Assembly (NCBI RefSeq): GCF_001548035.1
Contig: NZ_AP014723.1
Span: 248,001-312,000, forward strand
Source: Sulfurospirillum sp. UCH001
GTDB taxonomy: Bacteria; Campylobacterota; Campylobacteria; Campylobacterales; Sulfurospirillaceae
Length of the DNA stretch: 64,000 nt
Reading direction: 5' to 3'
Made by a program: the position numbers and the translations under genes. Below, in pieces: positions 1 through 64,000 of this stretch. The notes beneath the pieces are model-generated. The model ran no database searches. It was not told the DNA's origin and was given only the letters and a program-made list of their open reading frames with translations. Position 1 is the first letter of the stretch. The number at the start of each line of letters is the position of its first letter.

Positions 1-1151
1 TAGTAGGCATTAAAAATCTTGTTGCTGCTTCGGTTTCAAACTTAACTGCAGAAAATGTTTCAATTGTCAATCAAGATGGTGAGCCTTTAGGTGATGAGCA
101 GAGCAATATTTTTCAAGGTGAGCTGGTTAAAAGCCAGATGCGCTATAAAAAAGAGTTTGAACACAATGTAGAACAGAAAATTATCAATGTGCTAGCTCCC
201 GTTATTGGTGGTGTGGATAAAGTCAATGCAAAAGTAACCATCGATTTTGATTTTTCCCAACAAGATTATGTTAGTGAGATATATGATCCAAACTCTGTAC
301 CTAGAAGCGAGCAGAGTGTTGAAGAAAAACGTGAAGGAAAAGAGCCTCAAGATGTAGGAGGCGTTCCTGGTGCGATCAGTAATATAGGGCCCGTACAAGG
401 ACTTGAAAGTAATAAAAAAGGCGAAACATATCAAAAAAGTTCTACGACTACCAATTATGAAATTTCAAAAAAAGTGGTTAATTCTAAAGATGAGTTTGCA
501 AAAGTTAAGCGTTTAACTGCTGCGGTAGTTGTTGATGGTGTTTATAAATATGGAGTCGATGCTGACGGTAAGAAAAAAAGTGAATTAGAGTACTTTCCTC
601 TCACAAAAGATCAGATGGATGCTATTCGTGATGTTGTACGTCAAACTGTTGGGTATAACCAAGCAAGAGGTGATGAAGTCACGGTTAGTAACTTTGAATT
701 TAAGCCACTTTCGAGTGATGGAACACGTGCTCCAACTAAAGATTTGATGGATAAAGTCACCAATTACGTAGGACCATTGGTACCTTTATTAAAATATGTT
801 ATTGTCGGTATTTTACTGTTTGCCTTCTATAAAAAAGTGATTATTCCATTCAGCCAAAAAATGGTTGAAACAAAATTAGATGATTTTGAAGATGAAATTG
901 AGCCAATTACAGCGCATGAAGAAGAGGGAGCTGAAGATACGTTAGAAAAATTCAGACAAGCTCGTAAAAAAGTCGAGGATCAGCTTGGAATTGGTCAAGA
1001 CTTTAATGAAGAGGCTCTTAAATATGACGTCTTACTTGAAAAGCTTAAACATGTTGCAGAACAAAAAAGTGAAGAATTTGCGGCACTCTTACAATCTATG
1101 ATTCGTAATGAGGGTGATTATGAGAAAAATAGCTCAAAGGATCTAACATAA
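1..1151 (+). CDS. fliF: FliF, flagellar MS-ring protein (5' end outside the window)
   Basis: C-terminal part of the FliF ring protein, which anchors the flagellar basal body in the inner membrane and binds FliG. The reading frame is open from base 3, about 45 codons before the first internal ATG at 138, so the true start lies upstream of the window. Visible are the periplasmic region, one membrane segment near the C-terminus (VGPLVPLLKYVIVGILLFAF), and an acidic cytoplasmic tail (DDFEDEIEPITAHEEEGAED) that fits the FliG-binding region. The stop codon overlaps the fliG ATG by one base, which implies translational coupling. Identity rests on this topology and on the following fliG and fliH. Confidence 0.93.
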   Translation, partial: VGIKNLVAASVSNLTAENVSIVNQDGEPLGDEQSNIFQGELVKSQMRYKKEFEHNVEQKIINVLAPVIGGVDKVNAKVTIDFDFSQQDYVSEIYDPNSVPRSEQSVEEKREGKEPQDVGGVPGAISNIGPVQGLESNKKGETYQKSSTTTNYEISKKVVNSKDEFAKVKRLTAAVVVDGVYKYGVDADGKKKSELEYFPLTKDQMDAIRDVVRQTVGYNQARGDEVTVSNFEFKPLSSDGTRAPTKDLMDKVTNYVGPLVPLLKYVIVGILLFAFYKKVIIPFSQKMVETKLDDFEDEIEPITAHEEEGAEDTLEKFRQARKKVEDQLGIGQDFNEEALKYDVLLEKLKHVAEQKSEEFAALLQSMIRNEGDYEKNSSKDLT

Positions 1152-2176
1152 TGAAACTTACAGAAGAGCAAAAAACCCTTTATAATGAACTTTCTATGGC
1201 AGAAAAAGCTGCAATTTTGATGATTCAGTTAGGCGAAGATGCGACGGCAAATCTTTTTTCACATATGGAAATTGATGTCGTGACCGATATTTCTAAATTT
1301 ATTGCCACTGCTAAAACAATTGATAAATCTGTTGCAAATGCTGTTTTGGAAGAGTTTTATGTCATTTTACAATCCAACCAATACATCAGAAGTGGTGGTA
1401 TGGAATATGCAAAAGAGATTCTTTATCGTACTTTTGGTGCAGAAGGTGCTCAAAAGATTCTTGATAAACTTTCTAAATCAATGGAAAATTCACAGAGCTT
1501 TGGATATCTTTCTCAAATTAAGCCTCAGCAGTTGGGTGATTTTATTATTAATGAGCACCCACAAACCGTTGCGCTTATTTTAGCACATATGGACCCTACG
1601 AGCGCGGCTGAAACACTCTCGTTCTTCCCTGATCAGCTTCGAAGTGAAGTTACGATTAGAATGGCAAATTTAGGTGAAATTTCACCTTCAGTTGTTAAAC
1701 GCGTTTCTGCAGTATTGGAAAATAAATTAGAATCATTGACTTCTTATAAGGTTGAAGTGGGTGGCCCACGAGCTGTTGCAGAAATTCTTAATCGTCTTGG
1801 TCAAAAAGCTTCTAAGACAACTATCGCATATATTGAACAAGCCGATGAAAAATTGGCATCTGTTATTAAAGATATGATGTTCACTTTCGAAGATATTATG
1901 AAGCTTGATGGAAATGCTGTACGTGAAATTCTTAAAGTAGCAGATAAACGTGATCTAATGGTTGCTCTTAAGGGATCAGCAGATGATTTGAAACGAAAAT
2001 TCTTTGATAATATGTCTCAACGTGCACAAGAGGCATTTGTAGAGGAGATGAACTTTTTAGGCGCTGTGCGTGTAAAAGATGTTGAAGAGTCACAAAGAAG
2101 AATTGTTGAAGAGGTGCAAAAACTTGCAGAACAAGGCATTCTCCAAATCGGTGAAGCTGAAGAGATGATAGGTTAA
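1151..2176 (+). CDS. fliG: FliG, flagellar motor switch protein
   Basis: Rotor protein of the flagellar switch complex. It links the FliF ring to FliM/FliN and carries the charged torque-generating helix. The 341-residue length is normal for the family. The middle domain holds the EHPQTVALILAHM motif typical of FliG (around residue 134). The C-terminal domain has the charged stretch DDLKRKFFDNMSQRAQ that interacts with stator MotA. The start overlaps the fliF stop and fliH follows after one base, so fliF-fliG-fliH form one transcription unit. Confidence 0.97.
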   Translation: MKLTEEQKTLYNELSMAEKAAILMIQLGEDATANLFSHMEIDVVTDISKFIATAKTIDKSVANAVLEEFYVILQSNQYIRSGGMEYAKEILYRTFGAEGAQKILDKLSKSMENSQSFGYLSQIKPQQLGDFIINEHPQTVALILAHMDPTSAAETLSFFPDQLRSEVTIRMANLGEISPSVVKRVSAVLENKLESLTSYKVEVGGPRAVAEILNRLGQKASKTTIAYIEQADEKLASVIKDMMFTFEDIMKLDGNAVREILKVADKRDLMVALKGSADDLKRKFFDNMSQRAQEAFVEEMNFLGAVRVKDVEESQRRIVEEVQKLAEQGILQIGEAEEMIG

Positions 2177-2177
2177 G

Positions 2178-2975
2178 ATGGTGAGCGAGAATATTATTGA
2201 TAAAGAGAAGGTTGAAGACCACTCTGTAAAGCCGTACCGGTTTAAAGTTTTAGGTTCCAACGTATCAGAAACTTCCACGCCATTACATGTGAATGAAGAG
2301 GTAAGTTCATATGATCCCGAATCGATGCCAGTAAATGACGAAATTGTAACGATTGCGCGCATTGAAGAAGGAACACAAAATCAATTTATTGAAGAGCTCC
2401 TCAAAAAAACAGATGAACTCACAACAAATGTTGTTAAGCTTCAGATTCAAATTGAAAAGCAAGAACAAGATTTCAATAACAGATTAACAGAAGAGCTAAC
2501 GCGTGAAAGAGAAAATGCTTATGCGCAAGGTTATCAAAAGGCAAAAGAGGAAGCTGAGGATGCAATTAGTGAGATTCGATCGCGTTATTTAAAGTCAATC
2601 AGCCATTTAGATACACTTTACAAAAGTATAGAAGAACGCATATCAAAACTTGAAACTGATATGAGTGTTACCGCTTTTGAGATTGCTAAAGAGGTGATCA
2701 AAAAAGAGGTCAGTTTATCAAGTACACAAATTGCAGCATCCCTTTCCAAGGCACTGCTGAAAGAGGTCAAAGATGCTGTCAAAATTGAACTTAAGGTCAA
2801 TCCAAAGGACTTAGATGCACTTAAAGAACTTTATGCGGAAGATGAAAAAATAAAAGTAACATCGGATGATGCGATTACGCTAGGTGGTGTTGTCATTCTT
2901 AGCGATGTAGGAAACTTAGATGGCAATTTGGCAATGCGTTTAGAAAAAGTGAAATATCTATTACAAGAAAACTAA
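2178..2975 (+). CDS. fliH: FliH, flagellar export ATPase regulator
   Basis: Cytoplasmic stator-like protein that binds the FliI ATPase of the flagellar type III export apparatus. The 265 residues comprise a divergent N-terminus, a glutamate/lysine-rich coiled coil (roughly residues 75-165), and a C-terminal FliH/HrpE-like domain that ends in the segment TLGGVVILSDVGNLDGNLAMRLEKV. It starts one base after the fliG stop. Sequence conservation in this family is low, so the call leans on position, length and the C-terminal domain. dxs follows 15 bases later, a gene order also known from Campylobacter. Confidence 0.9.
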   Translation: MVSENIIDKEKVEDHSVKPYRFKVLGSNVSETSTPLHVNEEVSSYDPESMPVNDEIVTIARIEEGTQNQFIEELLKKTDELTTNVVKLQIQIEKQEQDFNNRLTEELTRERENAYAQGYQKAKEEAEDAISEIRSRYLKSISHLDTLYKSIEERISKLETDMSVTAFEIAKEVIKKEVSLSSTQIAASLSKALLKEVKDAVKIELKVNPKDLDALKELYAEDEKIKVTSDDAITLGGVVILSDVGNLDGNLAMRLEKVKYLLQEN

Positions 2976-2990
2976 AAAGCACTGGAAGAC

Positions 2991-4823
2991 ATGAAACAAT
3001 TACGAGAATCCTCTATTGAAGAATTAAATGACTATTGTGAGCAAATTAGGCAGAAAATTATTCAGACTGTTAGCAAAAATGGTGGCCATCTGAGCAGCAA
3101 TGTAGGTGCAGTAGAGCTTATAGTAGCTATGCATTATGTTTTTGATGTAAAGAATGATCCCTTCATTTTTGATGTTAGCCATCAAGCATACACCCATAAG
3201 CTTCTGACGGATCGATGGGAGCGTTTTGAAACTCTACGAGAACTCAATGGCATTAGTGGCTACACACGACCAGATGAATCAGATTGTGATTATTTTGTTG
3301 CAGGACATAGCTCAACATCCATCTCACTTGCTGTTGGTGCAGCAAAAGCTATTGCATTGAAAGGTGAACAGTATAAGCGTGTACCTGTTGCACTGATTGG
3401 TGATGGCTCATTGAGTGCTGGTATGGTGTATGAAGCCCTTAATGAACTTGGAGATCGTAGATACCCTGTTGTTATTATTTTAAATGACAATAAGATGAGT
3501 ATTGCAAAACCTATTGGTGCTATTAGTAAATTTTTATCCAGCGCAATGGCAGGTGGTTTTTACCAAAAAATCAAAAAAACAACGGAACAGATTTTACAAT
3601 ATTTACCAGAGAGTGCCACCTATATGGCGAAAAAGTTTGAAGAGAGTTTTAAACTTATTACTCCAGGTATTTTATTTGAAGAATTAGGAATTGATTATAT
3701 TGGACCTATTGATGGGCATGATTTAGAGAGCTTGATTAAAGCCCTTCAATCAGCACGAAGCCTCAAAAAACCAGTTATTATTCATGCCCAAACTCTTAAA
3801 GGCAAAGGGTATGAAATGGCAGAAGGGTATTATGAAAAGTGGCATGGAGTAGGGCCTTTTGATGTCGCTAGTGGCGAAGCTATCAAGCAAGGTGTGAGCA
3901 AAAATGCAACCACAATGTACTCAGAAGCACTTATGACATTAGCAAAAACTCATGATAATGTTGTCGGTGTTACTGCTGCAATGCCAAGTGGTACAGGACT
4001 ATCCCCTTTAATTCAAGCTTATCCTAATCGTTTTTGGGATGTGGCTATTGCTGAACAACATGCTGTTACTTCTATGTGTGCTATGGCTAAAGAGGGATTT
4101 AAACCGTATGTGAGTATTTATTCTACTTTTTTACAACGAGCTTATGACCAAGTCATTCATGATGCATGTATTATGAATTTAGATGTTGTTTTTGCGATCG
4201 ATCGTGCAGGAATTGTAGGAGAAGATGGAGAGACACATCAAGGAGCATTTGATATCTCTTATTTAAGTGCAATTCCCAATATGACTTTGATGGCTCCACG
4301 CGATGAGAGAGGAATGCATGCCGCTATTCATTATTCTTATATGCATAAAGGGCCATTAGCAATTCGTTATCCACGAGGAGCATTTTTAGAATCAGATGCT
4401 TTTGAGTCATTACCATTTGAATATGGCAAAGCACAACTGCTCCAAGAAGGTACAAGTAGTATTCTTCTTTTGGGATATGGAAGTGGTGTTGGTAAGGCTA
4501 TTGCAACTTCAAAATTACTAGCAGAGCAGGGTATTGAAGCAGCTATTGTTGATTTGAGATTTGTGAAGCCATTGGATGAAACATTGTTGATTGCATTATC
4601 ACAAGAATACAATAAATGGTACGTTTTTAGTGATAGTGCTAAGATAGGTGGTGTAGGTTCATTATTAATGGCAGTGAAAGAAAAACATACTTTAAACGTG
4701 AATATTAAAACATTTGAATATGAAGATGCATTTATTACGCATGGAGCAACACATCTTGTTGAAGAACAATTGGGCATTACGGTTGAACAATTAGCAGAAG
4801 TAATTTCAAAAGAGTTCTATTAA
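2991..4823 (+). CDS. dxs: 1-deoxy-D-xylulose-5-phosphate synthase
   Basis: Thiamine-diphosphate enzyme of the non-mevalonate isoprenoid pathway that condenses pyruvate and glyceraldehyde 3-phosphate. The 610 residues match the family. Visible motifs are the N-terminal GGHLSSNVGAVEL, the TPP-binding stretch GDGSLSAGMVYEALNE followed by NDNKMSI, and the central DRAGIVGEDGETHQG segment. The C-terminal transketolase-like domain is intact. The start is preceded by GGAAGAC. The gene lies at the end of the flagellar fliFGH group and is followed by an AU-rich hairpin with a run of U, so the operon probably ends here. Confidence 0.97.
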   Translation: MKQLRESSIEELNDYCEQIRQKIIQTVSKNGGHLSSNVGAVELIVAMHYVFDVKNDPFIFDVSHQAYTHKLLTDRWERFETLRELNGISGYTRPDESDCDYFVAGHSSTSISLAVGAAKAIALKGEQYKRVPVALIGDGSLSAGMVYEALNELGDRRYPVVIILNDNKMSIAKPIGAISKFLSSAMAGGFYQKIKKTTEQILQYLPESATYMAKKFEESFKLITPGILFEELGIDYIGPIDGHDLESLIKALQSARSLKKPVIIHAQTLKGKGYEMAEGYYEKWHGVGPFDVASGEAIKQGVSKNATTMYSEALMTLAKTHDNVVGVTAAMPSGTGLSPLIQAYPNRFWDVAIAEQHAVTSMCAMAKEGFKPYVSIYSTFLQRAYDQVIHDACIMNLDVVFAIDRAGIVGEDGETHQGAFDISYLSAIPNMTLMAPRDERGMHAAIHYSYMHKGPLAIRYPRGAFLESDAFESLPFEYGKAQLLQEGTSSILLLGYGSGVGKAIATSKLLAEQGIEAAIVDLRFVKPLDETLLIALSQEYNKWYVFSDSAKIGGVGSLLMAVKEKHTLNVNIKTFEYEDAFITHGATHLVEEQLGITVEQLAEVISKEFY

Positions 4824-4852
4824 TTAATAAAAAATATTAGTTAATTTTTTTT
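4820..4852 (+). terminator. Rho-independent terminator of dxs
   Basis: Ten-base stem made only of A-U pairs and one G-U pair (arms 4820-4829 and 4835-4844) around an A5 loop, directly followed by eight T. The stem begins within the dxs stop codon. The stem is weak, but the T tract is perfect. Confidence 0.6.
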
Positions 4853-4911
4853 GAGATAAATTGAACTAAAATATGGAATCATTCAAGAAAATATTATAAA
4901 AGGGGTTTATT

Positions 4912-5328
4912 ATGAATGATTTCATCAATCTTCTTAAAACCAAAGAGCTTAAAGCAACGCCCCAAAGAATATCTGTTCTTAAAGAGTTAGGAAAAAAGAT
5001 GCATCCTACTATTGATGATCTATATGAAGCTCTTCGAAAAGAGAACCCTTCTATGTCTTTGGCAACAGTTTATAAAAATTTGGCTACGCTTAAAGAAAAA
5101 GGTGTTGTAATTGAAGTGAATACTGCTGAAGGAAAGATGCGTTATGACATTTATTCAAAGCCGCATATTCATCTTGTATGTCGTCAATGTGGTGCTATTG
5201 AAGATGTAGATTATGATAAAAATTTGTTTGCTTATCAAACAGTATTAGAGCAAATGAAAAGTGTAAAAATTGATCGTATGGATGTCATTGCAACTGTAGA
5301 GTCATGTACGCTTTGTTGTAAAAAGTAA
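4912..5328 (+). CDS. perR: Fur-family regulator, PerR type
   Basis: Metal-dependent repressor of the Fur superfamily. It has an N-terminal winged helix (KATPQRISVLKEL, and the recognition helix in SLATVYKNLATLKEKG) and a C-terminal dimerisation and metal domain with HIHLVC and two Cys pairs (CRQC and CTLC). The sequence resembles Campylobacter PerR more than Fur. The neighbour, converging across a shared terminator, is ahpC, a classical PerR target, so peroxide-responsive control is the likely role. The ATG is preceded by AAAAGGGG. Fur versus PerR cannot be settled from sequence alone, since the metal ligands are shared. Confidence 0.85.
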   Translation: MNDFINLLKTKELKATPQRISVLKELGKKMHPTIDDLYEALRKENPSMSLATVYKNLATLKEKGVVIEVNTAEGKMRYDIYSKPHIHLVCRQCGAIEDVDYDKNLFAYQTVLEQMKSVKIDRMDVIATVESCTLCCKK

Positions 5329-5344
5329 GTAATAAAAAGAGAGA

Positions 5345-5372
5345 AAAGCTAAGAGAATAATCTCTTAGCTTT
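5345..5372. terminator. Bidirectional terminator between perR and ahpC
   Basis: Perfect 12-base inverted repeat (5345-5356 and 5361-5372, loop ATAA) flanked by A-rich sequence on the left and T-rich sequence on the right. It can therefore end the convergent perR and ahpC transcripts. Confidence 0.85.
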
Positions 5373-5377
5373 ATAAA

Positions 5378-5974
5378 TTAAAGTTTATCTGAGTTATGTG
5401 CAAGGTAGTCAGCAACACCTTCTGTGCTTGCAGTCATACCTTTATCACCTTTTTGCCAACCTGCTGGACATACTTCACCATACTCATTCGTAAAGAGCAT
5501 TGTATCAATCATTCTTAGCATTTCATCGATGTTTCTTCCAAGTGGCAAGTCATTGATAACAGCATGTCTTACGGTTCCATCTTTATCGATTAAGAATGAA
5601 CCACGAAGTGCAACACCCTCTTTAAAGAGAACATCATAATCACGAGAAATTTGTTTTGTAATATCTGCAACTAATGGGAATCTTACTTGTCCAATTCCGC
5701 CTTGGTTAACTGGAGTGTTTTTCCATGCAAAATGTGAAAATTGTGAATCGATAGAAACACCAATAACGTTAATACCACGATTTTTGAACTCTTCTAATCT
5801 TTTGTCGAATGCAATAATTTCTGATGGACATACAAAAGTAAAATCGAGTGGATAAAAGAAAAGAACTGTACCTTTTGCGCCGAAGTTTTCGTATAAATTA
5901 AAATTATCGACAATTTGATTGTCACCAAGTACTGCGGTTGCGGTAAAATCAGGAGCTTTATTTGTTACTAACAT
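5378..5974 (-). CDS. ahpC: Alkyl hydroperoxide reductase AhpC / typical 2-Cys peroxiredoxin
   Basis: Cytoplasmic peroxiredoxin that reduces hydrogen peroxide and organic hydroperoxides. The 198 residues carry the peroxidatic Cys49 in FVCPSE and the resolving Cys169 in EVCPAGW, both intact. The sequence is very close to the AhpC/TsaA protein of Campylobacter and Helicobacter, where thioredoxin is the reductant. No ahpF is adjacent. It converges with perR. A strong TATAAT element lies upstream at 6012-6017. Repression by PerR is inferred from context only. Confidence 0.96.
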   Translation of the reverse strand: MLVTNKAPDFTATAVLGDNQIVDNFNLYENFGAKGTVLFFYPLDFTFVCPSEIIAFDKRLEEFKNRGINVIGVSIDSQFSHFAWKNTPVNQGGIGQVRFPLVADITKQISRDYDVLFKEGVALRGSFLIDKDGTVRHAVINDLPLGRNIDEMLRMIDTMLFTNEYGEVCPAGWQKGDKGMTASTEGVADYLAHNSDKL

Positions 5975-6011
5975 GAGTATCCTTTAATTGAGAATTTTTA
6001 TTGATACGGAA

Positions 6012-6017
6012 ATTATA
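6012..6017 (-). promoter_or_regulatory. -10 element of ahpC
   Basis: On the minus strand the sequence reads TTGTATAATTT, a perfect -10 hexamer with a TG one base upstream (extended -10). It lies about 40 bases before the ahpC ATG. Confidence 0.65.
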
Positions 6018-6082
6018 CAATTAAATATAAAAAACTCTTTTAAGTAATAAGACTAATTCTATCCAATAAGATTTAATCCAAA

Positions 6083-8059
6083 TTAGGTTCTAAATTCCCC
6101 CAATTTATGGTTAAGGTTTTCTGTCATACGGCTTAGATGTTCAGCAGCTCCCGCGATCTCTTCAACACTGCGACTATTTTCAGTTGAGATTTTATTGATT
6201 TCACCTATTTTAGCAATAATAAGTTCTATTTCATTACCTGTCTGAAGGTAGTTATCAACCGTGTTTTCAGTGATTTTTGTTACTGAATCAATGATTTTGA
6301 AACTTTCTTGTAAGCGATTTTCAACCTCTTGAGCTGTCTGAGCAAGTTCTTCAACTTTTTTAGAGTTCGAACTCATTTGTTCGCTAGAATTTACAATAGA
6401 TTGAACAATAACATTGATTGTAGCATTAATCTCAATAAGACTTTTTTGAGTACGTTCAGCGAGTTTTCGGACTTCATCAGCAACGACTGCAAATCCACGG
6501 CCGTGTTCGCCTGCACGTGCTGCCTCAATCGCAGCATTAAGTGCTAGAAGATTCGTTTGATCTGCAATATCACTAATAACAGTTAGAACATTTCGCACTT
6601 GCTCAGCATCCACACTTAATTGGTTTAATCCATGTGCAAGTTCAATTTCCGTTGCTGAGCTTTTTTGAATTTCTTCTGTTAAAGCAACGACAGCGCTACT
6701 TGCAGAATAAAGTGAATTATTGGCTTTAATCATATCTTCTTTGCTATTTTTTGCTTGGTCAATTGATCCTAACATATTGTTACGAATTTGATTAGCTTGG
6801 TGAGTGGTATCAATAACGATTGTTGTTGATTTTTCAACAAGTTTTTCAACTTGAAGGGATGTGGTAGATAGTTCGTGTGAAATAGAAGAATTTTCACACG
6901 AAAGAGATTTTGCATTACAAATGAGAATGCGTACTTTTTCAATAAAGTTATTAATTTGCTCACTAGCCTGTGCAATCTCATCACTTCCTTTGATCTCTAA
7001 ATGACGTGTGAGGTCGCCATCTCCACTAGAGAGTTCTTTTGCTTTTTCAATAAGATTATTAAGAGGTTTTGTAATGATTTGATTGATAATAATCCAAATA
7101 ATGATCACAATAACAAGAGTCATAATAAGAGAAGTGATAATAAGATTATTTCTAAGTTTATCATTTGCAGTTTGAAAATCTTTTTCGTTCGCTTTTGCTA
7201 CTAATATCCAATTCCACTTGTCAAAAGCTTGAAAACTAACGATCTTTGCTTCACCATCTTCTGTTATATGTAACATACCATTTTTTTGAGCAAGCATTTT
7301 TTTATCAAGTTCTGAAGAAATTTTTGTATTAGTAGTATCTATTTTGGGATGCACATCGTACGATTCACTTTTGGTATTCATGGCATAAAAGTAACCATTG
7401 TCACCAATTTTCATATTATTGATCTGATTTTTTAATGCTTTTAATCCCTCTGTGAAGTTATACCCAATAAACAAAATACCCAAAATCTTATCATTTTCTA
7501 CGATAGGAGCATAGACGGTAATGTAATCTTTTCCAAATAATCGTGCACTTCCGATGTATTGTTTCTTTTGCATAATTGGTTCATATGCAGGACTGTTCTT
7601 ACCTAAAAATGTTCCCATTGCACGGCTGCCATCTTCTTTCTTTAGTGATGTAGAAACACGTACAAAGTCGTCACCTTGCAAAGCAAAAATAGTTGCAACA
7701 GCACCTGTCAGATCAGTAAAAGTATCAACTTTTGTAAAATGATTATTGAGTGTATATCCAGCGTTTGTAAGGGTAGGTGTATCAATACCATTCACTTTAA
7801 TTTTTTCATTAGGATTGATATGAAAAGCTCCAAAATCTGCTTTGAAAATATTAAAAAGTTTGATGGCGGTATCTTCTAGTGCACTATTATAAACTTTAAC
7901 AGTTTGCTCTAATCCAGAAATATTTGCATTAATCTTTTGTTCTGTTTCTTGTTGGATATAACCTGTAAGGTAAAAATTGATATAAAAAATAAAAGCAAAA
8001 ATTGATACAGAAACAATTAATACCTGTAAAATTGTTACTTTTTTCGCTATAGAATTCAT
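6083..8059 (-). CDS. Methyl-accepting chemotaxis protein with Cache_3-Cache_2 sensor
   Basis: Transmembrane chemoreceptor of 658 residues. TM1 lies at about residues 10-30, followed by a large periplasmic double Cache domain (conserved [16 protein letters not shown], GFxGY-like and [11 protein letters not shown] segments) and TM2 at about 298-325 ([20 protein letters not shown]). Then come HAMP and a complete signalling domain with the hairpin tip [20 protein letters not shown]. It signals through CheW/CheA to the flagellar motor. The ligand cannot be read from sequence; Cache_3-Cache_2 receptors often bind organic acids. The gene is monocistronic, with GGAG seven bases before the ATG. Confidence 0.95.
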
Positions 8060-8411
8060 TGATTGTCTCCACGCTAAAATATTATTGAGTTAATAATATG
8101 AAAATATACCTTTTGAGAAGTTAAACATAAAGAAAAAAGTTAATATTTATTTACCATGTTGACAAATTCTATGTTATTGACATGATTGGCTGAAATAAAA
8201 GTTAAGCTATTTTCATGCTACGAATTTTATGTAATATTTCTTAATAAAAGATTTTAAAATGAGATCTCTTGTTTAAAATAAGATTCCAGATTGAGCTGTT
8301 TAAATAAGCCATTTGTTTAGTTTTTAACTAGCAATTTGGTTTTAATATCAATTTTAATTTAGTTTCGATATAGTTTTTTGTTAGTAAAAAATACCGAGTT
8401 AAGGAGAAATT
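8060..8411. other. Intergenic region between a chemoreceptor and a ferredoxin gene
   Basis: A 352-base AT-rich gap between divergent genes. On the minus strand a weak -10 candidate for the chemoreceptor (TATATT, 8103-8108) is seen. On the plus strand a better one for the ferredoxin (TATAGT, 8369-8374) is followed by AAGGAG before the ATG. Two TTGAC words lie near 8160-8180 without a matching -10. I see no convincing gene or stable RNA structure here. Confidence 0.5.
8369..8374 (+). promoter_or_regulatory. -10 element of the ferredoxin gene
   Basis: TATAGT about 38 bases before the ferredoxin ATG, in a T-rich context typical of Campylobacterota promoters, which usually lack a clear -35. Confidence 0.45.
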
Positions 8412-8696
8412 ATGGCAGTAAAAATTACTGATATTTGTATCGCATGTGGTGCCTGTATTGATGAGTGCCCAGTAGAAGCAATCGTAGATGATAGCGATAA
8501 CCCAACAGGTGCTGATATCTATTATGTCTACGCTGACAAATGTGTTGAATGTGTTGGCCACCATGATGCTCCTGCATGTGCAGAAGCATGTCCAACAGAG
8601 GGTTGTATTGTATGGGACGCTCCATATCCAGGACAACCAAGCCGTGATGAAATCGGTGCAGATATGAGAAAAGGCACAACTCCTTGTGCTGAATAA
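8412..8696 (+). CDS. 2[4Fe-4S] ferredoxin
   Basis: Small electron carrier of 94 residues. The first cluster motif is CIACGACIDEC. The second is CVECVGHHDAPACAEAC, where the extra residues between the second and third Cys are typical of Allochromatium/YfhL-type 2[4Fe-4S] ferredoxins. In Campylobacterota such ferredoxins accept electrons from pyruvate and 2-oxoglutarate oxidoreductases; that role is inferred here. It is preceded by AAGGAG five bases before the ATG and followed by a strong hairpin, so it is monocistronic. A second ferredoxin of the same type lies at 16551-16802. Confidence 0.93.
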   Translation: MAVKITDICIACGACIDECPVEAIVDDSDNPTGADIYYVYADKCVECVGHHDAPACAEACPTEGCIVWDAPYPGQPSRDEIGADMRKGTTPCAE

Positions 8697-8701
8697 TAGC
8701 T

Positions 8702-8726
8702 ACAAAGAGGGGTCATCCCTCTTTGT
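8702..8726 (+). terminator. Terminator of the ferredoxin gene
   Basis: Perfect ten-base stem (8702-8711 and 8717-8726) with loop GTCAT directly after the ferredoxin stop. The downstream run is U-rich but interrupted. Confidence 0.75.
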
Positions 8727-8776
8727 TCTATATAGTATAAAAATAGTATTTAATTGATATTAAAAAAAAATTCTGC

Positions 8777-8782
8777 TATACT
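8777..8782 (+). promoter_or_regulatory. Extended -10 of the ndk operon
   Basis: TGCTATACT (extended -10, hexamer TATACT) about 55 bases before the ndk start. It is preceded by an A/T tract. It probably drives ndk-yceD-rpmF-plsX-fabH. Confidence 0.6.
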
Positions 8783-8838
8783 CCCACGTTCTAATTCCCT
8801 ACAAAGTTATGAAATTCAATTATATATAGGAGCGGATT

Positions 8839-9252
8839 GTGGAAAGCACATTATCCATTATTAAGCCAGATGCAGTAGCTAAAAACGTTATTGGTAAAAT
8901 TGTTGACAGATTTGAATCAAATGGATTAAAAATTGCAGCGATGAAAAAAGTTCAACTTAGCCAAGCGGATGCAGAAGCTTTTTATGCAGTTCATGCAAGT
9001 AGACCTTTCTTTGGTGATCTTGTTAAGTTTATGATTAGTGGACCAGTAGTCGTTATGGTTTTAGAAGGCGAAAATGCTGTTCTTAAAAATCGCGAGCTTA
9101 TGGGTGCAACTAATCCTAAAGAAGCAGCAAAAGGAACTATTAGAGCGGATTTCGCTGATAGTATTGATGCAAATGCTGTTCATGGTAGCGACAGCTTAGA
9201 GAATGCAAAAATTGAAATTGACTTCTTTTTTGCAAGAAGAGAGATTCTCTAA
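8839..9252 (+). CDS. ndk: Nucleoside diphosphate kinase
   Basis: Transfers the gamma phosphate of ATP to nucleoside diphosphates through a phosphohistidine. The 137 residues are of normal length. The N-terminal [11 protein letters not shown] and the active-site stretch [12 protein letters not shown] with the catalytic His are present. The start codon is GTG, preceded by AGGAG. It opens a five-gene unit with very short gaps (ndk, yceD, rpmF, plsX, fabH). Confidence 0.97.
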
Positions 9253-9257
9253 TTTCA

Positions 9258-9626
9258 ATGCAAATTGAATTCAAAAAAATTCCCGCTAATGGGATTCATT
9301 TTGAAACATCTTTAGGCAAGATTAGATTTTCTGGTGAAGCTTTAAAGACAAATAAGACAATGGTAAAATGTTCAGGCATTATGGAAGGAATTCTTCCTCA
9401 TGTGTGTGACCGTTGTGCTGAAGGTTTTGAATTAAAAGTGAATGAACGTGTTGAAGTCTTCGCAAGTGATGGTCTTTATAAAGATCAAGAAGGTGAAGAA
9501 CTTTTAAATATAATAGAATTTTTTGATGGTTTGATAGATCTTGAAGTAGCGCTTCAGAGTGAAATTGAAGCTTTCAAAAGCGATTACCACTATTGTGGAC
9601 AATGTGAACAATTAAAAGGAGAGTAA
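9258..9626 (+). CDS. DUF177/YceD-like protein
   Basis: Protein of 122 residues of the DUF177 (YceD) family, usually encoded directly before rpmF as it is here. A role in 23S rRNA metabolism or ribosome assembly has been proposed for the family. It carries two Cys pairs, CDRC in the middle and CGQC at the C-terminus, possibly a metal site, and a conserved acidic [14 protein letters not shown] segment. It starts six bases after ndk. Confidence 0.85.
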
Positions 9627-9627
9627 A

Positions 9628-9780
9628 ATGGCAGTACCTAAGAGACGTGTAAGTAAAACAAGAAGTGCAAAAAGAAGAACTCACTATAAAGTGACACTTC
9701 CTATGCCAGTAAAAGACAGTGATGGAACATGGAAAATGCCTCACAGAGTGAACAAAACAACAGGCGAATATAAAAACTAA
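9628..9780 (+). CDS. rpmF: Ribosomal protein L32
   Basis: Protein of 50 residues starting [20 protein letters not shown], the hallmark of L32. It is a large-subunit ribosomal protein. It lacks the zinc-binding Cys pairs found in some other L32 forms. AAGGAGAGTAAA precedes the ATG. It lies between yceD and plsX, a widely conserved arrangement. Confidence 0.97.
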
Positions 9781-10773
9781 ATGCTAACCATAGCAATTGA
9801 CGCGATGGGCGGGGACTTCGGTCCCGCTCCTATTGTTGAAGGAACCCTTCTTGCGCTGAAAGAACGTAATTTTAAAGCGCTTCTTGTTGGGGACGTTACT
9901 GTTCTCAAATCCCTAATCCCTAATGATTATCTAGATAAAATCTCATTTATTGAAGCAACAGATATTCTCGATATGCATGAAGCTGCGACCAATGCGCTTA
10001 AACGCAAAGAGACATCCATTTATAAAGCTGTTGATCTTGTCAAGGATAAAATAGCTGATGCTGTTGTGTCTATGGGGCATAGTGGTGCAACAATGAGTCT
10101 AGCAACTTTACGAATTGGACGACTAAAAGGTGTTTTGCGTCCTGCAATTGCTACGATTATGCCAACGGCAATTGCTGGTAAACTTAGCCTCGTTTTAGAT
10201 GTAGGCGCAAATGTAGATTGCAAAGCAGAACATTTAGCGCAATTTGCTATTATGGGTGAAGCATATGCGAAAGATGTCTTAAAAATTGCAAAGCCCAAAG
10301 TTGGTTTGCTTTCTAATGGTGAAGAAGAGAGTAAAGGAAATGAAACCACGAAAGAAGCATTTTTAGCACTAAAAAAACTTGATAGTTTTGTAGGTAATGT
10401 AGAAGGTAATAATGTTTTTGATGGTTCTGTAGATGTCATTGTATGCGATGGTTTTGTAGGAAACATCTTACTTAAAGCCAGCGAAGGTGTTGCGGACTCT
10501 ATTACCAAAATTATCAAGCAAAACGTTAGACGTTCTCCTCTTGCAATTGCAGGAGCCGTACTTATGCGAAAAGTTTTTAAAGTGCTTAAAAAACAAGTAG
10601 ATTACGCAGAGTACGGTGGTGCACCACTTATTGGTATTAATGGCTGCGCAATCATTGGGCATGGTAAAAGCAATGCAAAAGCAGTGAAGAATGCTATTTT
10701 TCAAGCGATTAGTTTCTCAAGTTCTAATATTAATGCTGATATTGAACAGAAATTAACACTATTAGAGCAATAA
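9781..10773 (+). CDS. plsX: Phosphate acyltransferase PlsX
   Basis: Makes acyl-phosphate from acyl-ACP for phospholipid synthesis and works ahead of PlsY, which is also in this window (19245-19871). The 330 residues begin with [15 protein letters not shown], the PlsX signature, and contain [22 protein letters not shown] and the C-terminal [19 protein letters not shown]. The ATG directly abuts the rpmF stop. Confidence 0.97.
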
Positions 10774-10782
10774 AGGATAAAT

Positions 10783-11775
10783 GTGTACGCATCTTTAAAA
10801 TCCATTGGGGCGTATGCTCCTGCCCGTATATTAAGTAACGCTGATCTTGAAAAAATGGTCGAGACCAGTGACGAGTGGATTGAAAAACGTACCGGTATTA
10901 AAGAGAGACGTATTGCTGCAGAGGATGAATCAACCAGTGATTTAGGTGTGAAGGCAGCTGAAGTTGCCATTAAGCGTGCTGGTATTGCTAAAGAAGAGAT
11001 TGATCTTATTATTTGTGCAACACTTTCACCTGATCATTTTTGTATGCCTTCTACTGCATGTGTTATTGCTGGAAAATTAGGTATTAATGATGTCATGGCA
11101 TTTGATATCAGTGCTGCTTGTAGTGGATTTGTGTATATGCTCTCCATGGCAAAAGCATTCATCGAATCGGGTGCAAAGAAAAATGTTCTTTTAATTGGAG
11201 CAGAAAAAATTAGTAGTGTTGTGGATTATACTGATCGTAGTACTTGTATTCTTTTTGGAGATGGTGCAGGAGCCGCTATTATTAGTGTTACAGAAGACAA
11301 AAACGAAGCAATTATCGACATACATGCTTCAGCAGACGGTCGTTATGGAGATCTTTTAATAACGCCTGGTTGCGGTTCAAAGTATCCTTGTTCACAAGAA
11401 ACGCTTGATAATAAACTCAATTATATTAAGATGCAAGGTAATGATGTCTATAAAGTAGCTGTTAAAACACTTACCAATGATGTAATCGATATTTTAGAAA
11501 AAAATAATATTACTGCTTCAGAAATTGATCATTTTATACCGCATCAAGCAAATTTTAGGATAATTGAAGCTGTACGTGCAAAACTTGATTTTCCAATTGA
11601 AAAAACTGTCTTAACCGTTGCAAAATATGGAAATACATCAGCAGCATCTATCCCTATGGCAATGAATGACGCTTATGAAGAAGGTCGTATCAAAAAAGGT
11701 GATCTAATGTTATTGGATACTTTTGGTGGTGGATTTACATGGGCAAGTGCATTAGTACATTTTGGTGGTCAGTGA
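10783..11775 (+). CDS. fabH: 3-oxoacyl-ACP synthase III FabH
   Basis: Starts fatty acid synthesis by condensing acetyl-CoA with malonyl-ACP. The 330 residues contain the active-site Cys in [13 protein letters not shown], the His in [13 protein letters not shown] and the Asn in KYGNTSAAS, so the catalytic triad is complete. The frame requires a GTG start (10783); the overlapping ATG at 10781 is in another frame. It is the last gene of the ndk-fabH unit and is followed by a hairpin. Confidence 0.97.
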
Positions 11776-11795
11776 ATTATTAAATAAGTATTACT

Positions 11796-11822
11796 ACATG
11801 TAAGCATTTAATGCTTACATGT
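11796..11822. terminator. Hairpin between convergent fabH and tyrA
   Basis: Perfect 12-base inverted repeat (11796-11807 and 11811-11822) with a three-base centre, lying between two convergent genes. No immediate T run on either strand, but the position suggests a shared terminator. Confidence 0.6.
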
Positions 11823-11830
11823 GTAAAAAA

Positions 11831-12658
11831 TTAAAGAATTTTATGTAGAGTTGTTGCTTTACTCATCCATGCTTCTAGACCACTCCAATCTTCTTCTTCA
11901 ATCATTTTTTTCGATTTTTCTAATTCTTGTTCGAAAATTTCAATGGAATTTAGAACATTCACTTTATTTTGTCTAAAAATATCTGACCACATCTGAGGTG
12001 AGCTCTTTGCAACTCTACTCATATCACGGAAACCACCTGCTGCTAAAGCAAGGATGCTTTTAGGGTCTTCTTGTCCCATAACACTATTTGCTAGGGCATA
12101 ACTAATAACGTGAGGAAGATGCGAAATAAAAGAAGCATGTGCATCATGGGCGTATGGATCCATAAAGACGATTTTCATACCGATATGTGAAAAGACTTGA
12201 ATAGCTCTATTTTTATGCAAATCACCACTACTGTCAGTATCACAAAGAACTACTACTTTATCATGATATAAATTTTGAATAGCCGCACTTGGTCCAAATT
12301 TTTCTGTACCTGTCATTGGGTGTGCAGCAATGAAATTAACACGAATATTTTCAGGAACAGATTCAACAATTTCTGCTTTTGTACTTCCCATATCAACAAT
12401 AGTCGTATTAGTTGGGATATTCTGAAGTTCTTGGAGTGCTTTAATAATTCCACCAACAGGGATTGCAAGAAAAATCATGTCACATGTTTTAATTTCTGCA
12501 AAAGAGACGATATCGTGAACAAGTCCTAATTTTAATGCTTCTTCGCAGTGACTTAAATTATGGTCAAACCCCACAATCTTAGATACCAATTTTGTATTTT
12601 GAAGTGCTAATCCTAATGAGCCTCCCATTAAACCTAAACCAACTATACCTACTACCAT
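11831..12658 (-). CDS. tyrA: Prephenate dehydrogenase
   Basis: NAD(P)-dependent oxidative decarboxylation of prephenate in tyrosine synthesis. The Rossmann motif GIVGLGLMGGSLGLAL is at the N-terminus. HPMTGTEKFGP and the SHLPHVISYALA helix are typical of TyrA. The open frame extends to an upstream ATG at 12706, but AAGGAG lies seven bases before the ATG at 12658, which gives the protein that begins MVVGIVGLG (275 residues). It is monocistronic and divergent from bamA. Confidence 0.93.
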   Translation of the reverse strand: MVVGIVGLGLMGGSLGLALQNTKLVSKIVGFDHNLSHCEEALKLGLVHDIVSFAEIKTCDMIFLAIPVGGIIKALQELQNIPTNTTIVDMGSTKAEIVESVPENIRVNFIAAHPMTGTEKFGPSAAIQNLYHDKVVVLCDTDSSGDLHKNRAIQVFSHIGMKIVFMDPYAHDAHASFISHLPHVISYALANSVMGQEDPKSILALAAGGFRDMSRVAKSSPQMWSDIFRQNKVNVLNSIEIFEQELEKSKKMIEEEDWSGLEAWMSKATTLHKIL

Positions 12659-12745
12659 TAAGAAACTCCTTCTTTCACACATCATTACGTACCAAAAAAT
12701 AGCCATTTTATGGTTTTAATAGGCACTTAATTCTAGAGATGGTAT

Positions 12746-12751
12746 TATAGT
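12746..12751 (+). promoter_or_regulatory. -10 element of bamA
   Basis: TATAGT about 38 bases before the bamA ATG in the short tyrA-bamA divergent region. Confidence 0.4.
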
Positions 12752-12789
12752 TCAAAATATCTAAAAATTATATTCTAGGGCTAATCAGT

Positions 12790-15027
12790 ATGAAAAAAGT
12801 AACTGCGTTGTCTCTCATTGTCGCAACTGCATTGTATGCGGCACCGTTAAAAAGCCTTCAGTTTGATGGATTAATCCACCTTTCCCCAGAGATGGCTTCT
12901 GAGATGATCGATATGAGAGCCGGTGACTCTGTCGATATGGAAAAAATCGATAAAGCGGTTAAAACGCTTTACAAACAAAACTATTTTGAAGATGTTTGGG
13001 TTGAAGAGGTGAGTGAAGGCGCTTTACTTATTCACGTTAAAGAAAAACCTGTTATTGCAAAAGTTGATTTCTCAGGTATTAGCGAGAGTGATAAAGATGA
13101 GATGAATAAGCTCGCAGGCATTAAAAAAGGGGAAGTTTATGATGCTGAACGTGCGGAACTTTCCAAACTTAAAATTATTAAATTTTATGAAGACAAAGGC
13201 TACTTTGATACCGTCGTTGAGATAAAAACGACACCTTTAAGTGAAAAACTTTCTATGGCGATTGATTTTGTTATCAACCGTGGTGAAAATATTGTTATCA
13301 AAAAAGTGACTTTATGTGGTTCAAAAGAACTAAAATACGGTGATATTGAACCAAATATTGCAAATAAGTCTGAAGAATGGCTTCCATGGATGTGGGGATT
13401 CAACGATGGAAAGCTAAGAACTAATGATCTAGAACACGATTCAGCACGTATCAAAGATACATACATGCAAAAAGGATATCTTGATTGTGAAGTTAGCCAG
13501 CCATTCTTAAAAACCTATTTAGATAGTTATACCGCTGATCTTGTTTACAGCATTAGCGAAGGTGAGCAATATAAGGTTGGGACCATTGCAATTGAAATTC
13601 CAGATGGCTTTATTGATACAAATGAAGTTATTAAAGAAATGTTCCTTCAAAATGGAAAAGTCTTCAACGTAGCAAAATTACGTAAAGATATGACACTTAT
13701 TGAAACTAAAGTCGCAGATCAAGGGTATGCTTTCGTAAAAATTATTCCTGATGTGAAGAGTGATAAAAAAACGCATGTAGCGAATATCACATATAGAGTT
13801 GTTCCTGGAGAAAAAGTTTATATTAATAACGTTAGAATTTCAGGCAATAGCCGAACAATCGATAGAGTTGTACGACGTGAAGTTTATTTGGCGAACAATG
13901 ATCTTTATAGCCGTACAGACGTTGACGATACAAAAAAAGCGCTCAAGCGAACAGGCTATTTCGAAGATGTTGAAATTAAAGAAGAGCGTTTAAGCAAAAA
14001 CTCAATGGATATAGTTGTTAATGTAAAAGAGGCATCTACTGGTTCTATTGGTGGAGGTATTGGTTATGGCTCCTCTGACGGACTTCTTTTAAGTGCAAAT
14101 ATTTCAGATGGAAACATTTTTGGTTCAGGTTTAAGAGCTGGTATTGATGTTGAAAGAAGTGACAGTGAACTTAATGGTGCAATTTCATTAAGTAACCCTC
14201 GCTTATTTGATTCAGTTTACAGCCTTAGTGGTAAAATTTATGGTGCAAACAACGATTACTACTACTATGATGAAGAAAAATATGGTATTAATGTTGTATT
14301 AGGAAGAAAAATTGCACGTAATTGGGGCGTTTCATTAGGATATATTATTGAGCAATCTAAACTTTCTAACTTAACAGGTGAACTTCAACCATATAAAAAT
14401 ATTTTATGGACAGATGAAACAACACTTAAAAGTTCTATCGTTCCTGGAATTTCATTTAATAATACAGATGATTTCTACCTTCCACGTAGCGGTATTGCAG
14501 CGAGCAGTAGTTTAGAGATTGCAGGACTTGGTGGTGATGAGAAATTTATGAGTAGTGTAAATAAATTTGCTACGTATTATGGTATGCAAGATCTCATTGA
14601 TTATGATCTAATTTTACGCTATAAAGCGCAATTTAAATACCTAGCAATGAATTCATCAGATGAAAAATACTCTTATGGTGAGAAATACTACATGGGTGGT
14701 GTAAGAACGATCCGTGGCTATGAATCTAATTCACTTTCTCCAAAACTAAATGGCACAAACATCTTAATTGGTGGAAATACCATGTTTGTAAACTCAATTG
14801 AAGCGAGTTTCCCATTAGTTGAGAGACTTAAAATGCGTGGTGCGATTTTCTTTGACTATGGTATGATTGGCGATGATAGTCTCGATATCAAACGTGGCGG
14901 TACAGGTGTTGCACTTGAATGGATTTCTCCACTTGGACCAATTGGTTTGATTTTTGCACAACCTGTTATGGATGAAACAGGAGATAAAAAAGCTTCGTTT
15001 GAATTTACAATTGGACAAAAATTCTAA
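12790..15027 (+). CDS. bamA: Outer membrane assembly factor BamA
   Basis: Central beta-barrel of the BAM complex, which inserts outer membrane proteins. A signal peptide (MKKVTALSLIVATALYAA) is followed by five POTRA repeats (to about residue 420) and a C-terminal 16-strand barrel. The barrel contains GGVRTIRGYESNSLSP, the conserved VRGF/Y-type loop motif, and the protein ends in the aromatic residue F. The 745 residues are normal. It is monocistronic between a divergent tyrA and a strong bidirectional terminator. Only a weak ribosome site is visible. Confidence 0.97.
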   Translation: MKKVTALSLIVATALYAAPLKSLQFDGLIHLSPEMASEMIDMRAGDSVDMEKIDKAVKTLYKQNYFEDVWVEEVSEGALLIHVKEKPVIAKVDFSGISESDKDEMNKLAGIKKGEVYDAERAELSKLKIIKFYEDKGYFDTVVEIKTTPLSEKLSMAIDFVINRGENIVIKKVTLCGSKELKYGDIEPNIANKSEEWLPWMWGFNDGKLRTNDLEHDSARIKDTYMQKGYLDCEVSQPFLKTYLDSYTADLVYSISEGEQYKVGTIAIEIPDGFIDTNEVIKEMFLQNGKVFNVAKLRKDMTLIETKVADQGYAFVKIIPDVKSDKKTHVANITYRVVPGEKVYINNVRISGNSRTIDRVVRREVYLANNDLYSRTDVDDTKKALKRTGYFEDVEIKEERLSKNSMDIVVNVKEASTGSIGGGIGYGSSDGLLLSANISDGNIFGSGLRAGIDVERSDSELNGAISLSNPRLFDSVYSLSGKIYGANNDYYYYDEEKYGINVVLGRKIARNWGVSLGYIIEQSKLSNLTGELQPYKNILWTDETTLKSSIVPGISFNNTDDFYLPRSGIAASSSLEIAGLGGDEKFMSSVNKFATYYGMQDLIDYDLILRYKAQFKYLAMNSSDEKYSYGEKYYMGGVRTIRGYESNSLSPKLNGTNILIGGNTMFVNSIEASFPLVERLKMRGAIFFDYGMIGDDSLDIKRGGTGVALEWISPLGPIGLIFAQPVMDETGDKKASFEFTIGQKF

Positions 15028-15034
15028 TACTAAT

Positions 15035-15060
15035 AAAAGAGAGGTTTAAACCTCTCTTTT
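15035..15060. terminator. Bidirectional terminator between bamA and ppx
   Basis: Perfect inverted repeat AAAAGAGAGG/CCTCTCTTTT (15035-15044 and 15051-15060). The A and T tails make it usable on both strands. Confidence 0.9.
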
Positions 15061-15084
15061 TACTCTTCACTACTTTAAAATTTT

Positions 15085-16551
15085 CTACTTAATTATAATT
15101 GCAAAAGAGGCTGGTTTCATCAGCTGTTTAATCTGCTCGCGAGCCAAAAATAATTTTTTTTCTGCTTGAATGGTAAGTGTATGGTTTTGATAACTAAAGC
15201 TAATTGGACTACGGCTCATATCGCTATTAATTGCTTTAGCAAGAGAAAGGATAAAACTAAGCCATTGAACTGTCTGCATATCTGGGAGAAGAGCTTTATA
15301 CAATGCTATATCTTCAATCGTAGGAAGTTTATTCACATGATATTTGATAAGCATTGCAACGAGTATTTTTTGTTGATGCGAAAAACCATAATTAAGATTA
15401 TTCAAAATGAAATAAAAACTGTGTAAATGATTTTGGTAAAAACCTAATTTTGTTCCAATATTATGAAGCTCTGCTGCAACACCAAGCTCAAATTTATAGG
15501 TTTCAGAGATTCCATGTAACGGAGCTAACGTATCAAAAAGAAGATGAGAAATTCTTTTGATATATAGATTGTCTTCTTCCATAAGTGAAAAGCGATCTTT
15601 AAAGCTTCGAAGACTGAGCTTAAAATTAGGAGAAAACGTATGGTGATTAGAACGTAAAAGGTCACAAAGATATGCACCTTCTCTTACGCCTGCTCCACTC
15701 GTAATAATCGTCTTACAAGAGAGCTTTTGATAAATGGATTGAAAGATAATACATCCTTCTCTCATAGTATCATAGCGATCTTTTCTTACTCCTAAATTTT
15801 TAAGCCCTAAAACATCAGAATTAACAATGGCATCAACAAAAGGTGTATGGGAAGCTATTTCATATTCAAAGCCATGAACTGTTTTAAGAGGGTAATTTGT
15901 ACGTTCCATAATAATTTTAGACAGTGATCTAAGCGTGCCACCGATACCAATCATATCATTGCATGAAAAACGTTCAGGAATCTTCTCAATCTCTTTATGA
16001 ATAAAAGTACGGATTTCCCCAAGAGGAATCTTTTTATCAAAAAAGAGCTCTTTGAGTCTTACGGTACCAATATTGAGTGAAATTGTTTCAACAATTTTAC
16101 CATTTTCAATTTTAGCAAGTTCGGTTGAGCCTCCACCAATATCAATTGTTACTGCATCTTGAATGTCTTTAAGATAATTAAGTGCACCTACCGCACCATA
16201 ATAAGCCTCTTTTGTACCTTCAATGATTTTAATGTTGATATTGAGTTCATTATGAATTTTTTTAATGAAAGCATTAGCATTGGGGGCGTCTCTAAGAGCA
16301 GAAGTTGCAATACAGAGTACCTTATTGCATTTAAGCCCTTTGATGATGTGACCAAACTCCTCGAGAGTAGTAAAAGCACGTTTAAGAGCAGGCTCTTGGA
16401 GCATACCACCAAAATTATAAGCACCTTCACCAATTCGTACACGGCTTTTTGTTTCATTAATGAGATGAAACGCAAAACGACTACTTTTTTCAAAGATCGC
16501 CATTCTCGCAGAATTTGATCCTATATCAATAATGGCTGTTCGTTTTGACAT
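15085..16551 (-). CDS. ppx: Ppx/GppA-family phosphatase (exopolyphosphatase / pppGpp phosphohydrolase)
   Basis: The actin/HSP70-fold N-terminal domain has the signatures TAIIDIGSNSARMAIFE, TIDIGGGSTELAKIENG and GIGGTLRSLSKI. It is followed by an HD-like C-terminal domain (LGVAAELHNIG). The 488 residues fit the two-domain Ppx/GppA family, which hydrolyses polyphosphate or pppGpp. In Campylobacter two such proteins exist and both can act on pppGpp, so the exact substrate is open. The start overlaps the last base of the upstream ferredoxin gene, so the two are co-transcribed. Confidence 0.9.
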   Translation of the reverse strand: MSKRTAIIDIGSNSARMAIFEKSSRFAFHLINETKSRVRIGEGAYNFGGMLQEPALKRAFTTLEEFGHIIKGLKCNKVLCIATSALRDAPNANAFIKKIHNELNINIKIIEGTKEAYYGAVGALNYLKDIQDAVTIDIGGGSTELAKIENGKIVETISLNIGTVRLKELFFDKKIPLGEIRTFIHKEIEKIPERFSCNDMIGIGGTLRSLSKIIMERTNYPLKTVHGFEYEIASHTPFVDAIVNSDVLGLKNLGVRKDRYDTMREGCIIFQSIYQKLSCKTIITSGAGVREGAYLCDLLRSNHHTFSPNFKLSLRSFKDRFSLMEEDNLYIKRISHLLFDTLAPLHGISETYKFELGVAAELHNIGTKLGFYQNHLHSFYFILNNLNYGFSHQQKILVAMLIKYHVNKLPTIEDIALYKALLPDMQTVQWLSFILSLAKAINSDMSRSPISFSYQNHTLTIQAEKKLFLAREQIKQLMKPASFAIIIK

Positions 16552-16802
16552 TAATTGTCGCTGTTAAGCTGTTCGTATTTTAGCTTTAATTCTTCAACGC
16601 TTTCGATATTATCAGGGTCTGGGATAATACATTCTACTGGGCAAACAGAGATACAAGCTGGTTCGTCATAATGACCAACACACTCTGTACAGACATCTGG
16701 ATCAATAATATAAATAGGATCTGATTCCTCGATCGCTCCATTTGGACATTCATCGCGACACGCGTCACACGCAATACACTCTTCCGTGATCATTAAAGAC
16801 AT
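16551..16802 (-). CDS. YfhL-type 2[4Fe-4S] ferredoxin
   Basis: Protein of 83 residues with CIACDACRDEC and CTECVGHYDEPACISVCP, the extended second motif typical of YfhL/Allochromatium ferredoxins. It has very low potential clusters in known members. The acidic C-terminal helix (SVEELKLKYEQLN) is also typical. It is the first gene of a pair with ppx. TATACA in the upstream 66-base gap could be its -10. Its redox partners are unknown. Confidence 0.92.
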   Translation of the reverse strand: MSLMITEECIACDACRDECPNGAIEESDPIYIIDPDVCTECVGHYDEPACISVCPVECIIPDPDNIESVEELKLKYEQLNSDN

Positions 16803-16869
16803 GCTTTTTTTCCTTGTATAAAGTCAAATTTATTGACGAGTTTATACACTAAAAATACTTTAACGAAAT

Positions 16870-18180
16870 TTAAAGAGAGCGTTTGCGAAGTGGAAGTAGT
16901 AGTGTTGCAACGGTTCCTTGTACGTCTTCTCTGTTTTTTAGAGTGATTTTAGCTCCAATTGCATCAGCTGCATTTTTAGCAAGGAAGAGTCCCAAGCCTG
17001 CACCTGTTTGATTGCCATAACGCTTGAAAGGTGCAAAAAGGTCTTTGCTTTCATCAATACCAATGCCTTCATCAATCACATGAACGAAAAAACCTTCTTT
17101 ATTGAGATAAGATTGGACTGTGATATTCCCTTCTTTAGGGGTAAATTTAATAGCATTCTGAACAAAATTTTGCAAAATATGCATTAAAAGAGTCGGTTGA
17201 ATGGTTATTTTGTAGCTTAGAGGGGTAATATCTTCAATAATATTTTTTTCTTCCATCTTGGCTAGAATGGTGTAATTATTCACTTGTTCTTTTAAAAATG
17301 CAATAAGATCAATTTCAATGGGTTTTTCAAATTGAGCTCCTTCTTGACGACCTATTTCTAGGATATTACTAATCATTTTATTCATGTCATTGATGGTTTG
17401 GTTATTGCTTTTAATCGTATCAATATATTTTTCATTTTCTCTTGGCTTCAGTAGGGTTACTTCATTTTTAGTTTTCATAACAGCTAAAGGCGTTTTGAGC
17501 TCATGTGCGGCACCTATGAAAAGTTCTTTTTGAGAGTTAACAAAGATTTGAATACGCTCAACAAGCTTATTGATACTTGCACCCAAAGGCTGGAATTCGC
17601 TAGGAAGTTTTTGAGTGTCAATAATTTGTAGAAAATTTTCATTCATGCTCGCTAATTTGTTAGTCAAAGAACGAATAGGGAGTACAAGCATTCGAGAGAG
17701 AAAAAGTGCATAAAAAAGTATTAGAAAAATTGCTGTGAGATTGATGCTAAGGATATTTCGAAGAATTTTGTTGAGAAGTACATCGGTGTTGGAAATATCT
17801 TTAGTAATCGAAATAAAATAATGCTCGCGTTTTTCTAAGGGGTAATAAATCGTGAGAAATTTTTGATCATCTTTTTCACTGTGTTCAAACGAAGGAACAT
17901 TGCCTTGATTTACACGAATGGCAATAGTGACTTGGACATCCGCTGGATTGTTAATAGAACTGAGAGATGGATCAAAAATATTAATACCCATACGCTCTAT
18001 AGAACTGACACGAGAAGTGGCAATAATTTTAGCTTGTTTTGTAAGCTCTTGCGTAATATCTTCAAAAATTGAGATTTTAATATAGTTGTAGAGGATGACG
18101 GAAAAGATTACAATCAGTGTCGCCGAAGCGGACACCAATTGTAATATAAAACTTTCTCTTATACTTTTTTGGGAAAGCAA
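16870..18180 (-). CDS. Sensor histidine kinase, partner of the CosR/HsrA-type regulator
   Basis: Membrane histidine kinase of 436 residues. TM1 is at about 11-32 and the periplasmic domain at about 33-138. TM2 is at about 143-165, followed by HAMP. The phosphoacceptor His226 lies in AHELKTPLAVM, and the ATPase domain has NFVQNAIKFTP, DEGIGI and GAGLGLFLAKN, so it should be active. The start overlaps the upstream regulator gene by 22 bases, a strong sign of a working pair. This is notable because the regulator's orthologues in Campylobacter and Helicobacter are orphans without a kinase. The signal is unknown. Confidence 0.93.
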   Translation of the reverse strand: MLSQKSIRESFILQLVSASATLIVIFSVILYNYIKISIFEDITQELTKQAKIIATSRVSSIERMGINIFDPSLSSINNPADVQVTIAIRVNQGNVPSFEHSEKDDQKFLTIYYPLEKREHYFISITKDISNTDVLLNKILRNILSINLTAIFLILFYALFLSRMLVLPIRSLTNKLASMNENFLQIIDTQKLPSEFQPLGASINKLVERIQIFVNSQKELFIGAAHELKTPLAVMKTKNEVTLLKPRENEKYIDTIKSNNQTINDMNKMISNILEIGRQEGAQFEKPIEIDLIAFLKEQVNNYTILAKMEEKNIIEDITPLSYKITIQPTLLMHILQNFVQNAIKFTPKEGNITVQSYLNKEGFFVHVIDEGIGIDESKDLFAPFKRYGNQTGAGLGLFLAKNAADAIGAKITLKNREDVQGTVATLLLPLRKRSL

Positions 18181-18830
18181 AATCTATAACCTCTTCGTCT
18201 AACTGTCTCAATAGTTGAGATTTCCAATGGTTTGTCCATCTTTTGACGAATTTGGTTAATGGCAACTTCGATAACATTTGGTGTAACAAGTTCTGGCTCT
18301 TCCCAAATTGCATCAAGAAGTTGCTCTTTAGATACGATTTGATCACTATGGCGAGCAAGGTGAGTAAGAACTTCAAATGGTTTACCTTTAAGTTCAATTT
18401 CTTGACCTTTATAGGTAATTTTTTCTTCATCCGGATCGATGGTCAAGTCATCAATTTTGATCACATTGGTACCGCCAAAGCGAAGTCTTGCTTCGATACG
18501 AGCGACTAAAATATCAAAATCAAATGGTTTGCGGATATAGTCATCTGCACCCGCTTTAAGTGCTTTAATTTCGCTCTCTTTGTCATCTTTCGCAGAGATA
18601 ATTACTGCTGCGGTACGAGGAGATTTTTGTTTGATAAGGTTGATAAGATCAACGCCATCGCCGTCTGGGAGCATCCAATCTGTTAAAACGAGGTCATAAT
18701 TTCGAATACCAATGTAGTATTCTGCATCTTTATAGTTCTCAGAGCTATCGGTTTGATAACCAAACTCTTGTAAGCCTTCTGCAATGGTCTTATTGAGGGT
18801 TACTTCATCTTCAACGATTAAAATTCGCAT
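18159..18830 (-). CDS. cosR: OmpR-family response regulator, CosR/HsrA orthologue
   Basis: Response regulator of 223 residues. The C-terminal winged-helix domain (PDEEKITYKGQEIELKGKPF, then EVAINQIRQKMDKPLEISTI) closely matches what I recall of CosR of Campylobacter jejuni and HsrA of Helicobacter pylori. Those are essential regulators of oxidative stress and metabolism. Unlike those atypical proteins, this receiver domain is complete: Glu7/Asp8, Asp51 in LTDWMLPDG, Ser79 and Lys101. A histidine kinase overlaps its 3' end. A perfect extended -10 lies upstream. Orthology is a confident inference from the C-terminal domain. Confidence 0.93.
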   Translation of the reverse strand: MRILIVEDEVTLNKTIAEGLQEFGYQTDSSENYKDAEYYIGIRNYDLVLTDWMLPDGDGVDLINLIKQKSPRTAAVIISAKDDKESEIKALKAGADDYIRKPFDFDILVARIEARLRFGGTNVIKIDDLTIDPDEEKITYKGQEIELKGKPFEVLTHLARHSDQIVSKEQLLDAIWEEPELVTPNVIEVAINQIRQKMDKPLEISTIETVRRRGYRFCFPKKV

Positions 18831-18863
18831 TATAAATTCCTTAGTTGCTAAAATTTAAACGGG

Positions 18864-18869
18864 ATTATA
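18864..18869 (-). promoter_or_regulatory. Extended -10 of cosR
   Basis: Minus strand reads TGGTATAATCCC: perfect TATAAT with TG at the extended position, about 33 bases before the cosR ATG. Confidence 0.7.
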
Positions 18870-18909
18870 CCACAATTTTAGCTAGATTTAAAGTTTTTTT
18901 AATTAAATT

Positions 18910-19245
18910 TTAATTTTTGGAGTAGCAAATGGTTTGTGAAACCCCAACCATCGCATTTGACAAAATATCAGGTTTGAAAATTTGAAGTTTTATTTTATGG
19001 ATTTGTGGATGAAAAACTTTCAGTTTTTGGATTAAATCATTGAGCGCATCTTCAAGTAAAAAATAAGACATTTTATTCATTTCTTCTTCAAGAAAAGTGG
19101 AGACTTTAGCATAATCTATAAAATTATCTCCACTGTAATCATAATCAAGTTTGACATTTAAAATGACTCGTTGAGGTGTATGACGTTCTTCCTCAAGAAT
19201 CCCGACAATTGTTTCAAACGTTAAATCTTGAATAATAATTTGCAT
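18910..19245 (-). CDS. folB: Dihydroneopterin aldolase FolB
   Basis: Folate pathway enzyme of 111 residues. Typical features are the N-terminal IIIQDLTFETIVGILEEERHTPQRV, where the E in GILEEER and the T/P pair are family hallmarks, and a conserved Lys near residue 94-96. It overlaps the end of plsY by one base and is co-transcribed with it. The C-terminal part is more divergent than in enterobacterial FolB. Confidence 0.85.
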   Translation of the reverse strand: MQIIIQDLTFETIVGILEEERHTPQRVILNVKLDYDYSGDNFIDYAKVSTFLEEEMNKMSYFLLEDALNDLIQKLKVFHPQIHKIKLQIFKPDILSNAMVGVSQTICYSKN

Positions 19246-19871
19246 TAGATAACTTTCGATTCTTTACCTTGAAAGAGTCTAACAATGTTTGGAATATGTT
19301 TGTAAACAATCACAAAAGCGATGATAAAAATAGGCGCATGAGTTTTAATACCATCAATATCTGGATGAATGATAAAAGAAGAGAGGATAAGAGCACAAAG
19401 TGCTAGTAATGATGATAAAGAAGAAATTTTAAGTACTTTACCAACAATAAACCATGTAATAAATGCAATTAACGTCTCAATAGGAAGCATGACTAACAGT
19501 ACACCTGCTCCTGTAGCGACACCTTTACCACCTTCAAATTTAAGATAAGGACTGTAACAATGACCAATTACTGAAAAGATAGCAATAGCCCACAATGTCT
19601 CAATACTTAAACCAATTAATTTTGCAATAATCAATAATACAACACCTTTTAATGCATCCAAAACAACGGTTGTAATTGCCAACTTTTTTGCCAATGCTGG
19701 ATTAGTTTCTTTGAGTACTCTTAATACATTTGTTGCACCAATGCTACCGCTACCACTTTCTCTAATATCTTTGCCAGTAAAGAGTTTTGCAATCAATAAA
19801 CCAAAGGGTATTCCCCCGATAAGATAGCTTAAAATGTAAAATTGAACGTTAATGTTTAAGAGAAAATCCAC
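19245..19871 (-). CDS. plsY: Acyl-phosphate glycerol-3-phosphate acyltransferase PlsY
   Basis: Membrane enzyme that transfers the acyl group from acyl-phosphate (made by PlsX) to glycerol 3-phosphate. Family motifs are GSGSIGATNVLR, GHCYSPYLKFEGGKGVATG and the preceding IGGIPFGLLIAK. Several membrane helices are visible. The open frame reaches 19961, but AAGGA six bases before the GTG at 19871 and the usual length of about 200 residues support the GTG start (208 residues). A TATACT promoter for it lies inside that upstream extension. It pairs with folB. Confidence 0.93.
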   Translation of the reverse strand: MDFLLNINVQFYILSYLIGGIPFGLLIAKLFTGKDIRESGSGSIGATNVLRVLKETNPALAKKLAITTVVLDALKGVVLLIIAKLIGLSIETLWAIAIFSVIGHCYSPYLKFEGGKGVATGAGVLLVMLPIETLIAFITWFIVGKVLKISSLSSLLALCALILSSFIIHPDIDGIKTHAPIFIIAFVIVYKHIPNIVRLFQGKESKVI

Positions 19872-19897
19872 ACCTAATCCTTCATTGAAATTCCCGC

Positions 19898-19903
19898 AGT
19901 ATA
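19898..19903 (-). promoter_or_regulatory. Extended -10 of plsY-folB
   Basis: Minus strand TTGCTATACTGC: TG-N-TATACT, 26 bases before the chosen plsY GTG start. It supports the shorter plsY. Confidence 0.55.
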
Positions 19904-19933
19904 GCAATAATTTTGTTATTATTTCTTTAACGC

Positions 19934-19939
19934 TATAAT
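19934..19939 (+). promoter_or_regulatory. -10 element of nadA
   Basis: Perfect TATAAT 32 bases before the nadA GTG start, back to back with the plsY promoter. Confidence 0.65.
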
Positions 19940-19971
19940 AAGTTTTTTCGATAGTACACAAGGAATTTAAA

Positions 19972-20964
19972 GTGGATAATCAAACCTTAAAAGAAGAAAT
20001 TTTAAAGTTAAAAAAAGAGTTGCACGTTAGTATTGTGGCTCATTTTTATCAAAAAGATGAAGTTTTTGAACTCGCTGATTATGCAGGGGATTCATTGCAA
20101 TTAGCGCAATGGGCTGCAAAAGATGCCAATCCGTATTTGCTTTTTTGTGGCGTTGGGTTTATGGGGCAAAGTGTTAAAATTTTAGCACCAAATAAACGTG
20201 TGTTAATGCCTAAAATAGCGTGTTGTGCTATGGCTAGAATGATTGATGTAGAGTATTTTGATCAAAATGTTGCGATTTTAGAGAACGCTGGTATAACAAA
20301 AGAAGATATTTTACCTGTTACGTATATCAATTCATCGGCAGATGTGAAAGCCGCTGTTGGAAAGATGGGTGGATATGTCTGTACCAGCTCCAATGCAAAA
20401 AAAATCATCACAAAAGCTTTAGAGAGTAACAAAAAGATTTTATTTGTACCTGATCGTTGTTTAGGACAAAATATCGCTAAAGAGATGGGACTCAAATCGT
20501 GTGTTGTTGGAGATGGAAGTGATCCAAAGGAAGCAGACATCATCTGTTATAATGGGTTTTGTTCTGTACATCAGCTTTTTGATGTTGATGATATTGCTTT
20601 TTATCGTGCAAAGTATCCTGGAATTTTAATTGTAACGCATCCAGAATGTAAGCCTGAAGTATGTGAACTTTCTGATTTTGTGGGATCAACTAGCCAGATT
20701 ATTGATTATGTTAAAAAGCTTCCACTTGATCAAAAGGTAGCGATTGGCACAGAATACAATATGATTAAACGCTTGCGTAAAGAGAACACTTATGTGCTTT
20801 CTTCTTCAAAACCAGAATGCCCTACTATGAATGAAACCACGCTTCAAGATGTTTACAATACACTTCTTAGCATTAAAGAAGGGCGTTTTGAGAATGAAAT
20901 CAGTGTTTCTGAAGAGACGCGTAAATGGGCGTATGAAGCCCTTAATAGGATGTTTGAAATATGA
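19972..20964 (+). CDS. nadA: Quinolinate synthase
   Basis: [4Fe-4S] enzyme that condenses iminoaspartate with dihydroxyacetone phosphate in de novo NAD synthesis. The 330 residues contain VAHFYQKDEVFELADYAGDS, VPDRCLGQNIA, THPECKPEVCELSDFVGSTS and KPECPTMNETTL, with the three cluster Cys conserved. GTG start with AAGGA seven bases upstream. The end overlaps nadC by four bases. Confidence 0.97.
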   Translation: MDNQTLKEEILKLKKELHVSIVAHFYQKDEVFELADYAGDSLQLAQWAAKDANPYLLFCGVGFMGQSVKILAPNKRVLMPKIACCAMARMIDVEYFDQNVAILENAGITKEDILPVTYINSSADVKAAVGKMGGYVCTSSNAKKIITKALESNKKILFVPDRCLGQNIAKEMGLKSCVVGDGSDPKEADIICYNGFCSVHQLFDVDDIAFYRAKYPGILIVTHPECKPEVCELSDFVGSTSQIIDYVKKLPLDQKVAIGTEYNMIKRLRKENTYVLSSSKPECPTMNETTLQDVYNTLLSIKEGRFENEISVSEETRKWAYEALNRMFEI

Positions 20965-21791
20965 TCAAAAAATTTGTTAAAAAAGCACTTGAGGAAGATG
21001 TCGGTAGGGGCGATCTTTTTTCATTAGTAGGAAAAGATAGCTTTGCAAGTGCAAATATTATTTGTAAAGATGTAGGTGTTTTTGCTGGAAAGCCTTATGT
21101 TAAGGCATTATGTAAATTAAATAAACTGGATATTAAATTTTACTTTAATGATGGAGATATGCTTCAAAAAGGTGATCTTGTAGCTGTCATTGAAGGGAAA
21201 TCAAAAAATATTTTACGATGTGAGCGTACGATTTTAAATCTTATGCAACACGCCAGTGGTATTGCTACCAATGTTGCAGGTTATAAAAAAGTGTTAGAGG
21301 GATATACCCTTAAACTTTTAGACACTAGAAAAACCAGACCACATTTGCGTATTTTTGAAAAATATGCCATTCGCTGTGGCGGTGGAAATAACCATAGAAT
21401 GGGCTTAGATGATTGTTTAATGATCAAAGATACACACCTTAAAACCATAGATGATTTGAAGGTCTTTATTGTAGAGGCAAGAGAAAAACTTCCTTTCACA
21501 TGTAAAATCGAAATTGAATGTGAGGATGTGGAATTTGCGAAGTTTGCAATACAATGTGGCGCTGATATTATTATGTGCGACAATATGTCACATGTTGATA
21601 TAAAAGCTGTTGTTGCTTATAAAAATAGTCATTTCCCTCATGTCCTTTTAGAAGCTAGCGGTAATATTACAAAAGAAAATATCATTGAGTATGCTAAAAC
21701 AGGTGTTGATGCTATTAGTAGTGGGAGTTTGATCCATCAAGCAGTTTGGTTAGATTTTTCCATGAGAATTACTCATAAAACACTCATCTAA
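20961..21791 (+). CDS. nadC: Nicotinate-nucleotide pyrophosphorylase (quinolinate phosphoribosyltransferase)
   Basis: Converts quinolinate and PRPP to nicotinate mononucleotide. The 276 residues contain LMQHASGIAT, LDTRKTRPHLRIFEKYAIRCGG (NadC signature), HRMGLDDCLMIKDTHL and the C-terminal EASGNITKENI. It overlaps nadA by four bases, so the two consecutive steps are coupled. flhB follows 17 bases later. Confidence 0.97.
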   Translation: MIKKFVKKALEEDVGRGDLFSLVGKDSFASANIICKDVGVFAGKPYVKALCKLNKLDIKFYFNDGDMLQKGDLVAVIEGKSKNILRCERTILNLMQHASGIATNVAGYKKVLEGYTLKLLDTRKTRPHLRIFEKYAIRCGGGNNHRMGLDDCLMIKDTHLKTIDDLKVFIVEAREKLPFTCKIEIECEDVEFAKFAIQCGADIIMCDNMSHVDIKAVVAYKNSHFPHVLLEASGNITKENIIEYAKTGVDAISSGSLIHQAVWLDFSMRITHKTLI

Positions 21792-21808
21792 AGTAGGAAC
21801 AGTATAGC

Positions 21809-22867
21809 GTGGCAGATGATCAAGAGAAGACGGAAGAACCCAGTTCCAAGAAGATTGAAGATGCCAGAAAAGATGGTAATGTTCCCAAAAGTCAAGATAC
21901 CAGCGCCTTTATCACCTTACTTGTAGCACTTGTCGCATTCTTAGCGCTTCTGTCATTTATACAATCTCGCATTGTCTACCTTTACTACTACTATCAATCT
22001 TTAATAGGTACAGAAATTACAAAAGAGGTCACACTTCAGGTATCGATGATCTCTTTTAGAGAGATTATTTTTATGGTCATTCCTCTCTCTTTGGCAGTTG
22101 CTATTGCAGGAATTTTAGCGAATGTCATCCAAACAGGATTTATTTTTACAACGAAACCGCTCATGCCAGACCTTTCAAAATTAGACCCAATGAAAGGGCT
22201 TAAAAATCTCTTTTCAATGAAAAAAGCGGTTGAAGCAATTAAAATTATCCTTAAAGTGGGTGTCATTTTATGGGTATGTTATTATTTTCTTCTTTCGTTC
22301 ACTAAAGAGCTACCAACGGTTATTTATTTTCCATTGTTTGATCAACTATCATGGTTAAAGCAGAAAATGTTAATTCTTGTAGCTGTAATTTTGATTTTGT
22401 TTTTAGTGTTGGCCTTAGCAGATCTTCTCTTTGTACGATTTACCTACTTTAAAAGTTTACGTATGAGTAAGCAAGAGTTAAAAGATGAATATAAACAGAT
22501 GGAAGGTGATCCTAAAATCAAGGCTAAAATTAGACAGATTCAAATGCAAATGACGAAAAAACGTATGATGCAAGAGATTCCTCAAGCTGATGTTGTTATC
22601 ACCAATCCGACACATTATGCTGTTGCTATTCGTTATAACCAAGACAAAGAGGCAGCTCCAAAAGTTATTGCGAAAGGGACAGATTTTGTTGCACTTCGTA
22701 TAAAAGAAATTGCGATGAATTATAATATTCAGATTGTTGAGAACCCTCCATTAGCTAGAGAGTTGTACAAAAAATGCAATCTTGGTGATATTATTCCTGA
22801 AAATCTTTATAAGGCAGTTGCCGAAGTTCTCGCGTTTGTTTATAAGAGCTCAAAGAAGCCTCGCTAA
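21809..22867 (+). CDS. flhB: FlhB, flagellar export switch protein
   Basis: Inner-membrane component of the flagellar type III export gate that switches substrate class after autocleavage. The 352 residues comprise the N-terminal cytoplasmic DDQEKTEEPSSKKIEDARKDG, four membrane helices, and the C-terminal cytoplasmic domain with the intact cleavage motif NPTH in ITNPTHYAVAIRY. The start is GTG. It sits in a nad operon far from the other flagellar genes, which is usual for Campylobacterota. Confidence 0.97.
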   Translation: MADDQEKTEEPSSKKIEDARKDGNVPKSQDTSAFITLLVALVAFLALLSFIQSRIVYLYYYYQSLIGTEITKEVTLQVSMISFREIIFMVIPLSLAVAIAGILANVIQTGFIFTTKPLMPDLSKLDPMKGLKNLFSMKKAVEAIKIILKVGVILWVCYYFLLSFTKELPTVIYFPLFDQLSWLKQKMLILVAVILILFLVLALADLLFVRFTYFKSLRMSKQELKDEYKQMEGDPKIKAKIRQIQMQMTKKRMMQEIPQADVVITNPTHYAVAIRYNQDKEAAPKVIAKGTDFVALRIKEIAMNYNIQIVENPPLARELYKKCNLGDIIPENLYKAVAEVLAFVYKSSKKPR

Positions 22868-22899
22868 AAGATATCAATAACTTTTCAGTCAAAATTAAG

Positions 22900-22905
22900 T
22901 ATAAT
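22900..22905 (+). promoter_or_regulatory. -10 element of the DHH-to-TSUP operon
   Basis: Perfect TATAAT about 29 bases before the DHH gene ATG in a 66-base gap. Confidence 0.6.
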
Positions 22906-22933
22906 CTCCATTTTATCTCGAAGTGGAGTTATA

Positions 22934-23878
22934 ATGTATCAACAAGCGTGGAAGCGTATGCTTGAAGCCAATCACATTGTTATTGTCTCTCATGTACATC
23001 CAGATGGTGATACATTAGGCAGTGCTTTAGCTCTGTATGATGCGCTAAGCCATGCAGGGAAAAAAGTAACACACTTCAATAAAAACAGTGAACTTCCATT
23101 GGTGTATGACTATTTGCCGGGATTTTCCAAAATTAAAAATAGTCTGCCGAAAAGTTTCGATTTAGTAGTTAGTTGTGATTGCTCAACGCGTGATAGGCTC
23201 AAAATTCCAGAAGGGGATTATGAGATTATCAACATTGATCATCATCTGACAAATCGCTATTTTGGAAACATGAACCTTGTGGTAGATCGTTTCACGAGTG
23301 CGGGGATGGTGGTATATGAGCTTTTAAAAGCCAATGCCATTGAGATGAGCAAAGAGTGTGCGATTTGTCTTTATACGGCTATTGCCGATGATACAGGTTT
23401 TTTTCAATACGGCGATATGGACGAATTGACGTTTAGTATTGTTGCACAATTGGTTAAACGTGGAGCAAATCCAAAAGAGATTGCCTCGAAAGTAAAGCGT
23501 AGAGAGCCCCTTTCAAAAATAAGACTTTATGGTTATATGTTAAACCATTTTGATCTTTATGAAAATGGGCGTATTGCTACCATTATTTTTGATAAAGCAG
23601 CTCTTGAGGCCACAGGCGCTAGAAGACACGATACTAAAAACATTGTCAACATGCTAAGAAGCATTGTTAATGTCACGATTGCGATCATGATATTGGAAGA
23701 GAAAGAGGGAGGCTATAAAGTCTCATTAAGAAGTAAAGATATTAATGTCTCAAAGATTGCGTTGGAGTATCAAGGCGGTGGTCATAAGACTGCTGCAGGT
23801 TTTGAAGTACCTGTTTGTGATCCAAAAGTCCTTCGAGATGAAATTGTGGAAAAAATAAAAAGGATAGACAAAGAATGA
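22934..23878 (+). CDS. DHH-family phosphoesterase (NrnA-like)
   Basis: DHH/DHHA1 phosphoesterase of 314 residues. Motifs are SHVHPDGDTLGSALAL, DCSTRDRL, NIDHHLTN (the DHH motif) and the DHHA1 glycine-rich segment YQGGGHKTAAGFEV. NrnA-type members degrade short oligoribonucleotides (nanoRNA) and can dephosphorylate 3'-phosphoadenosine 5'-phosphate. Which activity dominates here cannot be read off. It overlaps the next gene through ATGA and opens a long run of overlapping genes. Confidence 0.9.
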   Translation: MYQQAWKRMLEANHIVIVSHVHPDGDTLGSALALYDALSHAGKKVTHFNKNSELPLVYDYLPGFSKIKNSLPKSFDLVVSCDCSTRDRLKIPEGDYEIINIDHHLTNRYFGNMNLVVDRFTSAGMVVYELLKANAIEMSKECAICLYTAIADDTGFFQYGDMDELTFSIVAQLVKRGANPKEIASKVKRREPLSKIRLYGYMLNHFDLYENGRIATIIFDKAALEATGARRHDTKNIVNMLRSIVNVTIAIMILEEKEGGYKVSLRSKDINVSKIALEYQGGGHKTAAGFEVPVCDPKVLRDEIVEKIKRIDKE

Positions 23879-25245
23879 GAAAACAAGGAAAATCGTCCAT
23901 AGCAGCCGTTGTGCTTGGATTTATTTTTTTAGTCTTAGTAGGTGGAGTCGCATTTGTATTTAACTCCAGTTTATTTGAAAGAGAAGCTCCTCAAGTCGTT
24001 CTTCCTAAAGAAATTGAATGGAATTTAAAAGAACCTATTAAAGTGCAGTTAGCGGATGCAAGTGGACTTCGTTTTGTGCGAGCATCACTTTTTGATGGTG
24101 AAAAAAGTGTTGTATTAGATACAAAAGAGTATAAAACACCTGAAAAAGTGGTCGACCTCAATCTCTCTTTTCCTAAGACAGGATTTGGTGCAAACAAAAA
24201 AGTGTTTGAATTGACTGTTGAAGCTGTTGATGGTAGTAAATGGAACTTTTTTGCGGGTAATAGTGTTAGTGTCAAATCAGTTATTAAAGTGGATACCAAA
24301 AGACCTGAAGTTAACATCATCGGAAGTTCATATAAGATTATGAAAGGTGGCGTTGCTACGGTTATCTTTAAAGCACAAGATGAAGCAATGAAATCGCTTT
24401 ATGTTGAGACAAATTTTGGTAAAAAATTCTATCCAACACCTTTTTATAAAGAAGGGTATTACATTACTTTAGTAGCATGGCCTACCAATATTGAGAGTTT
24501 TAGTGCATCCGTTGTCGCTCTAGATCGTGCTGGAAACTTAACAAAAGCACATATCCCTTATTTTTTACAGGATAAAAAGTATAAAACATCTACTATTGCA
24601 TTGGATGACCGTTTCTTAGATGGAAAAATTGCCGATTTAATTGCAGAAATGGCACCTGAGCGTTCATCTCTTACGAAATTGGAAAAGTTTAAATATGTTA
24701 ATGAAGATATGCGTAAAGGCAATGAAGCAAATATCTTAAAAGTAACGTCAAATGTACCAACAGAATTGATTAGTGGATTTTATCTAAAACCATTTTATCC
24801 ATTGCGTAACGGAAAAGTCGTTGCAAGTTTTGGCGATCATCGTTTTTATGAGTATGATAAGCAACCAACCAGTGAGTCGTATCACTTAGGACTTGATCTT
24901 GCAAGCAATGCACAAGCTGCTATGCAAACCTCAAATGATGGTGTGGTTGTGTTTGCTCGCGAAAATGGAATTTATGGCAATAACATTATTATCTCTCATG
25001 GATTAGGGGTTTATTCACTCTATGGACATTGTTCAAGCTATATGGTAAAAGAAGGCGATGTGGTTAAAGCGGGCGAATCTATTGCAAAAACAGGTTTAAC
25101 AGGATTGGCACTTGGCGATCACCTGCATTTTGGTATGTTTGTTCAAGGTGTAGATGTTAGACCAGAAGAGTGGATGGATGAGGTTTGGCTTAAAGAGAGC
25201 GTCTTTAATGTAATAGAATCAGCAAAGAAGATTATGGATCGATGA
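23875..25245 (+). CDS. Membrane-anchored M23-family metallopeptidase
   Basis: Protein of 456 residues with an N-terminal membrane anchor (AAVVLGFIFLVLVGGVAFVF) and a large periplasmic region. The C-terminal LytM/M23 domain has SYHLGLDLAS (first zinc ligands H and D) and GDHLHFG (HxH), so the zinc site is complete. It probably cleaves peptidoglycan crosslinks. Campylobacter has a similar M23 gene just before lpxC, and some relatives control helical cell shape. ATGA overlaps join it to both neighbours. Confidence 0.9.
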   Translation: MRKQGKSSIAAVVLGFIFLVLVGGVAFVFNSSLFEREAPQVVLPKEIEWNLKEPIKVQLADASGLRFVRASLFDGEKSVVLDTKEYKTPEKVVDLNLSFPKTGFGANKKVFELTVEAVDGSKWNFFAGNSVSVKSVIKVDTKRPEVNIIGSSYKIMKGGVATVIFKAQDEAMKSLYVETNFGKKFYPTPFYKEGYYITLVAWPTNIESFSASVVALDRAGNLTKAHIPYFLQDKKYKTSTIALDDRFLDGKIADLIAEMAPERSSLTKLEKFKYVNEDMRKGNEANILKVTSNVPTELISGFYLKPFYPLRNGKVVASFGDHRFYEYDKQPTSESYHLGLDLASNAQAAMQTSNDGVVVFARENGIYGNNIIISHGLGVYSLYGHCSSYMVKEGDVVKAGESIAKTGLTGLALGDHLHFGMFVQGVDVRPEEWMDEVWLKESVFNVIESAKKIMDR

Positions 25246-25844
25246 AAGTAACACAAAAAAATGTGAGAGTGTTTCATATTGAAATTGATGATGAAGCCTC
25301 TTTTTTAGATTATTTTAGAAAAAACAGCCTTCTTTTGAAGGAATTCTTTTTGCTTGTCGAAGGAAATATAACAAAAAATATTGCCTTTGTATTAGAACAA
25401 AGTGGGGTATGTTACAAAGACATCAATCATTGTACTATTCGTTTTGGAGGTATTAAAAAAGAAGCACCTGCACTTGAAGAGGTACCACTTAAAAAAGAGA
25501 GTGTTACTGAACCTGTTGCTGAGCAGTCTAAACAGTTACCAAAATTGAAGCTTTATGATCGTCCTATACGCTCTGGTGAAGAGATTGTTGAGAGTTTACC
25601 TATCGTTATTTTTGGTCGTGTCAACAGTGGAGCAAAAGTTTTTTCTGAAGAGAGCATTAGTATTTATGGTATTATTGATGGATTAGTGCAGTGCGATGGT
25701 GATTATATAGTACTGAGCGGCATCAGTCCAAGAGGGCATCTCATCTTTAATGGAGAAATTGTCGATAGAGAGATGCTCAAACAAAATGTACTCCAAAAAA
25801 TTGTTATGCGTGATAACGCTATAGAAATAAAGGAAATTGTGTGA
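25242..25844 (+). CDS. minC: Septum site-determining protein MinC
   Basis: Inhibitor of FtsZ ring assembly. The 200 residues comprise a divergent N-terminal domain and the C-terminal right-handed beta helix with GRVNSGAKVFSEESISIYG, which matches the MinC signature. minD and minE are not in this window. The gene is joined by four-base overlaps to the M23 peptidase and lpxC. Confidence 0.88.
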   Translation: MKVTQKNVRVFHIEIDDEASFLDYFRKNSLLLKEFFLLVEGNITKNIAFVLEQSGVCYKDINHCTIRFGGIKKEAPALEEVPLKKESVTEPVAEQSKQLPKLKLYDRPIRSGEEIVESLPIVIFGRVNSGAKVFSEESISIYGIIDGLVQCDGDYIVLSGISPRGHLIFNGEIVDREMLKQNVLQKIVMRDNAIEIKEIV

Positions 25845-26725
25845 AACAAACCACATTAGCCAAAGCGGTTAGCGGTGTAGGAATAGGTCTTCACAAAGGT
25901 GAGCCAATTTCGATACGTTTAGAGCCTCTTGAAGCAAATAGCGGTATTCTTTTTTACAGAAGTGACGTTGGACTTTTAGTTCAAGCGTTACCTCAAAATG
26001 TTGTGAATACTCAAATGGCAACGGTCATTGGAAATTCAAGTGCTTATATCTCAACGATTGAGCATTTACTATCAGCTGTTTATGCATATGGAATTGATAA
26101 TATCAGAGTCGTTTTAGATGGAGCAGAAGTTCCTGTTATGGATGGCAGTAGTGCAAGCTTTTGTATGATGTTAGATGAAGCAGGAACTCGAAAACTTGAA
26201 GCTACAAAACAAGTTTTAATTATTAAAAAAGAGGTGGAAGTGCAAGATGGTAAAAAGTTTGCACGTGTAACACCTAGCCTTAAACCAAGTTACAGTTTTA
26301 TGATTGAATTTAATCATCCTTCTATTGGTAAACAAGAATATAGTTTTGAGTTTAGTAAGAAAAATTTTATTGAAGAGATTTCTAGAGCCCGTACATTCGG
26401 CTTTTTAAAAGATGTTCAAATGCTACGTTCACGTGGACTTGCTTTAGGTGGATCACTTGATAATGCCGTAGTTATGGATGATACTAAAATTTTAAATCCT
26501 GAAGGATTGCGTTTTTCAAATGAGTTTGTCAGACATAAAATCTTAGATGCAATTGGTGATCTTTCTCTTTTAGGTGCACCATTTGTAGGTGATTATATTT
26601 CATTTGCAGGTAGCCATAATCTTAATCATGAACTTACAAAAGCTATTTTAAGAGATCCAAGTAATTACGAAATTAGAACGCTCAGTGTTGAAAAAGCAGA
26701 AGAATTTGAAAAGGTTTACGCATAA
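25841..26725 (+). CDS. lpxC: UDP-3-O-acyl-N-acetylglucosamine deacetylase
   Basis: Zinc deacetylase for the committed step of lipid A synthesis. The 294 residues contain the N-terminal KQTTLAKAVSGVGIGLHKGE, the zinc His in STIEHLLSAVYAYGIDN, RARTFGFLKD and RHKILDAIGDLSLLGAP with the second zinc site. GTG start overlapping the minC stop (GTGA). The stop codon overlaps the apparent ATA start of tsaB. Confidence 0.97.
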   Translation: MKQTTLAKAVSGVGIGLHKGEPISIRLEPLEANSGILFYRSDVGLLVQALPQNVVNTQMATVIGNSSAYISTIEHLLSAVYAYGIDNIRVVLDGAEVPVMDGSSASFCMMLDEAGTRKLEATKQVLIIKKEVEVQDGKKFARVTPSLKPSYSFMIEFNHPSIGKQEYSFEFSKKNFIEEISRARTFGFLKDVQMLRSRGLALGGSLDNAVVMDDTKILNPEGLRFSNEFVRHKILDAIGDLSLLGAPFVGDYISFAGSHNLNHELTKAILRDPSNYEIRTLSVEKAEEFEKVYA

Positions 26726-27180
26726 AAACAGCTGTTGATATTGTTGTTATAACGCTTACTTCGCCTTTACATGTAGGCATTTATGAAAATAACCAACTCG
26801 TTAAAACGTATGAAACCATAGAGCAAACGAGTGAAGCATTGCCATTATTATTTGCGTCTATTCTCAAAGAATATCAACCGAAAAGGCTTTTTTTTGCGAG
26901 AGGTCCTGGAAGTTTTATGGCAATTAAAATTACCTATATTTTTTTAAAAACGCTCAGTATTACATTAGGAGTACCACTATTGGCATGTGATGGTTTTGTA
27001 TTCAATCAAGGAAAACCCATTCGTGCAATGCGTAATCTCTACTTTATTAAAAAAGAGCAAGAAATTACAACCGTTCGATTAGAAACTCCCATAGAGCAGC
27101 ATTTTGCTTTACCTACAGTTTTGGATGAAAGACTTTTTAATGATGAAATTGAACCACTTTATATGTTACCAGCAGTTTAG
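26722..27180 (+). CDS. tsaB: TsaB-like protein (t6A tRNA modification), apparent ATA start
   Basis: Short relative of TsaB, the partner of TsaD in making t6A37 on tRNAs that read ANN codons. It shows GPGSFMAIKITYIFLKTLSI, which corresponds to the GPGSFTGLR signature. The first canonical in-frame start is a TTG at 26839, but that would remove the N-terminal strands (TAVDIVVITL and SPLHVGIYEN) needed for the fold. An ATA codon at 26722 overlaps the lpxC stop as ATAA, just as ATGA and GTGA couple the three junctions upstream. AGG lies seven bases before it. The protein is then 152 residues. The ATA start is inference. Confidence 0.75.
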   Translation: MKTAVDIVVITLTSPLHVGIYENNQLVKTYETIEQTSEALPLLFASILKEYQPKRLFFARGPGSFMAIKITYIFLKTLSITLGVPLLACDGFVFNQGKPIRAMRNLYFIKKEQEITTVRLETPIEQHFALPTVLDERLFNDEIEPLYMLPAV

Positions 27181-27189
27181 GAGCAATGT

Positions 27190-28074
27190 GTGAAGATAAA
27201 AATACCAGCGACAAGTGCCAATTTAGGACCAGGATTTGATTGTTTAGGTCTTGCTATTGCACTTTACAATGAAGTAAGCATTAAGCCTTCCAGCTATCAG
27301 AGTATCTCTGTTAAAGGTGAAGGTGAAGAGAATGCAAAACTTAAAAAAAATAATATTTTTGTCTCCATTTTTTATGATATTTATCAAGAATTAACGGGTA
27401 AAAAAGATCCTTTCAGATTTGAATTTTTTAACAATATCCCTTTTTCAAGAGGTATGGGAAGCAGTTCAGCTGTTATTGTTGGTGCCATTGCAAGTGCCTA
27501 TGAGATGGCTGGTATAAAAGCAAGCAGGGAGACTATTTTAAATAAAGCGATTATATACGAAACACATCCTGACAATATTGCTCCTGCCGTTTATGGAGGA
27601 TTTACAAGTTCTATTGTTGAAAATGGGAAAGTAAAAACACTCAGAAAAGAGATGAGTGAAAAACTTAAGGTAGTAATGATCATACCTGATCGTCCTATGT
27701 CAACAGCACATTCAAGGACATTACTTCCTAAAACCTATTTGATGAAAAATGTAGTGTATAACCTATCCCATGCATCTTTATTGACGGCAGCTTTTTTTAG
27801 TGAAAATTGGGAATTTTTAAGAGTAGCATCAAAAGATTGTATGCATGAACATCGACGTATGAAACAGATGAAAGAGCTTTTTGAGGTGCGTGATATTGCT
27901 TTAAAAAGTGGAGCGTTAATGAGTACACTTTCAGGAAGTGGCTCATCATTTTTCAATCTTGTAAAGGCTGAAGATGCTCCAAAAGTTGCAACGGCACTTA
28001 AAAATGCATTTGGGATGTTTAGAGTAGAAATCTTTGAATTAGATAACCACGGTTTTGAAATCGTAAAAAGCTGA
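27190..28074 (+). CDS. thrB: Homoserine kinase
   Basis: GHMP-family kinase that phosphorylates homoserine on the way to threonine. The 294 residues contain IPATSANLGPGFDCLGLAIAL at the N-terminus, the ATP loop PFSRGMGSSSAVIVGAIA, and the third GHMP motif LSGSGSSFFNL near the end. GTG start with GGAG upstream. Same position between tsaB and ylxR as in Campylobacter. Confidence 0.97.
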   Translation: MKIKIPATSANLGPGFDCLGLAIALYNEVSIKPSSYQSISVKGEGEENAKLKKNNIFVSIFYDIYQELTGKKDPFRFEFFNNIPFSRGMGSSSAVIVGAIASAYEMAGIKASRETILNKAIIYETHPDNIAPAVYGGFTSSIVENGKVKTLRKEMSEKLKVVMIIPDRPMSTAHSRTLLPKTYLMKNVVYNLSHASLLTAAFFSENWEFLRVASKDCMHEHRRMKQMKELFEVRDIALKSGALMSTLSGSGSSFFNLVKAEDAPKVATALKNAFGMFRVEIFELDNHGFEIVKS

Positions 28075-28092
28075 AAAACAGCTAAAATTTGA

Positions 28093-28098
28093 TATAAT
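28093..28098 (+). promoter_or_regulatory. Internal -10 before ylxR-infB
   Basis: Perfect TATAAT (context TTGATATAATCAGG) whose predicted start point is only about five bases before the ylxR ATG. It would separate infB expression from the upstream operon and give an almost leaderless ylxR message. Confidence 0.55.
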
Positions 28099-28109
28099 CA
28101 GGCGCAAAA

Positions 28110-28361
28110 ATGAGTCAACCCATACGAATGTGCATTGTTTGTAGAGAAAGATCTTTGCAGGAAAGTTTACAAAGATTGCAGATTGTAGATGGTGAGCTCG
28201 TGCTGTTTTCTAAAGTTGGAAGAAGCTTTTATATCTGCAAGGCATGTATGACAAACAATGAAAAGAAAGTTGTGAAAATACTCAACAATAAATGTAAAAC
28301 AAATCACAAAGCAATGATGGAATTTGGTAAAATTTTTAAGGAGACAGGGTCGAATGGATAA
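28110..28361 (+). CDS. ylxR: YlxR-family (DUF448) RNA-binding protein
   Basis: Small protein of 83 residues of the YlxR family, encoded next to infB in most bacteria. It contains RMCIVCRERS (family consensus RMCIxCR) and a basic C-terminus. YlxR has been described as a nucleoid- or RNase P-associated regulator in some bacteria; its role here is unknown. Its 3' end overlaps the infB start by eight bases. Confidence 0.9.
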   Translation: MSQPIRMCIVCRERSLQESLQRLQIVDGELVLFSKVGRSFYICKACMTNNEKKVVKILNNKCKTNHKAMMEFGKIFKETGSNG

Positions 28362-31011
28362 AGTTCGTATAACCGAAATAGCAAAAGAACTGGGCATGAA
28401 GAACAAAGAGATCGTTGATAAGGCGATAGATCTTGGACTTGATGTCAAAGGGCATTCAAGTTCAATCAGTACAGAAGATGCCGAAAAACTCATGAACTAT
28501 GTATTGAGCGGAGAGAATGCACAAGCAAGTAAGCCATCCCCTCAACCTAAAGCTCCAGAGATTAAAAAAGTTGAAGTCGTAGAGACACCAGCTGTCGTTG
28601 AAAAACCAAAAGCACCTGAAGTTGTTGTTCCTAAAACCAAAACATTGAAAGAAAAAGAGCTTGAAGCAGGACAGAGTGTTAAAGTACACAAAGAGATTGC
28701 TCCAAAAACAGTAACAGAGCCTTTGGCTGAAGATGAAGACGAAGATATGGAAGATAAACTTGACCCGACCAATGTACGTAAACGTAGAGGTTTGGTGATT
28801 GTTAAAAAGAAACGACCTGATGTTAAAGAGGTTGAAGCTGAAGAGAAGCCGAGTCCATCGTCATTTTATGGCTCACGTGAAAATACACCTTCACGAAGCA
28901 TGGAGTCCATGTTTGCGTCTACGACAAATAATAGTGCAGAACTTCAAAAAAAGAAAAAGAAACTTAAAAAAGTTCCAGCTGAGAAAAAAGCCAATGCTGA
29001 AAAATTGGATATTGCTTTAAATATTGAAATGGCAGATACCAACATCGATACGGAAGAAGAAGATATGATTGTTCTTCCTGACCTTAATGTAGGCATTACG
29101 GTCAACGAAGAGGCGAAAAAGAAAAAACAGATTGATCCTAGCCAAATTAGAACAACGAAAAAAACAAATTTTGTGATGCAAGGAATTCAACGTGTTGGTC
29201 GTAAAAGAAGACGTAGACCTACACAAGTTCAAGAAGCAGAAGCAGTAAGCGCGATTGAAATTCCTGAAGAGATTAGGGTTTATGAATTTGCAGAAAAAAT
29301 TAATAAACCTGTTAGTGAAGTCATTAAAGAACTTTTCTCATTAGGTGTTATGTTTACTAAAAACGACTTCTTAGACAAAGATTCGATTGAAATTTTAGCA
29401 GATACTTTTGGTGTTAATGTAACAACTGTCAATGACCAAGAGGCATTTGACTATGTCAAAGCGTATGATGAAGAAGGTGAAGCCGGTGAGCAAAATCTTG
29501 TTGAACGTGCACCTGTTATTACCATTATGGGTCACGTAGATCATGGTAAAACATCCCTTCTTGATTACATCAGAAGTGCCAAAGTAGCAGCAGGTGAAGC
29601 AGGTGGTATTACCCAACACGTTGGCGCTTATATGGTTGAAAAAAATGGTAGAAACATTACCTTTATCGATACTCCAGGTCACGAAGCCTTTACAGAAATG
29701 CGTTCACGTGGTGCGAAAGTTACGGACATTGTCATCGTTGTTGTAGCAGCAGATGATGGTGTAAAACCTCAAACAAAAGAAGCAGTTGAACACGCAAAAG
29801 CAGCAGGAGTTCCAATCATCATTGCTGTCAATAAAATGGATAAAGAATCAGCTAACCCTGATCTTGTCAAAGCACAACTTGCAGAGCTTGGTATTACACC
29901 TATTGATTGGGGTGGAGATCATGAATTCGTGCCAGTGTCTGCAAAAACAGGTATGGGTATCGAAGATTTATTAGAGACAATTCTATTACAAGCAGATCTT
30001 TTAGAACTAAAAGCAGATCCAAGCAGAGATGTTAAAGCGACTGTTATCGAGAGTTCACTTGAAAAAGGACGTGGTCCTGTTGCAACAGTTGTTGTTCAAG
30101 ACGGTACTATGCGTGTAGGCGACATTGTTGTTGCGGGTGTAGCATTTGGTAAAGTTAAAGCACTTCTTGATGATCTTGGTCGCTCCGTAAAAGAGGCACT
30201 TCCGGGTGAGCCTGTTGTTGTACTTGGTCTTAGTGAAGTTCCAGGGGCTGGCGAGACACTCATTAGCGTTAAAACAGATAAAATTGCACGTGAATATGCG
30301 AAGAAAAAAGCAGAATATTTACGTCAAAAAGAGCTTTCTAAAACAACCAAAGTAAGTTTAGATGATCTTAGCGCGATGATTGCAGAGGGTGCTTTAAAAA
30401 CATTACCTGTTATTATTAAAGCAGACGTTCAAGGTAGTCTTGAAGCAATTAAGGGTAGTTTAGAAAAAATTAGAAATTCAGAGACGAAGGTTAATATCGT
30501 TAGCGCAGGTATTGGTGGTATTACAGAAAGCGATGTAGCGCTTGCAGGAGCAAGTTCAAACTGTGTGATTTTAGGCTTCCATGTTCGTCCTACAGGTGTT
30601 GTTAAAGAAAAAGCAAAAAGTGCTGGCGTTGAGATTAAAACGTACAATATTATTTATGATTTAATTGATGACGTCACAAACCTTGTTACAGGATTGATGG
30701 CTCCAGTCATTCGTGAAGAAAACATCGGTCAAGCGATGGTCAGAGAAGTCTTTACGGTTCCGAAATTGGGTGCAATTGCTGGTTGTATTGTTACGGATGG
30801 TACCATCAATAGAGGTGTTAAAATCCGCGTTATTCGCGATGGTGTCATTATATTTGAAGGTAGTGTTTCATCACTCAAACGCTTTAAAGACGACGTAAAA
30901 GAAGTAGGTAAAGGGTATGAGTGTGGTGTTGGCATTGATGGCTACAACGATATTAAAGTAGGCGATTATATCGAGAGCTTTAAAGAGGTTGAAGAAAAAG
31001 CAAAACTATGA
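28354..31011 (+). CDS. infB: Translation initiation factor IF-2
   Basis: GTPase that delivers initiator tRNA to the 30S subunit. The 885 residues begin MDKVRITEIAKELGMKNKEI (IF-2 N-terminal domain). A long low-complexity acidic/basic linker follows (about residues 60-300). The G domain has GHVDHGKTSLLDYIR near residue 393, DTPGHE and NKMD, and then domains II-IV. An in-frame upstream start exists at 28324, but the ATG at 28354 with AAGGAG upstream gives the family N-terminus. It overlaps rbfA by four bases. Confidence 0.97.
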   Translation: MDKVRITEIAKELGMKNKEIVDKAIDLGLDVKGHSSSISTEDAEKLMNYVLSGENAQASKPSPQPKAPEIKKVEVVETPAVVEKPKAPEVVVPKTKTLKEKELEAGQSVKVHKEIAPKTVTEPLAEDEDEDMEDKLDPTNVRKRRGLVIVKKKRPDVKEVEAEEKPSPSSFYGSRENTPSRSMESMFASTTNNSAELQKKKKKLKKVPAEKKANAEKLDIALNIEMADTNIDTEEEDMIVLPDLNVGITVNEEAKKKKQIDPSQIRTTKKTNFVMQGIQRVGRKRRRRPTQVQEAEAVSAIEIPEEIRVYEFAEKINKPVSEVIKELFSLGVMFTKNDFLDKDSIEILADTFGVNVTTVNDQEAFDYVKAYDEEGEAGEQNLVERAPVITIMGHVDHGKTSLLDYIRSAKVAAGEAGGITQHVGAYMVEKNGRNITFIDTPGHEAFTEMRSRGAKVTDIVIVVVAADDGVKPQTKEAVEHAKAAGVPIIIAVNKMDKESANPDLVKAQLAELGITPIDWGGDHEFVPVSAKTGMGIEDLLETILLQADLLELKADPSRDVKATVIESSLEKGRGPVATVVVQDGTMRVGDIVVAGVAFGKVKALLDDLGRSVKEALPGEPVVVLGLSEVPGAGETLISVKTDKIAREYAKKKAEYLRQKELSKTTKVSLDDLSAMIAEGALKTLPVIIKADVQGSLEAIKGSLEKIRNSETKVNIVSAGIGGITESDVALAGASSNCVILGFHVRPTGVVKEKAKSAGVEIKTYNIIYDLIDDVTNLVTGLMAPVIREENIGQAMVREVFTVPKLGAIAGCIVTDGTINRGVKIRVIRDGVIIFEGSVSSLKRFKDDVKEVGKGYECGVGIDGYNDIKVGDYIESFKEVEEKAKL

Positions 31012-31385
31012 TGGATAAAAGTATTAAAATCCAGCGAACGGAAAGTGTTTTAAAAGAGCTTATTCCTGAAGCGCTCTGCACTCTTGAAGATGAGATGCTT
31101 CGTGGTGTTTGCGTTGTTGATGTACAGTGCAGCCGTGGAAAATACGATGCGATCGTTTATTTAGATGGATCTATCTATGACGAAGCTGAAAAGCGTTATA
31201 TCGTTTCTCATTTAGATCGTGTACAGCGACATATTCAAACGCATTGTATGCAAGCAGAGGGCTGGTTTAGATGTCCTCATTTTAAATTCCGTTTCGACGA
31301 TAGTTTAGAGCTTCAAAATAAAATGGACGCTCTCTTTGCCAAAGTGGAAGAAGAGTTGAAAAAAGGTAAAAAAAGCGATGATTAA
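31008..31385 (+). CDS. rbfA: Ribosome-binding factor A
   Basis: Small KH-fold protein needed for 30S maturation and cold adaptation. The 125 residues show the N-terminal helix IKIQRTESVLKELIPEAL and the segment GVCVVDVQCSRGKYDAIVYLD. RbfA is poorly conserved in Campylobacterota, but the place between infB and rimP and the four-base and eight-base overlaps are diagnostic. Confidence 0.88.
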   Translation: MMDKSIKIQRTESVLKELIPEALCTLEDEMLRGVCVVDVQCSRGKYDAIVYLDGSIYDEAEKRYIVSHLDRVQRHIQTHCMQAEGWFRCPHFKFRFDDSLELQNKMDALFAKVEEELKKGKKSDD

Positions 31386-31806
31386 TCTTGAACAAATTAC
31401 TAAGATTGTAGAAAGTTGCGGTGTATCGCTTTATGATACTGAAGTGGCAAACGAATTTGATAAAAAAATTTTTAGAATTTATATTACCTCAAAAGAGGGT
31501 ATTAATCTTGATAAATGTGCGGAAATTAGCCGTATTTTATCACCAATTTTTGATTTAGAACCACCACTTGAAGGTGAATATCTTTTTGAAGTCAGTTCTC
31601 CTGGCATCGAGAGAAAATTGACAAAACCAGAGCATTATAGTGCTTCTCTTGGTGAAAAAGTCAAAATAAAACTTAAGACTAAAGAAAAATTTATTGGTCT
31701 ACTTGAAGCCTTTAATGGTAACGCTGCTTCTGTGCGCGTTGAAAATGAACTCAAACAGATTTCTCTGGATGAGATTGAAAGTGCTCGAACCTATTTTGAA
31801 TGGTAA
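31378..31806 (+). CDS. rimP: Ribosome maturation factor RimP
   Basis: 30S assembly factor of 142 residues with the family core PLEGEYLFEVSSPGIERKLT (consensus Y.LEVSSPGldRpL) and an Sm-like C-terminal domain. It overlaps rbfA by eight bases and ribD by seven. The order infB-rbfA-rimP is conserved in the phylum. Confidence 0.93.
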   Translation: MINLEQITKIVESCGVSLYDTEVANEFDKKIFRIYITSKEGINLDKCAEISRILSPIFDLEPPLEGEYLFEVSSPGIERKLTKPEHYSASLGEKVKIKLKTKEKFIGLLEAFNGNAASVRVENELKQISLDEIESARTYFEW

Positions 31807-32816
31807 GCGCATTTGACGCTGTCTTAATGCAAAAGGCACTTGATGCTGCGTGGGCGCATCAAGTGCTGACTTTCCCAAACCCAGCGGTTGGAGCTGTGGT
31901 AAGTAATGAGCAGGGCGATATATTAGGGGTTGGAGCGCATAAAAAAGCGGGAACACCTCATGCTGAAGTGCTTGCTCTTAAAGCTGCTTATGAGAACTTA
32001 ACCAATGATTCACGCATCAGTTGTATAGAAGATGCAACTGCACTACACGATTTTTTAAAAGAACATCACAATCATCTATTTCATAATCTCACATTGCATG
32101 TAACCCTAGAACCATGTCACCATTTTGGTAAAACGCCTCCTTGCTCAGCGCTTATTGAAGCACTTGGTATAAAGCGTGTTGTCATTGGCTCATTTGATGA
32201 AAGCGCAAAGGCTAAAGGTGGTGGTGCTTTTTTAAAAGAAAAAGGGGTAGAAGTCATCTTTGGATGTCTTAAAGAGGCGTGTGATTTACTTTTAACACCT
32301 TTTACGTGCAAAGAAAGCAAACATCCTTTTGTATTTTTTAAATTGGCTGTGAGTAGCAATGGTGTCGCAACGGGAGGTATTATTACTTCGGAAGATTCAA
32401 GAAGAATGGTTCATCGTTTAAGAGATCGTTGTGATCTTTTAGTCATTGGCGGGAATACAGTAAGAACGGACAGACCTATTCTTGATGCAAGATTATGTGA
32501 TGGAAAAGCACCTGATGTATTGATACTCTCTAAACAAAATAATTTTGACCAAACTATTCCTCTGTTTAATATGCCAAATCGCTTGGTAAGTATTGCTCAA
32601 GATAGTGAAAATATGAATAACTATTCTATGGTAATGATCGAAGGTGGGCAAGGATTTCTTGATCTACTTTCAAAGAAAGTTGAGTGGTACTTAATCTTTG
32701 AATCACCTCATGAAAAAGAAGGCAATCCTATTGTTCTACCAGATGGATTGCAAAAAATTTTTTCTCAAAGAGTTGGTGAGGATACGATGAGTTGGTATTT
32801 TAAACATGCAAAGTGA
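31800..32816 (+). CDS. ribD: Bifunctional riboflavin biosynthesis deaminase/reductase RibD
   Basis: Deaminates and then reduces the pyrimidine intermediate of riboflavin synthesis. The N-terminal zinc deaminase domain has GTPHAEVLAL and EPCHHFGKTPPCS (zinc His and Cys pair). The C-terminal reductase domain starts near residue 178 (FFKLAVSSNGVATGG) and includes DLLVIGGNTVRTDRPILDARL. The 338 residues are slightly shorter than in E. coli. It overlaps both neighbours. Confidence 0.95.
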   Translation: MVSAFDAVLMQKALDAAWAHQVLTFPNPAVGAVVSNEQGDILGVGAHKKAGTPHAEVLALKAAYENLTNDSRISCIEDATALHDFLKEHHNHLFHNLTLHVTLEPCHHFGKTPPCSALIEALGIKRVVIGSFDESAKAKGGGAFLKEKGVEVIFGCLKEACDLLLTPFTCKESKHPFVFFKLAVSSNGVATGGIITSEDSRRMVHRLRDRCDLLVIGGNTVRTDRPILDARLCDGKAPDVLILSKQNNFDQTIPLFNMPNRLVSIAQDSENMNNYSMVMIEGGQGFLDLLSKKVEWYLIFESPHEKEGNPIVLPDGLQKIFSQRVGEDTMSWYFKHAK

Positions 32817-33552
32817 ATTTTTACTTTTTGAAGTTATTATTGTTTTACTCGCCGGGTTTTTTCATGGGGTAGTTGGTTTTGGATTCCCCATGGTAGCAAC
32901 ACCACTTTTTGTTCTTTTCCTCGATTTAAAACAAGCTGTTTTATACACACTATTTCCTACACTTATTACCAATGTGGTGAGTCTTAAAAAAGCAAATTCC
33001 TTCTCTCATATTTGGAAAGAGTTTTGGCCGCTTATTCTTTCTGTGATGGTAGGAAGCATCATCGGTACCAATCTTTTGGTTGTTTATTACAGTCATTATT
33101 TTAAATTAGTCATAGCTGCTGTAATGCTTTTATATCTCAATAAAGAGAGACTTCGTTTTTCGTTGACGCATGCAGTGGCAAAGCAACAAGGCGTCGTAAC
33201 AGTTATCATGGGGTTTGTCAGTGGATTAGTGGGCGGAATGGCGAATATTATGTCACCTGTTTTGATTATGCTGATTTTAGAACTAAAACTTGATAAAAAA
33301 CATGCTATTGGGGTGATGAGCTTTTGTTTCATTGCCAATAAAACTTTGCAGATTTTAATTTTTGGATATCATGGAAGTTTTACTGTAGAAAATAGTATGC
33401 TTATCGCATTTTTTGTACTTGTCTCATTAATAGGATTTTGGATTGGTACAAAAATTCATGAGCGTATCAATGAAAAACTTTATACGATGATTTTAAATCG
33501 TATGTTATGGGTTATTTCATTTTATTTAATTTTCTCAACGTTTTACATATAA
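32806..33552 (+). CDS. TSUP-family (TauE/SafE) membrane transporter
   Basis: Membrane protein of 248 residues with about eight hydrophobic segments and two internal halves that each start with a glycine-rich motif (GFFHGVVGFGFPMVATPLF and GFVSGLVGGMANIMSPVLI). This is the TauE/SafE (PF01925) signature. Family members export sulfite, sulfoacetate or related anions; the substrate here is unknown. It overlaps ribD by 11 bases and converges on the DUF309 gene with a 10-base overlap. A link to sulfite produced by the sulfur island is speculative. Confidence 0.85.
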   Translation: MQSEFLLFEVIIVLLAGFFHGVVGFGFPMVATPLFVLFLDLKQAVLYTLFPTLITNVVSLKKANSFSHIWKEFWPLILSVMVGSIIGTNLLVVYYSHYFKLVIAAVMLLYLNKERLRFSLTHAVAKQQGVVTVIMGFVSGLVGGMANIMSPVLIMLILELKLDKKHAIGVMSFCFIANKTLQILIFGYHGSFTVENSMLIAFFVLVSLIGFWIGTKIHERINEKLYTMILNRMLWVISFYLIFSTFYI

Positions 33553-33857
33553 AGAGCATATTTACGTAGCAAAAGAGCTTGTGCTTCTTTGTAAAGGTTT
33601 CTATAATGCGATGGGGTCGTATCAATAAGTGGGGCATATTTTTCATACGTTTGCCATACTTGTTTCGCCCCTTCTTTCTTCCCTTTACATGCTAAAGCTA
33701 AGGCTGTTGATGCATTAATGAGGCCTTTAAGAATTTTGGCTTCATCTTCATATTCAGAAAGCTTTTTGAGTCGATGCCAATCTGTTTCTAATACCTCATG
33801 CCCTTCAACAAACTCATCTTTAGAGACAACGTCTAAAAAGTGTTTAATTGCTTCCAT
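33543..33857 (-). CDS. DUF309 family protein
   Basis: Protein of 104 residues, all helical in appearance, with the DUF309 core EFVEGHEVLETDWHRL followed by LKGLINASTALA. The family fold has a conserved His/Glu cluster but no assigned function. Its start overlaps the 3' end of the CHASE4-GGDEF-EAL gene by 14 bases, so it is translated from the same message. Confidence 0.8.
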   Translation of the reverse strand: MEAIKHFLDVVSKDEFVEGHEVLETDWHRLKKLSEYEDEAKILKGLINASTALALACKGKKEGAKQVWQTYEKYAPLIDTTPSHYRNLYKEAQALLLRKYALYM

Positions 33858-36366
33858 ACGAACTCTTTATTTTAGGAATTGGTGACGGTTCATGCAGGTA
33901 AAAACCTTGTGCATAATGAATACCAAGCTCTTGAACCTTTTCTAAGATCTCTTTTTTGTGAACAAATTCAGCAACAACTAAAATACCTAAATTTTTAGCA
34001 AAATGGGTAATCGTTTTAACCGTAGCATATGCGTTTGCATCCGTATCCATGTTTTTGATCAGTGAGCCATCAATTTTGATGAAATCCACATTTAAACGTA
34101 AAAGATATTCAAAGTTAGAATAACCAGCTCCAAAATCATCGATGGCAAGTAAACATCCATGTGTTCTTGCTGTTTGTAAAAAGTTTCGTACCTCTATAGA
34201 ATTTTCAATACCTTCTGATTCGACAAGCTCTAATGTAATGCGCTCTTTAAGCGTAGGGTATTGCTGCAATAATTCTATAAGATAGTTGGTTGTTTCTTGA
34301 TTTACTATATCTTCTTTTGTGATATTAATTGAGATATCACAATGAAGCTCCAGCGCTGCTCTAAAGCCTTCTTGGAGTACGAAGCGGGTTAGTTGATCGT
34401 AGAGATGCATACGTTTTGCCAAATCAATAAAATGAAAAGGTGAAATAATCTGCCCGTTGGTATCGATTAAACGAATGAGTACCTCATATTTTTTACGTTC
34501 AGTATTTTTACCATGTACGGGGACAATTTCTTGTAAGAAAATCGTAAAACGGTTTTCTTTGAGTGCTTTACGTATAGTTTCATTCCATTGAATATCTTTT
34601 TGAAGACGCTCCTCAAAGCCTTTATTGTCATCGTAAATCACAATACTTTTATGCGATGAACGAGCTTCTTTCATAGCAATTTCTGCACGATTGTAAAGAT
34701 ATTCTATGCCATTAGCAATACCAAAGCGAATTGAGAGTGGATAAAAAGCGTGTTGGATAAAGAGCCCTTCATGACCAAGAATGGCAAGGAGATGTTGGCA
34801 CTCATCATTAAAAGCTTGATCTGGAAGCTCTGTATCGCAAAAAAGAGCAAACTCGTCACTTTGGAGATGGTAAAGCTGCCAATTTTTAGGCATAAGCTGT
34901 TTAATTTTTAGTGCTAAATGACGTAAATAGAGGTCCCCAAATGTTTGTCCATGCAGTGTATTGATATCGCGAAAACCGCAAATATTCAGAATAGCCAAGT
35001 GAGGAGCTTGTGCCTGCTCAATAGCTTGAAAGAGTACTTTTCTACTTGGGAGCTCCATCAGTTTTTCTTTTCGAAGGTGTTCAACTTGTTCGAAAAGCTC
35101 ACTCACATCATAACGGATTGCTATATACTCTTGGATTGTATTTTGTTCATCAAGAAGAGGCATGATGACAGATTTGACATAGTAACTACTGCCATCTTTA
35201 CGTCTGTTCTTAACAACACCTTTCCATGGTTTACCTTCTTTAAGCGTTGCCCACATCTCTTTGAAAAAGCTTTGAGGATTGTCTGGATGACGAACAATAT
35301 TATGAGGTTTTCCCAATAACTCTTCTTTGGAGTACCCAGAAATAGCTACAAATTGGTCATTCGCGTAAGTAATAATTCCTTTGGTATCTGTCTTAGAAAC
35401 GATGGTATTTTCATCAATGGCTTCTTTGTAGTGTTCTAAGAGTTGTGTCTGTTTTTCATGTTCACAAATAAGGTGTGCAATCTCACCTAATTCATGCTCT
35501 TGACGGGATAGTGCTAAAATATATCCCAGTTGATGTGTTTTAAGTGCCATCGAAATACGTCTAATAGGTGTGAAAATAACCGTATGTGTGAGTGCATAAA
35601 AGAATACAATGACACATAATATAATGATAACACCAGCAAGCACAATAGAGTGTTGAAATTCAGTCATAAACAGAAGTACAGAAGGCGTATAGTAAAAATC
35701 AAGATAGCCAATAATTTTATCGGACAAAGAGGAGAGTGGTATATGAAAATGCTCACCAAGCGCAGCATGATTTGTATCACGAGAGAAAGAGGCTTTCCCA
35801 AGGGTTATTTGCTCCATACTCTCTAAAAAAGCATCATCAAAAATACGCCCTAATACTAAAAAGCCCATCGGCTTACCTGTTCGCTCTAAATCGGCTGAAT
35901 AATGAATAGGAGAAAGAAAAAATTGGATAAATTTACCATTTTCAAAATGGAAAAACTCTTTAAAATGAGAAGGTGTGGAAATAAGTGAGGATAAATCAAG
36001 ATAGATGTCATCTGCTTTACTGTTTTTATAGTGATAAACTTGTTTTTTTGAAACATCAAAAACAGAGATATATGTAAGATGAAATGTCTCAATCATTGGC
36101 TCTAAATTATCTTTGCTCCAGTTTAGATCTTGATTGTGTACAAATGTTACCATTTCATCCCAACGGGAGTAATCTTGGCTTACTTGTCTAATAGCGGTAC
36201 TTTCAAGATTTAACACTGCTTTATAGCGCTCAAATACACTACTTTGTTCTTGTTTGATTTGGTGCTGCTCTTGCGTTTTTTTACCAAACCACACAGTAGT
36301 CATTAAAATGATTGCAAATGAGAGAATGAGTGCACTATAGAGTGCGTATGTTTTTGCTATCTTCAT
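33844..36366 (-). CDS. CHASE4-PAS-GGDEF-EAL cyclic-di-GMP protein
   Basis: Membrane signalling protein of 840 residues. TM1 is at about 8-28. A periplasmic CHASE4 domain (hallmark VSQDYSRWDEMVTFV) and TM2 (IVLAGVIIILCVIVFFYALT) follow, then an Aer-type PAS (IVRHPDNP and KNRRKDGSSYYV). The GGDEF motif has decayed to LQSDEF. The EAL domain keeps EVLIR, SINIT, LELVESE, DDFGAGYSNF and VDFIKIDGSLI. The cyclase should be inactive, while the phosphodiesterase residues look complete. A TATACT promoter lies so close that the message could start at the ATG. No ribosome-binding site is seen. Confidence 0.9.
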   Translation of the reverse strand: MKIAKTYALYSALILSFAIILMTTVWFGKKTQEQHQIKQEQSSVFERYKAVLNLESTAIRQVSQDYSRWDEMVTFVHNQDLNWSKDNLEPMIETFHLTYISVFDVSKKQVYHYKNSKADDIYLDLSSLISTPSHFKEFFHFENGKFIQFFLSPIHYSADLERTGKPMGFLVLGRIFDDAFLESMEQITLGKASFSRDTNHAALGEHFHIPLSSLSDKIIGYLDFYYTPSVLLFMTEFQHSIVLAGVIIILCVIVFFYALTHTVIFTPIRRISMALKTHQLGYILALSRQEHELGEIAHLICEHEKQTQLLEHYKEAIDENTIVSKTDTKGIITYANDQFVAISGYSKEELLGKPHNIVRHPDNPQSFFKEMWATLKEGKPWKGVVKNRRKDGSSYYVKSVIMPLLDEQNTIQEYIAIRYDVSELFEQVEHLRKEKLMELPSRKVLFQAIEQAQAPHLAILNICGFRDINTLHGQTFGDLYLRHLALKIKQLMPKNWQLYHLQSDEFALFCDTELPDQAFNDECQHLLAILGHEGLFIQHAFYPLSIRFGIANGIEYLYNRAEIAMKEARSSHKSIVIYDDNKGFEERLQKDIQWNETIRKALKENRFTIFLQEIVPVHGKNTERKKYEVLIRLIDTNGQIISPFHFIDLAKRMHLYDQLTRFVLQEGFRAALELHCDISINITKEDIVNQETTNYLIELLQQYPTLKERITLELVESEGIENSIEVRNFLQTARTHGCLLAIDDFGAGYSNFEYLLRLNVDFIKIDGSLIKNMDTDANAYATVKTITHFAKNLGILVVAEFVHKKEILEKVQELGIHYAQGFYLHEPSPIPKIKSSYGSN

Positions 36367-36372
36367 GTAACC

Positions 36373-36378
36373 AGTATA
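36373..36378 (-). promoter_or_regulatory. -10 element very close to the GGDEF-EAL start codon
   Basis: Minus strand AACTATACTGGTTACATG: the TATACT hexamer is only six bases from the ATG, which fits a leaderless transcript. Confidence 0.5.
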
Positions 36379-36419
36379 GTTAAAAGCGAATTAAATTTGC
36401 TTTATTTTTAAAAATTGGA

Positions 36420-36460
36420 TACACTATTTTTCCAGAAAGATGAGGTTCGAGTTCATCTTT
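36420..36460 (+). promoter_or_regulatory. Putative promoter and leader hairpin of the cold-shock gene
   Basis: A TACACT -10 candidate (36420-36425) is followed by a perfect eight-base stem (36436-36443 and 36453-36460). If used, the message has a leader of about 120 bases, as is known for cold-shock genes with structured leaders. A closer TTATAA near 36536 would overlap the ribosome site and is less likely. Confidence 0.35.
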
Positions 36461-36553
36461 GGTAGTTTTGTGATACGTGACCTTTAGTTAGCATCCTAAA
36501 TACTCCCAAAATACTCAATTTTCTACTTTTCGATTTTATAACAGGAGCATTAG

Positions 36554-36769
36554 ATGGCTTTATTAGAGGGAACCGTTAAATGGTTTAACAACGAAAAAGG
36601 TTTTGGTTTTATCCAACCAAATGACGGCGGAAAAGATGTATTCGTACACTTTCGTCAAGTAAATAGATCAGGTTATGGTCGTGTTTCTTTGGCAGAAGGC
36701 CAAAAAGTTACTTATGAATTAGGCGAAGGTCCAAAAGGTCCTCAAGCTGAGAACGTAACAGCACTATAA
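36554..36769 (+). CDS. Cold-shock domain protein
   Basis: Single OB-fold RNA chaperone of 71 residues, beginning [20 protein letters not shown]. It has the RNP1 motif KGFGFI and the RNP2-like motif DVFVHF. It acts on single-stranded RNA. CAGGAGCATTAG precedes the ATG. The stop codon overlaps the end of the converging histidine kinase gene by six bases. Confidence 0.96.
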
Positions 36770-37939
36770 TACTTCGGGGGAGATTTTCTCCTCCACTTCT
36801 TCTTTAAACCAATAGTTAAATTCACTTCCTTTTTTCTCTTCTGATTGTACTTCAATCACAATGCTATATTTATCGCAAATACTTTTTACAATGCTCAGCC
36901 CAATTCCAAAACCACCTTTATAGATATCGCCTCTGTAGTGACGCTCAAAGATTTTGTTGATCTCTTTTATGCCAACACCGTGATCTTTTACACGAAAACA
37001 TAAACCGTTATCTTTCGTATGTAACGAGACTTCAATAATTGTTTGTGGTGGAGAATATTTAATCGCATTGGTGATGTTATTGTCAATAATGCGTTGTAAT
37101 TCAATGCGATTGATACGCACAAAGTGCTCTGGTTCTATGGTAGAGAGAATGGTGATTTCTTTTGAAGAGCTCAGTGCTTCAAAATAGGCGATCCTATCTT
37201 CTAAAAAGAGTGAAAAATTAAGTATTTCTGTCGAATAGGTAATTGTCTTGTTTTTGATGAGGTATTCAAGATCATCATAGAGTGTTGAAAGCGTTGAAAG
37301 TGCTGCTAAAGTTCGACTAAGACGTTTATCTTTATACTTTTTAACTAAGCCCTCAATATTGAGTTGCATAATGCCAAGAGGCGTTTTAAGCTCATGCATA
37401 ACATCGGTGAAAAAGAGATTCATACGTGTTGATGTCTCAATGTAAGGCTTGAGTAAAAGTTTGAGAAGAAGATACGAAAAAATGAGCATACCCAGTAACA
37501 CCACACCAATAATCACCAAAACATCAAAAATCACTTGTGAATGGGATATCTCTTTTTGTACCACTAAAAATTTGGCATGCAGAATATTGGGAGCAAGCGG
37601 GTATTTGTAAAAGAGTGATGCATCATTTTTGGCAAATTCATCGCTAAAGGTTGGGATAGGTTCATCAATCAAAGAAAAAATAATGTGATTGTTCGCATCT
37701 AAAAGCGCACTTTTGAAGATAATAGAGCGTGGAAATAAAAATGTTTTTTGAAGCGGTAAAATACCTTGAATAGATGTTTCAATCTCCTTGGCATAGCTGC
37801 GTAATTGTACTTCTTGGTTAACTTGGCTAAGGCGAAGTGAGACAGAGAGATAATTTAAAATAGGGAATGAAACCAATAAAAGCGTTAAAAAGGTAAGAAT
37901 AATGGCAAAGATAAACGCGTTTTTAGTCTCACTTTTCAA
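36764..37939 (-). CDS. Sensor histidine kinase of triad 1
   Basis: Membrane histidine kinase of 391 residues. TM1 is at about 8-30, a periplasmic region of about 100 residues follows, and TM2 is at about 136-165. There is no obvious HAMP. The H-box [11 protein letters not shown] has His182, and the ATPase domain has [17 protein letters not shown] and [13 protein letters not shown], so the kinase core is intact. It is the last gene of the minus-strand triad sensor-regulator-kinase, overlapping the regulator by 11 bases. It is clearly paralogous to the kinase at 54233-55414. The signal probably reaches it with help of the dCache_3 protein of the triad (inference). Confidence 0.92.
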
Positions 37940-38588
37940 TTTTGTATCCTATCCCTTTGGCAGTGATGATAAAGTCTTTATCGGTTTTGTCCCGTAGTTT
38001 TTTAATCAGCATACGAATGTCATTATCTCCCACCTCTTTACCTTCCCAAACGTATTCATGGATGAGTTCTGTGGAGATATAATTGCCTCTATTTTTTACC
38101 AATACAAAGAGCAATTTTTGCTCATACTTACTTAAATTGATTTGCATATTTTCAAACCAAAGACTCTGATCATCGCTATGGTAAGAGAAGCCACATGGCA
38201 GAGAAATGACATCCAGTGTGGAGTGAAAATGGTAACTTTTGAGTGTTTGTGAGACACGGTATTGAAGCTCTTTAAGAGAAAAAGGCTTCCGCAAATAGTC
38301 ATTGCATCCTAGCTCATACCCCAATGAAAGGTTGTTAATGTCCGTGAGTGAGGTAATAAAGATAATGGGAAGATCCAGTTTGGCTTTGCGAATTTCTTTT
38401 AAAATTTCATAACCATCCATATGCGGAACCCTAATATCCAAAAGAGCCAGATGATACTGCTTGTCAAAGAGTGCATCTAAGGCGAGAAGCCCATCGTCAA
38501 AGGCATCTACTTCGTAGCCCATCTCTTCAAGAGACTCTTTAATGCTCTCATTATAGGTATAGTCATCTTCTAAGAGTAAAATTTTCAT
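37929..38588 (-). CDS. OmpR-family response regulator of triad 1
   Basis: Response regulator of 219 residues. The receiver has Asp8/Asp9, phosphoacceptor Asp51 in LLDIRVPHMDG, Thr and Lys in DYLRKPF. The winged-helix DNA-binding domain carries GDNDIRMLIKKLRDKT and GIGYKIEK. It overlaps the dCache_3 gene by four bases upstream and the kinase by 11 bases downstream. Closely related to the regulator at 53578-54246. The 11-base-phased direct repeats in the divergent region with tsdA are plausible binding sites. Confidence 0.93.
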   Translation of the reverse strand: MKILLLEDDYTYNESIKESLEEMGYEVDAFDDGLLALDALFDKQYHLALLDIRVPHMDGYEILKEIRKAKLDLPIIFITSLTDINNLSLGYELGCNDYLRKPFSLKELQYRVSQTLKSYHFHSTLDVISLPCGFSYHSDDQSLWFENMQINLSKYEQKLLFVLVKNRGNYISTELIHEYVWEGKEVGDNDIRMLIKKLRDKTDKDFIITAKGIGYKIEK

Positions 38589-39532
38589 CGAATGAGTACC
38601 TCTTGTGGTGTAGAACTTTCTATGGCAGGCTCTAAGGTTTTGACATGCAACGGTGCACTATGAGGAGCGAGTGAGGCGCGCAGGAGTAAAGACTCTTTGA
38701 GGAGGGACTCTCCAAACCATATACCGATGTATCCTACTTGTTTTGCTTCAATGTCAAAGAGTGGCGTAAAACCAAAAAGAGCACCGTTGGAGCGCGCAAA
38801 ACCTTGTTGCATAATGGATGCCGAAGCAACGGACATAAATGAATTGACACAACCAACAGAACAGTTATTTCTCACAATAACATATCCATCAATTTGTGGG
38901 AGTTCTTTCATCCATTCCCCTATATCTAACAAGGCTTTATCCATCAAAATAACAAAATTAATTTTTTTGGCACTCAGTTTTTGAGCCACTTCATCAAAGT
39001 TGATGATGACTTCTAATGAACCAACAAATTCATTTTTCTCAAAAATAGGACAAAGCGCTTTGATATTGAGGCGTTTCCCTAGTTCAATCGATACCAAAGG
39101 TTTTTTAGATTGTTGAAGTAGCGTAATACCTTTGCGAAACGTGGAGAGGTCATCACCATAATCTTCAAAATCCCAACTGCGAACATACGCTTTGGCATCT
39201 TTTGTATGCAGTTGAACTTCAAGATTTTCGATTTGAAGGTATTTTTTCAGTTTTGGAATTTCGCTTTGTAAAGTTTCGTAAAGTTTTTTACGATCATTTT
39301 TAACATAGCCCATTTTTAGGGCTTCATTTTCTGAAAGGATCAAAGCGATACTGAGGGCAAGTTGTTTTTCATGTGCAATTAACTCTTGCGTAAGACCGAG
39401 TACACTCTCTACACTATTTTTAGCATCTTCAATATAGAGATTGTGGTTGGCGCGATAAATTAAAAAGCCAAGTGTGAGCATCGCAATGCAAAAAAGTCCG
39501 ATAAGAAGAGCAAATACACGAAAATTTTTGAT
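38585..39532 (-). CDS. Membrane-anchored periplasmic dCache_3 protein of triad 1, apparent ATC start
   Basis: Sensor-like protein with one N-terminal membrane segment (FRVFALLIGLFCIAMLTLGF) and a periplasmic double Cache domain of the dCache_3 type (LHTKDAKAYVRSWD and GDDLSTFRKG). It has no kinase, methyl-accepting or other output domain. The first canonical start (ATG, 39481) would cut the membrane segment in half. GAAGGAG lies five bases before an in-frame ATC at 39532, which aligns with the MKEKRFF start of the paralogue at 55411. A start at ATC gives 315 residues. Two Cys (CSVGC, residues 224 and 228) are absent from the same place in the paralogue. Confidence 0.75.
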   Translation of the reverse strand: MKNFRVFALLIGLFCIAMLTLGFLIYRANHNLYIEDAKNSVESVLGLTQELIAHEKQLALSIALILSENEALKMGYVKNDRKKLYETLQSEIPKLKKYLQIENLEVQLHTKDAKAYVRSWDFEDYGDDLSTFRKGITLLQQSKKPLVSIELGKRLNIKALCPIFEKNEFVGSLEVIINFDEVAQKLSAKKINFVILMDKALLDIGEWMKELPQIDGYVIVRNNCSVGCVNSFMSVASASIMQQGFARSNGALFGFTPLFDIEAKQVGYIGIWFGESLLKESLLLRASLAPHSAPLHVKTLEPAIESSTPQEVLIR

Positions 39533-39568
39533 GAGAGCTCCTTCACTTTTTTATAAACCTATTAAAAA

Positions 39569-39574
39569 ATTATA
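39569..39574 (-). promoter_or_regulatory. -10 element of triad 1
   Basis: Minus strand AAGGTATAATTTTT: perfect TATAAT about 37 bases before the ATC start. The AAATTGAC direct repeats end 19 bases upstream of it, so the same site could serve triad 1 and tsdA. Confidence 0.55.
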
Positions 39575-39593
39575 CCTTAAAAGTGAAGAGGAA

Positions 39594-39628
39594 AAATTGA
39601 CGATAAATTGACACAAGATGCGTATGAT
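39594..39628 (+). promoter_or_regulatory. Direct-repeat operator and -10 of tsdA
   Basis: AAATTGAC occurs twice (39594-39601 and 39605-39612), exactly 11 bases apart, which is the spacing of OmpR/PhoB-type tandem sites. TATGAT (39623-39628) follows after ten bases as the -10. AAGGAGG before the ATG is a strong ribosome site. Compare 42831-42866 and 57738-57768. Confidence 0.5.
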
Positions 39629-39657
39629 AATGCTAGAAATTATTTTAAGGAGGCATT

Positions 39658-40662
39658 ATGAAATTGGATTCAATAGTGCGTTTTGCACTTATTGCATCAT
39701 GTGCAAGCGGGCTTTTTGCACTAGATACGGCAGAATTAGCTAAGCGTTCAGACAAAGGATTCAAACCAGTAGTTGTGAAAGATTGGAAAGCGCCTGATGA
39801 GAGCACTATTCCTAACAACCTTTTTGGTGATACTGTGCGTTATGGTAAAGCACTGGTGAATGAAACGTATAAATATATTGGTCCTGAAGCGGCTAATCCT
39901 AAAATGCGTTATGCGGGAAACAATCTTGCCTGTTCATCCTGTCACCAAGAAGCAGGGACTAAAAAATGGTCTGGTCCTTTTATGGCAACGTTTCCTAACT
40001 TTCCGCAATACCGCAACCGTGATGAAACCATCGGAAGCATCGAAGGGCGTGTCAATGGTTGTATGGAACGTAGTATGAATGGTAAGCCTCTGCCTGAAGA
40101 CGGTAAAGAGATGCGTGCTATCGTCACGTATATGTACTGGTTGGCGCAAGGTATTCCAGTGGGTGCAAAAGTAGAAGGTGCTGAGTTCCCACAGGTCAAT
40201 CGTAAGATGATTATGACTCAAGCCGCTGATCCTATCAAAGGCGAAAAAGTTTACAAAGAGTTTTGTGCTTCATGTCATGGTGTAAATGGTGAAGGTGTAA
40301 AGCGTGAAGGTAAAGCTAATGGCTATGAGTTCCCACCACTTTGGGGAAAAGACACTTACAACACAGGTGCGGGTATGTATAGAGTCATTCGCGCTGCTGA
40401 CTGGATTGCAGCCAATATGCCTTTGGGTGCTGACAATAAAAATCGTATTTTAACCGATGAACAAGCGTATAACGTTGCTGCGTATATCAACAACTATGAT
40501 AAACCGCGTGATGTGAAAGCAAACCGTGAAAAAGATTTTCCTGATCTTAAAGTAAAAGTTCCTGATAGTGATGTTGGACCATACGATGATGGTAAAAATC
40601 GTCACCAACACAAGTTTGGCCCGTATCAAGGCATTATTATTCCTGCAAAAAAAGAGCAATAA
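39658..40662 (+). CDS. tsdA: TsdA, dihaem cytochrome c thiosulfate dehydrogenase / tetrathionate reductase
   Basis: Periplasmic dihaem cytochrome of 334 residues with a signal peptide (VRFALIASCASGLFALD). Haem sites are CSSCH (Cys92, Cys95, His96) and CASCH (Cys203, Cys206, His207). RVNGCMERSMNGKPL with Cys135 matches the TsdA motif that supplies the Cys axial ligand of the catalytic haem. TsdA interconverts two thiosulfate and tetrathionate; the Campylobacter jejuni enzyme works mainly as a tetrathionate reductase. Next to Psr/Phs-type reductases it would feed them thiosulfate. Monocistronic, with its own terminator. Confidence 0.92.
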   Translation: MKLDSIVRFALIASCASGLFALDTAELAKRSDKGFKPVVVKDWKAPDESTIPNNLFGDTVRYGKALVNETYKYIGPEAANPKMRYAGNNLACSSCHQEAGTKKWSGPFMATFPNFPQYRNRDETIGSIEGRVNGCMERSMNGKPLPEDGKEMRAIVTYMYWLAQGIPVGAKVEGAEFPQVNRKMIMTQAADPIKGEKVYKEFCASCHGVNGEGVKREGKANGYEFPPLWGKDTYNTGAGMYRVIRAADWIAANMPLGADNKNRILTDEQAYNVAAYINNYDKPRDVKANREKDFPDLKVKVPDSDVGPYDDGKNRHQHKFGPYQGIIIPAKKEQ

Positions 40663-40670
40663 TCGCTAAT

Positions 40671-40695
40671 ATGTGGCAGAGATACTCTGCCACAT
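40671..40695 (+). terminator. Hairpin after tsdA
   Basis: Perfect 11-base stem (40671-40681 and 40685-40695, loop ATA) just after tsdA; no clear T tract. Confidence 0.65.
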
Positions 40696-40759
40696 AATGT
40701 CACTTCTTTAAAAATCTTCATTTCTTCTACGTCATGACTTTATGTTTAGACTATTTCTT

Positions 40760-40765
40760 TATAAT
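40760..40765 (+). promoter_or_regulatory. -10 element of the ygbA-like gene
   Basis: Perfect TATAAT 29 bases before the ATG. The small palindrome GTCATGAC lies about 25 bases further upstream and could be a regulator site. Confidence 0.5.
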
Positions 40766-40794
40766 ACGGTTATAAAAATCCAAAAAGAGTCTTA

Positions 40795-41142
40795 ATGAAT
40801 AAAGAAAAACTTCTTTCAGACACGCAAACTTTGCACCGTTTTATTCAATTGCATTGTGATAAAAAACATCACGATGTTCCTAAAAAGAAAGGTGTATTAG
40901 AAGTTAGTTTCAAAGAAGAGGCACTGTGTGAATTGCCGTATCATATCTGTGAAGAGTGCGAAACACTCTTTATCTATGCGTATGGCAGACTTAAAAATTG
41001 TCCGCATGAACATAAACCGAGTTGCCGTAAATGTCCTGCCCCTTGTTATGAAAAGCCGATGTGGAAAAAAATGGCTAAAGTGATGATGTTTAGCGGAATG
41101 CAACTAGGTCTCACAAAATTACGCAAACTCTTTTCTAAGTAA
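40795..41142 (+). CDS. ygbA: YgbA-family protein (nitrous oxide-stimulated promoter family)
   Basis: Protein of 115 residues that matches the YgbA family (PF11756). It has a basic N-terminal helix and the Cys-rich core CEECETLFIYAYGRLKNCP, then CRKCPAPCYEKPMW, with seven conserved Cys/His that probably hold a metal or iron-sulfur cluster. The E. coli gene is induced by nitric oxide and has been tied to recovery of growth after nitrosative stress. Its stop overlaps the next gene by one base, so it is co-transcribed with the radical SAM/MnmD fusion. Confidence 0.82.
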   Translation: MNKEKLLSDTQTLHRFIQLHCDKKHHDVPKKKGVLEVSFKEEALCELPYHICEECETLFIYAYGRLKNCPHEHKPSCRKCPAPCYEKPMWKKMAKVMMFSGMQLGLTKLRKLFSK

Positions 41143-42812
41143 TGCTTCCCTATCTTAGCCATAAAGCACATATGCAACATGTGTATGGCAAAGCACTTTT
41201 TAGTATTCCCGTTAATTTAGAATTTGGCTGTCCCAACCGTGAAAAAGATGGTAACGGTGGGTGCTCCTTTTGCCCAGAACATGGCGCTCGTGCGGCTCAA
41301 ATTGCAGATGCTAAAAACGTGGAAGAGCAGATACAAAAAGCACTCTTTTTTGCAAAAAGACGCTACAAAGCCTCTTCGTTCGCGCTTTACATTCAAGCCT
41401 ATACTGGAACTTTCGCATCACTCCTCAAACAAAAAGAGGCATATGAAAAACTCTTAAGCCTTTATGCGTTTGATGCCTTTCATATCGGAACACGCCCTGA
41501 TTGTCTTACATCAGGAACTTTGGAATATTTGCGTGAACTGAGTCAAAAAATAGATGTTGTGGTGGAATTAGGTGTTCAAAGCCTGCACGATGAAAGTTTA
41601 GTACGAATGAACCGAGGACACAACTCAGCGTGTTCTCTTGAAGCCATTAAGCGTTTGCATGCGTATGGTTTAAAAGTCTATGCACATCTTATTATCGGCT
41701 TACCCAACGAAACGCCTGCTATGTGGAAAGAGAGCGTGCAAGGTTTGGTTGATGCAGGCATTGATGGTATAAAATTTCACAACCTTCACATCATTCACAA
41801 TACTGACTTAGCACATGAGTATGCCAAAAATCCTTTTGCTCTTTTGAATGAATACGAATACGCCGAAGCGCTTATGGAGCTGCTACGCACTATTCCTTCG
41901 CATATCCCTATTTTACGTCTTGCGACTGATACACCAGACGAAGAACTGGTTGCTCCTAAATGGCATATGGCAAAAGGGCAGTTTGGGGAGTATGTGACTC
42001 AGAGTATGCGTTATCGTGGTATTGCACAAGGAGATTTGACGATGTATCCTTGCATCTCATATTCTCCAAAAACAGACGCTCACATTTTATTAGAAGATGG
42101 TAGTGTCACATTATGGAATAAACGGTACCATGATTATTATCATCCAAAATCGGGTGCATATAGACAAGCAAAAGAGCTTTTTATCGAAAAATCAGACCTC
42201 AAAAATCGCCTTAAAAAGGGTGATGTAAAACTTTTAGATATTGGCTTTGGCATGGGATACAACACATTTTGTGCGTCAGAGATGGCTCAAAGTTTAGCGC
42301 AAAATACACTATATATAAAAGCAATGGATCAAGATCGTATGCTTTTACAGCAAAGTATGAGCATTGTTCCCAATGCTTCTCATGCCATACTTTTAGAGGC
42401 ACTCTTTAACAACAATGTATATGAAAATACATTTGCAAACATTGCATTTTTAAACGTAGAAGCGCGTTATGGAGTAACACTTTTGAAAGAATCGTTTGAT
42501 GTGATTTTTCTTGATCCTTTTATGGAGAGTAATAACGCTTCTTTAGTCACGTTTGATTTTTTCAAAATAGTACAAAAACTCTTAAAATCAGATGGTATTT
42601 TAGTGGCTTCCACTTCACTACAAGCAGTGCACGATGGACTGATGCTAGCGGGCTTTGATGTGTGTATCGTGAACGATGAAAAGAGCGATATAAAGGGTAT
42701 AATAGCAAGACTTTCTTCGTCATCTATTTTACCTGCTAAAGAGCCTTATCGCGACCCTTATGGTATATACAGCGATAAACAAATTGAAACACTGCATCAA
42801 AAATCGTCTTAA
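41142..42812 (+). CDS. Radical SAM (YhcC/YtqA, TIGR01212) fused to MnmD/MnmC2-like tRNA methyltransferase
   Basis: Two-domain protein of 556 residues. Residues 1 to about 305 are a TIGR01212 radical SAM domain with the unusual cluster motif CX10CX2C (Cys30, Cys41, Cys44) and GTRPDCLT, ELGVQS and HLIIGLPNET. From about 318 on there is a MnmD/MnmC2-type domain: DGSVTLWNKRYHDYYHPKSG, the SAM loop DIGFGMGYN near 366, and IFLDPFMESNN near 456. MnmD-type enzymes methylate nm5U34 to mnm5U34 in tRNA. The radical SAM relative YtqA of Bacillus was linked to the preceding step (as I recall). The fusion therefore suggests one protein that carries out consecutive wobble-uridine steps. Confidence 0.88.
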   Translation: MLPYLSHKAHMQHVYGKALFSIPVNLEFGCPNREKDGNGGCSFCPEHGARAAQIADAKNVEEQIQKALFFAKRRYKASSFALYIQAYTGTFASLLKQKEAYEKLLSLYAFDAFHIGTRPDCLTSGTLEYLRELSQKIDVVVELGVQSLHDESLVRMNRGHNSACSLEAIKRLHAYGLKVYAHLIIGLPNETPAMWKESVQGLVDAGIDGIKFHNLHIIHNTDLAHEYAKNPFALLNEYEYAEALMELLRTIPSHIPILRLATDTPDEELVAPKWHMAKGQFGEYVTQSMRYRGIAQGDLTMYPCISYSPKTDAHILLEDGSVTLWNKRYHDYYHPKSGAYRQAKELFIEKSDLKNRLKKGDVKLLDIGFGMGYNTFCASEMAQSLAQNTLYIKAMDQDRMLLQQSMSIVPNASHAILLEALFNNNVYENTFANIAFLNVEARYGVTLLKESFDVIFLDPFMESNNASLVTFDFFKIVQKLLKSDGILVASTSLQAVHDGLMLAGFDVCIVNDEKSDIKGIIARLSSSSILPAKEPYRDPYGIYSDKQIETLHQKSS

Positions 42813-42830
42813 TAACCTCAAAGTAAACGC

Positions 42831-42866
42831 AAAATTTACATAAAATTTACATACCTTTTCTAAGAT
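42831..42866 (+). promoter_or_regulatory. Tandem 11-base direct repeat and -10 of psrA1
   Basis: AAAATTTACAT is repeated perfectly and without gap (42831-42841, 42842-42852). Ten bases after the second TTTAC is TAAGAT (42861-42866) as a weak -10; TATAGA at 42873-42878 is an alternative. The arrangement is that of an OmpR/PhoB-type activator site. Confidence 0.5.
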
Positions 42867-42892
42867 GGTCACTATAGAAATCTTAGAAAAGG
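42854..42892 (+). repeat. Perfect 13-base inverted repeat at the psrA1 ribosome site
   Basis: CCTTTTCTAAGAT (42854-42866) and ATCTTAGAAAAGG (42880-42892) are exact complements with a 13-base spacer. The right arm contains the AAAAGG ribosome site of psrA1. No T run follows. Confidence 0.75.
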
Positions 42893-42899
42893 ATGAAAG

Positions 42900-45200
42900 A
42901 TGACTCAAATGCTTAATCGAAGAAGCTTTCTAAAGCTCTCTTCAACTGCTGCAGCCGCCGCGGGTATGTCAAGTGTCCCTGGTCTTTTAGGTGCGCTTGA
43001 ACCCGAACAAAAGGCATTAGTTGGCAGTGCTAAGTTTACAGCCAGTGTTTGCGAAATGTGCAGTACACGCTGTCCTATAGAAGCACGCGTTGAAAATAAA
43101 GAGGGTGTGTTTATTCGCGGTAATCCAAAGTCAAAAGGTACAGGCGGACGTGTTTGTGCAAGGGGTGGTTCAGGCTTCAATCAGCTCTATGATCCACAAC
43201 GTATTGTTAAACCGCTTATGCGTGTAGGTGAGAGAGGCGAAGGAAAGTGGAAAGAAGTCAGTTGGGACGAGGCATACACTTTCATTGCTCAAAAATTAGG
43301 TGAGATTAAAGAAAAATATGGTGCTCATACCGTTGCATTTTCGGCGAAAGGTGGTTGGGAAACAGACTATTTGTGTAACTTTGCAGGCGGATATGGCTCA
43401 CCCAATACCTTTGATCATGGAACGACCTGTCCTTTAGCATACGGCGTTGCGCTTGAAACTGTTTTTGGGACAAGTGGTGTTAGTCGTGATTTTGGAAAAT
43501 GTAAGTATATGATTAACCTAGGTCACAATGTGTACGAAGGTATCGTTATCTCTTATGCAAGGGCCATTAGCGAAGCTGTTGAAGCAGGGTGTAAACTTAT
43601 CTCACTCGATCCTCGCTATTCTGTTCTCTCTTCTAAAGCAACCGAGTGGCATCCTGTACGACCAGGTAGTGATGTTGCCTTTATTTTAGCGCTTATCAAT
43701 GTTTTAATCACTGAGAATCTCTATGATAAAAAGTTTGTTGAGAAATACTGCGAAGGTTTTGATGAACTCAAAGCTTCTGTAGCAACATATACTCCTGAAT
43801 GGGCTGAGAAAGAGTGTGATATTAGTGCAAAAGACATTAAACGTATCGCTCATGAGTATGCCAAAGCAGCACCTGCTGCGATGATTGATTATGGTCATCG
43901 TGTAACTTATACTCCAGAAGAGATTGAATTGCGCCGTGCCATTGTTATTGCAAACGTTTTAATTGGAAACATCGAAAAACCAGGTGGCTACTACTTTAAC
44001 AAGGGTGCTTCGATGTATAACAAACTTGCAGGTGAAAAAGTGGCACCTGTATTTAAAAAGTTTAAAATACCTGAGTTTAAAAAGTCTGAATTTAAACGTA
44101 TAGACGGTATTGATTTGCCTGACAGTGAGTTTGGATATATCTCTAAAAAACGTGGTATTTATCAAAAAATCCTTGACGCTGCTGTAGATGGTGTGCCGTA
44201 TCAACTAAAAGGTTGGGTAATGACGCGTTCCAACCCTGTTATGACGATTACCAACACAGACAAAGTGGTACAAGCACTCAAAAAACTAGACTTTGTTGCT
44301 GTAATGGATATTTACATGTCAGATACAGCATGGTTTGCTGACATCGTACTGCCAGAATCAACTTACTTAGAGCGTGATGAAGAGTTTGTAGCGGGTGGAG
44401 GAAAAAATCCAACGTATCAAGTTCGTCAAAAAGTAGTTGAACCCATTGGTGATACAAAACCATATTGGATGGTTTTTAAAGAGTTAGCCACAAAAATGGG
44501 CTTTGGTGAGTACTTCCCGTATAAAGATATGGATGATATTCGTATGGCACAAGCTGCAGATTTCCCAGAATTGATGTTTGAACTTAAGAAAAATGGATTG
44601 GCAAGTGTGGGTGTTCCATTACTCCTTCGCGATAAAAAAAGTGTAGCAGATTTCGTTGCAAAATACCCAGCTGCTGAGACGTTAGTTACGGAAGAAGGAT
44701 ATATCGATGCACCATTTTTTGAGCTAAAAACGCCAAGTAAAAAGATCCAACTCTTTGATGCGAAGTTAGAAAAAACTGCTGGAAGAGGATCTATTTCATT
44801 TAGACCTGTTAAGTTGAAAGAAGATGATGAGCTTTTCTTTATTCAAGGAAAAACAGCGCTTCATACCAATGGACATACAGGCAACATACTTTGGCTAAAC
44901 AATGCGATGCCAACAAATGCGGTATGGATTCATACGGAGACTGCAAATAAACTGGGTATTAAAAATGGTGACAAAATTGAGCTTGCAAATAAATATGGCA
45001 AGCAGATTGGTGAAGCACTTTTAACAGTGGGTATTCGTAAAGATACTGTATTTGCCTACTTTGGTTTTGGACACATTTCCAAAGGATTGAAAAGAGCTTA
45101 TGGAAAAGGTGTTAATAGTGGAACATTGTTGCCACACTTTACTTCACCCGTTGTTGGTATGAACTTACATACCTCAGGCGTTAAAGTAAGAAAAGCGTAA
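42900..45200 (+). CDS. Psr/Phs-type molybdopterin oxidoreductase, catalytic subunit 1
   Basis: Catalytic subunit of a polysulfide/thiosulfate reductase-like enzyme of the DMSO reductase superfamily. The 766 residues match PsrA/PhsA. A Tat signal ([20 protein letters not shown]) leads to export. The [4Fe-4S] ligands are Cys51, Cys54, Cys58 and Cys86, and the likely molybdenum ligand is Cys177 in GTTCPLAYG. The AAGG before 42900 supports that start. It forms an operon with an electron-transfer and a membrane subunit. Polysulfide, sulfur or thiosulfate could each be the substrate; tsdA nearby favours thiosulfate. Confidence 0.9.
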
Positions 45201-45210
45201 GGGGAATAAA

Positions 45211-45786
45211 ATGCCAAAAAAATATGGAATGATTCATGATGACAACCTCTGTATTGGTTGTCAGGCGTGTAGTATTGCATGTCGTTCAGAAAATAAGGTA
45301 CCAGAGAGTGTATATCGTTTGCAAGTACGTATTAAAGGTCCTGAGCAACTCCCAAATGGTACATTAAAATATACCTATCATCGTCAATCATGCGTACAGT
45401 GTGAGAACACACCATGCGTCTCTGTTTGCCCAACAAAAGCATCGCACAAAGATGAAAATGGTATCGTGAGTGTGGATGTCGATTTATGTGTAGGATGTTT
45501 GTACTGCGTTGCAGCATGTCCTTACCAAGCACGTTATGTAGATCCTGTGACAAAAGCACCAGGTAAATGTGATTTTTGTAAAGAGACACGTCTTAAAAGA
45601 GGTGAAGAGCCAGCGTGTGTCACAGTGTGTCCAACCGATGCACTCATTTTTGGTGATCTTAATGATCCAAAAAGTGCACTCAATAAAGTACTTTCAACAA
45701 AAGTTACTGTACGCAATAAAGAGTCTTTAGGAACAAATCCAAAACTCTTTATCGTGCCTAATAGAAGAGGAGGGATCGAGTCATGA
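45211..45786 (+). CDS. Psr/Phs-type iron-sulfur subunit 1
   Basis: Electron-transfer subunit of 191 residues with 16 Cys in four ferredoxin-like motifs (CIGCQACSIAC, CVQCENTPCVSVC, CVGCLYCVAAC, CDFC with CVTVC), which bind four [4Fe-4S] clusters. No signal peptide: it is co-exported with the Tat-dependent catalytic subunit. It starts ten bases after subunit A and overlaps the membrane subunit by four bases. Confidence 0.93.
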   Translation: MPKKYGMIHDDNLCIGCQACSIACRSENKVPESVYRLQVRIKGPEQLPNGTLKYTYHRQSCVQCENTPCVSVCPTKASHKDENGIVSVDVDLCVGCLYCVAACPYQARYVDPVTKAPGKCDFCKETRLKRGEEPACVTVCPTDALIFGDLNDPKSALNKVLSTKVTVRNKESLGTNPKLFIVPNRRGGIES

Positions 45787-46736
45787 ATCAGCTATGGGGT
45801 TCTATGGAACAATATAACACCGTTGTATGGCATTGGCCAATTGCTGTCTATCTTTTCTTAGCAGGTCTTTCTGCAGGAGCAATTATTTCAGCAATTGTAG
45901 TTAAGTGGATGAAAGGGAATGATGCTTCTTTGAGTGATGGCATTATTAAAGCAGGCGCTATTTTGGCACCTATCACCATCGGTGTGGGTCTTTTTCTTTT
46001 GATTTTTGACTTAACACGTCCACTTCATTTTTGGAAATTGTTGATTCATTATAACTTTGGTTCCGTAATGACACTGGGTGTTTTAGCGCTTTTTGCTTAT
46101 TTCCCAGTGGTGATACTCTTTTTCCTTGGTGTCTTTAAAAAAGAGCTTACTCAGAGTGGACCATTGGCATTCTTAGCACCGTTTGCAGATTTTGCACTTT
46201 CAAAAGCAAAACTGATTGAGAGTATTACATTGATTTTAGCGGTAGGTGTAGGTGCGTATACAGGTTTCTTACTCTCAGCAATGAACAGTTATCCACTACT
46301 CAATACACCTATCTTGCCGGCACTTTTCTTGGCATCTGGTGTATCTGCGGGTATTTCAGCAAACTTGGTAGTAGGACTTCTTTTCTTTAAAAACTCTACA
46401 GCAGAGGGCAATGTAAGCTACTTGCATGGTCTTGATGTTAAAGTGATTTTTGCAGAGCTTTTCTTCCTTTTCATCCTCTTTGTGGGCATGATGTATCAAG
46501 GTGGAACTACAGCGCATGTTGCAAGTGCAGCGCTTAGCAGTGGTGGTCTTTCAACACTTCTTTGGGTTGGTGTGATTGGATTAGGATTGTTGTTGCCAAT
46601 AGGACTTAACTTCGCACTGCCTCATGGAGTGAAACATTCACATGGCTTTGTTATCTTCAATGCCCTGATCGTTTTAGTAGGAGTTCTAGCACTTCGATAT
46701 TATATTCTTTATGCAGGTCAAACATTCGTTGGATAA
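45783..46736 (+). CDS. NrfD/PsrC-type membrane subunit 1
   Basis: Quinol-oxidising membrane anchor of 317 residues with about eight transmembrane helices. Typical PsrC features are HWPIAVYLFLAGLSAGAIISA in helix one and the C-terminal LALRYYILYAGQ. It passes electrons from menaquinol to the iron-sulfur subunit. It ends the psr1 operon, followed by a strong terminator. Confidence 0.92.
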   Translation: MNQLWGSMEQYNTVVWHWPIAVYLFLAGLSAGAIISAIVVKWMKGNDASLSDGIIKAGAILAPITIGVGLFLLIFDLTRPLHFWKLLIHYNFGSVMTLGVLALFAYFPVVILFFLGVFKKELTQSGPLAFLAPFADFALSKAKLIESITLILAVGVGAYTGFLLSAMNSYPLLNTPILPALFLASGVSAGISANLVVGLLFFKNSTAEGNVSYLHGLDVKVIFAELFFLFILFVGMMYQGGTTAHVASAALSSGGLSTLLWVGVIGLGLLLPIGLNFALPHGVKHSHGFVIFNALIVLVGVLALRYYILYAGQTFVG

Positions 46737-46744
46737 GCTTTCAC

Positions 46745-46777
46745 AACTCCCTCTTTTGAGGGAGTTTCTTCTTTTTT
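46745..46777 (+). terminator. Terminator of psr operon 1
   Basis: Nine-base stem AACTCCCTC/GAGGGAGTT (46745-46753 and 46758-46766, loop TTTT) followed by a long T-rich tail. Confidence 0.9.
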
Positions 46778-46893
46778 CTTCTCAATATGCAAAACGTGAA
46801 TATTATGATAGAATAATCTTCTTATAAAAATAAGTACTATTAGGTAAATATTAGATAAATTTGTAAATAATCTTTAAAAGATAAGGCACTAGG

Positions 46894-49695
46894 GTGAAGC
46901 TGATTAACTATAGCTACGAAACACTTGAAGCATTAGAACATTTTTCAAGAACCTATTTTAAGCCTAATGATCATTTGTTTATTCAGCTTTTTTGTGGCGA
47001 TACGGATCAATTAAAAATTACAAAAATACTCCATTTCTTGAAAAAAACCTTTCCTCATTGCGCTATTATTGGTGCAAGTACAGCGGGAGAAATCAAATCA
47101 GGTCGTATAAAAACAGGAAGCATCCAAATCAGTTTTTGTCAGTTTGAAAGAAGTGTTGCCAACGTTTCTTATTTTCCTGATGTTAATGAAGAGAGTGGAA
47201 AGCGTGCCGCGTCTTTTGTTATCGAAAAGGATACAAAAGTATGTATTGCTTTTGCGCACCCTTTTGCCAACGATGATAGTGAAAATTTTATAGAAGGGTT
47301 TAATAGCGTCAGATCAGATATCCCTATTGCTGGTGGTAACGCTGCTGATGATTTTTTATTTGAGAAAGCGTTTATTATCTGTGAAGATCAGATTTATGAG
47401 AAGGGTGTAGTCATTGCGGCTCTTAGTGGAAAAACCTTGCATGTCAATAATGATTACTCCTTGGGATGGACTCAAATTAGTAAAGCGCTTACCATCACGA
47501 AGGCTGATAGAGGAATCGTCTATGAAATCGAGCATCAACCAATCCAAGAGGTTTACAAACACTATTTAGGCGAAGATGTATTGCACAATCTTCCAAGTAG
47601 TGCGATGGAATTTCCTTTTGTTAAAACGTGTGATGATATTGAGGTGTGCCGTTCATTAATTGGTGCTAATGAAGATGGTTCTCTTTTGTTTGCAGGACAT
47701 TTGAATGAAGGTGAAAAAGTACGTTTTGCCATTGGTAATGTCGAAGAGATTATGGATAAAGCTGTTTTAATACAAGAGAGAATCAATGAAAAGCCTGTTG
47801 AGGCTATTTTTGTCTATTCTTGTGCTGTGCGTAAACGCTTTTTACAAAAACAGCTTAACTATGAATTGGGACTTTTACAACAAATTGCTCCAACAACAGG
47901 TTTTTTTACCTATGGGGAGTTTTTCCATTCACAACATAAAAATCAACTGCTCAATGTTACAACAACAGTTTTGGCACTGAGCGAATCAGACTATATTATT
48001 TCCCACTCTTTGGGTGAAAAACCCGAAGTCAACTGTTCTACGCTCAAGTCTCTCACGCATCTTGTGAACACGACCCAGCACGAGCTTGATGTCAATGTCA
48101 ATTTTCTCAATCAGTATAAGATGATTTTAGATGAAAGTACCATTGTGTCAAAAATGGATATTCGTGGAAACATTACTTACGTGAATGATGCTTTTTGTCA
48201 AGTGACTGGATTACGTAAAGAGGAGATTTTAGGCACGAAACACAGTCAATTTCGCCATCCTAATTCAGAGATAGCAACGTATAATGACCTTTGGAGTACC
48301 TTACAAAGAAAAGAGATTTGGAGGGGTGTTTTACACTGTATCAATCCAAAGCAAGAGGTCTTTTATATTAAAAGTACGTTGATGCCTTTTTTAGATGAAA
48401 AAGGTGACATTGTAGAGTATATTACCAGTAGTATCAACATAACGGATTTGATTTTAAAAGAGCAGATTATTGAACAGCATTTTAAAGATGAGTTAACAGG
48501 CTTTGGTAACCGTGAAGCGCTCTTTTATAGACTCCGCTTAGATAAACGTGCAAAACTTTTAGTACTGATTAATCTTTTAGGGTTTTCAGAGATTAATGAT
48601 TACTTAGGCTACGATATTGGTGATGAGCTTTTAAAACAAATTGCTAATTTTTTAATGCATATGTTCGATGATCATGCTGATGTGGTTTACCGTATTAATG
48701 GGGATGAATTTGCCGTATTAATGGTCGAAGACGATCAAAAAATGTTTCGGAATTTTCGAGATAAAATCAAGCGGATGATCCACAATCTTGAGAAAAAAGT
48801 CTTTACCATCAAAGGGTATGAAGTCGTTGTAAGAATTAATGTGGGTGTTGCTGAGGGAAAATCAGATGAGATCTATATGCAATCGCATGTGGCGTTAAAA
48901 GAAGCAAAAACGCACAATCAAGCAGTCATGTTTTATGAAATTAATGAATCTTTGAAAGCGAAAACACGCCAAAATCTCCAAGTTATTCAAAAAATTAGAG
49001 CTGCTATTGAAAATGATCGTATTGTTCCTTTCTTTCAGGGTATTTATGACAACAAACTCCATAAGATTACGAAGTATGAAGTATTGATGCGACTTCAAGA
49101 AGAAGATGGCAGTTACCTAAGTCCTTATTACTTTTTAGATCAAGCAAAAAAAACACGGCTTTATGAAAAATTGACAAAAATGATGATTCACAAGTCGTTT
49201 GAATATCTTAAAGATTTTGAGGTTGATTTTTCTATTAACCTCACAAAGGGCGATATTCTCTCATCTTCGGTCAAAGAGTGTTTGTATGAAAATATCAAAA
49301 AATATCAGTGCGCACATCGTGTGATTTTAGAGATTGTTGAGTCTGAAGGCATTGAAAATTTTGGAGAGATTACTTCGTTTATTCGTGAAGTCAAAAAGCT
49401 TGGATGCCGTATTGCTATTGATGACTTTGGTACGGGGTACTCCAATTTTGCATATTTGGTAAAGCTTGAAGTTGATTTTATTAAGATCGATGGATCACTC
49501 ATTAAAGATATAGATACGAATGAAACCAGTGCGATGACTGTTGAGACGATTATCTTATTTGCCAAAAAAATGGGTTATGGAATTGTTGCAGAATTTGTAG
49601 ATCGCATGAGTGTGCAAGAGAAACTTCAAAGTCTTGGTGTTGATTACTCTCAGGGTTATTTGTTTAGTAAACCAAGCCCTATTATTCCACTTTAA
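46894..49695 (+). CDS. FIST-PAS-GGDEF-EAL signalling protein
   Basis: Cytoplasmic protein of 933 residues (GTG start). FIST_N is at about 1-185 (AIIGASTAGEIKSG), and FIST_C follows to about 365 (SLIGANEDGSLLFAGHL, PTTGFFTYGEFF). A PAS domain is at about 405-525 (SKMDIRGNITYVNDAFCQVTG). The GGDEF domain has NGDEF in place of GGDEF. The EAL domain has EVLMRL, SINLTKGD, ILEIVESE, DDFGTGYSNF and VDFIKIDGSLI. FIST is proposed to bind small ligands. The EAL residues look complete; the cyclase is doubtful. It lies between two reductase operons on the same strand. Confidence 0.9.
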   Translation: MKLINYSYETLEALEHFSRTYFKPNDHLFIQLFCGDTDQLKITKILHFLKKTFPHCAIIGASTAGEIKSGRIKTGSIQISFCQFERSVANVSYFPDVNEESGKRAASFVIEKDTKVCIAFAHPFANDDSENFIEGFNSVRSDIPIAGGNAADDFLFEKAFIICEDQIYEKGVVIAALSGKTLHVNNDYSLGWTQISKALTITKADRGIVYEIEHQPIQEVYKHYLGEDVLHNLPSSAMEFPFVKTCDDIEVCRSLIGANEDGSLLFAGHLNEGEKVRFAIGNVEEIMDKAVLIQERINEKPVEAIFVYSCAVRKRFLQKQLNYELGLLQQIAPTTGFFTYGEFFHSQHKNQLLNVTTTVLALSESDYIISHSLGEKPEVNCSTLKSLTHLVNTTQHELDVNVNFLNQYKMILDESTIVSKMDIRGNITYVNDAFCQVTGLRKEEILGTKHSQFRHPNSEIATYNDLWSTLQRKEIWRGVLHCINPKQEVFYIKSTLMPFLDEKGDIVEYITSSINITDLILKEQIIEQHFKDELTGFGNREALFYRLRLDKRAKLLVLINLLGFSEINDYLGYDIGDELLKQIANFLMHMFDDHADVVYRINGDEFAVLMVEDDQKMFRNFRDKIKRMIHNLEKKVFTIKGYEVVVRINVGVAEGKSDEIYMQSHVALKEAKTHNQAVMFYEINESLKAKTRQNLQVIQKIRAAIENDRIVPFFQGIYDNKLHKITKYEVLMRLQEEDGSYLSPYYFLDQAKKTRLYEKLTKMMIHKSFEYLKDFEVDFSINLTKGDILSSSVKECLYENIKKYQCAHRVILEIVESEGIENFGEITSFIREVKKLGCRIAIDDFGTGYSNFAYLVKLEVDFIKIDGSLIKDIDTNETSAMTVETIILFAKKMGYGIVAEFVDRMSVQEKLQSLGVDYSQGYLFSKPSPIIPL

Positions 49696-49740
49696 AGTCA
49701 AATTATCATACAATAAGAGTAAACTAAAGAAGGGTGGAGT

Positions 49741-52026
49741 ATGGCATATCTTCAAGCGCGAAGAGATTTCCTAAAGATAGCAACAACAGGTGTATCTGCC
49801 TCTGTTTTAATACCTGGAAGCTTGGGTGCATTGGGAGATGTAGCGCTTAAGGGAGAAGATAAATTTATCCGCTCTGTGTGTGAGATGTGCAGTAGTCGTT
49901 GCCCTATGGAAGCTCGCGTTGTCAATGGAAAAACCGTTCTCATTCAAGGCAATTCTTTTGCCAAAGAGATGGGGACCTCTTTGTGTGCTAAAGGGGTTGC
50001 GGGTGCTTCGCAGCTTTATGATCCTCAAAGGCTGGTTACACCACTGATTCGCGTGGGAAAACGTGGTGAAAATAAGTGGAGAGAAGCGAGCTGGGATGAA
50101 GCGCTCAGTTTGATTTCCAGAAAGTTTTCTGCATTGAAAGAGCGCTATGGTGCTCGCAGTGTCATCTTCTCAGCTAAAACAGGGGAACAGTACGATCTTT
50201 TGCGCTCTTTTGCTTCAGCTTATGGTTCACCCAATATTTTTTCACACTGGAGTTCCTGTCCGATTGCAATTGAAAGTGCTTTTGCCCATACGTTTGGTGA
50301 AAAGCTATACCGTGATTTTGAAAACAGTACTTACATCCTCAACTTTGGACATAACCTTTTTGAAGGTTTGGATATTCCGCTTACCAAAGCAATGGCACAT
50401 TTCTCTGCCAATCCTTCTAAAAAATTAGTTGTATGTGATCCTCGCTTTTCCATTATCGCTTCAAAGGCGGATGAGTGGCATCCTATTAAAGCAGGAAGTG
50501 ATTTAGCGTTTATCCTTTCGTTGCTACATGTGTGGATTAGGGATGGTAAATATGATAAACGATTTGTTGATGAATATACCATTGGTTTTGATCAGCTTTC
50601 AGATGCGATAAAAGAGGCAACGCCTCAATGGCAGCAAACGCTTACGGGTATTGATGCAAAAGTTGTAGAACGTATAGCGGCAGAAATGTATGCAGCAGCC
50701 CCTCGGTGTATTATTGACTGGGGTCATAAAGCAACGACCACAAAGGCGGAATTTCAGAGAACACGCGCTATTTTAATTGCCAATATTTTGATGGGAAATG
50801 TCGAAAAAGAGGGCGGAATCTTTTTTGCCAAGACAGCCGAGCGTATCAATACTCTTGCTTGTGAAAAGGTTGTTCCTGAACTGAGCGATCCTTATCCTAG
50901 ACCACGTATTAATGAACCTCGCCTTGATGGTGCAGGCGAAGAAGGAGAGCATCGTTTTATTTCTCGCTCACACGGTATTCTTCAAGCCATTCCTGATGCG
51001 ATACTGTCTCAAAAGCCGTATGCCATTAAAGGATGGTTTTTAACCAGACACAATCCATTGGTGACCGTAGCGTATCCTCAAAAGATGAAAGAGGCGATGG
51101 AGCAATTAGAATTTATCGTCGTGAATGATGTTTATCTTTCCGATACGGCAATGATGGCAGATGTCGTTTTACCTGAGGCTACTTACTTAGAGCGTGATGA
51201 GGGCATTAGTAAATATTCCTTTAAATCGCCTGTATATGCAATGCGTAACCGCATCGTTCAGCCCATAAATCATACTAAAAATCTTATAGAAATCATTCGT
51301 GACCTCGCTGAACGCATGGGTTTTGGAAGCCACTATGCATGGAAAAACATCACAGAGTTACGAGCGTTTCAAGCCAAGGGCGATGCTGAGCTTTTACAAA
51401 CATTGCTGATGCGAGGCGTTGCTTCCTTTGATGTGCCTCCTCTTTTAGCACGGTGTTCCTCTTCCGTAGAGCGTTTTTGTGAACGTTACCCTAAAAGTCA
51501 CCTTTTAAAAGATACGCAAGGTCTTTTTAGTCATATGCTGCACTCCTTGAAAACCCCTTCTGGAAAGATTGAGATTTTCTCTGCTGAGATTGAAAAAGCA
51601 TTTAAAGGATATGGTGTACCAAGAGCCGTGGATATGGACGTAACCCAAGGTTACCCTTATGTTCTTACCAGTGGGAAAAGTGCAGTGCATACCAATGGTC
51701 ATACGCAAAATATTCCTTATCTTAACATGTTACTTTCCTCAAATCCCATCTGGATGCATCCAAATACAGCTAAAGCACATGGTTTGAAAATGGGCGATAC
51801 ATTTTATCTTCAAAACGCTATTTCTAAAGAGAAGGCAACGGTGTTTATTACGGAAGGGATTCGCCCTGATACCTTGTTTGCTTATATGGGATTTGGACGC
51901 GATGCACCAGCATTGAAGCGTACACATGCTAAAGGAACCAATCCTTCCAAACTGCTCTCTTTGGAGAGTGCAACACTCTGTGGAGCGATGATCACCAATG
52001 TTGGTGTGAACATCGTGAAGGCATAA
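49741..52026 (+). CDS. Psr/Phs-type molybdopterin oxidoreductase, catalytic subunit 2
   Basis: Paralogue of the subunit at 42900. The 761 residues carry a Tat signal (QARRDFLKIATTGVSASVLI), [4Fe-4S] ligands Cys47, Cys50, Cys54 and Cys82, and a likely molybdenum ligand Cys173 in SSCPIAIES. Residues around the metal site differ from paralogue 1 (PIAIES against PLAYGV), which suggests a different substrate preference. It begins 45 bases after the FIST gene without a clear terminator between, and it heads a six-gene run that includes triad 2. Confidence 0.9.
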   Translation: MAYLQARRDFLKIATTGVSASVLIPGSLGALGDVALKGEDKFIRSVCEMCSSRCPMEARVVNGKTVLIQGNSFAKEMGTSLCAKGVAGASQLYDPQRLVTPLIRVGKRGENKWREASWDEALSLISRKFSALKERYGARSVIFSAKTGEQYDLLRSFASAYGSPNIFSHWSSCPIAIESAFAHTFGEKLYRDFENSTYILNFGHNLFEGLDIPLTKAMAHFSANPSKKLVVCDPRFSIIASKADEWHPIKAGSDLAFILSLLHVWIRDGKYDKRFVDEYTIGFDQLSDAIKEATPQWQQTLTGIDAKVVERIAAEMYAAAPRCIIDWGHKATTTKAEFQRTRAILIANILMGNVEKEGGIFFAKTAERINTLACEKVVPELSDPYPRPRINEPRLDGAGEEGEHRFISRSHGILQAIPDAILSQKPYAIKGWFLTRHNPLVTVAYPQKMKEAMEQLEFIVVNDVYLSDTAMMADVVLPEATYLERDEGISKYSFKSPVYAMRNRIVQPINHTKNLIEIIRDLAERMGFGSHYAWKNITELRAFQAKGDAELLQTLLMRGVASFDVPPLLARCSSSVERFCERYPKSHLLKDTQGLFSHMLHSLKTPSGKIEIFSAEIEKAFKGYGVPRAVDMDVTQGYPYVLTSGKSAVHTNGHTQNIPYLNMLLSSNPIWMHPNTAKAHGLKMGDTFYLQNAISKEKATVFITEGIRPDTLFAYMGFGRDAPALKRTHAKGTNPSKLLSLESATLCGAMITNVGVNIVKA

Positions 52027-52035
52027 GGAGGGCGC

Positions 52036-52602
52036 ATGCAAAAACAGTACCGACTGCTGTATGATGAAAACCTCTGTATCGGGTGTCAGGCGTGTAGCGT
52101 TGCCTGTCGTATGGAAAATAGTGTTCCAGATAATGTCTATAGAGTACAAGTACACATGAAAACACTTGGTGTATTTCCTAATCTTGGGATGCAGTATGAG
52201 AGACACTCGTGTGTTATGTGTGAGAATCCTCCGTGTGTGAGCGTGTGTCCGACCAATGCCTCCTTTCAGAGCAAAGACGGTTTGGTGCACATCGATGAGA
52301 AATCGTGCATATCGTGTAAGTACTGTATTTTAGCCTGTCCTTACCATGCGCGTTTTATTAATCCTCTGAAAAATGTGGTGGAGAAATGCACGTTTTGTTA
52401 TGAAACAAGGGTTTCAAAAGAGCTGTTACCTGCTTGTGTGAGTACGTGTCCAACCGATGCACTGAGTTTTGGTGATATGCGTCAAAAAGAGTCTTTAGTG
52501 CATCAAAAATCACAGAAAGAGGTACTTGTTTTTCCAAAAGCACACCTTGGAACAAAGCCGAAAGTGGCGTTCATCCCTAATCGTAAGGGTATAAAATCAT
52601 GA
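52036..52602 (+). CDS. Psr/Phs-type iron-sulfur subunit 2
   Basis: Electron-transfer subunit of 188 residues with four cluster motifs and 16 Cys (CIGCQACSVAC, CVMCENPPCVSVC, CISCKYCILAC, CTFC with CVSTC). It is paralogous to the protein at 45211, ten bases after its catalytic subunit, and overlaps the membrane subunit by four bases, exactly the spacing of operon 1. Confidence 0.93.
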   Translation: MQKQYRLLYDENLCIGCQACSVACRMENSVPDNVYRVQVHMKTLGVFPNLGMQYERHSCVMCENPPCVSVCPTNASFQSKDGLVHIDEKSCISCKYCILACPYHARFINPLKNVVEKCTFCYETRVSKELLPACVSTCPTDALSFGDMRQKESLVHQKSQKEVLVFPKAHLGTKPKVAFIPNRKGIKS

Positions 52603-53567
52603 GTCCTATGTGGGGAAGTGTAGAACAATATGAGATGGTTCATTGGTCGTGGGCAATTGCGATCTACCTCTTTTTGGCAGGGCTTAGTTCAGGTTCTATC
52701 ATCGTAGCGCTTTTAGTAAAGTGGAATCGCCATGAACGCAGTAACTCCTCTATTTGGGATGCGATGATTAAAGCAGGTGCCGTCGTAGCGCCAACAGCCA
52801 TCTTTTTAGGGTTACTACTCTTGGTAGTTGACTTGGGGCGACCGCTTTCGTTTTACTGGTTACTCATTCGCTATAACATCACTTCTGTGATGAGTTTGGG
52901 TGTACTCTTTTTGCTGATTTATACGCCTATAGTGATGGTTTTTATGTTGTTGGTTTTTGAGCGTAGTGTCATTAAACATCCTTTTTTAGCTCCATTGGAG
53001 AGCTTGATTGCTCTTGTGAAAAGTTTTCACTCGTATGCGAAGATTATTGAGTATTTTCTTTTTGGCGCAGCGCTTTGTATAGGCTCTTACACAGGCTTTT
53101 TACTCTCAGCACTCTATGCCATTCCTTTGTGGAACAGTCCACTTTTGCCTATTGTATTTTTAACCTCAAGCCTCTCTTCGGGTGTGGCTGTGAACATTCT
53201 CATTGGACTGCTCTTTTTTAAAAGTACAATTAACACAGAGAGTATCAAGTATCTTTTAGTCCTAGATACCAGAGTTATTTTAACAGAGCTTCCTCTTTTA
53301 GGGCTCTTTTTCATTGGTCTCTTTTATGCAGGTGGCGATGCGCCTAATGCGGCTAAGATGGCACTTACGCAAGGTTTTTGGGCAGGTATTTTTTGGTTAG
53401 GAGTTATTGGCGTGGGACTAGGACTTCCTTTACTGACAGTTATTATTGCTCTTCGCAGTCATGTGTACCGTGTAGGGTATGTTGTGATTAACTCTATGGT
53501 GGTTATTTTAGGCGTATTGATGCTTCGTTATTACATCATTTACGCAGGACAAATTTATCTTGGTTAA
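52599..53567 (+). CDS. NrfD/PsrC-type membrane subunit 2
   Basis: Membrane subunit of 322 residues with about eight helices, paralogous to the protein at 45783 (WAIAIYLFLAGLSSGSIIVA near the start and LMLRYYIIYAGQ at the end). It probably oxidises menaquinol. The response regulator of triad 2 starts ten bases after its stop, so reductase and signalling genes look like one unit. Confidence 0.92.
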   Translation: MSPMWGSVEQYEMVHWSWAIAIYLFLAGLSSGSIIVALLVKWNRHERSNSSIWDAMIKAGAVVAPTAIFLGLLLLVVDLGRPLSFYWLLIRYNITSVMSLGVLFLLIYTPIVMVFMLLVFERSVIKHPFLAPLESLIALVKSFHSYAKIIEYFLFGAALCIGSYTGFLLSALYAIPLWNSPLLPIVFLTSSLSSGVAVNILIGLLFFKSTINTESIKYLLVLDTRVILTELPLLGLFFIGLFYAGGDAPNAAKMALTQGFWAGIFWLGVIGVGLGLPLLTVIIALRSHVYRVGYVVINSMVVILGVLMLRYYIIYAGQIYLG

Positions 53568-53577
53568 GGAAAAAGGT

Positions 53578-54246
53578 ATGAAGATTTTGCTCTTAGAAGA
53601 TGACTACAACTACAACGAAAGCATTAAGGAGTACTTAGAGCTTTTAGGGTATGAAGTCGATGCCTTTTTTGATGGAGAGAGTGCGTTAGACGCCATTATG
53701 CAAAAATGTTACTATCTCTTTTTACTCGATGTCAAAGTACCAAAACTGAGTGGGCATGAACTGATTAAGTACATTAAAGAGGCGAACATTACTACGCCCA
53801 TTATCATCACTACCTCTTTAGTGGATATCGATAACATCGCTATTGGCTATGAGCTTGGATGTAATGATTATCTTAAAAAACCTTTTGAACTTAAAGAGTT
53901 GGAACTGCGTGTAAAAGAGTTGATTAAAAAACATTATCAAACGAGCAGTGCGGGTGAATTTAAACTTGGGTGTGGATTTGTCTTTAATTTTGAATCAGGC
54001 GAGCTCAAAAAAGAGGAAAAGAGTGTTGTTCTGACCTCAAAAGAGCTTGATTTGGTGCGTTTTCTGATTCGCCGTAAAAACACGTTTTGCGACATTGAGC
54101 TTATTCGTGAAAATGTGTGGGAAGGTAAAGAGATCAGTTACGCGGATATTCGTATGTATATACGAAAAATCAGGCTGAAAGTAGGTGACGAAGAGTTTAT
54201 TAAATCCTCTCGTGGCTTAGGGTATCGCATCGATGTTGTCTCCTAA
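53578..54246 (+). CDS. OmpR-family response regulator of triad 2
   Basis: Response regulator of 222 residues, with a receiver carrying Asp51 (LLDVKVPKLSG) and Lys in DYLKKPF, and a winged-helix domain ending in SSRGLGYRIDVVS. The open frame begins at a TTG (53560), but AAGGA seven bases before the ATG at 53578 and the paralogue's MKILLLEDD start favour 53578. It overlaps the kinase gene by 14 bases. Confidence 0.93.
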   Translation: MKILLLEDDYNYNESIKEYLELLGYEVDAFFDGESALDAIMQKCYYLFLLDVKVPKLSGHELIKYIKEANITTPIIITTSLVDIDNIAIGYELGCNDYLKKPFELKELELRVKELIKKHYQTSSAGEFKLGCGFVFNFESGELKKEEKSVVLTSKELDLVRFLIRRKNTFCDIELIRENVWEGKEISYADIRMYIRKIRLKVGDEEFIKSSRGLGYRIDVVS

Positions 54247-55414
54247 TCCTTTTCGCTCTGTTCTTGTCTATACACTCATCGTCATGGCACTCTTTTGTGT
54301 GCCCAGTTACTTTGCAATTCAAAGTACGATTATGGAAGAAAAATACAAAGCAACACAAGAAATTTTAGAGTGGGTCGATGCCCATGAAAAGAGCATTTTC
54401 GAAAAAGAGCATTTTGAGATTCCAAGAAGTGTACGTTTTAGAATCAATATCTACGATGCGACACATCAGCTTTTGTATAAGGGTATAACAGAACCTCTAA
54501 GTGATTTTACCTTTAAAGTACGCGTGGTGTATCCTTTTTTGTATTATCAAAAAGAGATTAAAAAAGAGCGCGAACTTCTCTACCTCGTGGTTGAATTGCA
54601 ACTCAATTATGCCAAGATTATTTTTATTACCACGATGCTCTTTTTTATCGTACTTTTTTTAATTTATCTTATGAGTAACGTGTTTATTCATTCCAGTATT
54701 TATCCGTATAAAAAGATGCAGCGCTATATGAATGACTTTTTTAATGACTCTATGCACGAGCTTAAAACACCACTGGGTGTTATTAACATCAACGTTGAGT
54801 TACTCTCGCATTATGTTAATTCTTCAAAGCATTTGCAACGTATAAAAGCGGCTACAAAACAGATGCAGATGACGTATGAAGATGTGGAGTACTACATCAA
54901 GCATAAAAAGGTGACGTACAATAAGGAGCCTATCAACCTCTCGGAGTATTTAAATCAGCGCATTGCGTTTTTTGAAGATATCTCCATTTCAAAATCGATT
55001 ACGTTAGAGCACAGCGTGGCGGAAAATATGATGATTTATATGAGTAAAGTTGAACTTCAGCGCATTATCGATAACACGCTTTCCAATGCGATCAAATACT
55101 CTTTCTTTCAAGGTAAAGTCGAGATAAAACTGTATCTCAAAGATGAAGATCATTGTATTTTGAGTTTTCAAGATTATGGACAAGGGATTAAAGACCTCTA
55201 TAAGGTTTTTCAACGTTTTGAGCGCGAAGATTCGGTCCAAGGCGGTTTTGGTTTGGGACTTAATATCGTACAAAATATTTGCAATAAAAATGACATTGAC
55301 ATCAATATCGAATCGTATGAGAACAAGGGATCGTGTTTTACCTATATTTTTAGGCTGGATAAAAAGAAACTTTTAGACAGTGTGGATGATGACGTAACAA
55401 AGGGCGAAAGATGA
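54233..55414 (+). CDS. Sensor histidine kinase of triad 2
   Basis: Membrane kinase of 393 residues, paralogous to the one at 36764. TM1 is at about 9-30, a periplasmic region of about 100 residues follows, and TM2 is at about 128-150. The H-box [11 protein letters not shown] has His175. The ATPase domain has NTLSNAIKYS, DYGQGI and GGFGLGLNIVQNI. It overlaps its regulator by 14 bases and the dCache_3 gene by four. Confidence 0.92.
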   Translation: MLSPNPFRSVLVYTLIVMALFCVPSYFAIQSTIMEEKYKATQEILEWVDAHEKSIFEKEHFEIPRSVRFRINIYDATHQLLYKGITEPLSDFTFKVRVVYPFLYYQKEIKKERELLYLVVELQLNYAKIIFITTMLFFIVLFLIYLMSNVFIHSSIYPYKKMQRYMNDFFNDSMHELKTPLGVININVELLSHYVNSSKHLQRIKAATKQMQMTYEDVEYYIKHKKVTYNKEPINLSEYLNQRIAFFEDISISKSITLEHSVAENMMIYMSKVELQRIIDNTLSNAIKYSFFQGKVEIKLYLKDEDHCILSFQDYGQGIKDLYKVFQRFEREDSVQGGFGLGLNIVQNICNKNDIDINIESYENKGSCFTYIFRLDKKKLLDSVDDDVTKGER

Positions 55415-56259
55415 AAGAAAAAAGGTTTTTTTTAAGTGCGGCAGTGATGCTCTTTTTTGGGCTTTTGATGCTCTTTTTATATAACAAGTCTATCTCGTAT
55501 GAAGAGGAAGAGACACTTAAAAAGCAGATGGATGCACTTTTACTGACACTACACAACAAAATTGAAGAGACAACAAAGGTTTCGCTTGCAAGTTCTGTTA
55601 TTTTGGCAAAAAGTCCCCATGTGATCGCTTGCTTAAGTCAACAGGAGAGAGAACACTGTTTGCAGTATTTACTTGGAATTCGCAACAGTATGGCACAAGC
55701 CAATATTTTTGAAAATGCACGTTTGCATTTACATACCAAAGATTTTAAAAGTTTCATGCGCCTTTGGGATTATAGCAATCAGACCAATGATGATCTAAGT
55801 ACGTTTCGCCATGCGCTAGAGAAAATTAAACAAAACAAACAGCCAACCCATGGCATAGAGATAGGAAGACACGGTATGTTTATGCGTGCGATTGCTCCTG
55901 TATTTGCTAAAGGTGATTACATCGGTACGATTGAAACGGTTGTTGATTTTAAAGATCTCAATGAATACTTTAAAAAAGATGGCGTAGAGCTTTATGTACT
56001 CATGAAGAATGAGTATCGACCTATCGCAAATGCAGCCACGTATAGTGAGAACCTGATGCTTGATAACTATACGATTGTCAATCAAGAGGTGAATGGCTTA
56101 GGATTTATCAAAGAGATCAATTTTCAAGGCACTGGGTATCTCAAACGAGGTGATTATTATGTGCTTTATACCCCCATTGTCGATATCAATGGGGAGCATA
56201 TAGGCTTTTTTGTGCTTACATGGAGTGAAAGCCTCTCTTTAGCATCGTTTAAAGGGTGA
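55411..56259 (+). CDS. Membrane-anchored periplasmic dCache_3 protein of triad 2
   Basis: Protein of 282 residues. One N-terminal membrane segment (FFLSAAVMLFFGLLMLFLY) is followed by a periplasmic dCache_3 domain (LHTKDFKSFMRLWDYS and DDLSTFRHALEKIK). There is no output domain. It is paralogous to the product of 38585-39532 but lacks that protein's C-terminal extension of about 30 residues and its CSVGC pair. Overlap with the kinase (ATGA) implies stoichiometric production. The likely role is a ligand-sensing partner of the kinase (inference). It converges with the next gene with an 11-base overlap. Confidence 0.82.
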   Translation: MKEKRFFLSAAVMLFFGLLMLFLYNKSISYEEEETLKKQMDALLLTLHNKIEETTKVSLASSVILAKSPHVIACLSQQEREHCLQYLLGIRNSMAQANIFENARLHLHTKDFKSFMRLWDYSNQTNDDLSTFRHALEKIKQNKQPTHGIEIGRHGMFMRAIAPVFAKGDYIGTIETVVDFKDLNEYFKKDGVELYVLMKNEYRPIANAATYSENLMLDNYTIVNQEVNGLGFIKEINFQGTGYLKRGDYYVLYTPIVDINGEHIGFFVLTWSESLSLASFKG

Positions 56260-57514
56260 GGTTTTTACGCGCTTCATTACGAATGCGATCCATTCCCATG
56301 TAAAACTCTTTCATCATGACTAAAAAGAGATAATCCCCAAATTCTGTTGTGGTGATGTTCTCTTTGTGCTCTTTGATTGCTTTGGCAAATTTTAAGAGCA
56401 CCAACTCTTTATTAAGCGTATCATTAATGTTTTCTCCGAACATAGCGGTAAATTTCTTTTTAGAGAGCTTTCCATTGAAAAGATCGACCATCAAACGATA
56501 ATACATACGTGAATTGGCAGGAAATGTTCGCTCTTTTGTAACAGCGGAGCGTCTCTTTTCAATGAGCGTAGAGTAGTTATCCAGTGCAAATTCATTGAGA
56601 TAGAGTGTGTCTTTGAGGAAACTAAATGAACCAGAACCCACCCCAACATACTCTTCATTGTCAATGATATACTCATCAATAATCACTTCGCTCTCTTTAG
56701 AAAAAGACCAGCCATGACGTGATGGATAGGCATCTTTGAGAGATTCTTTAATAAGTCCAAAAAAATTAAATTCATTCTCTAGGCTAAATTCGCCCAGTGT
56801 TTTTTTAACACTATTTTTAACCAAAGATGAGGTCATCAAAGGATAAACACTGGTTTGTTCTGGACTGAGCTTTTTAAGTGTGTCCAGATCACGTATTAAG
56901 CCCTCTTTTGTTTGGGTCGGAAAATTGAAGATAAGATCCACGCTAGTAATGGGCAAGATTCCTAGCATGGAGTTAATCTTCTCATACACCTCTTCACCTG
57001 AGCCAAACTTTTCATGACGCCCTAATTTCTTTAAAAGCGTATCATCAAACGTTTGCACGCCTACTGAGAGACGATCTACTAATCCTTTGAGTCTTGTGAC
57101 GGTCTCTTTTTGGATATGGTTAGGATCAGTTTCACACGAGACATGTTCGATGGAGAAGAGTTTTTTAACAAACTCGATCGTTTCTATCAGCTCTTCTTCA
57201 TCGATCAAAGGTGTACCGCCACCAATGACTAAATAGTTAAAGTCGTACCCCAACTCTTTGACATGTAAAATCTCATCACGTAAATGGAGGTAATACTTTG
57301 TAGCTGCTTCTTTGGTGTAGGTAAATTTATTAAAGGAACAGTAAGGGCAAAACATCGTACAAAATGGCACATGGATATACAATAGGTACTTTTTCGCTTC
57401 AGGGGGAGGAGGTAACCCCAAAGAAGGTTTCTCTACATGCAGATAGTGCTTTGTGTATTGGTTCATAAAATAGCTTGTCGCACTGGTAATAATTTTCGCT
57501 TGAGAGAATCGCAT
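56249..57514 (-). CDS. HemN/HutW-like radical SAM protein
   Basis: Protein of 421 residues with the HemN-type cluster motif CX3CX2C (Cys52, Cys56, Cys59 in PFCTMFCPYCSF), then GGGTPLIDEEEL, LSVGVQTFDD and a HemN C-terminal domain. Relatives include coproporphyrinogen dehydrogenase HemN, the haem chaperone HemW and the haem-degrading ChuW/HutW. The N-terminus differs from HemN itself, so it is probably not the biosynthetic enzyme. A TonB uptake operon nearby is compatible with haem or metal use but does not prove it. AAGGG five bases before the ATG fixes the start. Confidence 0.82.
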   Translation of the reverse strand: MRFSQAKIITSATSYFMNQYTKHYLHVEKPSLGLPPPPEAKKYLLYIHVPFCTMFCPYCSFNKFTYTKEAATKYYLHLRDEILHVKELGYDFNYLVIGGGTPLIDEEELIETIEFVKKLFSIEHVSCETDPNHIQKETVTRLKGLVDRLSVGVQTFDDTLLKKLGRHEKFGSGEEVYEKINSMLGILPITSVDLIFNFPTQTKEGLIRDLDTLKKLSPEQTSVYPLMTSSLVKNSVKKTLGEFSLENEFNFFGLIKESLKDAYPSRHGWSFSKESEVIIDEYIIDNEEYVGVGSGSFSFLKDTLYLNEFALDNYSTLIEKRRSAVTKERTFPANSRMYYRLMVDLFNGKLSKKKFTAMFGENINDTLNKELVLLKFAKAIKEHKENITTTEFGDYLFLVMMKEFYMGMDRIRNEARKNLTL

Positions 57515-57552
57515 ACTAACCCTTATTTACTTTTCTTACCAAATTGGATTGT

Positions 57553-57558
57553 ATTATA
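57553..57558 (-). promoter_or_regulatory. -10 element of the HemN/HutW-like gene
   Basis: Minus-strand TATAAT about 38 bases before the start codon; a second TATAAT lies at 57636-57641. Confidence 0.5.
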
Positions 57559-57737
57559 ATGATTCTTCGTGACATTAACTATGATATTACAATGATGTTT
57601 TGTCATAAACGGTTCCTTTAAAAATTTTCAAGAGCATTATAGGCTGACGAGCGTAATTTTTATGTAAACAAACGGTTACACACATCAACAACGTAGGAAT
57701 AGTACAGAGAAAAAAGGAGGAAATGAGGGGAAGGATT

Positions 57738-57768
57738 TTCACGATCCATTCACATTTTTAACTATAAT
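57738..57768 (+). promoter_or_regulatory. Direct-repeat operator and -10 of the small secreted protein
   Basis: TTCAC at 57738-57742 and 57749-57753 (11-base spacing), then nine bases to a perfect TATAAT at 57763-57768. Same geometry as upstream of tsdA and psrA1. Confidence 0.5.
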
Positions 57769-57812
57769 ACGTATAAAATAAAAAATGCTCTGAAATCAAA
57801 AAGGAGAAAATA

Positions 57813-58262
57813 ATGCAACTCAAAAAAATGTTACTCGTGGCAGCGAGTATGCTGGTTTTTAGTGGATCTGCTCTTATTGCGGCAGATTTTGATTGGATGG
57901 CCAGTCTGAACCTTCGCTCCGATTCTGACCCTTATGGTTACAAATCAGGACTTGCTTCTCGTTTTAGAACACCTGAGACACAACTGAGTCTTATTTTAAA
58001 AAGTGTAGGAGCTCCAGCAGATGCATATATGGTTTTACGCTTAGCAGAGCTTTCCGGAAGACCACCAGAATATGTTTTAAAACAGTATCAAGGTAAAAAG
58101 AGTAAGGGTTGGGGTGCACTAGCTCAGGATTTGGGAATTAAGCCAGGTTCACGTGAGTTTAAAGCCCTTAAAGGTGGACATGATATGTACGACTTTGATG
58201 ATAGACGCGATGATCGTGATCATGGTAATGGTAACAAAGAACACGGTAAAAAAGGACATTGA
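57813..58262 (+). CDS. Small secreted protein with Asp/His-rich tail, function unknown
   Basis: Protein of 149 residues that I do not recognise by name. It has a clear signal peptide (MLLVAASMLVFSGSALIAA), a short central domain (TQLSLILKSVGAPADAYMVL, then GWGALAQDLGIKPGSREFKA), and a tail of about 30 residues rich in Asp, His, Gly and Lys (HDMYDFDDRRDDRDHGNGNK) that could bind metal ions. A strong AAGGAG ribosome site and a perfect -10 suggest good expression. It converges on the tonB operon after 11 bases. A periplasmic metal-handling role is speculation. Confidence 0.8.
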   Translation: MQLKKMLLVAASMLVFSGSALIAADFDWMASLNLRSDSDPYGYKSGLASRFRTPETQLSLILKSVGAPADAYMVLRLAELSGRPPEYVLKQYQGKKSKGWGALAQDLGIKPGSREFKALKGGHDMYDFDDRRDDRDHGNGNKEHGKKGH

Positions 58263-58273
58263 GACTTAGTGTA

Positions 58274-58939
58274 TCACAGTAGGGTATAACTAAGCTCAAT
58301 TTGGAATGTCATACTTGAGGTAAAAAGATCTTCAGAGAAAGGAAATGGAAAGCTCTTTTGAATAGCTTCTTCTGTAGCTTTATGAAAGATCTTTTTTCCT
58401 TCTAGGATGACAAATGAGAGTAACTCTCCTTTAGGAGAGATTGTAAATTCTACTTTTACACTTCCTTCAATATGACTTGTCTGCGCGACTTTTGGATAAA
58501 TTTTATGTCCATTGATACGTCTTCTTAAATCTTCTAAATAATTTTTTTGATATGCCTGCAACGACTCTTTAGATACTTCTTGAGTATGTGCAATGGCAGG
58601 TGCAGGTTCTTGTACAGGCTTCTCATTAGTAGTCTCATTGGCAACGAAAGATTCCGTAGGTGGTTCAACCATAGTCTCTTTTTTAGGAGCAGGTTTTGGT
58701 TTGGATAGCTTTGGGCGCTCTTGTGGCGGTATCTTTTTTGGTTCAGGTGTTTTGGGAGTTTCTTCTTGGTGTCGCGGCTCTTCAAGAGGAGCCTCTTTGG
58801 GAGTATAAAGACTTATTGCTATCGATGTCAAAGGTTGTGGTGTTGGCTTTTTTACCACCGTACTTTGGTACAAAAAAGTTGCTCCGATAAAAAGATAAAT
58901 AAACGATGTTAAACTGAGTGCTAAACTATAACGTTTCAT
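58274..58939 (-). CDS. tonB: TonB energy transducer
   Basis: Protein of 221 residues with one N-terminal membrane anchor (SLALSLTSFIYLFIGATFLY), a Pro/Lys/Glu-rich periplasmic spacer (about 45-105), and a TonB C-terminal domain (YPKVAQTSHIEGSVKVEFTI). It transmits the proton-motive force to TonB-dependent outer-membrane receptors. It overlaps exbD by four bases and ends the receptor operon. Confidence 0.93.
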   Translation of the reverse strand: MKRYSLALSLTSFIYLFIGATFLYQSTVVKKPTPQPLTSIAISLYTPKEAPLEEPRHQEETPKTPEPKKIPPQERPKLSKPKPAPKKETMVEPPTESFVANETTNEKPVQEPAPAIAHTQEVSKESLQAYQKNYLEDLRRRINGHKIYPKVAQTSHIEGSVKVEFTISPKGELLSFVILEGKKIFHKATEEAIQKSFPFPFSEDLFTSSMTFQIELSYTLL

Positions 58940-59316
58940 CGTTTTGTCACAATTCCAATATGCTCAAAATGATGCTGTTTCAGCACATCGAGTAGTGCTA
59001 CAAATGGTTCAAACGAAACATGTTTGTCAGCATTAATCATGACAGAACTTTGGGCTTTATCATACTGTATGAGTTCAGATTCAAGGTCTTGGAATGTTAT
59101 CGCTTTATCATTGAGATAGTAACTTCCATTTTCCATAATGCTAATAACAAGCTCTTTTGAAGGTGTCAAAGGGGCAGAAGAAGAGGCTTGCGCCAAATCA
59201 ACAGGAATAATCCCTCGTGCTACAAACGTTGCTGTTGTGAGTACAATGACAAGTAGTACCAGCATAATGTCAATGAAAGGTACTACATTGATGCCTTCAA
59301 AACGACGTATTTTCAT
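58936..59316 (-). CDS. exbD: ExbD biopolymer transport protein
   Basis: Protein of 126 residues with one membrane helix that holds the conserved Asp (INVVPFIDIMLVLLVIVLTT) and a periplasmic domain. Works with ExbB and TonB. It overlaps exbB by 20 bases. Confidence 0.95.
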   Translation of the reverse strand: MKIRRFEGINVVPFIDIMLVLLVIVLTTATFVARGIIPVDLAQASSSAPLTPSKELVISIMENGSYYLNDKAITFQDLESELIQYDKAQSSVMINADKHVSFEPFVALLDVLKQHHFEHIGIVTKR

Positions 59317-59755
59317 CGTTTTTACCTTGTTTATTGATATCCCAGCACATTAATATTTTTTCAATTTTTCGCACTAAATGGTTATAAAAAAAGACAGCGG
59401 GAATGGCTACTACTAAGCCCATAGCGGTTGCTTTAAGTGCTAATGCTAAAGAAGACATAATCGTTTTTACATCGATTTGTCCACTTTGTCCCATCGCATA
59501 AAATGTGATAATAATACCCCAAACGGTTCCTAAAAGACCTATATAAGGGGCATTTGAACCAAAAGTAGAGAGGATGTGGATGTGATTGGTCACATCCATC
59601 TCTAATTTTTCTTTACTGGTATAGTCTGATAGTTTGATGGTACGATAAAATAAAAGTCGTTCAATCCAAAAAAAGAGTGTCATAAAACTCATAACACTTA
59701 GAAGCCCTATAATTCCATAGTCCACAGCATCTTGCAAGAAAGTAATAGACATCAT
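59297..59755 (-). CDS. exbB: ExbB proton-channel protein
   Basis: MotA/TolQ/ExbB-family membrane protein of 152 residues with three membrane segments and the conserved loop THIHILSTFGSNAPYIGLLGTVWGI and ALKATAMGLVVAIPA. It couples proton flow to ExbD/TonB. Four-base overlap with the upstream polyferredoxin gene. Confidence 0.95.
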   Translation of the reverse strand: MMSITFLQDAVDYGIIGLLSVMSFMTLFFWIERLLFYRTIKLSDYTSKEKLEMDVTNHIHILSTFGSNAPYIGLLGTVWGIIITFYAMGQSGQIDVKTIMSSLALALKATAMGLVVAIPAVFFYNHLVRKIEKILMCWDINKQGKNDENTSF

Positions 59756-61581
59756 TTGAAATCCTTGATCGCTACTTCAAAAGCTTCATCAAATGTTTTA
59801 ATCTCTCCTCCATTTTGAGCAACAAATGTTTTTGCGTCCTCTTTTGATGCAAAGGCATACTGGCTGGTTTCACTCATCGTTCCTTTGATACGGCTACCGA
59901 CAACATAAAAAGCTTCTGTAACATCGATAAAATTTAGTGATGAAACATCGACAACCTGAATGTCTTGAAGCGGTAAATGTCTGACATATACATCTTCGGC
60001 AAGGCAGTGAATTGAGCAGTATTGCCTTATTTCACCATTGAGTTTTGCGCTATGGTTTGTTTTAAAATGCTTATCCAGAGGCATACCACAAACCACCCCT
60101 TGATTTTTTTTCTCACCGTGTTGAAGTAGGGTGGCTCTTTCTATGGGGACACTCGCAAATAAGGCTTTACTGCTTCCATGTTGTGCATGTCCACCTTGTT
60201 TAGCGCCATAGGTTGTAAAAGCATAAGAGCGATACACGTTAAGACCAAGATAAAAGAAGATCAGTAAAGATGCAAAACAAAATGCGAGGAGGCGTTTAAA
60301 TCCAGAGGCTTTAAAAAATGTGATACGTTTTGCCATAATGAGCAATGCCCACACAATGGCAATGTAATTGATGATACCAAAGAAATGCGTCCATGTATCT
60401 TGTTTGGTTGCAAGAGGTTTCACAGGCTCAATGTTAAGATGAAACCCCTGTATAAAGCCGTTTACAATGTTGCTGTAGTGATGTAAAAAGAAAAATTCAT
60501 ACGTATGAGACAACCCACCAATAATGAAAATGGGGATAAAAGCATATGAAAGAGTATAAAAGGCTGATTTGAAGTTGCAATTTAAGAGTTTAGAGGCAAT
60601 GAATGTTCCACCAGCAGCAAGAGAAATGGTGATGATAGATGCACACATAAGGGCACTAACACCAATATAATCAATGCCTTCTATGCGAAGATTATTTTGT
60701 AGCCATTGTCCAAATTGAACCCAAAAATAACTATCGCTAATGGCGACACGGCTTAGCGCATGGTGAAAACTCATCGTGATGGTAATAGCCGCTGTTATGA
60801 GTAAAATTGCCCAGATTTCAGCGGTTGAGCTTTGAAATTTTTGAAAGAGTGAGGATGATGGTTTTGTGAGTTTAAAATGCACAGACTCACATGTTTGAGC
60901 ACAGTCCATACAAAGCGTACAATCTCCCATAGAGACTTTGGAATTAAAGCTAAAAGGTTTGAGATTATAAGAACAGGCTTTTGTGCATTCAAATGTTTTG
61001 CATGTTTGACAACTTGATGCATAGGTTCCTAACCACGTAAACGAGACTTTTGAGAAGGCACGTGTCAGTGTACCGATAGGGCAAATGTATTTGCAATAGC
61101 TCATCTCTTTAAAAATGAAAAAAAATAAAAAGGCTAAAACACTTAAGACTGTAAAGAAAATAGCACTACTTAAAGGTGATTTATAGGCCGTTGGATAGAT
61201 ATAATAGACCGTCCACCAACCAAAAAAAAGTAAAAGGACACCGATAAGAGGTTGTTGAAGCCATTTGGGTGGTGTTTTATTAAGTCCTACTTTGGTTAAA
61301 AATTTCCCCACAAAAGCGTGGGGACAGATACCGCAAAATAGGCGTCCAAATGTCGAAAGTGTTACCACCATAAAAAGTGGCCAAAATAGTGACCAAAAGA
61401 GGATGGTTGTGAAACCATTTTGCTCTTTTGTAGGAGCGATAAAGCCTAAGAAGATGGCATAGACAAATAGGGCTAAAACACTCATTCTAAGTAACATTAA
61501 AAAAGTTCTGTTTTTAAAGAAAAACGCACTTATAGGATTTGCAAAAAGGTCGTTTCTATCTCGTTTTTGTTGATTAACCAT
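59752..61581 (-). CDS. Membrane polyferredoxin (NosR/NapH-like) with NosL-like C-terminal domain
   Basis: Protein of 609 residues. Multiple membrane helices are present, with CGICPH and CKYICPIG motifs on the NosR/NapH pattern, then two [4Fe-4S] motifs (CQTCKTFECTKAC and CTLCMDCAQTC). After several more helices the last 120 residues look like NosL: CGMPLDK, YCSIHCLAEDVY, VVDVSSLNFIDVTEAFYVVG. NosL is a copper-binding lipoprotein of nitrous oxide reductase assembly. The gene lies between a TonB receptor and exbBD-tonB with tight spacing, so it probably reduces or receives the imported metal or metal complex. The substrate is not known. Confidence 0.82.
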   Translation of the reverse strand: MVNQQKRDRNDLFANPISAFFFKNRTFLMLLRMSVLALFVYAIFLGFIAPTKEQNGFTTILFWSLFWPLFMVVTLSTFGRLFCGICPHAFVGKFLTKVGLNKTPPKWLQQPLIGVLLLFFGWWTVYYIYPTAYKSPLSSAIFFTVLSVLAFLFFFIFKEMSYCKYICPIGTLTRAFSKVSFTWLGTYASSCQTCKTFECTKACSYNLKPFSFNSKVSMGDCTLCMDCAQTCESVHFKLTKPSSSLFQKFQSSTAEIWAILLITAAITITMSFHHALSRVAISDSYFWVQFGQWLQNNLRIEGIDYIGVSALMCASIITISLAAGGTFIASKLLNCNFKSAFYTLSYAFIPIFIIGGLSHTYEFFFLHHYSNIVNGFIQGFHLNIEPVKPLATKQDTWTHFFGIINYIAIVWALLIMAKRITFFKASGFKRLLAFCFASLLIFFYLGLNVYRSYAFTTYGAKQGGHAQHGSSKALFASVPIERATLLQHGEKKNQGVVCGMPLDKHFKTNHSAKLNGEIRQYCSIHCLAEDVYVRHLPLQDIQVVDVSSLNFIDVTEAFYVVGSRIKGTMSETSQYAFASKEDAKTFVAQNGGEIKTFDEAFEVAIKDFK

Positions 61582-61592
61582 TACCGTTTCCT

Positions 61593-63674
61593 TTAAAATT
61601 TGTAGCGGTAGCTAACCATCGCACTTCTAGGTGCTGCTGCTTTATAACTCTCGACACCATAAACGCTTTTGTCTGCTTGCATTGCATAATGCTTATCGAA
61701 GATGTTGTTGATATTAAGCTGAATGAGATGCTCTTTGTGCTCATACCCAAACATAACATCGGTAACAAAATCGTATCCGGTGTATTTGTCAGAGTTTGCA
61801 TTATCAAGGTAGTAATCACCCCAGGTTTTGGTTTGAATACGTGTTTTAAAACCGTTATCCATACGATAATTTGCTTCTAGACCGTATTGGGTTTTAGGAA
61901 TGTAAGGAAGATGATTGCCATCGCGACTTACAAACGCAGCTCCAACTTTTTCTTGAAAGCTTTTATAAATGAAGTCACTGTATGCATACGAAAGGCCAAA
62001 ATTGAGGTTGCGAGTGAGATGGTATGTTCCTAAAAACTCAAAACCTCGTTTTTGTGTTTGACCTGCATTATCATAGATGGTATTGCCGCCGGCATCTTTG
62101 ATTTGGATGATTTCATCTTTTACATCATTTTGGTAGATTGCCATATCGTAAGCAAAGTCACCTGTACGAGTTTTAAGTCCAATTTCGTAATTGATACTTT
62201 TTGTTTTATCGAGCGCATCATTGTCGGTGAGTTCACTGGTCGTTGGAGCTTGGTTGGCAAAAGCGATAGAACTGTAGATATTGGTTGCATCTGTAATAGC
62301 ATAGGTGATGCCCAGCTTGGAAGAGAGAAGCGTATAACTTTTATCAATGCTGTATGCACCCACTCCAGCAGCGTATTTTCCTGTCGAATAGTTAAAATAG
62401 CTGTATTCGTTACCACTCACGTCAAAAGAGAGTTTGTCGGCACGAGCACTAATATCAATTGTTGTTTTATCGAATGGAGAAAAGGTTTCCATTGCATAGA
62501 TACCGTATAAGGTGGCAAGAGAGTCTTCAACATTGGCTAAAGCACCTTCTTGGTTAGAGAGTGTTTTTAAAATACGCCCTGTGCCTGAAGTGACAGTGTC
62601 AGCGTATTGATATTTTTTAGCATCATCACTTCGGTCTTGTTTTGCGGTAACGCCAAAGACTAACATAGCATCACGGTTAAAGAGTTTATGTGCATAGTCA
62701 GTCTCTAAATCTGTTCCATAGACATAGTTTTCGTCCGCATCATTAATCATACCTGTAACAGGGTGGAAATGCTCCCATTTGTTGATATACAAACGTGGTT
62801 TATAGGTAAAATTGCCTATCTCTTTTGAATATTTTGTGTTCAACGAGAGAATTTTTGAATCTCTAGCGGTATATTGCCAAGGGCTAGAGGTGTTATGCTG
62901 TTCTCCTGTGCGTTTAAACTCTTCAAACTCCGCTCGTGTCATTGATGCAGGTAATTCCAAGTTAGATTCTGTGTAGGAGAGTTCACTTTCAAATGTAGCG
63001 TCATCATCGAAAATATGGCCGTATTTAAGGCTGAGTTGTTTCGAATCAAATGCGTTATTGTCCCGCCAGTCGTTATCAATTTTTCGTTGTGAATAGTTCA
63101 TAGAGACGAAGTCATTATCGTCAATTTTTTCTCTTAATTTCAAGTTGAGGTTGCGTTGTCCATCGTTTCCAACACCTATTTTAATGCTGTTGCTATCTTC
63201 TTCAAAAACAGATTTTGTGATAAGCTGAATAACACCGCCTGTTGTATTGACTGCATTGATAGAACCAGGACCTTTTTGAACTTCGATACTTTGTACATCT
63301 TGCATATCGATGTAGTCAAAGCGTGTAAATGAATCAGGATCGGTCATAGGAACACCATCTTTAATAACCATAATCTCTCTAACCCCATAACTCGCTTTAA
63401 GGCCTGCACCTCGAATGATCAGTCTTGGACTAGGTGAGTTGCTCGAACTTTCAACATTAACACCTGGAATATTTTCCAAAGCGCTACTCACATCAAGAAC
63501 GTTTTTGTCTTCGATGGTTTGTGCATTGACAACAGCGATCGACTGAGAAACTTCTTTTGTTCCTGTTTCAACTTTTGTTGCAGTGACACTGATGTTGTCT
63601 AACTGTATAGATTCGGCATTTGCAAGAAGTGGCAAAAGAGCAAGACTATAGAAGAGGCATTTCTGGTCTATCAT
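61593..63674 (-). CDS. TonB-dependent outer-membrane receptor
   Basis: Receptor of 693 residues with a signal peptide (LALLPLLANA), a TonB box-like ISVTATKVE, a plug domain (SALENIPGVNV, RLIIRGAGLKASYGVREIMV, GPGSINAVNTTGGVIQLIT) and a 22-strand barrel that ends in an aromatic residue (SYRYKF). AAGGATAATAT precedes the ATG. First gene of the operon with polyferredoxin/NosL, exbB, exbD and tonB. The substrate cannot be inferred from the plug; candidates are a copper complex, haem, iron chelate or corrinoid. Confidence 0.9.
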   Translation of the reverse strand: MIDQKCLFYSLALLPLLANAESIQLDNISVTATKVETGTKEVSQSIAVVNAQTIEDKNVLDVSSALENIPGVNVESSSNSPSPRLIIRGAGLKASYGVREIMVIKDGVPMTDPDSFTRFDYIDMQDVQSIEVQKGPGSINAVNTTGGVIQLITKSVFEEDSNSIKIGVGNDGQRNLNLKLREKIDDNDFVSMNYSQRKIDNDWRDNNAFDSKQLSLKYGHIFDDDATFESELSYTESNLELPASMTRAEFEEFKRTGEQHNTSSPWQYTARDSKILSLNTKYSKEIGNFTYKPRLYINKWEHFHPVTGMINDADENYVYGTDLETDYAHKLFNRDAMLVFGVTAKQDRSDDAKKYQYADTVTSGTGRILKTLSNQEGALANVEDSLATLYGIYAMETFSPFDKTTIDISARADKLSFDVSGNEYSYFNYSTGKYAAGVGAYSIDKSYTLLSSKLGITYAITDATNIYSSIAFANQAPTTSELTDNDALDKTKSINYEIGLKTRTGDFAYDMAIYQNDVKDEIIQIKDAGGNTIYDNAGQTQKRGFEFLGTYHLTRNLNFGLSYAYSDFIYKSFQEKVGAAFVSRDGNHLPYIPKTQYGLEANYRMDNGFKTRIQTKTWGDYYLDNANSDKYTGYDFVTDVMFGYEHKEHLIQLNINNIFDKHYAMQADKSVYGVESYKAAAPRSAMVSYRYKF

Positions 63675-63706
63675 ATATTATCCTTATAAAAAATTGAAAT
63701 TAAATT

Positions 63707-63712
63707 ATTATA
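63707..63712 (-). promoter_or_regulatory. -10 element of the TonB receptor operon
   Basis: Minus strand CACCTATAATAATT: perfect TATAAT about 33 bases before the receptor ATG. No good Fur box is visible around it. Confidence 0.55.
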
Positions 63713-63793
63713 GGTGAGTATAAAATTAGTGTTAAATAAAACAGACAATGAAGTTTCAAAAGAGATTATTTCAAAAAAGTGGGTACAATCGGC

Positions 63794-63799
63794 TATAAT
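63794..63799 (+). promoter_or_regulatory. -10 element of ppaC
   Basis: Perfect TATAAT 27 bases before the ppaC ATG, followed by AAAGGA as ribosome site. Confidence 0.65.
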
Positions 63800-63826
63800 T
63801 ACACAAAAAAATTAAAGGACATTTTG

Positions 63827-64000
63827 ATGCAAACGTATGCTTGCGGACATATTAATCCCGATTCTGATTCTATTGTTTCAGCGATCTCTCTTTCTTATCT
63901 TAAAACACAGCTTGGAGAAGCATGTACTCCTGCACGTCAAGGCGAAATTAGCCCAGAGACGGAGTTTATTTTAAAGACCTTTGGACTTGAAAAACCTTTG
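63827..64000 (+). CDS. ppaC: Manganese-dependent (family II) inorganic pyrophosphatase, 3' end outside the window
   Basis: First 58 codons of a DHH-superfamily pyrophosphatase. It begins MQTYACGHINPDSDSIVSAI, where GHxNPDxDSI is the family II signature that supplies Mn ligands. It hydrolyses pyrophosphate in the cytoplasm. The gene runs off the right edge. Confidence 0.9.
   Translation, partial: MQTYACGHINPDSDSIVSAISLSYLKTQLGEACTPARQGEISPETEFILKTFGLEKPL

Follow-up and report, generated by a model that had tools for sequence, protein, structure and literature searches.

In Escherichia coli and the Campylobacteraceae, both final steps towards mnm5U at the wobble position (U34) of tRNA fall to one bifunctional protein, MnmC, in which an FAD oxidase domain occupies the C terminus. 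MnmL and MnmD are each known in their own right, and the pathway is known in Gram-positive bacteria. MnmL (YtqA) of Bacillus subtilis and Streptococcus mutans scores over the curated cut-off of the TIGR01212 family and has an nm5U methyltransferase as its partner; its discovery in these two species is said to be the work of Jaroch et al. (2024), with an abstract that reportedly mentions 'fusion proteins'. A free-standing MnmC2/MnmD protein, which also works without MnmC1, is found in Aquifex, and the A. aeolicus MnmC2 structure (3vyw) belongs to a protein without a radical SAM domain. PMC12548931 and PMC12245174 cite the MnmL discovery result, and an unidentified MnmC(o)-like enzyme has been predicted for organisms with an orphan mnmC(m) (PMC9976899).

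The locus described here lies in a window of 64,000 nt (the whole stretch of DNA analysed) from Sulfurospirillum sp. UCH001, the genome of which is a single contig of 2.6 Mb. At 41142..42812 (+, stop included), a gene with an ATG start codon encodes a protein of 556 aa that joins a radical SAM domain of the TIGR01212 family to a methyltransferase of the MnmC2/MnmD type. The initial annotation had already proposed that one open frame covers both domains, and full-length homologues across phyla bear this out. An assembly or frameshift artefact can be rejected, as the full-length fusion occurs in dozens of genomes, including all 13 sampled from the same genus (this one among them), where homologues display 64–80 % identity. 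As for MnmC, a single protein is predicted to perform both final steps to mnm5U; however, the radical SAM domain is placed at the N terminus, such that the domain order is reversed, and it is not homologous to the FAD oxidase. Indeed, Pfam and NCBIfam profiles detect no TIGR03197 FAD oxidase domain in the fused protein, and because this domain is absent the fusion, although probably an analogue of MnmC, is not a member of that family. Differences from Firmicutes MnmL are equally apparent, in that the fused protein sits on a separate branch, possesses a CX10C rather than a CX11C spacing, is joined rather than adjacent to its methyltransferase, and has an MnmC2/MnmD-type partner instead of MnmM.

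The radical SAM domain comprises residues 1–299 (41142..42038, +) and is defined by TIGR01212 (237.6 bits over residues 6–298, curated cut-off 180), by the Pfam families Radical_SAM (PF04055) and Radical_SAM_C (PF16199, residues 207–289), and by a structural match to Elp3. Its [4Fe-4S] cysteine motif, CPNREKDGNGGCSFC (41229..41273, +), has the form CX10CX2C, contributed by C30, C41 and C44; the initial annotation had read the N-terminal half in the same way, and the HMM comparison places it over the family cut-off. These three cysteines, together with other conserved residues, are retained in all 37 of the aligned fusions that are complete at the N terminus, whilst members from Firmicutes and E. 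coli display a CX11C spacing. Pontiella-type fusions (L131, L134, L135, L138–L141, L143 and L146) harbour an unusually short loop, CX4CX2C (CPHGRCxFC), in place of CX10CX2C. TIGR01212 is named 'tRNA modification radical SAM protein MnmL/YtqA' in NCBIfam, and E. coli K-12 yhcC (L185:5122-6051, −) achieves 473 bits on this model. As E. coli has both MnmC and YhcC, members of TIGR01212 need not all be MnmC1 substitutes; a literature search found no paper linking YhcC, radical SAM and tRNA.

A linker of residues 300–318 (42039..42095, +), marked by a dip in pLDDT with low confidence at 304–306, leads into the methyltransferase domain (residues 319–556; 42096..42809, +). This begins with the MnmC2/MnmD N-terminal motif DGSVTLWNKRYHDYYHPKSGA (42096..42158, +), which in alignment pairs with DGS.T.....EF.E.YHS..GA of free-standing Campylobacterota MnmC2. 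The SAM-binding loop DIGFGMGYN (residues 366–374; 42237..42263, +) is the counterpart of Gly66–Gly70 in E. coli MnmC, and FLDPFMESNNAS (42507..42542, +) contains D458, the counterpart of the SAM-binding and catalytic Asp178 of that enzyme (roles of the SAM loop and Asp178 from PMC3648344). GFGMG and D458 are kept in the alignment, and the Glu101 position is occupied by Asp in the Sulfurospirillum fusion and by Glu in other fused members. The motifs quoted in the initial annotation all lie where it had placed them. The D458 counterpart is kept across fused proteins with the exception of three from Lentisphaerota (L150, L152 and L155), which have a degenerate methyltransferase half, with Glu at the Asp178 position and the YH motif lost, next to an intact radical SAM half. 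That the C-terminal half belongs to the MnmC2/MnmD family is upheld by PF05430 (Methyltransf_30; 40 bits over residues 430–508, gathering cut-off 22) and by its best PDB sequence match, 3vyw (E 3e-15). On the MnmC2 profile NF033855 it scores 74.6 bits (E 1e-20, residues 326–507), under the curated cut-off of 136, as do two free-standing Campylobacterota MnmC2 proteins at 100–104 bits.

An AlphaFold2 model built from an alignment of 38 fused proteins has a mean pLDDT of 91.5 and a pTM of 0.90 across the whole chain. The closest solved structure to the methyltransferase half is again 3vyw, matched by residues 310–556 over 238 residues (Z 28.0, rmsd 2.4), with E. coli MnmC at Z 21.8. The Aquifex protein has the same fold and active-site residues, and the model predicts that the fused protein possesses the MnmC2/MnmD fold with active-site counterparts in place. 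For the N-terminal half (residues 12–303), the closest solved structures are those of the Elp3 radical SAM domain (Z 21–24, approximately 20 % identity). Elp3 also acts on tRNA U34, but differs in that it adds a carboxymethyl group and carries an acetyltransferase domain.

With regard to distribution, 298 Campylobacterota genomes were sampled and GTDB contigs were also scanned. Amongst the former, all 13 genomes of its own genus possess the full fusion, which also occurs in two related genera, in Arcobacteraceae genus g50 and in most genomes of its own family outside genus g2. The contig scan revealed full-length fusions in Sulfurovum and Malaciobacter/Arcobacter, as well as in Kiritimatiellota, Lentisphaerota, Verrucomicrobiota, Planctomycetota, Cloacimonadota and Margulisbacteria (32–41 % identity); genomes of the PVC group with a full-length fusion mostly have no other PF05430 protein. 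Within Campylobacterota, for which the initial annotation had proposed a survey, the fusion is not general: it is carried mainly by Sulfurospirillaceae, with some Arcobacteraceae and Sulfurovum, and the Campylobacteraceae have classical MnmC. Most carriers retain a second, free-standing TIGR01212 gene, and Malaciobacter-type genomes keep a free-standing MnmC2 besides the fusion. No record in the plasmid collection covers 80 % of the fusion query; the Firmicutes reference proteins were taken from the search of this collection.

The ancestry of the two halves was approached with quick tree searches, carrying SH-aLRT support only (73 rows for the radical SAM domain, 57 for the methyltransferase). 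In the radical SAM tree, fused proteins and PVC-group proteins form a clade (98) that is sister to spirochaete proteins. Firmicutes MnmL, E. coli YhcC and the free-standing Campylobacterota copies are set apart from this clade (99), the latter two grouping together (97) despite sharing an NCBIfam family with the fused domain. The domain assignment of the initial annotation stands as membership of TIGR01212, but this half has a branch of its own, closest to PVC-group and spirochaete proteins, and a place on either the YhcC branch or the characterised Firmicutes MnmL/YtqA branch is not retained. Strict orthology to Firmicutes MnmL likewise finds no support in the tree. Because both the branch and the cysteine spacing differ from those of characterised MnmL, function is carried over at the family level only. 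In the methyltransferase tree, all fused domains form one clade of their own (98), distinct from the free-standing MnmC2 of Campylobacterota. Campylobacterota fusions constitute a single clade in both trees (99 and 100), and the trees of the two halves agree. A local fusing of the genome's own free-standing genes is unsupported, because the closest company of both halves in the trees is with fusions from other phyla and not with the free-standing Campylobacterota copies. The simplest reading of these sequences would be one old fusion and one transfer into Campylobacterota, after which Sulfurospirillum lost its native free-standing mnmC2; acquisition by transfer, at least, is probable. Some relatives of the fusion appear to have later lost the methyltransferase. 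Members of the fused radical SAM branch without this domain occur in Kiritimatiellota and Lentisphaerota, where one is fused to QueH (L147, 2263-3897, +) and others adjoin a queH gene (L149, 2349-3930; L153; L154), and PF05430 proteins are missing altogether from six of the seven genomes that carry such members.

Within the Sulfurospirillum genome itself, the only PF05430 domain is that of the fusion, and both MnmG (891 bits) and MnmE (397 bits) are present. The MnmC1 FAD domain was not found there (best TIGR03197 match E 1.6e-6, far below cut-off), in keeping with the view in the initial annotation of a lineage lacking the classical MnmC oxidase domain in this protein. Nor was MnmM found in the genome, and it is rejected as the partner methyltransferase on this ground. 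Directly upstream of the fusion is a gene of the YgbA_NO ('nitrous oxide-stimulated promoter') family (40795..41142, +; NF007718, 174.9 bits, cut-off 148), with its TAA overlapping the start codon of the fusion (TAATG). The gene is present in 13 of 13 same-genus loci, and no counterpart was found next to fusions from beyond the Sulfurospirillum group; its position does not imply membership of the modification pathway. Relatives in E. coli and Salmonella figure in nitric-oxide stress studies, and a link to a nitric-oxide-sensitive Fe-S enzyme is possible.

Across the 298 Campylobacterota genomes, an MnmC2-type domain is present in 262. MnmC1 over cut-off was recorded in 100 of these, none of which has TIGR01212 over cut-off, whilst TIGR01212 is found in 156 of the 162 without MnmC1 over cut-off (a cross-count made by hand from per-genome tables, in which 100, 156 and six remaining genomes add up to the total). 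Of these six, three belong to g11 and two to g49, where a free-standing MnmC1 scores near the threshold, and the last has a broken MnmC. Amongst MnmC2 carriers, TIGR01212 and MnmC1 thus exclude each other. The associated Fisher value (7e-66) overstates the exclusion, given the lack of independence between related genomes; the same contrast is seen again in Campylobacteraceae, in g49 and, partly, in g11. Many genomes contain sub-threshold free-standing FAD proteins (130–173 bits) that might be MnmC1, and so only in Sulfurospirillum and most Helicobacteraceae can MnmC1 be taken with confidence as absent. Four g49 genomes (G218, G220, G224 and G263) harbour free-standing MnmC1 over cut-off and free-standing MnmC2 with no TIGR01212, which is an independent swap of oxidase type. 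Conversely, TIGR01212 occurs without an MnmC2-type domain in G184 and G270 (g18), G231 (g54), G217 (g52) and G248 (g56), for which either an end at nm5U or another methyltransferase is predicted.

Gene neighbourhoods elsewhere display comparable pairings of separate genes. Genera g17 and g32 of the Helicobacteraceae have a free-standing mnmC2 preceded directly, on the same strand, by a free-standing radical SAM gene, and in Bacilli (Anoxybacillus, Enterococcus) a TIGR01212 gene is directly followed by an MnmM-like methyltransferase. The TIGR01212 family is therefore tied to an nm5U methyltransferase in three ways, by an MnmM neighbour, an MnmC2 neighbour and the MnmC2 fusion.

Taken together, it is likely that the fusion is a bifunctional wobble-uridine enzyme converting cmnm5U to nm5U and then to mnm5U; from the above we infer its reaction, substrates, product and order of steps. 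MnmE and MnmG would place the carboxymethylaminomethyl group (cmnm5) on U34, whereupon the N-terminal domain, by way of its [4Fe-4S] cluster and SAM, would remove the carboxymethyl to leave aminomethyl-uridine (nm5U). The C-terminal domain would then methylate the nm5U amine with a second SAM, yielding mnm5(s2)U34. For the radical SAM half, the step from cmnm5U to nm5U is the most likely assignment, based as it is on family, MnmC1 exclusion and the fusion. That the two domains act consecutively on the wobble uridine, as first suggested from the fused frame, finds support in the conserved fusion, the Helicobacteraceae adjacency, the MnmC1 exclusion and the lack of MnmC1 and MnmM, with the chemistry itself predicted. 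Counting against a bifunctional enzyme are the branch and cysteine spacing unlike those of characterised MnmL, the methyltransferase score below the NF033855 cut-off, the second TIGR01212 gene in most carriers, the additional free-standing MnmC2 of Malaciobacter-type genomes and the coexistence of MnmC and YhcC in E. coli.

An unlikely alternative, albeit the best placed, is that the methyltransferase half uses nm5U formed directly by MnmEG with ammonium, and that the radical SAM half performs some other wobble-base reaction on the same tRNAs. MnmEG and ammonium can indeed give nm5U without MnmC (PMC3648344), and those members of the radical SAM clade that lack a methyltransferase are linked, by fusion or as neighbours, to QueH, which likewise acts at the wobble position. 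The exclusion of TIGR01212 and MnmC1 amongst MnmC2 carriers, however, is what would be expected if both served the same step, and the family is annotated as MnmL.

Little more credence, and if anything slightly less, can be given to the free-standing YhcC-type protein being the real MnmL, leaving the fused radical SAM domain redundant or engaged in tRNA docking, with only the methyltransferase half of consequence. TIGR01212 is represented twice in the Sulfurospirillum genome, by the fusion and by a free-standing protein of 318 residues (CX11CX2C) adjoining purF, and the latter both outscores the fusion on TIGR01212 (294 versus 238 bits) and is kept beside purF across the order. Against this, the three cysteines and other conserved residues persist in the 37 fusions with a complete N terminus, the three Lentisphaerota fusions lost methyltransferase motifs yet kept those of the radical SAM half, and two genomes (G239 and G264, both 99 % complete) have the fusion and no other TIGR01212 protein. 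Action on a different substrate, whether elsewhere in the tRNA or on a nucleoside that is not U34, is very improbable, for although both branches have diverged from characterised proteins, the genome encodes MnmE and MnmG but no MnmC2-type protein besides the fusion, which retains the MnmC2 active-site residues.

For the bifunctional wobble-uridine enzyme, it is moderately likely that a single-polypeptide, oxygen-independent counterpart of MnmC, with a distinct radical SAM branch and an MnmD-type methyltransferase, reached several phyla by horizontal transfer and represents the missing 'MnmC(o)-like' activity of orphan mnmC(m) bacteria. What appears to be new is the fusion with MnmC2, the separate branch of its radical SAM domain and the occurrence of the fusion in several phyla, although the MnmL discovery paper may list fusions. 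Fusion, adjacency and MnmC1 exclusion point to the missing enzyme before the orphan mnmC(m) step, and the fusion allows the two steps to be assayed together on one polypeptide. If this is true, the QueH-linked members without a methyltransferase would extend the radical SAM branch to wider wobble-position chemistry. It also suggests that a two-step machine has been built at least twice, once with a flavin and once with radical SAM.
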